A DNA stretch of 64,000 bases from Chaetoderma sp. LZ-2023a (taxonomy: Eukaryota > Mollusca > Caudofoveata > Chaetodermatida > Chaetodermatidae): positions 17,511,924-17,575,923 of the forward strand of contig CM067372.1 in the NCBI GenBank assembly GCA_034401795.1. Reading direction: 5' to 3'. Positions 1 through 64,000 of this stretch are shown here, one piece after another. Position 1 is the first letter of the stretch. Every line of letters begins with the position of its first letter. The notes beneath the pieces were generated by a model, which saw nothing but the letters and a program-made list of their open reading frames with translations, was not told the origin of the DNA and did no database searches. Both the position numbers and the translations under genes were made by a program.

Positions 1-3000
1 TGCAGGGCTATCATCCACACATTGTGCACATGCCTTGGGTTATAAATGCAGGGCCATCACCCACACATTGTGTACATGCCTTGGGTTATAGATGCAGGAC
101 CATCATCCACACATTGTGCACATGCCTCGGGTTATAGATGCAGGGCTATCATCCACACATTGTGCACATGCCTCGGGTTATAGATGCAGGGGCATCATCC
201 ACACATTGTGCACATGCCTCGGGTTATAGATGATGCAGGGCTATCATCCACACATTGTGCACAGGCCTCGGGTTATAGATGCAGGGCCATCATCCACACA
301 TTGTGTACATGTCTTGGAATATAGATGCAGGGCTATCATCCACACATTGTGCACATGTCTTGGGATATAGATGCAGGGCCATCTCCCACACATTGTGCAC
401 ATACCTCAGGTTATAGATGCAGGGCCATCATCCACACATTGTGCGCATGCCTTGGGATATAGATGCAGGGCCATCATTCACACATTGTGCACATGCCTCG
501 TGATATAGATGCAGGGCCATTATCCACACATTGTGCACATGCCTCGGGTTATAGATGTAAGGCCATCTCCCACACATTGTGCACATGCCTTGGGTTATAG
601 ATGCAGGGCCATCATCCACACATTGTGCACATGCCTTGGGTTATAGATGCAGGGCCATCATCCACACATTGTGCACATGCCTCGGGTTATAGATGCAGGG
701 CCATCATCCACACATTGTGCACATGCCTCGGATTATAGATGATGCAGGGCTATCATCCACACATTGTGCACATGCCTCGGGTTATAGATGCAGGGCCATC
801 ATCCACACATTGTGTACATGTCTTGGGATATAGATGCAGGGCTATCATCCACACATTGTGCACATGTCTTGGGATATAGATGCAGGGCCATCTCCCACAC
901 ATTGTGCACATGCCTCAGGTTATAGATGCGGGGCCAGCTCCCACACATTGTGCGCATGTCTTGGGATATAGATGCAGGGCCATCTCCCACACATTGTGCA
1001 CATGCCTCGGGTTATAGATGCAGGGCCATCATCCACACATTGTGCACATGCCTCAGGTTATAGATGCAGGGCCATCATCCACACATTGTGCACATGCCTC
1101 GGGTTATAGATGCAGGGCTATCATCCACACATTGTGCACATGCCTCGGGTTATAGATGCAGGGCAATCATCCACACATTGTGCACATGTCTTGGGATATA
1201 GATGCAGGGCCATCTCCCACACATTGTGCACACGCCTTGGGTTATAGATGCAGGGCCATCATCCACACATTGTGCACATGCCTTGGGTTATAGATGCAGG
1301 GCCATCATCCACACATTGTGCACATGCCTCGGGTTATAGATGCAGGGCCATCATCCACACATTGTGCACATGCCTCGGATTATAGATGATGCAGGGCTAT
1401 CATCCACACATTGTGCACATGCCTCGGGTTATAGATGCAGGGCCATCATCCACACATTGTGTACATGTCTTGGGATATAGATGCAGGGCTATCATCCACA
1501 CATTGTGCACATGTCTTGGGATATAGATGCAGGGCCATCTCCCACACATTGTGCACATGCCTCAGGTTATAGATGCGGGGCCAGCTCCCACACATTGTGC
1601 GCATGTCTTGGGATATAGATGCAGGGCCATCTCGCACACATTGTGCACATGCCTCGGGTTATAGATGCAGGGCCATCATCCACACATTGTGCACATGCCT
1701 CAGGTTATAGATGCAGGGCCATCATCCACACATTGTGCACATGCCTTGGGTTATGGATGCAGGGCCATCTCCCACACATTGTGTGCATGCCTTGGGTTAT
1801 AGATGCAGGGCCATCTCCCACACATTGTGCACATGCCTTGGGTTATAGATGCAGGGCCATCATCCACACATTGTGCACATGCCTCGGGTTGTAGATGCAG
1901 GGTCATTCTTCCACACATTGTGCACATGCCTCGGTTTATAGATGCAGGGCCATCATCCACACATTGTGCACATGCCTCGGGTTATAGATGCAGGGCCATC
2001 TCCCACACATTGTGTGCATGCCTTGGGTTATAGATGCAGGGCCATCTCCCACACATTGTGCACATGCCTCAGGTTATAGATGCAGGGCCATCATCCACAC
2101 ATTGCGCATATGCCTCAGGATATAGATGCAGGGCCATCATCCACACATTGTGCACATGCCTCGGGATATAGATGCAGGGCCATCATCCACACATTGTGCA
2201 CATGCCTCGGGATATAGATGCAGGGCCATCATCCACACATTGTGCACATGCCTCAGGTTATAGATGCAGGGCCATCATCCACACATTGTGCACATGCCTT
2301 GGGTTATGGATGCAGGGCCATCTCCCACACATTGTGTGCATGCCTTGGGTTATAGATGCAGGGCCATCTCCCACACCTTGTGCACATGCCTTGGGTTATA
2401 GATGCAGGGCCATCATCCACACATTGTGCACATGCCTTGGGATATAGATGCAGGGCCATCATCACACATTGTGCACATGCCTCGGGTTATAGATGCAGGG
2501 TCATCATCCACACATTGTGTGCATGCCTTGGGATATAGATGCAGGGCCATCATTCACACATTGTGCACATGCCTCATGATATAGATGCAGGGCCCATTAT
2601 CCACACATTGTGCACATGTCTTGGGATATAGATGCAGGGCCATCTCACACACATTGTGCACATGTCTTGGGATATAGATGCAGGGCTATCATCCACACAT
2701 TGTGCACATGCCTTGGGTTATAAATGCAGGGCCATCACCCACACATTGTGTACATGCCTTGGGTTATAGATGCAGGACCATCATCCACACATTGTGCACA
2801 TGCCTCGGGTTATAGATGCAGGGCTATCATCCACACATTGTGCACATGCCTCGGGTTATAGATGCAGGGCCATCATCCACACATTGTGCACATGCCTCGG
2901 GTTATAGATGATGCAGGGCTATCATCCACACATTGTGCACATGGCCTCGGGTTATAGATGCAGGGCCATCATCCACACATTGTGTACATGTCTTGGAATA

Positions 3001-5320
3001 TAGATGCAGGGCTATCATCCACACATTGTGCACATGTCTTGGGATATAGATGCAGGGCCATCTCCCACACATTGTGCACATACCTCAGGTTATAGATGCA
3101 GGGCCATCATCCACACATTGTGCGCATGCCTTGGGATATAGATGCAGGGCCATCATTCACACATTGTGCACATGCCTCGGGTTATAGATGCAGGGCCATT
3201 ATCCACACATTGTGCACATGCCTCGGGTTATAGATGCAGGGCCATCTCCCACACATTGTGCACATGCCTTGGGTTATAGATGCAGGGCCATCATCCACAC
3301 ATTGTGCACATGCCTTGGGTTATAGATGCAGGGCCATCATCCACACATTGTGCACATGCCTCGGGTTATAGATGCAGGGCCATCATCCACACATTGTGCA
3401 CATGCCTCGGATTATAGATGATGCAGGGCTATCATCCACACATTGTGCACATGCCTCGGGTTATAGATGCAGGGCCATCATCCACACATTGTGTACATGT
3501 CTTGGGATATAGATGCAGGGCTATCATCCACACATTGTGCACATGTCTTGGGATATAGATGCAGGGCCATCTCCCACACATTGTGCACATGCCTCAGGTT
3601 ATAGATGCGGGGCCAGCTCCCACACATTGTGCGCATGTCTTGGGATATAGATGCAGGGCCATCTCCCACACATTGTGCACATGCCTCGGGTTATAGATGC
3701 AGGGCCATCATCCACACATTGTGCACATGCCTCAGGTTATAGATGCAGGGCCATCATCCACACATTGTGCACATGCCTCGGGTTATAGATGCAGGGCCAT
3801 CATCCACACATTGTGCACATGCCTCGGGTTATAGATGCAGGGCTATCATCCACACATTGTGCACATGCCTCGGGTTATAGATGCAGGGCAATCATCCACA
3901 CATTGTGCACATGTCTTGGGATATAGATGCAGGGCCATCTCCCACACATTGTGCACACGCCTTGGGTTATAGATGCAGGGCCATCATCCACACATTGTGC
4001 ACATGCCTTGGGTTATAGATGCAGGGCCATCATCCACACATTGTGCACATGCCTCGGGTTATAGATGCAGGGCCATCATCCACACATTGTGCACATGCCT
4101 CGGATTATAGATGATGCAGGGCTATCATCCACACATTGTGCACATGCCTCGGGTTATAGATGCAGGGCCATCATCCACACATTGTGTACATGTCTTGGGA
4201 TATAGATGCAGGGCTATCATCCACACATTGTGCACATGTCTTGGGATATAGATGCAGGGCCATCTCCCACACATTGTGCACATGCCTCAGGTTATAGATG
4301 CGGGGCCAGCTCCCACACATTGTGCGCATGTCTTGGGATATAGATGCAGGGCCATCTCGCACACATTGTGCACATGCCTCGGGTTATAGATGCAGGGCCA
4401 TCATCCACACATTGTGCACATGCCTCAGGTTATAGATGCAGGGCCATCATCCACACATTGTGCACATGCCTTGGGTTATGGATGCAGGGCCATCTCCCAC
4501 ACATTGTGTGCATGCCTTGGGTTATAGATGCAGGGCCATCTCCCACACATTGTGCACATGCCTTGGGTTATAGATGCAGGGCCATCATCCACACATTGTG
4601 CACATGCCTCGGGTTGTAGATGCAGGGTCATTCTTCCACACATTGTGCACATGCCTCGGTTTATAGATGCAGGGCCATCATCCACACATTGTGCACATGC
4701 CTCGGGTTATAGATGCAGGGCCATCTCCCACACATTGTGTGCATGCCTTGGGTTATAGATGCAGGGCCATCTCCCACACATTGTGCACATGCCTCAGGTT
4801 ATAGATGCAGGGCCATCATCCACACATTGCGCATATGCCTCAGGATATAGATGCAGGGCCATCATCCACACATTGTGCACATGCCTCGGGATATAGATGC
4901 AGGGCCATCATCCACACATTGTGCACATGCCTCGGGATATAGATGCAGGGCCATCATCCACACATTGTGCACATGCCTCAGGTTATAGATGCAGGGCCAT
5001 CATCCACACATTGTGCACATGCCTTGGGTTATGGATGCAGGGCCATCTCCCACACATTGTGTGCATGCCTTGGGTTATAGATGCAGGGCCATCTCCCACA
5101 CCTTGTGCACATGCCTTGGGTTATAGATGCAGGGCCATCATCCACACATTGTGCACATGCCTCGGGTTGTAGATCCAGGGTCATTCTTCCATACATTGTG
5201 CACATGCCTCGGGTTATAGATGCAGGGCCATCATCCACACATTGTGCACATGCCTCGGGTTATAGATGCAGGGTCATCATCCACACATTGTGTGCATGCC
5301 TTGGGATATAGATGCAGGGC
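1..5320. repeat. 2.7-kb segmental duplication inside the satellite
   Basis: The variant string that opens the window (a TATAAATGC monomer followed by a CATCACCC monomer) recurs at 2679, and the variant order after it matches for about 2.6 kb. The second copy has one extra monomer between about 3700 and 3850, so the offset grows from about 2,678 to 2,725 bp. Shorter blocks from the same unit recur at about 6004, 8260 and 9365, spaced by 1,105-1,107 bp (24 monomers) and 2,256 bp. This is recent block duplication, as expected from unequal crossing over. Confidence 0.85.
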
Positions 5321-7559
5321 CATCATTCACACATTGTGCACATGCCTCATGATATAGATGCAGGGCCATTATCCACACATTGTGCACATGCCTCGGGTTA
5401 TAGATGCAAGGGCCATCTCCCACACATTGTGCACATGTCTTGGGATATAGATGCAGGGCTATCATCCACACATTGTGCACATGCCTTGGGTTATAGATGC
5501 AGGGCCATCATCCACACATTGTGCACATGCCTTGGGTTATAGATGCAGGGCCATCATCCACACATTGTGCACATGCCTCGGGTTATAGATGCAGGGCCAT
5601 CATCCACACATTGTGCACATGCCTCGGGTTATAGATGCAGGGCCATCATCCACACATTGTGCACATGCCTCGGGTTATAGATGCAGGGCCATCATCCCAC
5701 ACATTGTGCACATGCCTTGGGTTATAGATGCAGGGCCATCATCCACACATTGTGCACATGTCTCGGATTATAGATGCAGGGCCATCATCCACACATTGTG
5801 CACATGCCTCGGGTTATAGATGCAGGGCCATCTCCCACACATTGTGTGCATGCCTTGGGTTATAGATGCAGGGCCATCTCCCACACATTGTGCACATGCC
5901 TCAGGTTATAGATGCAGGGCCATCATCCACACATTGCGCATATGCCTCAGGATATAGATGCAGGGCCATCATCCACACATTGTGCACATGCCTCGGGATA
6001 TAGATGCAGGGCCATCATCCACACATTGTGCACATGCCTCGGGATATAGATGCAGGGCCATCATCCACACATTGTGCACATGCCTCAGGTTATAGATGCA
6101 GGGCCATCATCCACACATTGTGCACATGCCTTGGGTTATGGATGCAGGGCCATCTCCCACACATTGTGTGCATGCCTTGGGTTATAGATGCAGGGCCATC
6201 TCCCACACCTTGTGCACATGCCTTGGGTTATAGATGCAGGGCCATCATCCACACATTGTGCACATGCCTCGGGTTGTAGATCCAGGGTCATTCTTCCATA
6301 CATTGTGCACATGCCTCGGGTTATAGATGCAGGGCCATCATCCACACATTGTGCACATGCCTCGGGTTATAGATGCAGGGTCATCATCCACACATTGTGT
6401 GCATGCCTTGGGATATAGATGCAGGGCCATCATTCACACATTGTGCACATGCCTCATGATATAGATGCAGGGCCATTATCCACACATTGTGCACATGTCT
6501 TGGGATATAGATGCAGGGCCATCTCACACACATTGTGCACATGTCTTGGGATATAGATGCAGGGCTATCATCCACACATTGTGCACATGCCTTGGGTTAT
6601 AAATGCAGGGCCATCACCCACACATTGTGTACATGCCTTGGGTTATAGATGCAGGACCATCATCCACACATTGTGCACATGCCTCGGGTTATAGATGCAG
6701 GGCTATCATCCACACATTGTGCACATGCCTCGGGTTATAGATGCAGGGCCATCATCCACACATTGTGCACATGCCTCGGGTTATAGATGCAGGGCCATCA
6801 TCCACACATTGTGTACATGTCTTGGATATAGATGCAGGGCTATCATCCACACATTGTGCACATGTCTTGGGATATAGATGCAGGGCCATCTCCCACACAT
6901 TGTGCACATACCTCAGGTTATAGATGCGGGGCCAGCTCCCACACATTGTGCGCATGTCTTGGGATATAGATGCAGGGCCATCTCCACACATTGTGCACAT
7001 GCCTCGGGTTATAGATGCAGGGCCATCATCCACACATTGTGCACATGCCTCGGGTTATAGATGCAGGGCTATCATCCACACATTGTGCACATGCCTCGGG
7101 TTATAGATGCAGGGCAATCATCCACACATTGTGCACATGTCTTGGGATATAGATGCAGGGCCATCTCCCACACATTGTGCACACGCCTTGGGTTATAGAT
7201 GCAGGGCCATCATCCACACATTGTGCACATGCCTTGGGTTATAGATGCAGGGCCATCATCCACACATTGTGCACATGCCTCGGGTTATAGATGCAGGGCC
7301 ATCATCCACACATTGTGCACATGCCTCGGATTATAGATGATGCAGGGCTATCATCCACACATTGTGCACATGCCTCGGGTTATAGATGCAGGGCCATCAT
7401 CCACACATTGTGTACATGTCTTGGGATATAGATGCAGGGCTATCATCCACACATTGTGCACATGTCTTGGGATATAGATGCAGGGCCATCTCCCACACAT
7501 TGTGCACATGCCTTGGGTTATAGATGCAGGTCCATCATCCACACTTTGTGCACATGCCT

Positions 7560-7985
7560 CAGGTTATAGATGCAGGGCCATCTCCCACACATTGTGCACA
7601 TGCCTTGGGTTATAGATGCATGGCAATCTCCCACACATTGTGCACATGCCTTGGGTTATAGATGCAGGGCCATCTCCCACACATTGTGCACATGCCTCGG
7701 GTTATAGATGCAGGCCCATTTCCCACACATTGTGCACATGCCTCGGGTTATAGATGCAGGGCAATCTCCCACACATTGTGCACATGCCTTGGGTTATAGA
7801 TGCGTGGCAATCTCCCACACATTGTGCACATGCCTTGGGTTATAGATGCAGGGCCATCTCCCACACATTGTGCACATGCCTCGGGTTATAGATGCAGGCC
7901 CATTTCCCACACATTGTGCACATGCCTCGGGTTATAGATGCAGGGCAATCTCCCACACATTGTGCACATGCCTTGGGTTATAGAT
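7560..7985. repeat. Local satellite subfamily with GGCAATCTCCC monomers
   Basis: Monomers carrying TGCATGGCAATCTCCC, TGCGTGGCAATCTCCC or TGCAGGCCCATTTCCC form a short local alternation. It is found only here and at about 12,500-12,830, where the same order recurs, so the two blocks share a recent origin. Confidence 0.75.
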
Positions 7986-10900
7986 GCAGGGCCATCATCC
8001 ACACATTGTGCACATGTCTCGGATTATAGATGCAGGGCCATCATCCACACATTGTGCACATGCCTCGGGTTATAGATGCAGGGCCATCTCCCACACATTG
8101 TGTGCATGCCTTGGGTTATAGATGCAGGGCCATCTCCCACACATTGTGCACATGCCTCAGGTTATAGATGCAGGGCCATCATCCACACATTGCGCATATG
8201 CCTCAGGATATAGATGCAGGGCCATCATCCACACATTGTGCACATGCCTCGGGATATAGATGCAGGGCCATCATCCACACATTGTGCACATGCCTCGGGA
8301 TATAGATGCAGGGCCATCATCCACACATTGTGCACATGCCTCAGGTTATAGATGCAGGGCCATCATCCACACATTGTGCACATGCCTTGGGTTATGGATG
8401 CAGGGCCATCTCCCACACATTGTGTGCATGCCTTGGGTTATAGATGCAGGGCCATCTCCCACACCTTGTGCACATGCCTTGGGTTATAGATGCAGGGCCA
8501 TCATCCACACATTGTGCACATGCCTCGGGTTGTAGATCCAGGGTCATTCTTCCATACATTGTGCACATGCCTCGGGTTATAGATGCAGGGCCATCATCCA
8601 CACATTGTGCACATGCCTCGGGTTATAGATGCAGGGTCATCATCCACACATTGTGTGCATGCCTTGGGATATAGATGCAGGGCCATCATTCACACATTGT
8701 GCACATGCCTCATGATATAGATGCAGGGCCATTATCCACACATTGTGCACATGTCTTGGGATATAGATGCAGGGCCATCTCACACACATTGTGCACATGT
8801 CTTGGGATATAGATGCAGGGCTATCATCCACACATTGTGCACATGCCTTGGGTTATAAATGCAGGGCCATCACCCACACATTGTGTACATGCCTTGGGTT
8901 ATAGATGCAGGACCATCATCCACACATTGTGCACATGCCTCGGGTTATAGATGCAGGGCTATCATCCACACATTGTGCACATGCCTCGGGTTATAGATGC
9001 AGGGCCATCATCCACAGATTGTGCACATGCCTCGGGTTATAGATGCAGGGCAATCATCCACACATTGTGCACATGCCTTGGGTTATAGATGCAGGGCCAT
9101 CATCCACACATTGTGCACATGTCTCGGATTATAGATGCAGGGCCATCATCCACACATTGTGCACATGCCTCGGGTTATAGATGCAGGGCCATCTCCCACA
9201 CATTGTGTGCATGCCTTGGGTTATAGATGCAGGGCCATCTCCCACACATTGTGCACATGCCTCAGGTTATAGATGCAGGGCCATCATCCACACATTGCGC
9301 ATATGCCTCAGGATATAGATGCAGGGCCATCATCCACACATTGTGCACATGCCTCGGGATATAGATGCAGGGCCATCATCCACACATTGTGCACATGCCT
9401 CGGGATATAGATGCAGGGCCATCATCCACACATTGTGCACATGCCTCAGGTTATAGATGCAGGGCCATCATCCACACATTGTGCACATGCCTTGGGTTAT
9501 GGATGCAGGGCCATCTCCCACACATTGTGTGCATGCCTTGGGTTATAGATGCAGGGCCATCTCCCACACCTTGTGCACATGCCTTGGGTTATAGATGCAG
9601 GGCCATCATCCACACATTGTGCACATGCCTCGGGTTGTAGATCCAGGGTCATTCTTCCATACATTGTGCACATGCCTCGGGTTATAGATGCAGGGCCATC
9701 ATCCACACATTGTGCACATGCCTCGGGTTATAGATGCAGGGTCATCATCCACACATTGTGTGCATGCCTTGGGATATAGATGCAGGGCCATCATTCACAC
9801 ATTGTGCACATGCCTCATGATATAGATGCAGGGCCATTATCCACACATTGTGCACATGTCTTGGGATATAGATGCAGGGCCATCTCACACACATTGTGCA
9901 CATGTCTTGGGATATAGATGCAGGGCTATCATCCACACATTGTGCACATGCCTTGGGTTATAAATGCAGGGCCATCACCCACACATTGTGTACATGCCTT
10001 GGGTTATAGATGCAGGACCATCATCCACACATTGTGCACATGCCTCGGGTTATAGATGCAGGGCTATCATCCACACATTGTGCACATGCCTCGGGTTATA
10101 GATGCAGGGCCATCATCCACACATTGTGCACATGCCTCGGGTTATAGATGCAGGGCCATCATCCACACATTGTGTACATGTCTTGGGATATAGATGCAGG
10201 GCTATCATCCACACATTGTGCACATGTCTTGGGATATAGATGCAGGGCCATCTCCCACACATTGTGCACATGCCTCAGGTTATAGATGCGGGGCCAGCTC
10301 CCACACATTGTGCGCATGTCTTGGGATATAGATGCAGAGCTATCATCCTCACATTGTGCACATGCCTCGGGTTATAGATGCAGGGCCATCATCCACACAT
10401 TGTGCACATGCCTCGGGTTATAGATGCAGGGCTATCATCCACACATTGTGCACATGCCTCGGGTTATAGATGCAGGGCAATCATCCACACATTGTGCACA
10501 TGTCTTGGGATATAGATGCAGGGCCATCTCCCACACATTGTGCACACGCCTTGGGTTATAGATGCAGGGCCATCATCCACACATTGTGCACATGCCTCGG
10601 GTTATAGATGCAGGGCCATCATCCACACATTGTGCACATGCCTCGGGTTATAGATGCAGGGCCATCATCCACACATTGTGCACATGCCTCGGATTATAGA
10701 TGATGCAGGGCTATCATCCACACATTGTGCACATGCCTCGGGTTATAGATGCAGGGCCATCATCCACACATTGTGTACATGTCTTGGGATATAGATGCAG
10801 GGCTATCATCCACACATTGTGCACATGTCTTGGGATATAGATGCAGGGCCATCTCCCACACATTGTGCACATGCCTCAGGTTATAGATGCGGGGCCAGCT

Positions 10901-13279
10901 CCCACACATTGTGCGCATGTCTTGGGATATAGATGCAGGGCCATCTCGCACACATTGTGCACATGCCTCGGGTTATAGATGCAGGGCCATCATCCACACA
11001 TTGTGCACATGCCTTGGGTTATGGATGCAGGGCCATCTCCCACACATTGTGTGCATGCCTTGGGTTATAGATGCAGGGCCATCTCCCACACATTGTGCAC
11101 ATGCCTTGGGTTATAGATGCAGGGCCATCATCCACACTTTGTGCACATGCCTCAGGTTATAGATGCAGGGCCATTATCCACACATTGTGCACATGTCTTG
11201 GGATATAGATGCAGGGCCATCTCACACACATTGTGCACATGTCTTGGGATATAGATGCAGGGCTATCATCCACACATTGTGCACATGCCTTGGGTTATAA
11301 ATGCAGGGCCATCACCCACACATTGTGTACATGCCTTGGGTTATAGATGCAGGACCATCATCCACACATTGTGCACATGCCTCGGGTTATAGATGCAGGG
11401 CTATCATCCACACATTGTGCACATGCCTCGGGTTATAGATGCAGGGCCATCATCCACAGATTGTGCACATGCCTCGGGTTATAGATGCAGGCGCCATCAT
11501 CCACACATTGTGTACATGTCTTGGAATATAGATGCAGGGCTATCATCCACACATTGTGCACATGTCTTGGGATATAGATGCAGGGCCATCTCCCACACAT
11601 TGTGCACATACCTCAGGTTATAGATGCGGGGCCAGCTCCCACACATTGTGCGCATGTCTTGGGATATAGATGCAGAGCTATCATCCTCACATTGTGCACA
11701 TGCCTCGGGTTATAGATGCAGGGCTATCATCCACACATTGTGCACATGCCTCGGGTTATAGATGCAGGGCTATCATCCACACATTGTGCACATGCCTCGG
11801 GTTATAGATGCAGGGCAATCATCCACACATTGTGCACATGTCTTGGGATATAGATGCAGGGCCATCTCCCACACATTGTGCACACGCCTTGGGTTATAGA
11901 TGCAGGGCCATCATCCACACATTGTGCACATGCCTTGGGTTATAGATGCAGGGCCATCATCCACACATTGTGCACATGCCTCGGGTTATAGATGCAGGGC
12001 CATCATCCACACATTGTGCACATGCCTCGGATTATAGATTATGCAGGGCTATCATCCACACATTGTGCACATGCCTCGGGTTATAGATGCAGGGCCATCA
12101 TCCACACATTGTGTACATGTCTTGGGATATAGATGCAGGGCTATCATCCACACATTGTGCACATGTCTTGGGATATAGATGCAGGGCCATCTCCCACACA
12201 TTGTGCACATGCCTCAGGTTATAGATGCGGGGCCAGCTCCCACACATTGTGCGCATGTCTTGGGATATAGATGCAGGGCCATCTCGCACACATTGTGCAC
12301 ATGCCTCGGGTTATAGATGCAGGGCCATCATCCACACATTGTGCACATGCCTTGGGTTATGGATGCAGGGCCATCTCCCACACATTGTGTGCATGCCTTG
12401 GGTTATAGATGCAGGGCCATCTCCTACACATTGTGCACATGCCTTGGGTTATAGATGCAGGGCCATCATCCACACTTTGTGCACATGCCTCAGGTTATAG
12501 ATGCAGGGCCATCTCCCACACATTGTGCACATGCCTTGGGTTATAGATGCATGGCAATCTCCCACACATTGTGCACATGCCTCGGGTTATAGATGCAGGG
12601 CAATCTCCCACACATTGTGCACATGCCTTGGGTTATAGATGCATGGCAATCTCCCACACATTGTGCACATGCCTTGGGTTATAGATGCAGGGCCATCTCC
12701 CACACATTGTGCACATGCCTCGGGTTATAGATGCAGGCCCATTTCCCACACATTGTGCACATGCCTCGGGTTATAGATGCAGGGCAATCTCCCACACATT
12801 GTGCACATGCCTTGGGTTATAGATGCAGGGCCATCATCCACACATTGTGCACATGTCTCGGATTATAGATGCAGGGCCATCATCCACACATTGTGCACAT
12901 GCCTCGGGTTATAGATGCAGGGCCATCATCCACACATTGTGCACATGCCTCAGGTTATAGATGCAGGGCCATCATCCACACATTGTGCACATGCCTCGGG
13001 TTATAGATGCAGGGCTATCATCCACACATTGTGCACATGCCTCGGGTTATAGATGCAGGGCAATCATCCACACATTGTGCACATGTCTTGGGATATAGAT
13101 GCAGGGCCATCTCCCACACATTGTGCACACGCCTTGGGTTATAGATGCAGGGCCATCATCCACACATTGTGCACATGCCTTGGGTTATAGATGCAGGGCC
13201 ATCATCCACACATTGTGCACATGCCTCGGGTTATAGATGCAGGGCCATCATCCACACATTGTGCACATGCCTCGGATTA

Positions 13280-16200
13280 TAGATGATGCAGGGCTATCAT
13301 CCACACATTGTGCACATGCCTCGGGTTATAGATGCAGGGCCATCATCCACACATTGTGTACATGTCTTGGGATATAGATGCAGGGCCATCTCCCACACAT
13401 TGTGCACATGCCTCAGGTTATAGATGCGGGGCCAGCTCCCACACATTGTGCGCATGTCTTGGGATATAGATGCAGGGCCATCTCGCACACATTGTGCACA
13501 TGCCTCGGGTTATAGATGCAGGGCCATCATCCACACATTGTGCACATGCCTCAGGTTATAGATGCAGGGCCATCATCCACACATTGTGCACATGCCTTGG
13601 GTTATGGATGCAGGGCCATCTCCCACACATTGTGTGCATGCCTTGGGTTATAGATGCAGGGCCATCTCCCACACATTGTGCACATGCCTTGGGTTATAGA
13701 TGCAGGGCAATCATCCACACATTGTGCACATGCCTCGGGTTGTAGATGCAGGGTCATTCTTCCACACATTGTGCACATGCCTCGGTTTATAGATGCAGGG
13801 CCATCATCCACACATTGTGCACATGCCTCGGGTTATAGATGCAGGGCTATCATCCACACATTGTGCACATGCCTCGGGTTATAGATGCAAGGCCATCTCC
13901 CACACATTGTGCACATGTCTTGGGATATAGATGCAGGGCCATCTCCCACACATTGTGCACATGCCTTGGGTTATAGATGCAGGGCCATCATCCACACATT
14001 GTGCACATGCCTTGGGTTATAGATGCAGGGCCATCATCCACACATTGTGCACATGCCTCGGGTTATAGATGCAGGGCCATCATCCACACATTGTGCACAT
14101 GCCTCGGATTATAGATGATGCAGGGCTATCATCCACACATTGTGCACATGCCTCGGGTTATAGATGCAGGGCCATCATCCACACATTGTGTACATGTCTT
14201 GGGATATAGATGCAGGGCTATCATCCACACATTGTGCACATGTCTTGGGATATAGATGCAGGGCCATCTCCCACACATTGTGCACATGCCTCAGGTTATA
14301 GATGCGGGGCCAGCTCCCACACATTGTGCGCATGTCTTGGGATATAGATGCAGGGCCATCTCGCACACATTGTGCACATGCCTCGGGTTATAGATGCAGG
14401 GCCATCATCCACACATTGTGCACATGCCTCAGGTTATAGATGCAGGGCCATCATCCACACATTGTGCACATGCCTTGGGTTATGGATGCAGGGCCATCTC
14501 CCACACATTGTGTGCATGCCTTGGGTTATAGATGCAGGGCCATCTCCCACACATTGTGCACATGCCTTGGGTTATAGATGTAGGGCAATCATCCACACAT
14601 TGTGCACATGCCTCGGGTTGTAGATGCAGGGTCATTCTTCCACACATTGTGCACATGCCTCGGTTTATAGATGCAGGGCCATCATCCACACATTGTGCAC
14701 ATGCCTCGGGTTATAGATGCAGGGCCATTATCCACACATTGTGCACATGCCTCGGGTTATAGATGCAAGGCCATCTCCCACACATTGTGCACATGTCTTG
14801 GGATATAGATGCAGGGCCATCTCCCACACATTGTGCACATGCCTTGGGTTATAGATGCAGGGCCATCATCCACACATTGTGCACATGCCTTGGGTTATAG
14901 ATGCAGGGCCATCATCCACACATTGTGCACATGCCTCGGGTTATAGATGCAGGGCCATCATCCACACATTGTGCACATGCCTCGGATTATAGATGATGCA
15001 GGGCTATCATCCACACATTGTGCACATGCCTCGGGTTATAGATGCAGGGCCATCATCCACACATTGTGTACATGTCTTGGGATATAGATGCAGGGCTATC
15101 ATCCACACATTGTGCACATGTCTTGGGATATAGATGCAGGGCCATCTCCCACACATTGTGCACATGCCTCAGGTTATAGATGCGGGGCCAGCTCCCACAC
15201 ATTGTGCGCATGTCTTGGGATATAGATGCAGGGCCATCTCCCACACATTGTGCACATGCCTCGGGTTATAGATGCAGGGCCATCATCCACACATTGTGCA
15301 CATGCCTCAGGTTATAGATGCAGGGCCATCATCCACACATTGTGCACATGCCTTGGGTTATGGATGCAGGGCCATCTCCCACACATTGTGTGCATGCCTT
15401 GGGTTATAGATGCAGGGCCATCTCCCACACATTGTGCACATGCCTTGGGTTATAGATGTAGGGCAATCATCCACACATTGTGCACATGCCTCGGGTTGTA
15501 GATGCAGGGTCATTCTTCCACACATTGTGCACATGCCTCGGTTTATAGATGCAGGGCCATCATCCACACATTGTGCACATGCCTCGGGTTATAGATGCAG
15601 GGCCATTATCCACACATTGTGCACATGCCTCGGGTTATAGATGCAAGGCCATCTCCCACACATTGTGCACATGTCTTGGGATATAGATGCAGGGCCATCT
15701 CCCACACATTGTGCACATGCCTTGGGTTATAGATGCAGGGCCATCATCCACACATTGTGCACATGCCTTGGGTTATAGATGCAGGGCCATCATCCACACA
15801 TTGTGCACATGCCTCGGGTTATAGATGCAGGGCCATCATCCACACATTGTGCACATGCCTCGGATTATAGATGATGCAGGGCTATCATCCACACATTGTG
15901 CACATGCCTCGGGTTATAGATGCAGGGCCATCATCCACACATTGTGTACATGTCTTGGGATATAGATGCAGGGCTATCATCCACACATTGTGCACATGTC
16001 TTGGGATATAGATGCAGGGCCATCTCCCACACATTGTGCACATGCCTCAGGTTATAGATGCGGGGCCAGCTCCCACACATTGTGCGCATGTCTTGGGATA
16101 TAGATGCAGGGCCATCTCCCACACATTGTGCACATGCCTCGGGTTATAGATGCAGGGCCATCATCCACACATTGTGCACATGCCTCAGGTTATAGATGCA

Positions 16201-19200
16201 GGGCCATCATCCACACATTGTGCACATGCCTCGGGTTATAGATGCAGGGCTATCATCCACACATTGTGCACATGCCTCGGGTTATAGATGCAGGGCAATC
16301 ATCCACACATTGTGCACATGTCTTGGGATATAGATGCAGGGCCATCTCCCACACATTGTGCACACGCCTTGGGTTATAGATGCAGATCCATCATCCACAC
16401 ATTGTGCACATGCCTTGGGTTATAGATGCAGGGCCATCATCCACACATTGTGCACATGCCTCGGGTTATAGATGCAGGGCCATCATCCACACATTGTGCA
16501 CATGCCTCGGATTATAGATGATGCAGGGCTATCATCCACACATTGTGCACATGCCTCGGGTTATAGATGCAGGGCCATCATCCACACATTGTGTACATGT
16601 CTTGGGATATAGATGCAGGGCTATCATCCACACATTGTGCACATGTCTTGGGATATAGATGCAGGGCCATCTCCCACACATTGTGCACATGCCTCAGGTT
16701 ATAGATGCGGGGCCAGCTCCCACACATTGTGCGCATGTCTTGGGATATAGATGCAGGGCCATCTCGCACACATTGTGCACATGCCTCGGGTTATAGATGC
16801 AGGGCCATCATCCACACATTGTGTACATGTCTTGGGATATAGATGCAGGGCTATCATCCACACATTGTGCACATGTCTTGGGATATAGATGCAGGGCCAT
16901 CTCCCACACATTGTGCACATGCCTCAGGTTATAGATGCGGGGCCAGCTCCCACACATTGTGCGCATGTCTTGGGATATAGATGCAGGGCCATCTCCCACA
17001 CATTGTGCACATGCCTCGGGTTATAGATGCAGGGCCATCATCCACACATTGTGCACATGCCTCAGGTTATAGATGCAGGGCCATCATCCACACATTGTGC
17101 ACATGCCTCGGGTTATAGATGCAGGGCTATCATCCACACATTGTGCACATGCCTCGGGTTATAGATGCAAGGGCAATCATCCACACATTGTGCACATGTC
17201 TTGGGATATAGATGCAGGGCCATCTCCCACACATTGTGCACATGCCTTGGGTTATAGATGCAGGGCCATCATCCACACATTGTGCACATGCCTTGGGTTA
17301 TAGATGCAGGGCCATCATCCACACATTGTGCACATGCCTCGGGTTATAGATGCAGGGCCATCATCCACACATTGTGCACATGCCTCGGATTATAGATGAT
17401 GCAGGGCTATCATCCACACATTGTGCACATGCCTCGGGTTATAGATGCAGGGCCATCATCCACACATTGTGTACATGTCTTGGGATATAGATGCAGGGCT
17501 ATCATCCACACATTGTGCACATGTCTTGGGATATAGATGCAGGGCCATCTCCCACACATTGTGCACATGCCTCAGGTTATAGATGCGGGGCCAGCTCCCA
17601 CACATTGTGCGCATGTCTTGGGATATAGATGCAGGGCCATCTCCCACACATTGTGCACATGCCTCGGGTTATAGATGCAGGGCCATCATCCACACATTGT
17701 GCACATGCCTCAGGTTATAGATGCAGGGCCATCATCCACACATTGTGCACATGCCTCGGGTTATAGATGCAGGGCTATCATCCACACATTGTGCACATGC
17801 CTCGGGTTATAGATGCAGGGCAATCATCCACACATTGTGCACATGTCTTGGGATATAGATGCAGGGCCATCTCCCACACATTGTGCACACGCCTTGGGTT
17901 ATAGATGCAGGGCCATCATCCACACATTGTGCACATGCCTTGGGTTATAGATGCAGGGCCATCATCCACACATTGTGCACATGCCTCGGGTTATAGATGC
18001 AGGGCCATCATCCACACATTGTGCACATGCCTCGGATTATAGATGATGCAGGGCTATCATCCACACATTGTGCACATGCCTCGGGTTATAGATGCAGGGC
18101 CATCATCCACACATTGTGTACATGTCTTGGGATATAGATGCAGGGCTATCATCCACACATTGTGCACATGTCTTGGGATATAGATGCAGGGCCATCTCCC
18201 ACACATTGTGCACATGCCTCAGGTTATAGATGCGGGGCCAGCTCCCACACATTGTGCGCATGTCTTGGGATATAGATGCAGGGCCATCTCCCACACATTG
18301 TGCACATGCCTCGGGTTATAGATGCAGGGCCATCATCCACACATTGTGCACATGCCTCAGGTTATAGATGCAGGGCCATCATCCACACATTGTGCACATG
18401 CCTTGGGTTATGGATGCAGGGCCATCTCCCACACATTGTGTGCATGCCTTGGGTTATAGATGCAGGGCCATCTCCCACACATTGTGCACATGCCTTGGGT
18501 TATAGATGCAGGTCCATCATCCACACATTGTGCACATGCCTCGGGTTGTAGATGCAGGGTCATTCTTCCACACATTGTGCACATGCCTCGGTTTATAGAT
18601 GCAGGGCCATCATCCACACATTGTGCACATGCCTCGGGTTATAGATGCAGGGCCATCATCCACACATTGTGCGCATGTCTTGGGATATAGATGCAGGGCC
18701 ATCTCCCACACATTGTGCACATGCCTCGGGTTATAGATGCAGGGCCATCATCCACACATTGTGCACATGCCTCAGGTTATAGATGCAGGGCCATCATCCA
18801 CACATTGTGCACATGCCTCGGGTTATAGATGCAGGGCTATCATCCACACATTGTGCACATGCCTCGGGTTATAGATGCAGGGCCATCATCCACACATTGT
18901 GTACATGTCTTGGGATATAGATGCAGGGCTATCATCCACACATTGTGCACATGTCTTGGGATATAGATGCAGGGCCATCTCCCACACATTGTGCACATGC
19001 CTCAGGTTATAGATGCGGGGCCAGCTCCCACACATTGTGCGCATGTCTTGGGATATAGATGCAGGGCCATCATCCACACATTGTGCACATGCCTCGGGTT
19101 ATAGATGCAGGGCCATCATCCACACATTGTGCACATGCCTCAGGTTATAGATGCAGGGCCATCATCCACACATTGTGCACATGCCTTGGGTTATGGATGC

Positions 19201-20060
19201 AGGGCCATCTCCCACACATTGTGTGCATGCCTTGGGTTATAGATGCAGGGCCATCTCCCACACATTGTGCACATGCCTTGGGTTATAGATGCAGGGCCAT
19301 CATCCACACATTGTGCACATGCCTCGGGTTGTAGATGCAGGGTCATTCTTCCACACATTGTGCACATGCCTCGGTTTATAGATGCAGGGCCATCATCCAC
19401 ACATTGTGCACATGCCTCGGGTTATAGATGCAGGGCCATCATCCACACATTGTGTGCATGCCTTGGGATATAGATGCAGGGCCATCATTCACACATTGTG
19501 CACATGCCTCGTGATATAGATGCAGGGCCATTATCCACACATTGTGCACATGCCTCGGGTTATAGATGCAAGGCCATCTCCCACACATTGTGCACATGTC
19601 TTGGGATATAGATGCAGGGCCATCTCCCACACATTGTGCACATGCCTTGGGTTATAGATGCAGGGCCATCATCCACACATTGTGCACATGCCTTGGGTTA
19701 TAGATGCAGGGCCATCATCCACACATTGTGCACATGCCTCGGGTTATAGATGCAGGGCCATCATCCACACATTGTGCACATGCCTCGGATTATAGATGAT
19801 GCAGGGCTATCATCCACACATTGTGCACATGCCTCGGGTTATAGATGCAGGGCCATCATCCACACATTGTGTACATGTCTTGGGATATAGATGCAGGGCT
19901 ATCATCCACACATTGTGCACATGTCTTGGGATATAGATGCAGGGCCATCTCCCACACATTGTGCACATGCCTCAGGTTATAGATGCGGGGCCAGCTCCCA
20001 CACATTGTGCGCATGTCTTGGGATATAGATGCAGGGCCATCTCCCACACATTGTGCACAT
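13280..20060. repeat. Higher-order repeat block, 647-bp and 878-bp units
   Basis: A rare monomer with a 3-base insertion (ATAGATGATGCAGGGC) marks each higher-order unit. It occurs near 13,283, 14,114, 14,992, 15,870, 16,518, 17,396, 18,043 and 19,797. Most intervals are about 647 bp (14 monomers plus 3) or 878 bp (19 monomers plus 4; the extra base sits in a CATTCTTCC monomer); the last is about twice 877. The 13,283 to 14,114 interval is about one monomer short of 878. The same mark appears at about 739 and 1,387 (648 bp) and 3,417 and 4,110 (693 bp). This resembles higher-order repeats of centromeric satellites, with two unit lengths interleaved. Confidence 0.85.
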
Positions 20061-21109
20061 GCCTCGGGTTATAGATGCAGGGCCATCATCCACACATTGT
20101 GCACATGCCTCAGGTTATAGATGCAGGGCCATCATCCACACATTGTGCACATGCCTTGGGTTATGGATGCAGGGCCATCTCCCACACATTGTGTGCATGC
20201 CTTGGGTTATAGATGCAGGGCCATCTCCCACACATTGTGCACATGCCTTGGGTTATAGATGCAGGGCCATCATCCACACATTGTGCACATGCCTCGGGTT
20301 GTAGATGCAGGGTCATTCTTCCACACATTGTGCACATGCCTCGGTTTATAGATGCAGGGCCATCATCCACACATTGTGCACATGCCTCGGGTTATAGATG
20401 CAGGGCCATCATCCACACATTGTGTGCATGCCTTGGGATATAGATGCAGGGCCATCATTCACACATTGTGCACATGCCTCGTGATATAGATGTAGGGCCA
20501 TTATCCACACATTGTGCACATGCCTCGGGTTATAGATGCAAGGCCATCTCCCACACATTGTGCACATGTCTTGGGATATAGATGCAGGGCTATCATCCAC
20601 ACATTGTGCACATGCCTCGGGTTGTAGATGCAAGGTCATTCTTCCACACATTGTGCACATGCCTCGGTTTATAGATGCAGGGCCATCATCCACACATTGT
20701 GCACATGCCTCGGGTTATAGATGCAGGGCCATCATCCACACATTGTGTGCATGCCTTGGGATATAGATGCAGGGCCATCATTCACACATTGTGCACATGC
20801 CTCGTGATATAGATGTAGGGCCATTATCCACACATTGTGCACATGCCTCGGGTTATAGATGCAAGGCCATCTCCCACACATTGTGCACATGTCTTGGGAT
20901 ATAGATGCAGGGCTATCATCCACACATTGTGCACATGCCTTGGGTTATAAATGCAGGGCCATCACCCACACATTGTGCACATGCCTCGGGTTATAGATGC
21001 AGGGCCATCATCCACACATTGTGTACATGTCTTGGGATATAGATGCAGGGCTATCATCCACACATTGTGCACATGTCTTGGGATATAGATGCAGGGCCAT
21101 CTCCCACAC

Positions 21110-21713
21110 ATTGTGCACATACCTCAGGTTATGGATTCGGGGCCAGCTCCCACACATTGTGCGCATGTCTTGGGATATAGATGCAGGGCTATCATCTACA
21201 CATTGTGCACATGCCTCTGGTTATAGATGCAGGGCTATCATCCACACATTGTGCACATGCCTCTGGTTATAGATGCAGGGCTATCATCCACACATTGTGC
21301 ACATGCCTCGGGTTATAGATGCAGGGCTATCATCCACACATTGTGCACATGCCTCAGGTTATAGATGCAGGGCCATCATCCACACATTGTACACATGTCT
21401 TGGGATATAGATGCAGGCTATCATCCACACATTGTGCACATACCTCAGGTTATAGATGCGGTGCCAGCTCCCACACATTGTGCGCATGTCTTGGGATATA
21501 GATGCAGGGCTATCATCCACACATTGTGCACATGCCGCGGGTTATAGATGCAGGGCCATCATCCACACATTGTGCACATGTCTTGGGATATAGATGGAGG
21601 GCTATCATCCACACATTGTGCACATGTCTTGGGATATAGACGCAGGGCCATCTCCCACACATTGTGCACATGCCTTGGGTTATAGATGCAGGGCCATCAT
21701 CCACACAGTGCGC
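21110..21713. repeat. Degenerate right edge of the satellite
   Basis: The last dozen or so monomers carry changes rarely seen elsewhere, for example ATGGATTCGGGG, CATCTACAC, GTACACATG, GCAGGCTATC, GCGGTGCC, ATGCCGCGGG, TAGATGGAGG and GACGCAGGG. The final monomer breaks off in CCACACAGTGCGC. This is the usual look of an array margin that no longer takes part in homogenisation. Confidence 0.75.
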
Positions 21714-22040
21714 ATTTGCATTATCAGTCATGTTCGTGGTTCTCGCTTGCATACGGTTTGAACGACTGAATCTAATCTTTGAAACAGCTGAATAGAGAGA
21801 GCCATTTCTAGCTAATCTTCATCAACCTTTTATGCATGTTTGAATCAATCGAAAACATTGAAACCTGGATTTAACTTTCAAGATAACAATTAATTTACCC
21901 TAATTTGACTGTGGAAGCAAGAGAGTGGTTATTAAATTGTAAATACATACAAATCATATTTCGTGATGGAGAATTTTTGTGACAGAACATCATTTTGTTT
22001 CTGATGTCAGCTAAGATGTGGCTTTGATTATGGTATCATA
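21714..22040. other. Non-coding, AT-rich spacer
   Basis: Unique-looking AT-rich sequence between the satellite and the first Tc1 element. I see no exon, RNA gene or repeat in it. Confidence 0.6.
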
Positions 22041-23556
22041 TACTGAACCAAAAAAGTTTAGCAACATGAGAATATTACTGTATTAATGTTAAGAAACAAA
22101 AACAATAAATTGATTCAAATATATTATTTAATTGATAGGACATTTTCCAATTTGAACAACAGTCTCTTGTTACTGTAATGCTAGCATCGCGCCTTTAACA
22201 CAGCATCATTCAACGGAAGGGCCCAATTTAAATAATGACACTGAGCTGTTAATACTGGTTGTGACCTCCGCGCGCATTAACCACTGCCGTACATCGCTTT
22301 CTCATGCTTCAAATTAAGCACCTGATGTCACGAAGAGGAATCGCATCCCATTCCTGGAGAAGTGCAGCTTCCAGCTCCCGCACGTTGTGAAGATGTGGAT
22401 GGTTCTCACGCACCATATGGCCAAGAATGTCCCACACGTGTTCGATAGGGGACAGGTCCGGTGATCGCGCTGGCCAGTCCAACACCGGAACATTGTTAGC
22501 CTCAAGGAAATCACTGGTGACCCTAGCTGAATGAGGACGGGCGCTGTCTTGCTGGAACATAGTCTGCATGATGCTGCATAAAAGGGATGACAGCAGGGAC
22601 GACAACTTCTTTACAGTAACGTTGAGCCGTTAAATTTCCGCGAATCACAATAAGATCTGTTTTGCCATTTTCATGGATTCCAGCCCACATCATGACACTG
22701 CCGCCACCAAATCTGTCGTGCTGAATGATGTTGGCTGCATCATACCGTTCTAAATGTCGCCAAACTCGTTGCCTACCATCCGCCACATCCACACAAAACC
22801 TCGACTCATCACTGAACAAAATGTGGCTCCATTGTTGAGCACGGCATCGCTGATGAGTTCTTGCCCATGCAAACTGATTCTCGATGTGACGCTCTGTAAG
22901 CGGAACAGCAACAAGTGGATGACGGGCATGCAGTCCAGCGTCATGGAGTCTGTTTCGCACAGTTTGTGGATACACTGTAGTGCCGGTAGCGGTGTGCAAA
23001 TTACGGGACAGCCGCGGTGCAGTCTCAAACCTGTGACGTCGTGATGACGTCACTAAGTAGCGGTCTTCTCGTGGTGTTGTTCCTCTCGGTCTGCCAGATC
23101 GTGGTCGGTCATTAACATGTCCAGTTTCCTGCTCACGTTGGCGGAGACGGGAAATGGTTGACGCGTGAACATTAAAATGTCGAGCAACAGCGCGAACACT
23201 GCCCAGCAGCGAGTCTTCCCATTGCTTCATGGCGCTGATTTTCGGGTAGCCCTGGGCGGCGGCCCATGTTCAGTAGGGTAAACTTTTAAGCGTTTTCTGT
23301 TAACATTCGTTATCTGCTTTTGCAATATGGTGAATTTTTGCCTTCACTACCCGCCAATGTGGGCCAGTGCATGAAAAATGCATTTTCACATGCAGTAAGC
23401 GTGCGGCCGAGAAATGCAAGAAATGATTTGCATTTCTTCATGATCAGCGAGACATTACATTTGACGAAACATGCCTGCAAATTTGGTTATAAATGGACAC
23501 ATAGTTTTAATACAACAAACCAAACTTCACTGTTGCTAAACTTTTTTGGCTCAGTA
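22041..23556 (-). mobile_element. Tc1-type DNA transposon, copy 1 (dead)
   Basis: A 1,516-bp element with 25-bp inverted ends (22041-22065 and 23532-23556; starts TACTGAACC on one side and TACTGAGCC on the other, 24 of 25 matching). It is flanked by the TA duplication typical of Tc1/mariner. The transposase runs on the minus strand. A close relative with the same ends lies at 61,581-63,104. The element sits between the satellite and the first visible exon of the helix-hairpin-helix gene. Confidence 0.95.
22309..23267 (-). pseudogene. Tc1 transposase, frameshifted
   Basis: Tc1 (DD34E) transposase. The N-terminus starts MGRRPGLPENQRHEAM from the ATG at 23,267-23,265. Paired-type helix-turn-helix DNA-binding sequence follows (VARHFNVHASTISRLRQR), then the catalytic blocks FSDESRF, FQQDSARPHSA and SPDLSPIEHVWD. 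Compared with copy 2 it lacks 2 bp near 23,196 and 2 bp near 22,561. It also ends early, because a CGA codon after DIRCLI has become TGA. In the stretch FQQD to DIRCLI it differs from copy 2 at 7 of 82 residues. It cannot make a working enzyme. An inverted element of the same type elsewhere in the genome could still move it if its ends are intact. Confidence 0.93.
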
Positions 23557-23994
23557 TATAATTAAGTGACAGATCAGGTCCTTATATTATTACCCTCTGC
23601 CTGTAAGAGGAAGATGGTATTGCGATTGGGTTTGTCTGTTGAAAATGACTGATCTGATTTCGCTCATATTTTAATACAATGAAGGAAGAGGATTTCCGGA
23701 TTTTGGGCATGTTTCAGAGAAAAGAACCCAGATCCGGATTGAATCATATTCTGGCTCTGTGAATATCTCTGAAACTACTGGTCCGATTTGGATCAAATTT
23801 TAACACAAGAAATGGGGAACCATAGACTAGGATTCCAAAACTTTTGGTGTGATAATAAAAAATCCCGAAATATCCGAAACCTTTTTAGTCTGACAAAAAT
23901 GTGTTGGCGAGGGTCTGCAATCTCTGATTGCTCGTTATTTAGAAATTGTTTTGTGGAGATTTGGCACTTAACATTGTTTGCAATTTGTTTTCAG
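23557..23994 (+). other. Intronic or upstream sequence, no exon recognised
   Basis: AT-rich sequence between the Tc1 element and the acceptor at 23,993-23,994. It contains a loose direct repeat of 'gaaactactggtccgattt'-like words seen in other dispersed repeats. The pyrimidine-rich run before the acceptor (TTTGTTTTCAG) fits a 3' splice site. No upstream exon of the gene was found here. Confidence 0.5.
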
Positions 23995-24154
23995 CGTGGA
24001 AAATTCCGGCCACGATTAACAGAACTAGTGGCTATGAATTCTGATGATGCAGTGATCACAGCCAGCACTAAGGCATTCAACTTCATGCCTGACCTAACTG
24101 CAGCTATTAAATGTCTTGTTGTTCTCAAGGCTATTGGACCAGCGACTGCTTCAG
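23995..24154 (+). CDS. HhH-motif conserved protein, internal exon (3' part of gene)
   Basis: A 160-bp exon between a TTTTCAG acceptor and a CAG|GTACAT donor. It reads RGKFRPRLTELVAMNSDDAV and on to KCLVVLKAIGPATAS. It ends after the first base of a codon, which joins the exon at 30,182 to give LKAIGPATASAVLAAGCPDN. That is a helix-hairpin-helix signature (L-x-x-I-G-P-A-T-A-S) like the one in HhH-GPD DNA glycosylases. I recognise the family as a conserved eukaryotic protein but cannot give a secure name. The 5' exons are not visible between the satellite and this exon, so they lie beyond the Tc1 element and perhaps beyond the satellite. The 3' end of this exon has been copied into a minisatellite that follows directly. 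Confidence 0.85.
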
Positions 24155-24740
24155 GTACATTCTCTCAGCTGTATTTCTGTTTGTTCTCAAGGCTATAGGA
24201 CCACCAACTGCTTCAGGTACATTCTCTCAGCTGTATTTTTGTTTGTTCTCAAGGCTATAGAACCGGCGACAGGTACATTCTCTCAGCTGTATTTCTGTTT
24301 GTTCTCAAGGCTATAGGACCGGCGACAGATACATTCTCTCAGCTGTATTTCTGTTTGTTCTCAAGGCTATAGGACCAGCGACTGCTTCAGGTTCATTGTC
24401 TCAGCTGTATTTCTGTTTGTTCTCAAGGCTATAGGACCGGCGACAGGTACATTCTCTCAGCTGTATTTCTGTTTGTTCTCAAGGCTATAGGACCGGCGAC
24501 AGATACATTCTCTCAGCTGTATTTTTGTTTGTTCTCAAGGCTATAGGACAGGCGACGTCTTCAGGTGCATTCTCTCAGCTGTATTTTTGTTTTTTCTCAA
24601 GGCTATAGGACAGGCGACGTCTTCAGGTACATTCTCTCAGATGTATTTCTGTTTGTTCTCACGGCTATAGGACCAGCGACTGCTTCAGGTTAATTGTCTC
24701 AGCTGTATTTCTGTTTGTTCTCACGGCTATATGTATTAAG
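24114..24740 (+). repeat. 56/62-bp minisatellite containing an exon end and its splice donor
   Basis: About ten full units plus a partial one. Each holds TTCTCAAGGCTATAGGACC, the exon-end word GCGACTGCTTCAG, the donor GTACATT, and a CTCTCAGCTGTATTTCTG tail. The first unit overlaps the last about 40 bp of the coding exon. Long units are 62 bp; short units of 56 bp lack the TGCTTC segment. By my count eight of ten units keep GT at the donor position; units 4 and 7 read CAGATACAT. The array therefore arose from a duplication across the exon-intron border. Confidence 0.93.
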
Positions 24741-24840
24741 CTGTTTTAGTCGCATCGCTAGACTAGGGTTAATGCAAGCAAGGAGTGCTTATTTTTAAGA
24801 CATTTTTCAATAACCTTTTTCATCATCCAAGCACAAAAAA
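24741..24840 (+). other. Intron sequence, nothing recognised
   Basis: Short AT-rich stretch between two tandem repeats in the first visible intron of the HhH gene. Confidence 0.5.
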
Positions 24841-25825
24841 GAACAAGAGCTCCGCAAACGGCGCATAATACCCCACCATGATGACAAACCAATGAATGAG
24901 AGCTAGGAGAAAACATTTATTTCTTCCTGACCCATCAGACCAGTCATCCTTATGAAGTGTCAAAGCGATCGGTTAAACGGTCAAGGAGGTATCGTCCGGA
25001 AACCAATTTTCAAGATGGCTGCCACTGACTGGTGGCCATATTGGATTTCGGATTATTGTAAATTTCGATAAGTTCCTTCACCAGCCATATTCCAATGAGC
25101 TTAGGAAGTGATCCGATAAATGGTAATGGAGATATCATCCAGAAACCAACTTTCAAGATGGCAGCCCGTGGCTGGCGGCCATCATGGAGTTCGGATCATC
25201 ATCAATTTCGAGGGTTTTTTCGATAGGTTTCTTCCTCAGACCTAGTCCAACCACTCTATCAAGTTTCAAAGCGATCCATTAAAGGGTAACGGAGTTATCA
25301 TCTGTAAACCAATTTTTAAGGTGGCCACCGGTGGCTGGCGGCCATCTTGGATTTTGGATCATTGTGAATCTCGAGAAGTTTCTTCCCCAGAGGTAGTCGA
25401 ACCACCCTATGAAGTTTCATAGCGATCTGATAAACGATAACAGTTATCATCTGGAAACCAATTTTCAAGATGGCCACTGGTGGCTGGCAGCCATCTTGGA
25501 CTTCGGATCATTGTCGATTTCGATAGGTTTCTTCCTCAGACCTAGTCTATACACTATGAAGTTTCAAAGCGATCCAATAAAGGGTAACAGAGTTATCATC
25601 TGGAAACCAATTTTCAAGATGGCCACCGGCGGCCATCTTGGATTTCAGATCATCGTCGATTTCGATAGGTTTCTTCCCAAGACCTAGTCCAACTACACTA
25701 TGAAGTTTCAATGCGATCCGACAAACGGTAACAGAGTTATCATCCGGAAACCACTCTGCCGCCCGGATGGACGGCGCCATTACATAATACCCCGCTAAAT
25801 TTTTTGGCGGGGTATAAAAAGTAGT
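24840..25825 (+). mobile_element. Non-autonomous element with about six ~147-bp core repeats
   Basis: A left border with GAGCTCCGCAAACGGCGCAT and GATGACAAACCAATGAATGAG is followed by about six diverged units of roughly 147 bp. Each unit contains a CCGGAAACCAATTTTCAAGA-like block, a GGCCATCTTGGATTTCGGAT block and a CTATGAAGTTTCAAAGCGAT block. The right border has ACGGCGCCATTACATAATA and a 9-bp hairpin (ATACCCCGC...GCGGGGTAT). The same border and core are found reversed at 30,800-31,235, so this is a dispersed family. The plan (flank, tandem core, flank, hairpin) resembles the molluscan 'pearl'/HINE elements thought to derive from Helitrons. I see no CTRR end, so the class is uncertain. Confidence 0.7.
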
Positions 25826-25844
25826 TATCGAACGAAAACTGAAA

Positions 25845-26045
25845 ATTTGCAGGAAAAGGCACATGGATGGATGGGATGGACTAATTGACTGACCCATAAA
25901 TTAACCTGCATTTTCATACTACCTAGCCAACCTTCCCATGAAGTTTTGTCGCAATACTCCAAGCAAAAGTAAAATTATCGACTGCAAAACGTAAGTGCGA
26001 TGGATGTACTAACGCAAAAACAATGCCCCCCTCCCCTCCTCTGCG
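25845..26045 (+). repeat. Dispersed repeat fragment
   Basis: Contains GGATGGATGGGATGGA and CTTCCCATGAAGTTTTGTCG, then CAATACTCCAAGCAAA. The same series of words occurs at about 32,790-32,960, so this is a second copy of one dispersed family. Confidence 0.6.
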
Positions 26046-26074
26046 AGTCGCGCAAGTGGGTGGATAATGACTGT

Positions 26075-26379
26075 CTTGAATATTAGTAGGTCAAGTTTTT
26101 GTCGGCTATATAAGCTGTTGAATATTAGTAGGTCAAGTTTTTGTCGGCTATATAAGCTGTTGAATATTAGTAGGTCAAGTTTTTGTCGGCTATATAAGCT
26201 GTTGAATATTAGTAGGTCAAGTTTTTGTCGGCTATATAAGCTGTTGAATATTAGTAGGTCAAGTTTTTGTCGGCTATATAAGCTGTTGAATATTAGTAGG
26301 TCAAGTTTTTGTCGGCTATATGAGCTGTTGAATATTAGTAGGTCAAGTTTTTGTCGGCTATATAAGCTGTTGAATATTT
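26075..26379 (+). repeat. 42-bp minisatellite, seven units
   Basis: Seven near-identical 42-bp units beginning TTGAATATTAGTAGGTCAAG, plus a partial eighth. 42 is a multiple of 3, so one frame stays open and reads a 14-residue repeat (LLNISRSSFCRLYK). It lies inside an intron with no splice context, so I treat the frame as chance. The unit start, TTGAATATT, is the same word that begins the palindromic repeats at 29,333 and 32,308. Confidence 0.92.
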
Positions 26380-26445
26380 TGAAATTAATCCACGCGCAAC
26401 AAAAGCTAATTAGTTTTAAATACTCAACAAAATATCTCCTTTATC

Positions 26446-26660
26446 TTAACCCTTTAATGACTAAATTTGCTCAAAAAAATTAAAATTTACTTCTTGAATG
26501 TCTATTTTCAGGCCAAGAGATGACTATTTTCGAAAATTGACCACTGGAATGACTGGCTCGGTTATCGAGCCAGTCATTCCAGTGGTAAATAAAAAAAAAT
26601 AGTCTTCTCTTGGCCTGCAAATGGGCATTCCTCAAGACCCCTTCACCGTAAAAGGGTTAA
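26446..26660. mobile_element. TTAA-flanked palindromic MITE (copy 1)
   Basis: A 215-bp foldback sequence, including TTAA at both ends (TTAACCCTTTAATGA... ...GTAAAAGGGTTAA). The centre is an almost perfect hairpin: TGACTGGCTCG, a short loop, CGAGCCAGTCA. The outer arms carry TTTTCAGGCCAAGAGATGAC and its complement. TTAA target sites and CCCTTT ends fit a piggyBac-type non-autonomous element. At least ten copies lie between here and 47.5 kb. Confidence 0.88.
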
Positions 26661-26864
26661 ATCATTTGTCATTTCTGTTTGTGAGGCTTGAAGTTTGAAC
26701 GCTTTCAATGCTACAGATCAAATACAACCTTATGTACCTAATAAACATTATGTTCACTATTTTGTTCAAGCTATTGAGGCAGCAATGTACAGCTTCTGAC
26801 CACACAAGAGAAAGTCAGCAGCATGTTCAGATTCCACCCTCAACATGAGTACATCAGATTTTTG

Positions 26865-27000
26865 TGACATATGTAGATGGATTTAACATTAGGCACATCT
26901 TTGGGTGGTGTACAAGTCTGTCAAGTTCCCTCAAACTCTTGGAGTTGCAGCGACCAGGTTTTCGCGATGTACGTACATACCTACGGATGGACCGGTGAAA
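26865..27000 (+). repeat. Dispersed repeat TTAACATTAGGCACATCT, copy 1
   Basis: TTAACATTAGGCACATCTTTGGGTGGTGTAC followed by GGAGTTGCAGCGACCAGGTT; the same order occurs at 28,728-28,850. The two copies are in direct orientation and enclose the degenerate tandem region between them. Confidence 0.7.
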
Positions 27001-27039
27001 CATTTTTATTCCCAACTCCCACCCCCGATCTGGAAGACG

Positions 27040-28090
27040 GGGGATATAGCGATCAGCATGTCCGTCTGTCTGTCCCTGTCTTGTCAACACAACTCCTAGA
27101 GTCTAGAGGTCTCAATGGATTAACTTAAAATTTCATCCACATTATCAGTATCATGTGCAGATGTGCATGAGCTGTTCATTACAAATTTATACCCCTTCAA
27201 ATAGCGTAAAGCTGATTGATAAACTCCATTGCCAATCATTTATTGTCAACGCAACTAAAGTTTAGCTCCGATTCTTTTGAAACTTGGTAAGTGTTATCAT
27301 TACCACATAAAGGTGTGCATGTGCTATCCGTATACCTGTACATCCATCCGGCTGTCCAAAATTTATGCGTGTCTCTGTCAGTCCATCCATCTCTGACAAT
27401 CATTTCTTGTCAACGCAACTCCTAGAGGTCTCAATGGTTTAACTTAAAATTCTGTCCACATCAGTATCATGTGCATTTTTCGCGGCCAAAAAAAAATTAT
27501 TCATTACAGTTATCACCATTTAGCCGATACATAAACTGCACTGCCAATCATTTCTTGTCAACGCAATTCCTCTTACAGTTTGGCTGCAATTCTTTTGAAA
27601 CTTGCTAAGTATTATCATTACCACGTGAAGGTGTGCATGCGCTATCCGGATACTTGTACGTCCATCCGTCTGTCCCAACACATGTCCAAATGTATGTTCG
27701 TCTGTCGGTCCATCCTTGTCAACGCAACTCCTACAGTTTAGTTACAATTCTTTTGAAACGTGGTAAATCTAGTCATTACCATCTGAAGATATGTGCTTTT
27801 TTCGTGGCCAGAAAATTATGCATTACAGAGTTATCCCCCTTTAAATACCTTTAAGCCGATACATAAACTGCACTACCAATCATTTCTTGTCAACATCTAC
27901 AATTTAGCTGTGATTCTTTTGAAACTTTGTAAGGGTTCTCATTAGCACTTGAAGATGTGCATGTGCTATCCGTATGCCTCTACATCCATGCGTCTGTATA
28001 GAATGTATGTATGTCAGTCTTTCGGTCCGTCCATCTCTGACAATCATTTCAACACAACTCCTAGTTTAGCTGTCTGTTTGATTGAAATTA
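27040..28090 (+). repeat. Degenerate tandem repeat with GTCCGTCTGTC blocks
   Basis: Four to five diverged units share CCAATCATTTCTTGTCAACG, CAACTCCTACAGTTTAG, ATTCTTTTGAAACTTGGTAA, ATCATTACCAC, GTGTGCATGTGCTATCCG and a CATCCGTCTGTC-type run. Unit length varies between roughly 170 and 300 bp. The block begins with GGGGGATATAGCGATCAGCA, a phrase I associate with molluscan dispersed repeats. Non-coding. Confidence 0.75.
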
Positions 28091-28677
28091 AGGGAGTCTA
28101 CTCCATCCAGAAACCTGGACTAGAGTAGAGTTGTGGTTCTTGGATTAGAAGGCATTAGATGCAAGAAATCTTTTTCTGACGCTAAATGTAAGATTTATTT
28201 AGCAAGTAGTGATTGAATGATAAGTATGTTTACGTGGTTAATAAAATGACAGACACACCGTAGGGGGCTGGGTGTTGGGTCTGTGGTCGCTATCTCCCCT
28301 GAAATAATTCAAATTCATCAAAATTGTCTTGTTCGTGCCAAATCTTGAAGAATTTTGAACCTCTGCTCTCAATTCCTTTGCCACTGAATATATTCCTTGA
28401 AGAAGCAGTGCTATGATTCCATTTTGAAGAAATTCATCCATATTTTCCTGACTTATCTCCCTTGAAAAACTTAAAATTCAACAAAATTCTCATGTCCTGG
28501 CATAATAGTTAAACGGAATCGAACCTGCGCTTACAAATCTATCTTTCTTTAAGGCGAGATGTAGTGTCACTATTTCATTTTTCATTGATTAGTTTTTCTA
28601 AAATATTGTCCTTTACAATTAACGTTACACGTATGTACACTCTTGATCTATGTTTATCTGAAATGTTTGGATCCTGG

Positions 28678-28709
28678 GTGTGTGTGTGTGTGTTTGGGGG
28701 GGGGGGGGG
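28678..28709 (+). repeat. (TG)n and poly-G microsatellite
   Basis: An uninterrupted TG run followed by about 14 G. A slippage-prone tract in the intron. Confidence 0.9.
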
Positions 28710-28727
28710 ATATGCTAATGATGGCTC

Positions 28728-28850
28728 TTGTTAACATTAGGCACATCTGTGGGTGGCGTACACTCATCCTATCACGATCTAAACAATTGTCACTCAAGCT
28801 GTAGGAGTTGCAGCGACAAGATTTTCAGGCTATACGGATGGATGGGACAA
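28728..28850 (+). repeat. Dispersed repeat TTAACATTAGGCACATCT, copy 2
   Basis: Second copy of the repeat at 26,865, again with GGAGTTGCAGCGACAAGATTTT and then a CTATACGGATGGATGG tail. Confidence 0.7.
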
Positions 28851-28859
28851 AAACATGTA

Positions 28860-29325
28860 GCTGGTGTTATAGTTAGATTCAAAACTGTCTTGATTGCTTT
28901 GTTTGGTCTCTAGAGTCCCTAATTTTCAGTCCCATTCAGGCCACATATGTCTAGACTGGGTTTATGTTAGTATATCACGGTTAACTTCCCCAGTTTTTAT
29001 ACTGCTACCCATTTATACTCATGGGCAGAACATTTGTGAAGAGAATAGAGGAATCCAATCTGTCAGTCAAGTATGACATCATAATCAAATATGTCATTAA
29101 AGCGATGCTAATCTCATCTCAAATGTTTTATTGCACCGATAGAATATGGTTTATAGATTCCATATCATTCATATCCTGTCACATTCCCTGATCTGTATCG
29201 CAATTATTTGTTTTGTAATATCGAGTAAATGTTGAACAGTGATCGACACCATTTTGTCCCCTCAAGCTATTGTGTGTGATGTCATGTCAGCTCCAAAGCA
29301 TCACATTCTTTATTATATAATGCTC
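28860..29325 (+). other. Intron sequence, nothing recognised
   Basis: AT-rich sequence of the HhH gene's first visible intron. I see no exon, RNA gene or clear repeat. Confidence 0.5.
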
Positions 29326-29332
29326 ATCCCAT

Positions 29333-29430
29333 TGAATATTTTGAAAATAATTTGATGAAGTTGTTGCCGCCTATGGCAGCAACAACTTCCAATAAAATTG
29401 GTTTCAAAATATTCAACAGCTTACCTGAAG
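29333..29430. repeat. Palindromic repeat with GTTGCTGCC/GGCAGCAAC centre
   Basis: Inverted arms: TTGAATATTTTGAAAATAAT, AAGTTGTTGCC, then GGCAGCAACAACTT and TTTCAAAATATTCAA. Related foldbacks lie at 32,140-32,262, 32,308-32,405 and inside 37,440-38,440, so this is another family of small palindromic elements, distinct from the TTAA MITEs. Confidence 0.8.
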
Positions 29431-29579
29431 GATTGCTTTCATACCACATTGCCAAACTATAGCTGGAGCCTCTATGACTGAGCATATATACCGAGGCAGA
29501 CACACTAGGATTTTTCTGATTGGTTGAAAAGTAAATCATGACGGCCATCATAGGGTGTAGAAATCTACCAACATTTAAC

Positions 29580-29950
29580 TACTAAATCCTGAATATCTTT
29601 CCTTAGCGGCGTGATAAAAAGCTTAAAATTACCTGGATATTTTATGGCCGGCGTATTAGATCACCTGAATAGCTATCAAGAGATGGGATTAGTTATCCTT
29701 TAAGTAGGCTGACCACAATTAAAGTAGGTCCGTCAGAAACTCTTAATAGTCTGTAATGTCTACGAATTACGACACCAACAGCACCTGGTCAAGTTAGTTT
29801 CAAAATATTAAAAACACATTAGCTGTATAGCTATGAAATTGGGATTCGGAAAATTTTGGATTCAAAGTATATAAATCAATCCCAACACGCGCAAACCATG
29901 GGCAGAGCTTCGCTACAGCATAGGTAAAAGTGTATTCATCCATTGATAGG
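29580..29950. repeat. Dispersed repeat, inverted partner near 41,870-42,000
   Basis: GAAATTGGGATTC, GGATTCAAAGTATATAAATC and CCATGGGCAGAGCTTCGCT here match, in reverse complement, the words around 41,870-41,960 in RPSA intron 5 (AGCTCTGCTCAAG, ATTAATATACTTTGAACCCA, GAAACCCAATTTT). One dispersed family, extent approximate. Confidence 0.55.
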
Positions 29951-30181
29951 CAGCTGTTGATATTTCAGACACAACAAGATGTTTCTTTTAACACTAAAGG
30001 TCAGACCAGCCTTTGCAGTGACCTTGAGAAATGTCCACTTACAGGACAAGACGATATTTTGAAAATTTGCCACTCCAGTGTTAAACTACCTCTTGGTTGA
30101 TATTTACTAAACAAAATTTAAATTCTTTGGCAAATGATGACTGTTAAAGGGTAAAATTGCTTATATTCTTGCTGTTTTCAG
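29951..30181 (+). other. Intron sequence before exon 2
   Basis: Intron end with the pyrimidine tract and acceptor GCTGTTTTCAG at 30,171-30,181. A CAGACCAGCCTTTGCAGTGACCTTGAGAAATGTC-like stretch around 30,000-30,090 resembles one arm of the TTAA MITE family in decayed form. Confidence 0.5.
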
Positions 30182-30346
30182 CTGTGTTGGCTGCTGGGTG
30201 TCCTGATAATGCGGCGTTCATGGCTGATGAGAGCATTCTGGCCATACCTGGCTTAACACCTATTGAATATACACTCAAGTTTTACCTGAGCTACGCGGAA
30301 CGCATCAAACAGTTACTCAGGAAACTGAATCAAGCTAAATGCACAG
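30182..30346 (+). CDS. HhH-motif conserved protein, penultimate exon
   Basis: A 165-bp exon joined in frame to 24,154 (split codon G|CT). It reads AVLAAGCPDNAAFMADESIL, then AIPGLTPIEYTLKFYLSYAE and ends KLNQAKCTG before a donor GTAGGT. With the previous exon it completes the HhH hairpin. An acidic residue follows about 20 residues later (FMADES), at the place where HhH-GPD glycosylases keep their catalytic Asp. Whether this protein is an enzyme is not known to me. The intron upstream is 6.0 kb and full of repeats. The match of phase and conserved sequence across it is the main evidence that these exons belong to one gene. Confidence 0.85.
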
Positions 30347-30790
30347 GTAGGTTCGTGTTTTAAGTCGAAGGATGTAACAATTTTCAAAGCAACCAGACAG
30401 GTACATGAGAGTGGTTAACTATGTTAAACTAATTCAAGTTGTTATTCAGACAAAATATTATTAGTTTGTTAATTTACATAATGGCATGCTTATGTTCATT
30501 GAATCGTGAGAAAATGTATATTTACTTATTTACGGATCATTTGTGACTCGGTCATATGTTTTAGCTATACTCTATCGGCCAAAAATGGTCATTGACAAAT
30601 TAGATTGATGGACGACGGACAGCTGGGTGTCCTGTAAATGTGCTTTAATTCTTGCATAATGAATTTAAATAAAACAGCCATCATGGATTGTCATTAGAAG
30701 ACAGTGAGAGGCAACTATTTGCCTAACCTCTGACACCATTCACATAACTGTTACTGAAAACATGCATGCACACATGTGATGGCGTTTGCA
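30347..30790 (+). other. Intron sequence, nothing recognised
   Basis: AT-rich intron DNA following the donor at 30,347. No exon or clear repeat. Confidence 0.5.
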
Positions 30791-30799
30791 GGGAGCAGA

Positions 30800-31235
30800 G
30801 TGGTTTCTGCACGTTATCTCCGCACACCATTTATCAGATCGCTTTGAAACTTCATAGAATGACTCGACTAGGTCTGAGCAAGAAGCCTATCGAAATCATC
30901 TATGATCCGAAACATAATATGGGTGCCAGGTACCGGTGTCCATCTTGTAAATTGGTCTGTGGGCGATAACTCCATTTCTGGGCAATAAATGTATTACCAT
31001 TTATCGGATCGCTTTGAAACTTCATAGGATGACTGGTCTATGTCTGAGGAAGAAATCTATCGAAATCGACGCTGATCTGAAATTCTATATGGTTTTCACA
31101 TACCTCCCAATGTCCTTTATTGGATTGAAACTTAATATGATGACTTGACTTTCTCTAGGAAAGAAATCTCTATCTTCTGATAACTCATTCATTGGTTTGT
31201 CATCATGTATTATGCACCATTTACGGAGCCCTGAT
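30800..31235 (-). mobile_element. Inverted partial copy of the 147-bp-core element
   Basis: In reverse complement this holds two to three core units (ATCGCTTTGAAACTTCATAG, CTCGACTAGGTCTGAG, CGATAGGCTTCTT-type words) and the left border of the element at 24,840. Its outer end reads TCATTCATTGGTTTGTCATC and GCACCATTTACGGAGC. It lies in the next intron, opposite in orientation to the larger copy. Confidence 0.75.
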
Positions 31236-31309
31236 TTCAAAATAATCCACTTGCTAAGCACTAATGGATCATACAGAATTGTTGTTCAGCGTCCATACTA
31301 CATCTTGTA

Positions 31310-31825
31310 TTAACCCTTAAACTCTTAAATTTGTTCAAGAAAAATAAAATTGCCTAGATAATGTCCATCGAGCCAGTTATTTGTGGTAATTTTAAAAAAT
31401 AGTCATCTCTTAGTCTGCAAAAGGACATTTCTCGATATCACAGCAGAAGCTGATTTTGGGTATACCCTTTAACTCATATCAGCCAAAATTACTTCAGTGG
31501 TCTTAAGAAGTGTCCATTTGCAGACTATGAGTAGACTATTTTTGAAAATTTACCACTGAAATGTCTGGCTCAATAAGCGAGCAAGTCATTCCAGTGGTAA
31601 ACTTTCAAAAATAGTCTTTCCTTGGTCTGCAAATGGACATTTTCTGAGAAAATCAAAAATTTCCTGAATAAATTTGAGGGTCCATTTGCAGACCAAGAGA
31701 AGACTTTTTGAAAATTTACCACTGAAATGACTGGCTCGATAACTGAGCCAGTCATTCCAGTGGTAAATATTCAAACATAGTCTTCTCTTGGTCTGCAATT
31801 GGACATTTTCTGAGAAAATTGAAAT
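31310..31825. mobile_element. Cluster of TTAA palindromic MITEs (two to three fused copies)
   Basis: Starts TTAACCCTTAAACTC and then repeats the MITE core three times: a reduced copy near 31,365-31,450, a full hairpin near 31,490-31,680, and another near 31,678-31,815. Each has AAAATTTACCACTG and ATGACTGGCTCGATAAC arms with their complements. The copies abut without spacers, suggesting insertion of one into another or template switching. Confidence 0.8.
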
Positions 31826-31887
31826 TTGTGCATCTGTCCATCATGCCTGTTCTACAGTCACATAACTTGCTTTCTGTTCTTCTCCAG

Positions 31888-32063
31888 ATACTGTAAGTAA
31901 ATGGACGGCTCATGATGTGGAACTGACATTATGGACATATCAGCTTGGGAAGATGCTTGGTGTACCAATGCCCGTGTTTGAGTCACAGAAAGTCACAAAG
32001 CGACCTTTACAAAATAAACAAAACAAAGGCACAGGAACAGGAAAACGGAAAAGAGACCAGTGA
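31888..32063 (+). CDS. HhH-motif conserved protein, last coding exon
   Basis: The acceptor TTCTTCTCCAG ends at 31,887, and the exon joins the split codon from 30,346 (G|AT). It reads DTVSKWTAHDVELTLWTYQL, then GKMLGVPMPVFESQ, and ends in a basic lysine- and arginine-rich tail (TGTGKRKRDQ) before TGA at 32,061-32,063. The tail looks like a nuclear localisation signal, which fits a DNA-linked HhH protein. A candidate poly(A) signal AATAAA lies at 32,573-32,578. Confidence 0.85.
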
Positions 32064-32139
32064 TCTCCACCAGCACCCGTCTGAGTGTTTCTGTCGGAAC
32101 ATTAACCCTTAAAACTCTTAGCGTCTCCATTTCTAGACA

Positions 32140-32405
32140 ACTGTTGAATAGTTTGTTCCTAATTCGCCTGGAACATGTTACTGACATAGGCAGCAACAAT
32201 AATTCCCCATGCCAAATTAATTTCAAATATTCCACAGAATTTGTTGCTTCCAGCTTTGAAGCCTGACACACCAGAATGTGAATATTTAAGACAGTCTTAC
32301 TGGTGAATCATTAGATATTTTGAAGTTAATTGGACTGAAAACTGTTGCTGTCACAGGCAGAGGAAGCAACACCTTCCAATCCAATTAGTTTTCAAAGTAT
32401 TCAAG
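32140..32405. repeat. Two palindromic GTTGCTG repeats after the HhH gene
   Basis: Two related foldbacks in the presumed 3' UTR or downstream flank: about 32,140-32,262 (GACAACTGTTGAATAG... GGCAGCAACAATAATTCC) and 32,308-32,405 (ATTTTGAAGTTAATTGGACT... CCAATCCAATTAGTTTTCAA). Same family as 29,333-29,430. Confidence 0.65.
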
Positions 32406-32572
32406 ATAAAACTTATTAAATTATAAATATGTATACAGTAAGTTATTTATCTGTAAATGATGTATATCAATCATTGCCACTTAGCAACTTTCAATGTAAA
32501 CTACGCAATACTCAATCTCTGCACAATAATGCACCGTAAGGTATATCACAATATCGTGAAACTTAACCATTG

Positions 32573-32578
32573 AATAAA
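32573..32578 (+). promoter_or_regulatory. Candidate poly(A) signal for the HhH gene
   Basis: AATAAA about 510 bp after the stop codon, in AT-rich DNA. Only weak support, because such hexamers are common here. Confidence 0.3.
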
Positions 32579-32694
32579 TTTGTTCAGATTGATAGAAAAT
32601 ATTTTGTTCAATGATCTTATTAGCTTGCATTGCCAAAATGTCCAAGTGATCTTATGATGTGGCCACCGTCCGTCTGTCAACTTTTTCCGTAGCC

Positions 32695-33060
32695 ACTGGG
32701 CCAATTTCAATTACTCTTGAGAAATGTCAATTTTCAGATGGAGAGAAGACTTTGAAAATTTACCACTGAAATGACTGGCTCAATATGCACGGATGGATGG
32801 ACACAAATTCAGAGACAAAGGGATGGAGGGACGGGCTGACTAACCCACAAAATAATGTAGATTTCCCTAGTACCACAGCCAATGTTCCCATGAAGTTTCC
32901 TCACAATACTCCAAGCAAAGATAGTTATTGTACGAAAACCCAAAATTTGCACACGGACGGAGGGACACAAAAAAACCCTTTTGCCTGGACAAAATCTAAG
33001 CATCTCAAGGGGGACAACTCTCACAAATATGGACAAATCTCATCGAAACAAAATTATGAC
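32695..33060. repeat. MITE half plus dispersed GGATGGATGG repeat
   Basis: 32,720-32,785 is one arm of the TTAA MITE (CTTGAGAAATGTCAATTTTC... ACCACTGAAATGACTGGCTC). It is fused to the dispersed repeat also found at 25,845 (GAAGTTTCCTCACAATACTC, CCAAGCAAAGATAGTTATTG). Non-coding. Confidence 0.6.
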
Positions 33061-33064
33061 AATA

Positions 33065-33358
33065 CCCTATACTAGTAGGGCAGATATGTGAAAAAGATGT
33101 TCCATTCTGGCAGAAAGCATGAAATTTGGCATATAGGTGGTTTAAGGTATCCTGATCATAATTAGATGCGGTGCCACATGATTCTACCAAGGGAACTCAT
33201 TCAAAATGGCAGATTCAAAATGGCCGCCTTCCCAGCAGAAAATTTGCATTACTCAAGCTCTAGACGGAGTAGAGAGATGGGATTAATGTCAAATTAGGGG
33301 TTTCATGGGTCAATCGTTATAATTCCACTCACTACAATACTCTAAATATGTAAATATC
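33065..33358 (+). repeat. Left terminal inverted repeat of the nuclease-CXC element
   Basis: Contains GATGTTCCATTCTGGCAGAA, GGTGCCACATGATTCTACCA and CACTACAATACTCTAAATAT. All are found reversed at 36,291-36,592. The tip (CCTATACTAGTAGGG) is more diverged from its partner than the body. Confidence 0.88.
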
Positions 33359-33488
33359 AATCCTTCCATAGCGACAACCTGTGTTTGATGTCAAGACGGT
33401 GGCTCTTTAAGATGTGTTATCTAAAAGATCCATCTCTTGAGAACAAAAGCAATATAGCATCTAGAAATAGTTTAAATTACTTGATTTC

Positions 33489-36153
33489 TTAATATCGAAC
33501 CAAGTAATGGTCATTATAGATACGTTCAATTGTCCTATTAGAGTATGCAAGGCTATACATGATGCTGTTGATTGTTGAATCATGATTCACAGACGTCACA
33601 CCGCATGAGCACAACTGTGTACACGGTAAGTTGGATTTATAGCATTTGCATCTGCCAGTGCAATTACTTTTGCAAGCACATTTCACGAGTTCCCGGCATG
33701 CCGTAGATGCGTCTGCAAGCAAACTCCATTGCGGTGACCAAGTGTCTCCATCTCTGACCCAACCCCAGTCAGCTGGCGATGCCGTTTTTGCATTTGCGTG
33801 GAGTGATTGGCCGATGACCTGCCTGGAACGCAGCACGTTTGGTGTGTTGCAGCAGAGCTGCACTGGTCGGAGGAATGTTTTCTAGCTGCCTGTTGCCAAA
33901 AGCCAAAAGCCGTTTTCGTGCCTCATTAACCTTTGACAATGGTGATGTGCGTTTGTACAGTAGTCCAGCGTTTCCATGTCATTGTCACACAGACGCCGGG
34001 GCATCAGACAGTCTCCTAAATAGTGACTTGAATAGATCTGAAGTTCTCCAAACTTCCTATGCTGTCTTCTTGCCAATCCCACAAAATGCAGACACAGTGT
34101 CACACCCAGAGAAAGCATGCATAAATAGCAGTCCTTGTGACGATTCTGCACCCAAGACTGTTGCAATGCCATGAGCTGATACATAGCGGAAGGTCTTCCC
34201 ATGGCCAGATGCGACCCAGAGATCACACCCATGAAGAAAGTTTGCTGTCTGTATGGCTAGGACTACGACGTCTGTATCTGTAGCATCATTGTTCGATAAC
34301 CTTGGTGATATGCATGGAAGGCGTGGAGCAACATTCTACCATCTGCTTCATCTTGCGTGCATGGCGCGAGTTGTGAGACATCATGCTCAGGCCTCATCAG
34401 CACGTTTTCCTCACATGTTGTGACGAGTATCTTTCGTTCTGGTAGCTCGAATGACTCCAATGTATGTGCGAGAAAGGTGAAGAGGCCTGTTTTGTTTGCA
34501 TCAACTCATAGGAAAGTTTTCCAATATTGAGGGAGTCTTGTACTCGATGCAACACGAAGAGCTTCACCATGTCCCCGTAATTCTCTAGCGTGTGTCTTCA
34601 AGCTTCCCGCCTTATACACATCCTATACAACATCCAATCTTTCAACCGTCTGTAGTTGTCTAGCAATGTGTGGGAGGAAGACGTGCTCTGCAAAATCTCC
34701 AAATGTGTTCACAACCCCGTTTGATTTCTTGGGATCTAGATTATGCATCATAGCTGCTCCCTCAATGATCTTCACTTCAACCTCTGGACAATCAGCTGCA
34801 CGAGCTACTAATGCTTCCAAACATCCCAACAGATCTGATTTGCTGCCTTGGCGCATTGCGTTGCTCTCAGCAAGTGATGGGGGCCATGGATGATTCTCAT
34901 GCTCAAAGAATGAATCAAGGTCTCCGTCTCTGGATTGGCAGGAAATGTACATCTCTCTTCATTGCAACAAGCTTCTTGTTGGTTCTGGTACTCTTCCTCT
35001 GTTTTGATTTGAACAAAGCCAAATTGTTCTTTTGGATTGGGTCATATACCGATTTTGATGATACAGATAGTCAATCTGCGACGAATGCGTGGTACTGTCT
35101 GCCTAGTTCTTCTGCTGTTTGGATCACATTCACTACAGACTCGGACATAATGACTTTGGTATCTAGAGTCACTAAGTCAAAACTGTCATCTAAAAATGGG
35201 TTTCCCATTTCCTCGATTGCATCAATAAGACAAATTGTGTTTAAAGCAAACAATTTCTGCTTACTCGGAATCTGCTCATGGTGACAGTTATCATTGATAT
35301 TTCTGTGTGCATGTTTCACTTCGTACTCGCTGATCATCCTTCCTATTTCTGGGCCTGACACCATCCATCGTTTCAAAGCAGCTTCATTTTCTGTGATTCC
35401 GATCATTCCACCATCGCCTTCAGAATAGCATTTTGCTGCTCGTGGATTTGATCATGTGCCAAGGCTGAGAACGTGTGAGCCGTTTTCTGAGTAACGAAGT
35501 TTCCTTCAACACATTTTCTATGTACAAGTGGCATCAGTTCTCAAGTTGCAACAGATCAGCGACATGGATGCTGAGCCATCGTGCATAGTGTACATGATCC
35601 ACGGGATAATCTTGCCCAATGTCTCTACATACAACGGGAAATTGGCCTCTCGCTGAGCTCTCATGAATTGAAGAAACAGCAGCTCTAATTTCAAGACTGA
35701 ATTCCAGTACTTAAACTGTGGGTGGTCTGTTTCCTTCTGCTGACACCAGTCTTCGAATGGCAGTGTGTCCTCTGAGGCAGTATATGCACGTTTCTGCAAT
35801 ACATAGAGAGCAGCGGATGTCACCTGGTGTGCCCATTGCCCTCGTGATGTATGCGAGCCAGTTTGAATGGCATCGGCTTGGCCTTCTATAGTTACATTAG
35901 CTGTTGTCATCACAGCCACCCATCCACTGTTGCTTAGCCAGTGTCCCAACACATTGAGTAGCGCCATCTCAATGTGAAGTCCACCCATCATCACCACATA
36001 CTTATCCTCACCATATAGAAGGGGCCAAGGCCATTTTATCTTCTTTGCAATATCATATAATGGCTGATCAAGAGTGATGACTGGCACCTGTCCATGATTG
36101 ATATGCTGTGTAGCTTGCTGAATTAAATCCATACCATGTTTCACCATTGCCAA
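33489..36153 (-). pseudogene. Large transposon protein: FEN1/PIN-like nuclease and CXC domain, broken
   Basis: Order on the minus strand: an N-terminal block at 36,153-35,518 (VPVITLDQPLYDIAKKI, YVVMMGGLHIEMALLNVLG, PQFKYWNSVLKLELLFLQFM). Next comes FVTQKTAHTFSALAHDQIHE near 35,490-35,430, then ALKRWMVSGPEIGRMISEYE at about 35,380. A middle block lies at 34,952-34,623. Nuclease motifs follow: DEADGRMLLHA (about 34,350), DTDVVVLAI (34,278-34,252) and GCDTVSAFCGIGKKTA (about 34,115-34,068). Last is a CXC zinc motif CACKSNCTGRCKC (33,680 onward) with CTQLCSCG. The three nuclease blocks align with FEN1/XPG: E-A-E/D, D-x-D, and G-C-D followed by a G-I-G-x-K-x-A helix-turn-helix. At least five frame pieces are visible, so this copy is dead. 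Confidence 0.8.
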
Positions 36154-36290
36154 ACTATGAGCAAAAACTTGTTTCTAAAATGTTCCGCCCGGAACATGTG
36201 TGTACAAACAGTTAGCAATAATACTACTAATTTACAAATGTTACAACAACGACGACCACAACAACAATAATAATAATAATATATTTTTCA

Positions 36291-36592
36291 GCATGTTTAT
36301 CTATTTAGAGTATTGTAATGGGTAAAATCATAACCAGTGACCCAAGAAACCCTTAATTTGACATCAATTCCAGCCCTCTACTGCATCTAGAACTTGAGTA
36401 ATGCAGATTTTCTGCTGGAAAGGTGGCCATTTTGAATCCGCCATTTTGAATGGGTTCCCTTGGTAGAATCACGTGGCACCGCTTCTAATTATGTTCAGCA
36501 TACCGTAAACCACCTATATGCCAAATTTCATGCTTTCTGTCAGAATGGAACATCTTACCTCAAATTTGTTACATACCCGACCCACTATACCT
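36291..36592 (-). repeat. Right terminal inverted repeat of the nuclease-CXC element
   Basis: Reverse complement of the left end. It starts just after an (ATA)n run and GCATGTTTATCTATTTAGAG, and ends near ACCCGACCCACTATACC. Confidence 0.88.
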
Positions 36593-37355
36593 AATATGTC
36601 CACTGAAAAATGTAGATTTAAGTCTAAGATATGATTCCCACCCACCCACCCCCAAAATTTGGACGAATCTCACCGAAACAAAGTCATCAGGGGTTGAAAA
36701 TTAAGTTTTTCCTGATGGTTGCCCTCAAGGCTTTCATGGATATTTTTAAGTTGCCCTATCAATGCAATGTTAAATTGAAGAAAAATTAAGTTGCCCTAAA
36801 AGAAAATCTCCAAAACCGCTTGGGTGATCGATTCAAAATTCATGAAAGATCATCCATGGCAACAGCTGAACCAATTTTGTTTATGGAAACTTGGATTGAC
36901 CAAATGCTTCGGCAGCCATCTTGGATGACCTAGTTTTCATGAAAATTTCGCTGAACAGTGGGCTGAAATTTGGGAGATATGCTTAAGAAATTTGGCCATA
37001 AAAGTTTGTTCAAAGGAAGTTGATACATAAAAAAACATGTCCGTCGTGGACTAAGGAAAATGTAGTGTTTGGCGACCATATTGGATTTTGTATTTGCCAT
37101 CTTTGAAACTTGGATAAACGGTTTGCCATTGATCTTGGACCATTTTCCCGCCAAAAACACAAAAGCAATAGGAAATTTAAAATGTCTTCTTGAGAACCAC
37201 TGGATTGATTTTGAGCAAATTTAGTAGCTCACATCCTTGTTCTTATTGCAGTTCATGCCAAACTGTAGGGTTCTACTTATAAGCGCTACATGCCTCTTGT
37301 AAAGAAGTCCATTTTTGAGTGTCTAGTATGATAAATTATCCTGAAGCAATACGTA
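36593..37355. other. Non-coding flank, dispersed-repeat words only
   Basis: AT-rich DNA with 'AAGTTGCCCTA' repeated twice and CAGCCATCTTGGATGACC-type words shared with other dispersed repeats. The segment GGACGAATCTCACCGAAACA resembles, in direct orientation, GGACAAATCTCATCGAAACA just outside the left end of the nuclease-CXC element at 33,030. No gene seen. Confidence 0.5.
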
Positions 37356-37359
37356 TCTA

Positions 37360-38525
37360 CCCATGTAACGTGCACTAAGTGTATATAGTAGGCTAGCTCG
37401 ATTCTAATTGTGTAGTTCCTGTGGTAGACATGAAACGTGCTAGGCTAGATATTTTTATAACAATTTGACTGAGAATTGTTGCTAGTGATAGCAGCAACAA
37501 CTTTCCTTCAAATTATTTGCGAAATAATAAGCAGAAAATATAAGTTCCACTATCTAACATTTTGAAATTAATTTGACTGAAAATTGTTGCTGCAGTGACT
37601 TTCAACTAAGTCGGTCCAAAAATAATCACCAGGACTTTCAATGTACATGTTGTAACACATTCTGAAGATGTTTCAAGCAATTTTATTGACCGTCATGACT
37701 GATAAAACAGCAATAACATTAACTCTTTAACACTCATAAGCCAAATATGGCTTCTGCAGTGGTTTTGAGAAATGCCCATTTGCGGACCAAGATTATTTTT
37801 GAAAATTTACCATTGGGATGGCTAGCTCGATGACTGAGCCAGTCATTCCAGGAGTAAATTTTCAAGTCTTCTCTTGGTCCGCAAACGGACTTCTTATATG
37901 AACAAATTAAAATTTAAAAAAACAAATTCGAGGGTTAAAGGGTTAAGTATCAAATTCATCTCAGCATAATATGAGCCGGACTGTCCGTCTCGTTAGCTAA
38001 CAGCTGTACATACATTGTTAGGCCTGTGTCATATACACAATCAAGATCTGATGTGAAGAAGTATAGGTCTGCGAAGCACATGCACGAGCTGACATGTAGG
38101 GACATGCTAGCTGTTGAGCAGATTTGGAGATATTTCACACTGATCTTGATTTTCATATATGGCATAGGCCTTGTATACGTCCAGGTGTTAGCGTTAACAA
38201 CTGAAATCCCGATTATTCCGAGAATTTATCAGCAAGGACTGTAAAGCGAATTGTTCGAAACACCTTTACACTGTCTTACTACATTTAAAGTTCTGCTCAT
38301 TATTTTGAGAACAATTTGGTTGAGTCATTGCAGCAAAATCTTTTTCAAACCTTAGATAGTGACACTTGTATTTTCTGCTTATTTCGAAGAATTTGAAGGA
38401 AAATTGATGGCAGTCAAATTGTTATAAAATATATCTAGCCTAGTACATTTCACATCTATCATAGTAACTTAACAATTAGAATCGAACTAGTCTACTTATA
38501 CGCTTACTACACGTTATACAGGTAG
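37360..38525. mobile_element. Inverted-repeat element, ~240-bp ends, with nested MITE
   Basis: Left arm 37,360-37,615 and right arm about 38,285-38,525 are reverse complements. Shared words include CTCGATTCTAATTGT, GCTAGGCTAGATAT, TAACAATTTGACTGA and AATAAGCAGAAAATA with their complements. The interior has no recognisable protein. A TTAA MITE (37,719-37,946) has inserted into it, so the larger element is the older of the two. Arms contain the GTTGCTG palindrome family. Confidence 0.78.
37719..37946. mobile_element. TTAA palindromic MITE nested in the inverted-repeat element
   Basis: A 228-bp copy with TTAA on both sides (TTAACTCTTTAACAC... ...GGGTTAAAGGGTTAA). Hairpin core GGCTAGCTCGATGACTGAGC with the CAGTCATTCC complement. 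It is the fullest copy and shows the outer arm CTTCTGCAGTGGTTTTGAG. Confidence 0.88.
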
Positions 38526-38669
38526 ATCCGCTCACCTCAGATTGACAATCATTAGAGTTATGAGAATGGTTTTATACTGGGCATTGTGCCAAAACAGGAG
38601 AACACCAAATTATGACGGCAGCTCAGAAGACGATCATCACTGAAGTTTTCAAATATTTTTCTAATCTTA

Positions 38670-38800
38670 TTGCGCCAGGTTAACTTTAAGCAAACATGAG
38701 ATAGAGATGGTGAAGTTGGGAACAAATTGTTTTTTCAATTATTAACTTTTTTTGTGCTCATCTTCAACATTTATATCTATGTTTGCTTAAAGTTATCGTT
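38670..38800. repeat. Foldback: AACTTTAAGCAAACAT and its complement
   Basis: AACTTTAAGCAAACATGAGA with GATGGTGAAG at 38,685 is matched in reverse by CATCTTCAACATTTATATCT and ATGTTTGCTTAAAGTT near 38,760-38,795. Stem of about 35 bp with mismatches. Confidence 0.75.
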
Positions 38801-38839
38801 GACCAAAAAGGACATTATCATGGTCTCCCATTATAAGGA

Positions 38840-39400
38840 GGCATGTGTTTAAGTTTGGGTCCAGTATGATTAACCAAATGAGATATGAACTATTAAGTCG
38901 AGCTAAAGCCAAAATGTTAATGCTGAAAGTCTCTTTCTAAAATCCTTGACATGACCATTGGCCCAAAAGTCATTGTGCCATGCGAGCTCCATATCTGTCC
39001 AAGTTTGGTTCTAGTATGCTTAACCAAAGATGAGATATGAACTGCTAAGTTGATCTAAATGCAAAATGATTTAAAAAAAAAAAATTCCTTTGTATCAGTG
39101 CAACAGTAACTTGGACACATACTTCCTTATGACAGAATGACATTGGGAGTCAAATGGTCAAACTTTGGGTCCAGTATGATTACTCAAAGATGAGATATAA
39201 ACTGCAAAGTTGAGCTAAGCGGAATATGTGAATGTTGAACAAACTCGGTTTTCACCCTGGTAGCAATGACCTTGCCATTTAAGTTATTGAGCCTAATCAC
39301 ATTTCTGTGCTGTCAGTATATTGTCCATGTGTTTGCCTCCAGTTAGATTAAGCACACGAGATATCAACTGATAAGTTTGGGCCAACCACAAATTGGAAGC
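38840..39400 (+). repeat. Degenerate ~160-bp tandem repeat, about four units
   Basis: Each unit holds AGTTTGGGTCCAGTATGATT, then AACCAAAGATGAGATATGAA and CTGCTAAGTTGAGCTAA. Starts near 38,850, 39,001, 39,165 and 39,335. Non-coding. Confidence 0.75.
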
Positions 39401-39900
39401 TGCTGGATGACATGCGGAGTATCACAATAGCTGGCTGTGTTTACTTCGTCGAGCTAATCATCTTATGGTCTACATCTATCATCAAGGATAATCTACGCCC
39501 AATGGACCTTCCCAGTTTATCCATCCATCGTATGATGTCATAATCAAGTCCGTGACGTGTAGGGTCGTAGATAAGTATGCCACGGACACAATTGCTGTAC
39601 CAAAGGCACGATAGAGGGTTTGGGCAGCCTGTTTTTCATGACGTAATAGCATGGTTAAAAGCTACATAATCAAGATCATCGTTACGGGTAAAGGTGTTAA
39701 ATGAAAATGTAGACAATGCACTAGTTTATATTTAGAAAACTAATTTTGATGTTTAAACTGTTACTGATTCATCAGACAGTTTTAGCCTGTAAGACATTGT
39801 TTAATAAGTTTAAATTAGTTTGCCAATAAGTACATGATCTTTTAGTTTTTAAATTTTATCAGTGATGTTGGTTAAATTCTCCTTATAAAAAATAAGATAT
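39401..39900. other. Intergenic AT-rich DNA, nothing recognised
   Basis: No exon, RNA gene or repeat that I can support between the tandem repeat and the 3' end of RPSA. Confidence 0.5.
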
Positions 39901-39912
39901 GATTTTCAGCAA

Positions 39913-39918
39913 TTTATT
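39913..39918 (-). promoter_or_regulatory. RPSA: Poly(A) signal of RPSA
   Basis: AATAAA on the minus strand, 115 bp after the RPSA stop codon. Its distance and orientation fit the end of this transcript. Confidence 0.7.
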
Positions 39919-40032
39919 CTCTGACACTCCAGTAACAGAAGCTTAATCAATGAAGTGAACAAGTTTGCTACAACCATGTGTACAATAATTGCTGCGGTAA
40001 TGGTCTGAAGAACAGAGCAAGCTCCTCTCCTT

Positions 40033-40248
40033 CTACCAGCTGCTTTCCTCTTGTCTAGTACCACCCCAATCACCCTGAGGGGCAGGTGGGGCAGGTGGGG
40101 CAGCAGGGGCTGGAGCAGCAGCAGCGGCGGCGGTGGTGGCAGCAGCAGGGGCTGGAGCTGGCGATGCCCAGTCACCAGTATCTGTGTTTGCCCAGTCATC
40201 TTCTGGTTGCTTAAATGGCTGGATAGACGGCACAGGAACAGCACCAAC
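40033..40248 (-). CDS. RPSA: RPSA (40S ribosomal protein SA, uS2), last exon
   Basis: The acceptor TTCCCAG lies upstream (minus strand); the stop is TAG at 40,033-40,035. It reads VGAVPVPSIQPFKQPEDDWA, then the tryptophan motifs DTGDWA and GDWGG typical of the RPSA tail, and ends EESSW. Between them lies an alanine/proline run (about 30 residues of A, P and T). Family tails carry repeated D/E-W-S/G motifs, which in vertebrates serve laminin-receptor functions. The low-complexity run makes this tail, and the whole protein (322 residues), longer than the usual 295-310. Confidence 0.95.
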   Translation of the reverse strand, partial: VGAVPVPSIQPFKQPEDDWANTDTGDWASPAPAPAAATTAAAAAAPAPAAPPAPPAPQGDWGGTRQEESSW

Positions 40249-41535
40249 CTGGGAACACATATAGTATAACAGAGGTTATTCTGTTCACAATCACTTGGCA
40301 TTTATTTCTAAATTACGTCACATGTACATGTAGGCTGATGTCACAATCAAATATGTAATGAATGAAGTACAGGGTTGGCAATTTCCCGGGAAATATTGGG
40401 AAATACTCGGATATCAGATGTCAAGTTTATATATTTCACCTCATGGATGTTTATCATGCTTAGGAAGACACTAGTAGGAAAGCAAAGCATTAGTAAATAT
40501 CATCTAGTGACATATTATGCATAAGTTGCAGACCTATGCATAAGGAACACCGTCTTCTAACTGCTAAAGCAACACTACATATCACAAAACTGAACATCCA
40601 ATGAAACACCATTATAATTTTATGAGGTATGACTGGATATTTGACAGTAAATCACTGTCTATAGATTTGCATGGAGTTCAGTAGATCTATACAATTACCT
40701 ACCGAATAATTAAATGCTTTGACTACTGTCAGAACATGCAATGTAAACTTACTTCTGAGGTTTTTACCTCTTGCTGTGTACTTGCTTAACCCTTTAGCAC
40801 TCAAGTCGGTGAAAAATAGCTTCTGCAGTAGTCTTTGATAAATGTCCATTTGCAGACAAAGGTTATTTTTGAAAATTTACCACTGGAGTGACTGGCTTGA
40901 TTAACTGAGCCAGTCATTCCAGTAGTAAATTTTAAATACTCTTGATCTGAAAATTGATATTTTCTACGAGATAATTGAAATTTGCTTGAACAAATTTGAG
41001 TGCTGAAAGGTTAAATAACTAATTCACTCTGTCGGATGTCATTATATCTAAGTTAGTGCTATGATGACTGAATACAAGTTGCAGAAATGTTAAAATTGTA
41101 ATTGCTATTTAAACCTGAAATCTAATAGAATATGTTGAAAATAATGCGAAAATCTGTGTTTATCTGGCACTTACAAATTTAACAAGTGATTCCTTGTTAC
41201 TCATGTTTAGATCTTTACATTAAACCAAATTTCAATCTCCTACCCAGTTGTTGCAGAGAAATGGTGGATGTCATTCCGGAAAATGTATTTAGGCCAATTA
41301 TTGTGACCACTGACCCATTCCAAAGTGTTGGTACTCAACATGAATGATAGTCAATTTTGGCAGTGGCCCCGAGGGGCTGTGCATGAGTGCTAAACTTCAG
41401 AATCCCCATTTTGGGGTTCCCACCCATAGTCCTATGCATTCCGGGTATCAAACCTTTCGTACTCAACATGACTGATAAACCTCTGTTAGCTCCCGGACTA
41501 TAGCCATAAATCCAGACCAACAATCTTGTACTTAC
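40249..41535 (-). other. RPSA: RPSA intron 6 (between last two coding exons)
   Basis: A 1.29-kb intron with GT-AG ends on the minus strand. It contains the TTAA MITE at 40,786-41,014. A local repeat GTACTCAACATGAATGATAG / GTACTCAACATGACTGATAA lies at about 41,330 and 41,460. RPSA introns host H/ACA snoRNAs in vertebrates, but I could not identify one here by eye. Confidence 0.8.
40786..41014. mobile_element. TTAA palindromic MITE in RPSA intron 6
   Basis: TTAACCCTTTAGCACTCAAG at the left, GAGTGCTGAAAGGTTAA at the right, 229 bp including TTAA. Central hairpin GACTGGCTTGATTAACTGAG with GCCAGTCATTCC. Confidence 0.88.
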
Positions 41536-41661
41536 AATTGGTTGGTCAACTTCGAGTGCCCAGTCAGTTACAGGAGGCGGAGCTGCTGGGACAGTGTCTG
41601 CATGGAAGTCATCTTTAGTGGGAGCACGGTCAGCTGTAGCCTGCTGCTCTTCCTTCTCAGC
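41536..41661 (-). CDS. RPSA: RPSA, exon with QPI end
   Basis: 126 bp, phase 0 at both ends. AEKEEQQATADRAPTKDDFH, then ADTVPAAPPPVTDWALEVDQ, then PI. This matches the family segment after the PEE stretch ([21 protein letters not shown] in vertebrates). Acceptor CTGTAACAG, donor GTAAGT. Confidence 0.95.
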
Positions 41662-42221
41662 CTGTTACAATTAAAACATATCACAATAGTCACTCATACA
41701 GACATCGGGATAAATACTGCGCTCTATAAACAAGTACGCAACGGGGACAGAATAATATCTAAGAGTTTATAACTTTTTCACTCACGTACGATGTATATAC
41801 ATGCCTATAATAAAATATAAGTCATAGTTATGCTTGAAACATAGGGGTCTATTTCTAGCTTTGCCCTGCCCATTTCTAGCTAAGCTCTGCTCAAGTTTTG
41901 TGTGTATTGGGATCAATTAATATACTTTGAACCCAGAATTCACAGAAACCCAATTTTTTCACAGAATCACCATTTTAAGGTAACTATCCAGGTAAGATGT
42001 TGAATATTTCGAAAACTATGGCATCTCCCATTGCAAATTAGTTTTAAAATAGATTTGCGATGTGGCCCCATCGACTGTCCAATCTGGTCTTAGATTATTG
42101 TTATCGTAACATGAAAGCCAATCTCACGCAGCTCTAGTCTCTACGTCAGTTTTGAGCAAATTGTGTCAATGACACCCTAAAGATAGGTTAATGATGTGGT
42201 GTTGTGTGTCAGTATGCATAC
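41662..42221 (-). other. RPSA: RPSA intron 5
   Basis: 560-bp intron. Holds part of the dispersed repeat that is inverted at 29,580-29,950. No RNA gene recognised. Confidence 0.75.
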
Positions 42222-42350
42222 CTCTTCTGGGTCTCTATAGAAGAAGAGATCCACCATGACATCCCACGCATGGTCACGACTGATGGTTCCACGTAGACGG
42301 AGAACCTCACGGGACAACATCCACAACATCAGGCCCAGTGAGTGAACACT
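42222..42350 (-). CDS. RPSA: RPSA, exon with SREVLRLRG
   Basis: 129 bp, phase 0. [20 protein letters not shown], then [20 protein letters not shown], then PEE. These are highly conserved uS2 residues of the C-terminal part of the ribosomal domain. The family usually has LMWW where this reads LMLW. Acceptor TGTAG, donor GTATGC. Confidence 0.96.
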
Positions 42351-42459
42351 CTACAGACACAGTGAGAAGATACACATGATAGGACTTTGATGTGTCTATA
42401 AATAACTCTATTCCATTAAAACTAATGACTAGATTTGGTCAAGAATATTAAAATAGTTC

Positions 42460-42601
42460 CTTATTAAAACAAATGCTTATTGAATGTCCATTTGCAGGTC
42501 AAGATGACTAGGAAAATTTACCATCGGAATGACTGGCTTGGTTTTCGAGCCGGTCATTCCGGTGGTAAATAATGGTTCTGGCTTCATCATGAAAGGGTTA
42601 A
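42460..42601. mobile_element. TTAA MITE, short copy in RPSA intron 4
   Basis: Reduced copy of about 140 bp: TTGAATGTCCATTTGCAGGT, hairpin GACTGGCTTGGTTTTCGAGC with CGGTCATTCC, end GAAAGGGTTAA. The left end lacks the CCCTTTAA tip. Confidence 0.75.
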
Positions 42602-42819
42602 TCTTCACATTCTTTAACGAATCTAAACTGAACAATTCAAAGAAAAACAGCATGCTAAATATTTCCAAATTGCCGTATGCAGCAACAGTATCTAATTAAA
42701 CTGCTTTAAAAATATTTGTCAGTTTGAGGCTAGTCTTCATTGACACTCTCGACCAATCCGGTTCTCTTGAACAAAGATTGTTTAGGTCTTGCACTAGATA
42801 AGGTTTCTTGGGTTTCAAA

Positions 42820-43017
42820 TTAACCCTTTAATGGTCGCTGGCCAAAACCGGCCTCTACAGTGGTCTTGAGAAATGTCCATTTGCAGTCCAAGAGAAGAGT
42901 ATTTTTGAAGATTTACCACTGGAATGCTCGATAACCGAGCCAATCATTCCAGTGGTAAATGTTAAAAAAATACTATTCTCTTGGCCTGCAAATGGACATT
43001 CAATAAGGAACTATTAA
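42820..43017. mobile_element. TTAA MITE, second copy in RPSA intron 4
   Basis: TTAACCCTTTAATGGTCGCT left end. Hairpin GAATGCTCGATAACCGAGCC with AATCATTCC. The right half ends in GGACATTCAATAAGGAAC, the reverse of the left edge of its neighbour at 42,460, so the two copies may derive from one rearranged insertion. Confidence 0.75.
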
Positions 43018-43416
43018 TTTTCTTGAGAATATAAATGGGTACCGGCGTAAAACCTGGGGAAACGACCAAAACTGCTATAAAAATAGCCTAGATATATTGT
43101 GAATGGGACCTGGAATCAGACTCGATAGACGCCAATGAAACAAATAATTTCTAAATTAACACTGGAAGCCGTTTGGGAAATGCCTAAATGCATTTCTAAA
43201 ATTACCACAACACGCAAGATGGTTGCAGCTCAAATCGACCAATCAGGTTTTTTAACAGTTGGATATCTATGACATAAGGCCCTTCCTGACAAATTTGGTT
43301 GAAATTTGTCCAGTGATTATTTATTGTGAATCATTTAAAGAAAGCATTGATGGATGGATGGATGACTGTCGCCCTGGGAGGTAATAAATGATGCATCAAT
43401 AAATGTGTATAGTTAC

Positions 43417-43575
43417 CTTGTTGTTGCATGGGATTGCCAAGTCTACATAGCGCAATGGCGAGTCTGTATTGCACAGAGCAATGACCGGCAGGTTAACATA
43501 TGATGCTTCTGTTACTGGCTGGTGATCAATGAATGGATCTGTAACCAGCAACAGACGTGGTTCACGGAAAGCAGC
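43417..43575 (-). CDS. RPSA: RPSA, exon with [13 protein letters not shown]
   Basis: 159 bp, phase 0. [53 protein letters not shown]. Nearly identical to the most conserved part of the RPSA/uS2 family, which packs against the 40S head near the mRNA exit. Acceptor TTTCAG, donor GTAACT. Confidence 0.97.
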
Positions 43576-43603
43576 CTGAAATAAATCAACATCACTTAAC
43601 ACG

Positions 43604-43745
43604 TTAACACTCGGTGGCAAAAAAACATTCTGCAGTGGTCTTGAGAAACACCCATTTGCAGACCAAGAACACCAAGACGTTTTTTTAATTTTACCACTGC
43701 AATGACTGGTTCTGTGGTAAATTTTCAAAAATAGTTCTCTTCAGT
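43604..43745. mobile_element. Decayed TTAA MITE in RPSA intron 3
   Basis: TTAACACTCGGTGGC start, CTGCAGTGGTCTTGAGAAAC arm, ACCACTGCAATGACTGG core with a short complementary arm. The far TTAA end is not seen. Confidence 0.65.
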
Positions 43746-44001
43746 GGAGAATCCAGAAATTCTGATTATAGTGGGCATGACCCACATCATGAGTGTTCAC
43801 AGACGCTTACCTATCAGAGCCATTTCCTACATTTTATGATGTATATACGGATATTAAGTTGGCGTTGACATTCTATTTTCATTTGGAGGACTCTTTCTTG
43901 ATATTTACACACAAATTCCAATCTGGGACAAATCCTCCCCTGCTCTTAGTCTTCTTATGACAAAATTTAAATTTCAACAAATAAAGACACATGCCAGTTG
44001 C

Positions 44002-44823
44002 TTAACACCTTAATTATCAATATTTATCAAGAAAATAGGACATTTTACTCACTGAATGCACATTTGCAGTCGAAGAGGACTTTTTGGCAATTTACCACTG
44101 GAATGTCTGGCTCAATTAAATCTTGAGATTGACAGTCAAAAATTTCATAAAAAATTGTCAAAAGCAGCTGATACTCGAACTTGATCTGTAACTAGCAATA
44201 AACCAAGTCTCAGTTATATATCGTGAAGGAGAAGGAGTCTTGAAAGCTGATATGTTTGTGTTTCATAAGTCAAAAGGGGACATAACTCCATCAAAAAATG
44301 ACGCAAACGCCTGAAACCCGAACTTGGTCTGTAATTTCTCATAATAAAGTAATGTACCAATTCTCAGTTGAATATCTTGAGACTGCGAAAAAATGGGCGG
44401 AAAACTAATATTTTTCGTATATATCATAGGTCGAATGGGGGCATAACTCGATCAAAAATGTACACATATGCCTAAAACTCGAACTTGGTCTGTAACTTCT
44501 CATAACAAAGCAATGTAGCAATTCTCAGTACAATATCTTGAGAGTGCGAAAAAAAGTGCAGAAAACTAATATTTTTTGTATTGCATAAGTCGAAAGGGGG
44601 GAATAACTCCATAAAAAATTGACTCCTACGCCTGAAACTCGAACTTGGCATGTAACTTCTCATAACAAAGCAATATACCAATTCTCAGTTGAATACCTTG
44701 AAGGACTGCGAAAAAAAGTGCGGAAAACCAACTGCGACAGACAGACAGACAAACAGATGGACGGACAGACAGACTGTAGTCCCCCCCCCGGTTTTACCGC
44801 AATTTTGAGGGTTAAAGGGTTAA
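44002..44823. mobile_element. TTAA MITE interrupted by a tandem-core element
   Basis: The left part of the MITE is at 44,002-44,118 (TTAACACCTTAATTATC... AATGTCTGGCTCA) and its tip at 44,800-44,823 (TTTTGAGGGTTAAAGGGTTAA). Between them sit about four units of the CTCGAACTTGGTCTGTAACT / CATAACTCCATCAAAAA repeat. That repeat ends in a GACAGACAGACAGAC run and GTAGTCCCCCCCCCGG, the truncated hairpin of the element seen whole at 59,817-59,850. The insertion order is therefore MITE first, tandem-core element second. Confidence 0.72.
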
Positions 44824-45038
44824 TCTACATTAATTAATCAACTGACAGACTGGAGGTAAAGTTTGAGGGATTGAAATAAGGCTTTATTACATGCACCGTC
44901 AGAGTAAACACACTACCTGCTACATATGTATGTAAACCTGGCTGCAGTCTGTGTAGGTAAAGTCCCACCCAATGTTATATGCAGTGTGCATGTATAACAG
45001 ATTTATTATTTCTATGCCCGAGTTTGAAGCGGCCTTAC

Positions 45039-45244
45039 CTGGATCTGGTTGGTGAATGTTCCAGGAGTAAATCGTCCAGCAATCGGATGAGCACCTGTGT
45101 ACGAGGCAAACTTCAAGACCGCTCTCTGTCCATAAGGACGTGCTGAGATGACACACACATCAGCAGGGTTCTCGATAGCTGCAATAGCCCGGGCCGCTAG
45201 AAGCAGCTTCTCCCAGGTCTTACGGAGATTCAGGATATACACAC
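45039..45244 (-). CDS. RPSA: RPSA, exon with [13 protein letters not shown]
   Basis: 206 bp; begins inside the glycine codon split after exon 1 (G|GT) and ends phase 0. [68 protein letters not shown]. Core of the uS2 fold; [13 protein letters not shown] is a hallmark of the family. Acceptor GTGCAG, donor GTAAGG. Confidence 0.97.
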
Positions 45245-45264
45245 CTGCACGAAAAAAATGACAT

Positions 45265-45475
45265 ATCCATCCTTTAATGGTCAACAATTTTTGAATGCTT
45301 TGCATTTAATGGTCAAGCGGGCCAAAACTTGCCGCCAGTTCTATTTTTGAATATCCATTTGCACATCAAGAGAAGACAATAATAGAGTGATTCCAGTGGT
45401 AAATTAAAAAAGTCTCTTGAATCTTGATCTGCAAATGGGCATTTTCTTTGAGAAAATACAAGGTTTCTTGAACAT
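45265..45475. mobile_element. Decayed TTAA MITE in RPSA intron 2
   Basis: CCTTTAATGGTCAACAATTT and a second CATTTAATGGTCAAGCGGG at the left; ATCAAGAGAAGACAATA, GTGATTCCAGTGGTAAATT and TCTGCAAATGGGCATTTTC follow. The hairpin centre is deleted. Confidence 0.6.
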
Positions 45476-45799
45476 CTTGCATTCTGCAAAGAAATGTGTA
45501 ACGTAGCTTATAACAAATTTGTTTGAACTCCAACAAATGGTTTCGGAGGAGATAGACAAAGGCAATCACAATACACTAGATGTTTCTTTTCAAAATGTAT
45601 TAGGAATAACAGGCTCAAGGGCCTTAACTCTCACCTGGACCATTAGCATTTCAACCACTAGCATTTGAATAGACATAATACTTTCAATTCAGCAGTAACA
45701 AGATATAAAATACAAAATTGGAAATTCAGTACAATTGATATTTAGTGGGAAACTAATGTTGCACGCTGACCACACAATTAGATTAAACGCTAGGTTCCA

Positions 45800-46800
45800 T
45801 CCAGCAAAAAATTCCACTATGCCCACCAAAACCAAAATTTTGATTGGTCCATGATAACCATGTTTCATCAAGGTTCTCTTGAACAAACTTTAATCACCCT
45901 TAGAATTTTATCGATGAAATTAAATTAGTGAGTTTCAACCTGATCGTACAGCAGTTCCTGAGATGTCATTTTGGGAAACAAGATGGCCACTGGAACAAGC
46001 GGTTAATGAGCAGCGATTTAACCGATTTGCCCCCAGCAAATTTAGGACAGCCTCCAACAAATTTACCAAATTCAAGATGCCGCCAACAAATTTACCAATC
46101 AAGATTCTGAAACGAACCACTCTAGTGACCTTTCAGCCAAATCTGCTTGAAATTGTTCAATTGGTTAAAGAGGCATCACATTTGAACTGATTTCTGAAAA
46201 TTTTCAGAAAATCCAAGATGGCCACCAGAAAAATTAACCAATCAAAATTCTGTATGTGTACAAGTTCTGAAACCTACCAACCTAGTATCCTTCCAGTCAA
46301 GTCTGGCTGAAATTGTCCAAGCAGTTAATGAAGCGTTTTAAACGATTTCCCAATATTTTCCGGAAAATTCAGGATGGCCACCGAACAAATAGACGAATCA
46401 AAATTTTGTATACAAGTTTTGAAGCATACCACTCTAGGGGCCTTACGATCGAGTTTGCTGGAAATTGGTCGCGGTTAATGAGTAGGCTTTAGAAATGTTC
46501 AGAAAACCCAAGATGGCCGCCAGATACACTTACCAATCAAAATTCTGTATAAAAGTTCGGAAACCTACCAGCCAAGCATCCTTCCAATCAATTCTGGTTC
46601 AAATTGCCTGAGCAGTTAATGAGGAGTAGCATTTTACAAAATTTCCATAATTTTTTTGGGGAAAATTCAAGATGGCCAGCAGAAAAATAGACCAATCAAT
46701 ATTCTGAATAGAAGTTCCCGAGCCTACCCACCATAGGATCCTTCTAAGACAAATTTGGTTGAAATTGTCAAAGGATAAATAAGATGTGATTTGATGGATG
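45800..46800. repeat. ~150-bp tandem repeat, five to six diverged units
   Basis: Units share AAGATGGCCACCAGAAAAAT, ACCAATCAAAATTCTGTA, GAAACCTACCA, TCCTTCCAGTCAA, and GGCTGAAATTGTCCAAGCAG. The block ends in GATTTGATGGATGGACGGAC. It has the plan of the tandem-core non-autonomous elements elsewhere in the window but a different core. Confidence 0.75.
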
Positions 46801-47144
46801 GACGGACGAATGACATGACATAAGCTCAATATAGCATGTGGGGATAAATATAGCGTCGTGATCATGTGTTTTACTTACCACTCTGATGTCCAAATTAACA
46901 ATTTTCAAATTAAATTAAAAGATGAACAGGCGCTCACTTTTCAATAAATTTGTAGGTACTAGGTAGTTTGCAAGAAGAAATTGAAATCCCCTCTTTCTAG
47001 AACAAATTTGATGGTTACCGGGTTAGTTATGTTATTACTATACTGGGCCTGGCCCGGCTCATGCACATCACCTGTTCTTGCACAGAGTCTCACCTGTTCT
47101 TGCACAGAGTCAAATCATCAGGACTCACTTACTCACTTTCATCA

Positions 47145-47500
47145 AATTAACCATAAAAAATATTCAAGGAAAATCATCATAGAAAATGTCCAGTTGCAGA
47201 TCAAGTAATCTGTAAAGATTATCTTTGAAAATTTATCAGTCGAATGATTGGCTTACTTATTGAGCCAGTCATTCCAGTGTTAAGTTTTCAAATCTGTCCT
47301 CATGGTCTGCACATTTATGAACATTTCCCAAGACCATTGCAGAAGCTGTTTTTGGCTGATTTGCAAGTTAACCTGTTAACCCTCATATATCAGCCAAAAA
47401 CGACTACTACAGGGGTCTTGAGAAATGTCTATTTGCTGGACAAGAGATTATGTTTGAAAATTTACTATTGCAATGACTGGCTCGATGGTTAGAGTTAAAA
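47145..47500. mobile_element. Two adjoining TTAA MITEs in RPSA intron 2
   Basis: The first copy starts TTAACCATAAAAAAT and has the core ATGATTGGCTTACTTATTGA with GCCAGTCATTCC. The second starts at TTAACCCTCATATATCAGCC (about 47,377) and stops after ATGACTGGCTCGATGG, so it is a half copy. Confidence 0.75.
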
Positions 47501-47516
47501 TACTACTTTATCACAG

Positions 47517-47610
47517 AGCTTGGTCACCTATACTGACCATCTGACCGTCGCTTATAGACATATGCTCTAGCTTGGTCACCTATACTCACCATCTGACCGT
47601 CGCTTATACA
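47517..47610 (-). repeat. RPSA: Tandem duplication of the RPSA first-coding-exon end and donor
   Basis: A segment of about 53 bp, AGCTTGGTCACCTATACTGA / CCATCTGACCGTCGCTTATA, occurs twice in tandem: about 47,517-47,569 and 47,570-47,622. The inner copy is the real exon end, GTCAGATG|GTGAGTATAGG on the minus strand. The intronic copy reads GTCAGATG|GTCAGTATAGG, so it keeps GT but weakens the donor. Confidence 0.88.
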
Positions 47611-47753
47611 CATACTGCTCCATCTGAAAATCTGCGTTAGTGGACCCAAGGTGGGTGCCACATACCAAAAATTTGGTCACATCCTCCTCTTTTAGCGCAA
47701 GCGCTTTTAAACCTCCGGACATCTTGCTGTCAATCAAAAGTGACGGGATCAAC
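47590..47753 (-). CDS. RPSA: RPSA, first coding exon (start codon)
   Basis: The exon runs from the acceptor TTTTCAG to the donor GTGAGT. The ATG is at 47,722-47,720, with 31 bp of 5' UTR before it in the same exon, as in vertebrate RPSA where exon 1 is non-coding. [45 protein letters not shown]. The first 20 residues and the THLG and DFQMEQY motifs are diagnostic. With five further exons the coding sequence is 969 bp (322 residues), open throughout, with all introns in phase. I could not place the non-coding first exon or promoter. Confidence 0.97.
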
Positions 47754-48421
47754 CTGAAAACAAAGGTTACATAAACATTTCGGAAACAATGTTTAATCCC
47801 TAGCACTCTGACGTCAAAACTTTAAAATTTCAACTTAAATTAAATGATAAACTGGTGCTAATTTTAAAACAAATATGGTGGAAGATGTTGCAGTCATAGA
47901 TGTACACCAGTTACTTTGCCATTGATACAGTAAACTATAGAATATTGACATCAGTGTGGTAAGAGTTAAGGCGACCGACGAGATACATTTTCTTCTCGTC
48001 ATGTTTCAACAATTTTTAGCTTAGTAGAAAAAAGTTAGCAGCAAACAAGACTGCCTCCTAGTGTGATTTATTTATGCAAAATTTTTATATAGTGCTACTG
48101 TGTTTTCGTATCTAAAACGGCAGACTGTTGTGTCATTACTCAGCAATTTTCATCCAATTGAAACCATTGGATGAAATTCAAACAAATTTGTGCAATTACC
48201 AATCTGGTAGCAGAGTGGAAGAGGATATTTATATAAATTGTCTCGCCCCAAGGCCGTAAATACTGTGGGAAGAGATCAAGATGGTGTATGGTGTATGGTC
48301 CGAGTATCGGTTTCTAACAGGGTACGGACAGTTTTGCCGAATGTATAAAAGCTTTTGTAATGAAATAACTTCTATTTAGTAATTAGCAAGTGGTAAGTGA
48401 AATAATACATGCATTAAAATA
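47754..48421 (-). other. RPSA upstream intron or promoter region
   Basis: AT-rich DNA. 47,795-47,880 resembles words at 46,865-46,950 (CACTCTGATGTC..., AAATTAAATGATAAACTGG), a dispersed repeat. Candidate minus-strand TATA-like TTTATATAAATA with CCTCTTCCACTCTGC just after it lies near 48,205-48,240, but I cannot show that transcription starts there. Confidence 0.4.
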
Positions 48422-48977
48422 TACTGAGTGCCAATGAAAACGCAACACCTAATTTTTTCTAATATTTTGTAAAAAATAGAATTCTACAGTACTTAACGTA
48501 ACCATTGTTTATTGGTTTAAAACTGAGCAAGGTTTCTTTCGACAAGTTCACAGACCACTGCTTTTTTTAAACTCTCTATTCACCATTATATCCATATGAA
48601 TGCACGGGTATTTCGTTTTGGCGCGAATCTCTGCACGATTGATTTTCAAAAGACTTGTTTTGTAAAGGATAACTAAAGTGATTACAAATCCCGTCAAGAG
48701 TTCCAAAATTTATGGCCCGGTTTTCCAGCAACCAGCGGCATGAAGTTTGGGGTATGATCTAAGGAGGCCTTTCTCGATAGTGTGGAGATTCGCACCAAAA
48801 CGAAATACCCGTGCATTTGTATGGGTATAATGGTGGATAGAGTAAAAAAAATTTGAAATTGTCTAAAGAATCCTTGCTCAGTTTTAAACCAATAAACAAC
48901 AGTTATGTTAAGCAGAATTCTAGTTTCTACAAAATATTTGAAAAAATTAGGTGTTGCGTTTTCATTGGCACTCAGTA
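48422..48977. mobile_element. TA-flanked foldback element (Tc1-type MITE)
   Basis: 556 bp whose two halves are inverted copies with ends TACTGAGTGCCAATGAAAAC and its complement, each followed by GCAACACCTAATTTTTTC. TA duplications flank it. Arms of about 240 bp include GGGTATTTCGTTTTGGCGCG and TTGGTTTAAAACTGAGCAAG with complements. No transposase, so non-autonomous. The ends differ from the two Tc1 copies in this window. Confidence 0.9.
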
Positions 48978-49405
48978 TATTTAATTTCCTCAAAATAAAT
49001 TTAGCATGTGTAAACAGTAATACATAGTATCGTTTTGTGTACTTGCGGCAGGTACTAGTTTCTAACAGGGATGTAAATTTGTTATTTATATAGCGACAAG
49101 ATAGTAATATGACATCACTGTCTAAGATATGACAACAGGAAATTTGTCAGCAAAAATAATGACACAGACGTCGCTAAAAATGGAACACTGCTTACTTTAT
49201 TGTAGTACATCTAGACTTGGTCAAATTCCATTTTTCGCATTACCCGGTATACATAGACAACATCATTGTAAAAATCAAAACGCTGTATCCTTGCTTTATA
49301 ACGTAGGAAATTTGGTGTTTAAAATGAAAATAAGGATTGCTATGTATACCATAAAACGTTAAAATTATTGTAGTTTTTACCATATATGGCCGTGTCGGGA
49401 TTGGG
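48978..49405. other. Intergenic AT-rich DNA, nothing recognised
   Basis: GGTTTCTAACAGGG near 48,309 and AGTTTCTAACAGGG near 49,048 form a weak direct repeat around the foldback element. No exon or RNA gene seen. Confidence 0.5.
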
Positions 49406-49409
49406 CATG

Positions 49410-49680
49410 TGTATGAAAAAAATCAATGTAGATCTAGAACAATAGAAGCACCCTATGCTCCTTCGGCGCATCCGTCGGAAAAAATCACTGTAGATCTGAA
49501 AACAATAGAAGCACCCTATGCTCCTTCGGCGCATCCGTAGGAAAAAATCACTGTAGATCTGAAAACAATAGAAGCACCCTATGCTCCTTCGGCGCATCCG
49601 TAGGAAAAAATCACTGTAGATCTGAAAACAATAGAAGCACCCTAATGCTCCTTTGGCGCATCCGTAGGAAAAAATTATTG
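49410..49680. repeat. 63-bp minisatellite, about four units
   Basis: Units of 63 bp holding AACAATAGAAGCACCCTATG, CTCCTTCGGCGCATCCGTAG and AAAAAATCACTGTAGATCTG. 63 is a multiple of 3, so a minus-strand frame repeats a 21-residue block; I do not consider it a gene. Confidence 0.92.
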
Positions 49681-49803
49681 TTACATTGGTGAAATCAACA
49701 GGAACTGGTTGATGTCATGTGACGCCAAGACTGGACCAGTTTGTTTCATTTCTTTACCAGTTATGAACATTTTTATGTACCCTAAAAAATGTAATAGTGA
49801 AAA
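49681..49803. other. Short spacer before the DIRS element
   Basis: Unique AT-rich sequence. Nothing recognised. Confidence 0.5.
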
Positions 49804-49985
49804 CTGAAGGAAATTTCAATTTCCCTTTCTCAGAGCTCTAACAATACTTACCATTACATTACTTATTGATAATACAACTACCCCGATAGCTGTGCTCTAG
49901 GAATCTAGATTTAGAAAGCTCTACCGGCTCCTGGAACCGGGCACCTGGTTCCCAACAACCGGATACCCGCCTGCCAGAGCCACCC
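49804..49985. repeat. Left inverted terminal repeat of the DIRS element
   Basis: Contains TACTTACCATTACATTACTT, GAAAGCTCTACCGGCTCCTG and CCGGATACCCGCC. Related words occur reversed at 56,180-56,356. Confidence 0.85.
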
Positions 49986-50044
49986 ATATTGCTTGCATAG
50001 CTACCAAACAAGAGAACAACCCATGGCTTGCCTCCGTGGGGCTG

Positions 50045-50160
50045 AGAGGCAGGGTCTGTAATGTAATGGTAAGTATTGTTAGATCTCGGAGAAAGGGAAA
50101 TTAAAATTTCCTTCATTCTCCTTCGATCAATACTTACCATTACATTACTTATTGATGACA
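50045..50160. repeat. Internal complementary region of the DIRS element
   Basis: First half (TAATGGTAAGTATTG, GAGAAAGGGAAATT) is the reverse complement of the left outer edge. Second half (CTCCTTCGATCAATACTTAC) is the reverse complement of the right outer edge. In DIRS elements this region templates the joining of the circle. Confidence 0.88.
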
Positions 50161-50653
50161 CCAGATTTAGTCAGTAACCTGGTGGGAAGGGGCAAGCCAT
50201 ACAAAGACTCTTTTGCCCCTGGAGAAAGAACTTAGAATTAAACTTGTCACACGGAGACCTAGAAGGACCGACAAGTTTGGGACCGATTATAACATTCTCA
50301 TCACTGCCCACCCCTCCACCCCCTTTCTCCAAAAAGGGAAGACAACTAATGAACATGCATCTCGCCTGAAACACAAGTATGCCAAGAGGGTTAACAGCTC
50401 TTGACACACATATGCCTGGGAATGAGCATGAATATATATGATGAATGATCATGACATAGAAACATAATACAAAAAATTGTCAAACTTGAATTACCTCATG
50501 AATTATGGATTCCAGATGTGGAGCCATCAACCATCACACTTTCGACCAGCCGTGTCCCATACGGTTGAATTCCTCTCGCTTGACCCCATGTCTGTTCTTA
50601 CTACTTTTGCTTAACAAAGTTACCAAAAGGAGATGAGCAGTGTGGCCACTAGA

Positions 50654-51410
50654 CTATCGTTTCAAAACAGCTAAAGCGAGTGGATTAGCAGAGTCTGACA
50701 TATCCCTCATATAGTAATCAGTGAATGAGGACTCACAGTGCCATTGTGCAATGGTCATGATGTCCTCTAACGGGACACCATTGAATAGGGCGGTCGAGGC
50801 GGCTATTCCTCTAACATCGCGAGCCCTAGCACATTGCACCTGGTGGCTAATCGCAATCTCGTTGGTAGTCTGAATGCATTCTACTACCCAACGAGAGATA
50901 GTATCCATGGATGGCTTCTTATGCCAGATCCACAGATGTCTATCATTTGACCGTAGAGTCCGTCCATTTCTTTGTACTTGGTCAAAGCACGGACTGGACA
51001 CCAGCATCACGACCAAACCTAGTTAGTTTTGGTATAATGATCGGTTTGCCGGGATATTTCAGATTGATTCTTTGACATAAATTCTGCTCTTAGCAGTAGT
51101 CGCAGACCCTCTCTGGAGACAATAAATCGGTCCCTCTCTGCTGAAAGTGCATGGATCTAACTGCGCCTTCTAGCTGAGGAAGCTGCCAATAGAAAAACCG
51201 CCTTTAGAGTCAGATGCTTTAGACTAGCCGAACCCAAGAGTTCGAAAGAGTGCTTGCCTAGTACATTAAGCACCAAAGATAGACTCCAGGCTGGAATGAC
51301 TACCGGTTGTCTTGGGCGGAGACTGCTCATTCCCTTCACCATCACATTTAACTGGGCCACCTCTGGACTATCCCTGTTGGCTAAACAAGGGATAACTGAT
51401 GCCAAAGCTG
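50654..51410 (-). pseudogene. DIRS tyrosine recombinase region
   Basis: Phage-integrase-like region of the fossil element. The best-kept part reads ARARDVRGIAASTALFNGVP, with an AQWHCESSFTDYYMRD tail holding the terminal tyrosine region. Integrates circular DNA without a target duplication in the family. Confidence 0.85.
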
Positions 51411-51999
51411 ACTTGTATCCAGCAATAGTGACAGGAGCCTGTCCTGTAAAGACCAGCTCACAGAGAGTCTGCTATTTGCTGAATAGTGGATTGAAAGGTA
51501 TCAATACTCTTTCCTTCACACTACTCTGCAAATTTGCTAACCTTGTGGTTATATGATTTGAAGGTTGACCTTCTCGCGGCTGCGATGAAACTCGCAGCCT
51601 GTTGAGAAAAGCCTTCCGACGTGGAACGTCGTTTGATAACATCCACGCAGTCAATTTGAACATCTGGGGCCATTTGTGTAGGAAGCGGCCCTTGGACTGG
51701 AAGATTATCTTTGGAATCTCGGGCAGCTGCACTGGATTGACCACCAGCAGATCCAGGACCACACCCTGCTGGGCCAATATGGTGCTATTAGCAGGACAAG
51801 GCACGGTTCTCCCCTGATCTTCACCAAGATCTTCAGCAGAAGAATGGTGGCCGGGTACGCGTAAGCGGGCATCCCTCTCCAGCTTATCGCCAGAGCGTCT
51901 GTGTCGATGGCATTTGGATCTGACAGAAGTCATGATTTGAGCATTTTCCTTTGTGGCGAACAAGTCCACGTTGGGTTTGCCCCAATGCTCGAAGATCCT

Positions 52000-53100
52000 T
52001 CATAGAACTGGAGGGTTGAGGGACCATTCTGTTGGCAGAATTCTCTGTCTGCGAGACAAAGCATCCGCCAGAATGTTCAATCGGCCAGGAATGTGAGCTG
52101 CTTTCAAAACAACCGAGTAATTCCTGCAACATTGAATCAAGTGCCACACTTCACACTTTGATACAAAGTGTGGGTGACCTGGTCCCGCGCCTTGGCGATT
52201 TATGTATGATACTACCGTCAAATTGTCCGACCATATCAATATCACCTTTCCCCTGATCATCGGAAGAAACTCTTCCAACGCCAGTTCCACTGCCATCATT
52301 TCCAACAGATTGATATGCAGCTGACTCTCCAGGAGAGTCCATGTGCCCGAGACCTGGTGTTCTCCCAGGCAGGCACCCCACCCTTCCAGCGACGCATCCG
52401 TGTACACGGACAGCTGGGGGCGAGGTAGGTGCAGCGAAACCACTACTAGGAGATTCTGATGCTGTGTCCACCATACAAGATGCGATATTATCGGCTCCAA
52501 AACTGGCACCAGTTTTGACAGGGGTTCTGTTCTGTTTCCACAGACATCAGATACAACTGGATAGGTCTTCTCATTAGAGCAGCGAACGGGATCACTTGCT
52601 CCATGGAGACCATCATGCCCAGCATCTGAAGAAACCGCCTCGCCTGAATGTGGTTTCCCACTCGAAAATGGCTAACAGAGACACCACTCTGGGCTCTGAC
52701 GGGTAAACCCTGCCCTCCTCGAGATCGAATCGCATCCCCAAATAAACGAAATGTTGAGTGGGTGTCAACTCGGATTTCTCCTTGTTGACAATCCAGCCTA
52801 GATCTGAAAGTAACTTCAGTCAGAGCAGTATCCACGTTCAACCTGGCTGCCGAGTCTGCCTTGAGCAGCCAATCGTCTATGTAGGTGTGTAGCGCCACGT
52901 TCTCTTTTCTGAGAAACGCTGTCACCGCAAGGACCACTCTTGTGAAAACCCTCGGAGCTGTTGACAGGCCAAACGGGAGAACAGTAAACTCCCATACTTG
53001 ATTCTGAAACGCAAATCTCAGCCGTCTAACGGGGTTGTCCGGCTCGCAGTCCGCTCCCCCCCACCCCTTTCTTAACAAGAGAGAGAGAGAGAGAACCATT
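52000..53100 (-). pseudogene. DIRS reverse transcriptase and RNase H region
   Basis: The reverse transcriptase palm is recognisable by FTVLPFGLSTAPRVFT and the YIDDWLL catalytic box. The RNase H follows with LSVYTDASLEGWG, LLEMMAVELAL and WSDNLTVVSYINRQG. Part of the broken element; order and motifs are those of DIRS. Confidence 0.93.
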
Positions 53101-53188
53101 TCGGTCTCGGCACGGCGGGTATAACTGGCACCGCTGTTCCTGTCGCACAGGTGCGGTCCAGGCGGATATGAAGGGAGCTCTCGTACCC

Positions 53189-55190
53189 TCAGGTACGATA
53201 CGCTCCCCTCTGTCCGCCTTTTGAGGACTTACCCGTACCCTTCCCGCCTCTAGGGCGGTCAGGAGCAACCTTGGGGAGGGCAGGAGCCTCTACAACCTTT
53301 CTGGCTTTCTTAGCCGGCGGCGACTGAGAAAATCCAGCTGAAGCAGAAGTCGCAGCAGGCTTACCTTTCGCCTTGCCCCTATGCTTCTTCTGCTTCTTTG
53401 GAGGTTGTCCAGCTAGCGGTTTCCCCACAGCCCCTAGTGCGTGCGCTTGCCGCACTAGCTCCAGCTGTAGGTTGACCGCCAACCGATTCTGTGCGATGCT
53501 GGCCGTATCCTCTAGGATGGCCCGCGCTTGGCCACCGAAGATGCTAGGCCCTGTCAGGGGCGTCGCAAGAAGACGCTCCCTGACTGCCGTAGCCAGACAC
53601 ATATGGTCAATAACCATTTGCCTCCTGGATTTGGTCACACGCGCCTGCACCCTTGCCAGTGCGTCCATAAACAGCACCAAGCCGTCATTCACGCACGAAA
53701 GCGCCACAGGTGGCACAGGGTGGCCTGCCCCCGCTTCAGCCCACACCGACTGAAGAAGACGATAAGAATGATTGACCGCACTCATAGCTGCCCTCACACC
53801 CTCGTCGAATAGGGACAGGACTTCCTCTTGGTGTACCTGGGACCTGTCCACAAGTGCCGGACCGGAGCCACCCGCTCCAGCACTCTGAACCCCCAGGACC
53901 CATCGGTCATCCTCAGTGACCGACGGTACTACACCATATCTGTCGTATTCCCCCCGCGGAATACGACACCTTGCCCGCACCTCCCTGGAGGCCGCAGGGA
54001 GCTGGCCCTTGGTCGCAAGTTGCTTGCTATAAATAGTATCCAACAACTCTATGAACCGTGGATCCAGTCCCACTGACTGGATTCGGGCCGCGGGCAAGAT
54101 CCCCGTCCGAATCGATGCAACCGACGGACGGGGCGCATCCTCCTCGGCCGTGGCCGAAACCACAGACGGGTCCACCCTGGCTAGCCAAGCCAGAGCCTCG
54201 GACCAGTCTATTTCCGAGGAGGAAACACCCGCAAACACGTCACCCGTTGACGTGCTCACGGGCCTGCCAGCCACGGCCTCCCGGCAAGGAGCCGCGGCTG
54301 ACACACCAGGCACTCCGGTACCACCCGGTTCCGCCGCCACCACATGAAACATACCAGTCCATGGGGTAGGTCCGCACGGAAAACCGTACGGACCCGTAAC
54401 CGTGGCCAGACACGGGCGCCAACGGCACCCCATGTCCGACCGCCGGACCGGGCGAGATAGGTGAGTACCACGCCCGGCCCGGTCACCGTATCAGCTGGTG
54501 TCAAACCAACCGACACGGAACCGGTGCCCGGTACCAGATTGGCCTCAACCACAGGCGGAGCCGCTGCCCTGGCTTGCGCCAAGCCAGACAGATGGAGGGC
54601 GGTTCCGTCCAGGATGGAATCAACCTCCATATTCTCCACCCATGGCATCACAGGCCGCAGTAATTTCTCCTCCTCGTCTTCAGACTCCGAAGAGTCGTCA
54701 TCAGACGAGGAAACCGCGGACGGCTCCCACACCTGACGGACCGGCCACCGCTACTGGACCACCCGGAGGTGGCCGCAGAGAGACAGAACCCGCCAGGCCG
54801 GACTGCCAGGGGGCCGTACGAGACGGCCCCTCTCGGTAACCAGTCCAGAACCCTGTCCAAGGACAGGGTCCGTACCAGGCATGGGGAGAAACTGCCCCCC
54901 AACCTTCGGTAGCAGTGACGACACCAGCGTGGGCAGAACGCTATGCAGAAAACCCTGCATAGCCGGGCCGAACCACGCCGGCGGTGCCATCTCCAGCTGG
55001 GGTGGTGGAGCGCCCCCACCGGCCGCTCCACGATTTAACATCGGACCGCCTGACCCCGCGTCAGATCCAGCCACATCCTTCTGGCCAAGGAACGTTACCA
55101 TCATATCGACGGACCACACTGCGCACACATTACATCTATGATCAAGGTTACTGGGTGTACACCTAAAACAGACATGGTCCTTAAACACGA
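53189..55190 (-). pseudogene. DIRS gag-like region
   Basis: GC-rich coding region upstream of the reverse transcriptase. A lysine-rich basic stretch (KKQKKHRGKAKGK) lies near its end, and a cysteine/histidine-rich stretch near its beginning (VCFRCTPSNLDHRCNVC). Position and composition fit the first gene of DIRS elements; the sequence itself is not diagnostic. Confidence 0.7.
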
Positions 55191-55881
55191 CGCGTACAAA
55201 CTTATGGCACTCGTCACATGATGGCGGGGCTGGCTTGGCCTATAAAATAAGCACAAACCTACAATAAGCAAGCGGAACGACACGGATGGAAGGCAGACAA
55301 TTAATTTTCAAATAACTTGACCACAAATTAACTGTAACCCTCCCGCACCCCACCCTGCACCGTTACAGCAAAGATCGCATTGATTATGACGACAAGAACG
55401 AAGCGGGCATAAATACACCAATAATTGATCCTCCAGGATGTATCACGGCTCCAGGAATCATATCGCATAGGATTCGGGGTATATTTACCAATCAATATAA
55501 ATTATACTCCTAACGAAAGCCGACACGATATGTGAAGAAACAACAAAATGTACTGTAGCACACGGTAAAATCGCAGACCACGCATCTCTCAAGAATTTTG
55601 ACACCACCGATCATTGCAAACCGATCGTGATCACACGTAAACTTGACCGTCCAAAGTTTTCTGGTATCATTTTTAGTACGCAGCACCCAGAACAAGATGC
55701 GCGAATTAACGAAAAATTTTCTTCACATAAACATCCGAGCATCACGGGTGTGACGTCACCCAATCGGACCCTACGGAGAACGACGTCAGCCGATATTCGT
55801 GTTAGAAATACTGTAGCAAACACCTATTTTCATATCTGCCGATCGCCTGTTGGGGTTTAAAGAAGGCGATCGTCTGGCATA

Positions 55882-56001
55882 TCTCGTTGTTAGCACACGT
55901 CCCAGATTCTATGGGGTCAGAAATTGGAACATGCGAGACCTTCTCGTTGTTAGCACACGTCCCAGATTCTATGGGGTCAGAAATTGGAACATGCGAGACC
56001 T
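55882..56001. repeat. Exact 60-bp tandem duplication
   Basis: Two identical 60-bp units in direct tandem, containing GTTGTTAGCACACGTCCCAG and AACATGCGAGACC. They lie between the gag-like region and the right end of the DIRS element and look very recent. Confidence 0.95.
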
Positions 56002-56179
56002 AAGTCTTTTAACTATGGATAATAAGGAATTATACAACCTGGTTATCATCGGCGGTATTCTCCATTTTATCCAGTTATATCCTTTCAAGAACGCACAAAT
56101 TATCAAATCACAGATAAAAGACTTAGATTTCTTTTCAAAAAACTTTAAATCTCTCCTCGCAAAAAGCGTGGACAGCTCT

Positions 56180-56356
56180 TGTTGCTATGCAAACAAGAAT
56201 GAGCTCTATGGTAGACGGGTACTCGGCAGTTGGGAGCCGAGTACCCGGTTCCAAGGAGTCAGTAAAGCTTTCTAAGTCTATAGTCCTAGAGCCAGCTGTC
56301 AAGGCCAGCTGTGTATCAGAAGTAACAGAATGGTGAGTATTGATCGAAGGAGAATT
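56180..56356. repeat. Right inverted terminal repeat of the DIRS element
   Basis: GGGTACTCGGCAGTTGGGAG, CAGTAAAGCTTTCTAAGTCT and ATGGTGAGTATTGATCGAAG, which match the left end in reverse complement. Confidence 0.82.
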
Positions 56357-56605
56357 CTGAGATTTCCCGAACTGAGATAGCGAATTTCATAGACAGTCTT
56401 GTGGAGCATTTTATCATCATCATGATTTTACGAGGCATAAGCCATTGGCTTGTTATTATTGCCTCAGTGTTTTTTTGTTGTAGTATGGCTTGTTCAGTTT
56501 AATTCAAAAGTTCTTTCCTTGAAGTCGATTTCTAGTTTGTTCTTGAGTGATTTGACTGTTGTTGCTTGATTTAGTCTCCTCGAAACCGTTATATTTAAGA
56601 CTTTT
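56357..56605. other. Spacer, nothing recognised
   Basis: AT-rich sequence after the DIRS element. No exon or repeat that I can support. Confidence 0.5.
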
Positions 56606-56609
56606 GACC

Positions 56610-56797
56610 CTTACCACTCTGATATCCATATTCTATCTTTTGCTGTGTCAATAACAAAGAAACATTTTCCAACAATTTGGTTGATGTTGCTGCTACAGAT
56701 AGACAGCAGAGTATTTGCTGAAAAATGAAACCAGATTGATCATCTTTTAATTTAATTTGAAAATTCTAAATTCTGACCAGAGTGGAAGAGTTAACAC
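56610..56797. mobile_element. Palindromic MITE, CCCTTACCACTCTGA family
   Basis: Left end ACCCTTACCACTCTGATATC, right end CTGACCAGAGTGGAAGAGTTAA, with CAACATT / GATGTTGCTGCTA words within. Related tips occur at 46,870, 47,800 and 61,345 (TTAACCCTTGCCACTCTGAT). It is distinct from the CTGGCTCG family. Confidence 0.6.
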
Positions 56798-56985
56798 CGA
56801 TTTGTGGAAATGCTGTGGTGCAGATGGGTGTGCCCACCTACACTCGTGGCTACACCCTGCTACGCCTAGCATTTTGTTGACTTGTGGAGGCTGTAGTTGT
56901 TCTTATTGCTGTAGTTTTCATCTGTGTTCATCCCTATCTGAGCCTCCTCTATGCTAGTCTCTTCATGCACCACAAAATAAGGATG
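56797..56985 (+). repeat. Left member of a 220-bp inverted pair
   Basis: GGAAATGCTGTGGTGCAGAT, GTGGCTACACCCTGCTACGC, TGACTTGTGGAGGCTGTAG and CATCTGTGTTCATCCCTATC recur in reverse complement at about 61,150-61,345. The pair encloses 4.2 kb, including the tandem-core element. Confidence 0.82.
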
Positions 56986-56999
56986 TGAAAGAAGAGACC

Positions 57000-57660
57000 T
57001 ATCCACCGATAATTGATATCGTTACAGAGCATGTTCTTGATAATACACAGGCTACTCCAAGATCAGTCCACTGTATTGGAGTTGCAGTATGACTTAGAGC
57101 ACATATTTCTTTGAATAGAGTATATTCTACGAAATATTGTTCTACGAAATATCCAGTGTCTATGAAATGGCCCTATCTACGAAATGACCAGTCACCAAAG
57201 CAAACAGAGCCCTGTCAGTGTCAGCTATCAAGATTATTTATTTTCATATTTTGTCGTCATTATCAGAGATTACAACAGGCAGTAAGGCAAGCCTATGAAG
57301 TTGTAGACTCCTAACATATAAACATTAATTGCAGAATATATTATGACACATATAATATGATGTAACATAAACAGACATATATTACGTGATACTATATGAA
57401 CAGTAGGTATATACATGTAGGATGCAACAGTAAAACAGGACAATTACATTCATGAACATAAAGGGATGGAGGGTGGGAGAGGGATGGGGGGCTCATCTAT
57501 TATATATTACCATGTTATTATTATTATTATTATTATTACTCCTATACAGTTTTACATTTGATGTTTTGTTCCGGTGAACAGGTGCCTTGAATAGTTAGAC
57601 TCCAGCACAGCTCATAATAGAATTAACAAGCGCTTTGCAATACATGTCCCCTACCCGGTA
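57000..57660. other. Non-coding DNA with an (ATT)n tract
   Basis: AT-rich. (TTA)n tract at 57,515-57,538. A small local duplication of TCTACGAAAT occurs near 57,125-57,185. No gene seen. Confidence 0.55.
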
Positions 57661-57669
57661 ATATAAATC

Positions 57670-59850
57670 TTTAGAGATTGAGTAAAAAAAATCCATTAAA
57701 AATTGACTGAAGCAGCTGAAACTCGAACTTGATCTGTAACGTCTCATAACACAGCAATAAACCAAGTAAGTCTCAGTTATATATGGTGAAGGAGAAGGAG
57801 TCTTGAAAGCTGATATGTTTGTATTTCATATGTCGAAAGGGGACATAACACCATAAAAAAAATGACACAAATGCCTGAAACTCGAACCTGGTCTGTAATT
57901 TCTCATAATAAAGTAATGACCAATTCTCAGTTGAATATTTTGAAAAACTGCGAGAAAAAGGGGCGGAAAACTAATATTTTTTGTATTTTATAAATCGAAA
58001 GGGGGCATAACTCCATGAAAAACTGGCGAAAATGTCTGAAACTCAAACTTACTCCGTAACTCCTTACACTAAAGCGATGTACCAATTTTCCCTTAAATAT
58101 CTTGAAGGATTGCGAAAAGTGTGGAAAGCTAATATTTTTCATCGAATGCGGGCATAACTCCATCAAAAATTGCCGCATACCCCTGAAACTCAAACTTGGT
58201 CTGTAACTTCTCATAACAAAGCAATGCAGCAATTCTCAGTAGAATATCTTGAAAGACTGCGAAAAAAAGTGCGGGAAACTAATATTTTTCGTATTTCATA
58301 AGACCAAAGGGGCATAACTCCATGAAAAATTGACAAAAATGTCCGAAACTTGAACTTGCTCTGTAACCCCTTAGACTAAAGCGATATAACGATTTTTCAT
58401 TAAATATCTGGAACAGAGTTTGTACACCGTTTTGTGTCTGAAATTCCATGACCAAATTAACAAATTCCATGACCTCTAAGACTTAATATCTAGGAGATTT
58501 GTGTTTATGAAGTAGCTCCATAAATTACAATATGACTTTATTCTGCAAAATGTTTGAATATTGTGTCTTGTAACAACCAATCCAAAGCCTTGTTTGATAA
58601 GCTGTTGCCATAATTGTATTGTACATCGAGGTGACAGCGGAAATTTATGCTACCAGATTTCTTTTATTTTGCATGATTACCATTTTCCATGACATTTCCA
58701 TGACCTATGATAAAAAATGCTGATTTTCCATGACTTTCCAGGGCTGGAATTTTAATTTTTATATTCCATGACTTTGCATGACCAGTACAAACCCTGCTTG
58801 AAGGAGTGCGAAAAAACCTGCAGAAAGCTGATATTTTTCATATCAAAAATTTACGCATACGCCTGAAACTCCAACTTGGTCTGTAACTTCTCATAACAAG
58901 GCAATGTAGCAGTTCTCAGTATAATATCGCTGGAAAGACTGCGAAAAAAGTGCGGCAAACTAATATTTTTCATATTTCATAAGGCGAAAGGGGGCATATA
59001 ACTCCATGAAAAATTGACGTAAATGTCTGAAACTCAAACTTGCTCTGTAACTCCTTCAGGGTTCTGCGCACACTGGTCGTGATAACCACCACTCAACAAT
59101 TTTAACCAGCACTAAAGATTAAACTATCATTTTTAACCACCACTTTTCAGTTATTTTGTTGAAAGTAAGATTTATTTCAAGGAACTTTGTAAAATTTCCG
59201 TAAAAATGTCCGGCACTAATTTCATTCTGGACAGAACGGTGTCCTTATACTAAAGGCAAGCGATGCACCGATTTTCGCTTAAATATCTTGAAGGAGTGCG
59301 AAAAGCTGATATTTTCCGTATTTCTTAAGTGGAAAGGGGGCATATAACTTCATCAAAAATTGACGCATAGGCCTGAAACTTGAACTTGGTCTGTAACTTC
59401 TCATAACAAAGCAATGTAGCAATTCTCAATATAATATCTTAAAAGACTGCGAAAAAAAGTGCGGAAAACCAATATTTTATACTAATTCTAAGTGGAAAGG
59501 GGGTATATAACTCCATGAAAAACTGACGAAAATGTCTGAAACTCGAACTTGCGCTGTAACTCCTTATACTAAAGCGATGCACCGATTTTTGATAAAATAT
59601 TTTGAAGGAGTGCGAAAAGCTGATATTTTTCGTATTTCTTAAGTCGAAAGGGGGCATAACTCCATCAAAATTGACGCATACGCCTGAAACTCGAACTTGG
59701 TCTGTAACTTCTCATAACAAAGCAATACACCAATTCTCAGTTGAATACTTTGAAGGGTTGCGAAAAAGTACGGAAAACCAATTACGACAGATGGACGGAC
59801 AGACGGAGTGCAAACCTTTAGTCCCCCCGGTTTTACCAGTAGGGGACTAA
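57670..59850 (+). mobile_element. Tandem-core non-autonomous element ending in a CTAA hairpin (HINE-like)
   Basis: About fourteen diverged units of roughly 130-160 bp. Each holds GCCTGAAACTCGAACTTGGT, CTGTAACTTCTCATAACAAA, ATTCTCAGTTGAATATCTTG, GACTGCGAAAAAAAGTGCGG and GGGGGCATAACTCCATCAAA words. The end reads GACAGATGGACGGACAGACG, then TTAGTCCCC, a loop, and GGGGACTAA. That 9-bp stem ends in CTAA followed by T, compatible with a Helitron 3' end, although the CTAA lies inside the stem rather than after it. No helicase is present. Around 58,400-58,790 a different insert with repeated TTCCATGAC words breaks the array. A truncated copy lies in RPSA intron 3. Confidence 0.75.
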
Positions 59851-59908
59851 TAATGCTAAAAGAAGTTGGCATGCCTCCAGATCAAGACAGTAAGTTAACA
59901 TGTTAATA

Positions 59909-59990
59909 AGAACCATTTCGGTCTCGGCACGGCGGGTATAACCCACACACCCGCTTCCCTGTCACCCACCCACCCCCAACCACCCACGAA
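59909..59990 (+). repeat. Fragment shared with the DIRS interior
   Basis: 34 bases starting AGAACCATTTCGGTCTCGGC are identical to 53,092-53,125 inside the DIRS element, and looser similarity continues for some 30 bases. A (GA)n run sits just before the match in the DIRS copy and is absent here. Confidence 0.85.
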
Positions 59991-61085
59991 TGTAAAATGA
60001 GAATAATGACTGCAGCATAAATAATTTAATATCTTATCTAACCAACAAAACTGACGTAATCTAGATCCCTCCTTTTCTTTCCAGTTTAATTTAATCATCC
60101 CAGGGCTCGAATTTGCTCGGGACGAAATTGCGTGATTTTCGAGGCGAAAAGTTGTGTACTACGTCATCACTGTTTGCACTGTCTGTTTGATTGAAATTCG
60201 ATAAAATTCGTCAACAATGAGCTAAAAAGTTAAGTAACGTGAGATATAGGACATATTTAACATGATTTAAGGTACGAGCGAATGGATACGTGAATTATAC
60301 GAAGCAATAACCAGGGTTTGTGTCAAATATCGTAGCTAAGGTCGATTAAGAGGTGCGCTAACAAGCGGTGGCGGAGTTCTCCAACTTTTGAACATACTAA
60401 TTACTAATTGCTCTGACTCTCCCCGGTCCGTCAGTCTGTCTAAATATCTGTCACAGGGGCGGGTTGAGTCAGAGTAGACTCGGACTACAAATATAGGTAC
60501 ACGCCTTCATATTTTACGTTTCTAAGAACCATTTTTGTGATAGATGACAATTTTGAATTAATATCGCTGCTTTAAGTTTAAACCTATATTGACAAGTAGT
60601 TTCACAATTTCAAGCGGAGAAAGTCGTGTATGAGCAAAATGGATAACCATAGATTGACATGTGAATCAATGTGTGCGTGCCGATCGTGCGGAACTCTCAC
60701 AGGAGTTTGAACGCGGATGCGCAAGGAGAGGAGATGCGCAAATACAGGTACGACAATGATACAGTTGTAATTTCGTGGTAGGTTTATTAGTCAGTAAAAT
60801 GATTAAACTTAATTTTGTAGGAGCATAAATATTCCATTTCTGCGAACAAATAGGGTATATATATATATATATACACGTAGACACAAGTCTCATTGCGTGT
60901 CTCAGAATGGTTCATTGTAAACATATTTATCAGAGGAATTGCTTACACGTGCGGATGCCAATTAGAGATTTGTCGGAAAAGATAGAGATTGGCTCCGTAT
61001 TTTCCCACGTGCTATTCCGATGGGTTGTGAGAATTCCGGAACCAGAATTTAAAATCATGGATACTGAAATCGAATATTTAGATCT
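59991..61085. other. Non-coding DNA with a (TA)n tract
   Basis: No exon can be supported. (TA)n at 60,856-60,873. The stretch 60,110-60,190 is unusually rich in CpG for the area (CTCGGGACGAAATTGCGTGA, TTTTCGAGGCGAAAAG), which could mark a promoter, but there is nothing else to support that. Confidence 0.45.
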
Positions 61086-61088
61086 ATA

Positions 61089-61121
61089 TCATCGTCATCA
61101 TCATCATCATCATCATCATCT
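61089..61121 (+). repeat. (CAT)n microsatellite
   Basis: ATC/CAT trinucleotide run that gives a false poly-histidine or poly-aspartate reading on the two strands. Confidence 0.9.
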
Positions 61122-61149
61122 TCGAAAGGAAGGAAAATTAAAGAGATGC

Positions 61150-61345
61150 TGGAAGATGAATATACATTAGCGTAGAGGAGGAAACTCTGATAGCGATGAA
61201 CACAGAAAATGAAAACAACTGCAATAAGACAAATCCCGGCCTCCACAAGTCAGCATACAAACAAATGCTAGGTGCAGCATGGTGTAGCCACGCGGGAACG
61301 CCCATCTGTACCACAGTATTTCCAGAAATTAATGAATGTTAACCC
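61150..61345 (-). repeat. Right member of the 220-bp inverted pair
   Basis: Reverse complement of 56,797-56,985 (CAACTGCAATAAGACAAATC, CCTCCACAAGTCAGCA, GTAGCCACGCGGGAACGCCC). It is followed by a TTAACCCTTGCCACTCTGAT tip of the MITE family at 56,610. Confidence 0.82.
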
Positions 61346-61430
61346 TTGCCACTCTGATGTTAGAATTTTAAACTGTTGGCTGTCAACATTTATCTGTTAG
61401 CAGCACTGACCACAATGTCAAGGTTGTAAA

Positions 61431-61580
61431 GGGGGAGTGGGGGCCATTAAAGCTCGCTTCTTAACTGGAACATATATTGTACAGTCAAAGCTAAGCAGAT
61501 TTAATCAAAACAAAGCCGATCCAACCTGTCCTTTATGTCAGATTGCAAGCGAAGACCATACCCACATCCTTATATATTTA
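61431..61580 (+). pseudogene. LINE 3' end: C-terminal zinc-knuckle region
   Basis: Reads AIKARFLTGTYIVQSKLSRF, NQNKADPTCPLCQIASEDHT, HILIYL. The CPLC...EDxTH pattern is the C-terminal cysteine/histidine motif that follows the reverse transcriptase in Jockey/CR1/L2-type LINEs. Only this tail is present: the element is 5'-truncated at about 61,430, as is usual for LINEs. The frame stops at the inserted Tc1 copy. Confidence 0.78.
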
Positions 61581-63104
61581 TACTGAACCAAAAAAGTTTA
61601 GCAACACTGAGAATATTACTGTATAAATGTTATTTAACAAAAACAATAAATTGATTCAAATATATTATTTAATTGATAGGACATTTTCCAATTTGAACAA
61701 CAGTCTCTTGTTACTGTAATGCTAGCATCGCGCCTTTAACACGGCATCATTCAACGGAAGGGTCCAATTTAAATAATGACACTGAGCTGTCAATACCGGT
61801 TGTGACCTCCGCGCGCATTAACCACCACTGTACATTGCTTTCTCATGCTTCGAATTAAGCACCTGATGTCATGAAGAGGAATCGCATCCCATTCCTGGAG
61901 AAGTGCAGCTTCCAGCTCCTGCACGTTGTGAAGATGTGGATGGTTCTCACGCACCATACATCCAAGAATGTCCCACACGTGTTCGATAGGAGACAGGTCT
62001 GGTGATCGCACTGGCCAGTCCAACACCGGAACGTTGTTAGCCTCAAGGAAATCACTGGTGATCCTAGCTGAATGAGGATGGGCGTTGTCTTGCTGGAACA
62101 TAAAGTCTGCATGATGCTGCATAAAAGGGATGACAACAGGGGCGACAACTTCTTCACAGTAACGTTGAGCCATTAAATTTCTGCGAATCACAATAAGATC
62201 TGTTTTGCCATTTTCATGGATTCCAGCCCACACCATGACACTGCCACCACCGAATCTGTCATGCTGAATGACGTTGGCTGCATCATACCATTCTCCTGAA
62301 CGTCGCCAAACCCGTTGCCTACCATCCGCCACATCGACACAAAACCTCGACTCATCACTGAACAAAACGTGGCTCCATTGTTGAGCACGCCATTGCTGAT
62401 GAGTTCTTGCCCATGCAAACCGATTCTCGATGTGACGCTCTGTAAGCGGAACAGCAACAAGTGGACGACGGGCATGCAGTCTAGCATCATGGAGTCTGTT
62501 TCGCACAGTTTGTGCATGCACTATAGTGCCGGTAGCGCTGTGCAAATTACGGGACAGCCGCTGCACAGTCTCAAACCTGTGACATCGTGATGACGTCACT
62601 AAGTAGCGGTCTTCTCGTGGTGTTGTTGATCTCGGTCTGCCAGATCATGGTCGGTCATTAACATGTCCAGTTTCCTGCTCACGTTGGTGGAGACGGGAAA
62701 TGGTTGAGGCGTGAACATTAAAATGTCGAGCAACAGCGCGAATGCTCTGCCAAGCAGCGAGTCTTCCCATTGCTTCATGGCGCTGATTTTCGGACAGCCC
62801 TGGGCGGCGGCCTATGCTCGGTAGGGTAAACCTTTAAGCGTTTTCTATTAACGTTCGTTATCTGCTTTTGCAATATGGTGAATTTTTGCCTTCGCTACCC
62901 GCCAATGTGGGCCAGTGCATGAAAAATGCATTTTCACATGCAGTAAGCATGCAGGCCGAGAAATGCAAGAAATGATTTGCATTTCTTCATGATCAGCGAG
63001 ACATTACATTGACGAAACTTGCCTGCAAATTTGGTTATAAATGGACGCATAGTTTTGATACAACAAACCAAACTTCACGGCTGCTAAACTTTTTTGGCTC
63101 AGTA
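61581..63104 (-). mobile_element. Tc1-type DNA transposon, copy 2, inserted in a LINE
   Basis: 1,524 bp, the same ends as copy 1 (TACTGAACCAAAAAAG and the TTTTTTGGCTCAGTA complement) and flanking TA. Both sides are LINE sequence, so it entered a pre-existing LINE 3' fragment. Same orientation as copy 1, about 38 kb away. Confidence 0.95.
61790..62815 (-). pseudogene. Tc1 transposase, near-intact
   Basis: 341 codons long, the normal size for Tc1. From the position of the start codon it reads GRRPGLSENQRHEAM, a helix-turn-helix part (VARHFNVHASTISRL), then FSDESRF, FQQDNAHPHSA and SPDLSPIEHVWD. That gives D, D and E with 34 residues between the last two, i.e. DD34E. Two defects only: the start is ATA (62,815-62,813) where copy 1 has ATG, and an arginine CGA has become TGA at 62,647-62,645 (DRP*SGRPR). 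From 62,599 to the end the frame is open, and its C-terminus (GGHNRY) is 20 residues longer than in copy 1. Confidence 0.93.
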
Positions 63105-63106
63105 TA

Positions 63107-63230
63107 TATAATGTGGTGCTCTGCATAACTATAGGAAACACAGTTTACAATGTATAAAAGCTGCAGTGACAGAATGCTGTGGTTCCCATCACTGGGACGT
63201 CATTAGTATTGAATTGAATTGAATCTTCAT
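63107..63230 (+). pseudogene. LINE 3' end, part after the Tc1 insertion
   Basis: One frame reads CGALHNYRKHSLQCIKAAVT, then ECCGSHHWDVISIELN and stops. The leading cysteine and R fit the last residues of the LINE zinc motif begun before the insertion. The frame is not the one expected from simple removal of the transposon with one TA, so a small change happened at the site. A (TTGAA)n-like tail, ATTGAATTGAATTGAATC, follows. Confidence 0.65.
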
Positions 63231-63500
63231 TTATTTGGCTGAATGATATTTACAATATATTGTGCATACAGGGAGTCCACTAGCGGCATAGCCTATGTAC
63301 CATGGACCTCCTTACATAAAGATACATAAAACAATAATATATCTACATAGAAGACAAAAGAACAGTATAACAGGCAGTCGACATTATAACATATACAGAC
63401 ATACTAACAAAACATTAACATTCCACCAGTGTCTTTCAATCAGTTGATGCATTGCATAGCAGTGTAGACTACTTATATCATATGCTTTCTACTCATCACG
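63231..63500 (+). other. Probable LINE 3' UTR or flanking repeat
   Basis: CAGGGAGTCCACTAGCGGCA and CATGGACCTCCTTACATAAA followed by AT-rich DNA. I cannot place the LINE's 3' end, as (TTGAA)n could be either an internal or a terminal repeat. Confidence 0.4.
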
Positions 63501-63511
63501 TTGTGAGTAGG

Positions 63512-63555
63512 AAAGGGTCGGTGGGTGTGGGGGGGGGGCGGGCCTTCCTGCTTCA

Positions 63556-63624
<69 letters not shown>
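63512..63624 (+). repeat. G-rich tract and long (ATT)n microsatellite
   Basis: GGGTCGGTGGGTGTGGGGGG (63,516 on) could form a G-quadruplex. It is followed by an (ATT)n run of about 67 bp (63,557-63,623). The run gives a false poly-tyrosine reading. Confidence 0.92.
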
Positions 63625-64000
63625 TTAATATCATCTCTATTATAATTATTAACATTTTTAAAGCTATTTTACAGGTAGCATCACAACTATTACGATCATT
63701 AATGATTATTATGATAATCATCATCATCACTATAATTAACATTGACTAGACCTTTCATTGAGTTTAAAAGAATCTGATGAGGTTCTAGAGCCCACCACTG
63801 CATGATCAATGCGGCGAAATTTGGACAATGATTTAGGATACTTTTTAGAGGATTTTCAGAAAATGCTAGATTAGAATCCTTTCATTAACGTTTTGTTGAA
63901 GATGGGCCATTACTTGAGGATGAATGGTGTTACAATGAATTTCAAGCAATTTGTTAGAAATCAGATACAGCATGGGCACGAGAGAAATCACTATTATCAT
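63625..64000. other. AT-rich end of window, nothing recognised
   Basis: A short imperfect ATT/ATC tract near 63,700-63,735. No exon, RNA gene or known repeat. Confidence 0.5.

What the first reader, a model, noticed from the sequence alone, without database searches (positions are those of the whole stretch)
33065..36592. TIR-bounded element coding a FEN1/PIN-like nuclease fused to a CXC domain: candidate undescribed transposon type
About 280-bp inverted ends enclose a single decayed gene. Its motifs DEADGRM, DTDVVVLAI and GCDTVSAFCGIGKKTA line up in order with the acidic active-site blocks and helix-turn-helix of FEN1/XPG, and a CXC zinc motif follows. A long N-terminal region (GGLHIEMALLNVLG, QFKYWNSVLKLELLFLQF) has no DDE signature that I can see. 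I recall this protein as present in many unexplained copies in animals; the inverted ends would explain that. The nuclease, rather than a DDE enzyme, might do the cutting.
Basis: partly seen in the sequence, partly recalled or inferred. Interest (0 to 1): 0.8.

Follow-up and report, generated by a model that had tools for sequence, protein, structure and literature searches.

The report
Decayed copy of an AcademX-type transposon
This is most likely a dead, broken copy of an already described kind of animal jumping gene (the nuclease-carrying branch of the Academ superfamily), not a new type of transposon.

Summary
Inverted ends (264 nt of ungapped arms, 89% complementary; full ends 33073-33357 and 36293-36587) enclose one decayed minus-strand gene, with TAC on both outer sides as a candidate 3-bp duplication. 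'Undescribed type' is not supported: Academ, a DDE superfamily, already has a nuclease-encoding lineage, AcademX, with 3-4 bp duplications (passage of PMC10045372; DDE, PMC9587614). I read this as a dead AcademX copy. Limits: no host genome, relative or named Academ sequence could be compared, so membership rests on anatomy, literature and recall. The XPG/FEN1 likeness is by eye; tests against archaeal FEN1 did not beat shuffles (11 of 300 and 138 of 1000 scored as high). Both AlphaFold models were too poor to use. The duplication is one weak site: 21 of 169 nearby boundary pairs give 3 bp or more.

The parts
33070..33072 (.). left copy of candidate 3-bp target-site duplication, TAC
   Evidence: equals 36588-36590; weak: 21 of 169 boundary pairs within 6 bases of the chosen ends give a match of 3-6 bp
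33073..33357 (+). left terminal inverted repeat
   Evidence: 264 ungapped nt at 89% plus a gapped outer part starting TAGTAGGG
33603..33680 (-). Cys8/CXC-like cluster, CACKSNCTGRCKCYKSNLPCTQLCSC
   Evidence: only match to the Cys8 spacing pattern in six frames of the window
33579..33969 (-). C-terminal pieces of the gene after the nuclease-like part, Cys8 cluster included
   Evidence: pieces H, I
34018..34958 (-). nuclease-like part: blocks VEVKIIEGAAMM, LDVV.DVYKAGSLKTHAREL, DEADGRMLLHA, TDTDVVVLAI, GCDTVSAFCGIGKKTA, in the order of the FEN1/XPG acidic blocks and helix-hairpin-helix (matched by eye)
   Evidence: pieces F, G; profile tests not significant
35074..36174 (-). N-terminal part, proposed Academ-type DDE transposase core (TLDQPLY, GGLHIEM, DQIHEQQN as candidate catalytic neighbourhoods; inference)
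   Evidence: pieces A-D; weak AlphaFold model of the first 218 aa, mean pLDDT 42.6
36293..36587 (-). right terminal inverted repeat
36588..36590 (.). right copy of candidate target-site duplication, TAC

Best explanation
A decayed, non-autonomous copy of an Academ DNA transposon of the AcademX lineage. The intact element would encode one protein. Its N-terminal DDE (RNase H-fold) transposase would bind the long inverted ends, cut there and join the element to a target cut with a short (3-bp) stagger. An XPG/FEN1-like nuclease domain in the same chain would act as an accessory, probably trimming flaps or gaps during excision or integration. The C-terminal Cys8/CXC finger would bind zinc and DNA. 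Shown here: inverted ends, one broken gene between them, Cys8 cluster, motif order, a weak candidate 3-bp duplication. Inferred: the DDE core, the nuclease fold, the division of labour, and an internal deletion of the 5' part of the gene.
For: Inverted ends and boundaries. TAC on both sides fits AcademX (3 or 4 bp) and not AcademH (9 or 10 bp) as given in PMC10045372; exact 8-, 9- and 10-bp duplications are absent at this boundary, and no boundary pair within 6 bases gives more than 6 bp. One gene with an N-terminal part, ordered acidic motifs and a Cys8 cluster. The passage says AcademX encodes a nuclease; one search lists Academ as DDD/E. Academ is common in some animals: a bivalve library has 100 curated Academ consensus sequences, mean 5565 bp (PMC10294476, passages). 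From recall only, from no call: that the AcademX nuclease is of XPG type in the same chain as the transposase, that Academ proteins have a Cys8 zinc finger, and that peptides much like those here recur in abundant animal proteins.
Against: No direct comparison with a named Academ sequence was possible. Pieces and read-through gave no relevant hit in Pfam, NCBIfam, PHROGs or PDB sequences. hhalign to archaeal FEN1: score 21.0, reached by 11 of 300 shuffles and exceeded by the reversed sequence at 26.0. Ordered block profile: 138 of 1000 shuffles and 12 of 47 ORF decoys score as high. In four block scans, other places in the window outrank the target. The element is shorter (3.5 kb) than the bivalve Academ mean. 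The duplication is one site; 21 of 169 nearby boundary pairs give 3-6 bp.
Confidence: 0.77

Rival explanations
1. An undescribed transposon type in which the FEN1/PIN-like nuclease itself cuts and no DDE enzyme is present.
For: No DDE family was recognised in the pieces or the read-through by Pfam; nuclease-like motifs are in order.
Against: A DDE superfamily with a nuclease-encoding lineage and 3-4 bp duplications is in print. XPG-type enzymes cut flaps and are not known, from general knowledge, to join ends to a target. Absence of a Pfam hit says little for a decayed copy of a family that may have no Pfam model.
Confidence: 0.06
2. A member of another DDE superfamily (Kolobok, Zisupton/KDZ) that carries a nuclease or CXC domain.
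For: Kolobok lineages carry accessory nucleases (KolobokD, E, P; PMC9587614, passages). CXC domains occur with KDZ transposases (recalled).
Against: Kolobok makes TTAA duplications and Zisupton 8 bp (PMC12730594, passages). Here the boundary gives TAC, no boundary pair within 6 bases gives TTAA, and none gives 8 bp (exact matches only, one old copy). The accessory nucleases named for Kolobok are DnaQ, lambda-exonuclease-like and His-Me types, not XPG.
Confidence: 0.1
3. A host gene or pseudogene that lies between two copies of an unrelated repeat in inverted orientation, with no transposon at all.
For: The window is repeat-rich and other repeats also occur inverted; one copy only, no empty site.
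Against: The arms stop at matching TAGT-type ends. blastn finds the arms nowhere else in the window. The pieces span 33579-36174, most of the interior, on one strand.
Confidence: 0.05

Closest known systems
AcademX lineage of the Academ DNA transposon superfamily (Kojima 2020, Mob DNA 11:15; paper not held, known here through a passage of PMC10045372)
   Same: Transposon gene with a nuclease-like part; candidate 3-bp duplication within the stated 3-4 bp; inverted ends; Cys8 finger and XPG label as recalled
   Different: This copy is broken in many places and shorter than the bivalve Academ mean; no sequence comparison to a named AcademX was possible
AcademH lineage
   Same: Same superfamily
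   Different: Encodes a helicase and makes 9-10 bp duplications (PMC10045372); no such duplication here, and no helicase family hit in Pfam
KolobokD / KolobokE / KolobokP
   Same: DDE transposon with an accessory nuclease
   Different: Other nuclease folds and TTAA duplications (PMC9587614)
FEN1/XPG nucleases
   Same: Order of acidic blocks and GxGxK helix-hairpin-helix by eye
   Different: No significant profile match from this copy

Membership tests
AcademX | Terminal inverted repeats bounding the gene | tested here: met
AcademX | 3 or 4 bp target-site duplication | tested here: inconclusive
   TAC/TAC at the TAGT ends agrees, but it is one site, and 21 of 169 boundary pairs within 6 bases give 3-6 bp
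AcademX | Nuclease domain, XPG type (type recalled) | tested here: inconclusive
   Motif order by eye; no profile support; AlphaFold mean pLDDT 35.8
AcademX | DDE transposase of Academ type | tested here: inconclusive
   No Pfam hit; AlphaFold mean pLDDT 42.6, best ten-residue block 67, a short strand just before TLDQ
AcademX | Cys8 zinc finger (recalled as part of Academ proteins) | tested here: met
   single match to the spacing pattern in six frames of 64 kb; that the family has it is recalled
AcademX | Full-length similarity to a named Academ protein | not testable with these tools
   No Repbase or eukaryote collection; no relative found in viral contigs or genome contigs
AcademH | 9-10 bp duplication | tested here: not met
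   exact matches, one old copy
Kolobok | TTAA duplication | tested here: not met
   exact matches, boundaries within 6 bases
Zisupton | 8 bp duplication | tested here: not met
   exact matches, boundaries within 6 bases

The most novel reading that the evidence does not exclude
A lineage outside Academ in which an XPG/FEN1-like nuclease, not a DDE domain, makes the transposition cuts.
Probability: 0.05. Interest if true: 0.75.

Novelty: new member of a known kind. Interest (0 to 1): 0.15.

Why it matters
It settles the finding as a probable instance of a described but little-studied transposon lineage. The open question attached to it, what a nuclease does beside a DDE transposase, is real but belongs to AcademX as a whole, and this dead copy does not advance it.

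Tried and rejected
Searches for relatives: protein-derived patterns (3 and 2 stretches matched, none a relative by tblastn) and hand-made degenerate patterns (1, 0, 0, 0 stretches) in viral contigs, and one hand-made pattern in genome contigs (0). The single pattern hit, L001, looks like a phage contig and its matching ORF like a chance hit (by reading the ORFs). tblastn to plasmids with one piece and blastn to phages with the element: no match. These collections are prokaryotic or viral, so misses say little.

Family libraries: Pfam with 10 pieces and with the read-through and its nuclease part; NCBIfam and PHROGs with 6 pieces each; PDB sequences with the 92-aa piece and the nuclease part. 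All that came back was weak and unrelated: Pfam best E 0.069, NCBIfam an IS66 accessory model at 0.044 and below its cut-off, PHROGs unknown families at 0.047-0.081, PDB polyketide synthases at 0.066.

Neither hhalign nor block profiles set the nuclease part apart from shuffles. The decoys were imperfectly cleaned (one scored 172.6, probably a FEN1). The profile is narrow (Neff 2.7), so a miss is weak evidence.

AlphaFold without an alignment: 218-aa ORF, mean pLDDT 42.6, and a 231-aa frame of the nuclease part, 35.8. Too poor for a fold search, so none was run.

Papers: not held under the ids tried: Kojima 2020, Yuan & Wessler 2011 and the DOI I recalled for a KDZ transposon paper. Searches pairing Academ with XPG listed no paper that I could recognise as describing the protein; one search listed 15 of 153, and I opened four of those 15 (passages only). 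Papers seen as passages only: PMC10045372, PMC10799480, PMC9587614, PMC5753468, PMC10294476, PMC9143410, PMC8290104, PMC9004415, PMC8905726, PMC12210899, PMC12730594; in PMC8277862 and PMC11071193 the word was not found. Other listed papers were seen as listings.

Full report
What is there. No host genome is held for the window; it looks like repeat-rich animal DNA (inference from the repeats and elements under Noticed in passing). Between 33073 and 36587 lies a 3515-bp element. Its inverted arms match over 264 ungapped nt at 89%, and a gapped alignment extends them outward to ends beginning TAGTAGGG and TAGTGGGT. The best self-inverted match of the region scores 342 bits; the best of 100 base shuffles scores 41. 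Directly outside lie TAC and TAC, a candidate 3-bp target-site duplication. This is weak: of 169 boundary pairs within 6 bases of the chosen ends, 21, the chosen pair included, give a match of 3-6 bp, and moving the right end inward by three bases gives 6 bp, CTATAC, at the cost of less symmetric ends. The arms differ by 20 transitions and 10 transversions over 264 nt, so the copy is probably old. blastn found no second copy in the window.

The gene. On the minus strand, nine pieces in all three frames, with three further stops inside pieces, give an 867-residue read-through that includes 11 X. A stop-free run as long as the 218 aa at 35518-36174 occurs in 4 of 500 dinucleotide shuffles of the core. 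Order from the N-terminus: a part with TLDQPLY, GGLHIEMALLNVLG and DQIHEQQN; a part with VEVKIIEGAAMM, LDVV.DVYKAGSLKTHAREL, DEADGRMLLHA, TDTDVVVLAI and GCDTVSAFCGIGKKTA; then a Cys8 cluster at 33680-33603 with the spacing CxCx3Cx3CxCx6Cx3CxC, the only match to its pattern in six frames of 64 kb. The first piece starts about 120 bp inside the right arm. Compared with a mean of 5565 bp for curated bivalve Academ elements (PMC10294476, passage), this suggests an internal deletion of the 5' part of the gene (inference).

Is it FEN1/XPG-like? Statistics do not back this from the single decayed copy. hhalign to an archaeal FEN1 profile aligns just the GCDTVSAFCGIGKKTA region to the FEN1 GTDY...GIGLKKA region (31 columns, 35% identity), but the score, 21.0, is reached by 11 of 300 shuffles, and the reversed sequence scores 26.0. 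An ordered six-block profile is reached by 138 of 1000 shuffles and 12 of 47 decoys, and it did not place the blocks where the eye does, except near TDTDVVV, GCDT and the hairpin. In single-block scans of the window, other places outrank the target. Pfam and PDB sequence searches give nothing relevant. The profile is narrow (Neff 2.7), so these misses are weak evidence; but the nuclease label here rests on motifs, literature and recall.

Is the N-terminal part a DDE enzyme? Not shown. A single-sequence AlphaFold model of the 218-aa ORF reaches at best 67 in one ten-residue block and places a short strand just before TLDQ; the frame breaks kept the DQIHEQQN stretch out of it.

Is it a known kind? 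Most likely. PMC10045372 (passage) states that AcademH makes 9 or 10 bp and AcademX 3 or 4 bp duplications, and relates the difference to the enzymes they encode, helicase and nuclease. PMC9587614 (passage) lists Academ among superfamilies encoding a DDD/E transposase. That the AcademX nuclease is of XPG type in the same chain, that Academ proteins have a Cys8 finger, and that abundant animal proteins with peptides close to those here belong to them, I recall and could not look up: the primary paper is not held, and searches listed no paper that I could recognise as describing the protein. Kolobok (TTAA) and Zisupton (8 bp) do not fit the boundary.

How it would work. Inferred: the DDE core cuts at the long inverted ends and joins them to a target cut with a short stagger; the XPG-like domain trims flaps or gaps during excision or integration; the Cys8 finger contacts DNA. 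This copy cannot make the whole protein and could move only if an intact relative acted on its ends.

Verdict. Observation confirmed; novelty not supported; a copy of a known kind with confidence 0.77.

Noticed in passing
window 1-21714: Satellite array of about 471 copies of a 46-bp unit, 90% matches, filling a third of the window.
   Followed up: no
window 22067-23404 and 61608-62952: Two same-orientation copies of a Tc1/mariner-like element, 94-95% alike in the four ungapped stretches listed; Pfam HTH_Tnp_Tc3_2 in both, DDE_3 in the second.
   Followed up: partly
window 51472-55239, minus strand: Retroelement with RT and RNase H pieces (RVT_1 2e-05, just under its cut-off; RT_RNaseH 8.2e-06); looks DIRS-like to me, from recall, not tested.
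   Followed up: no
window 25288-26642 and 30826-31827: Facing inverted stretches, six pairs of 102-180 nt, 75-81% complementary, about 5 kb apart, partly inside tandem repeats: possibly the ends of another, larger element.
   Followed up: no
window 26520, 31532, 31698, 37789, 40860, 42500, 47215 (starts of 81-nt copies): Dispersed palindromic repeat family, 7 copies, as in the copy at 26520: CCACTGGAATGACTGGCTC ... GAGCCAGTCATTCCAGTGG; a likely foldback MITE.
   Followed up: no
window 44263-44741 and 57668-59793: Repeat units of about 150-160 bp in short tandem runs at two places 13 kb apart.
   Followed up: no
window 33025-33057 and 36655-36687: A 33-nt direct repeat, 85% alike, lies 15 nt outside the left end and 67 nt outside the right end; perhaps part of a wider dispersed repeat that the element entered.
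   Followed up: partly
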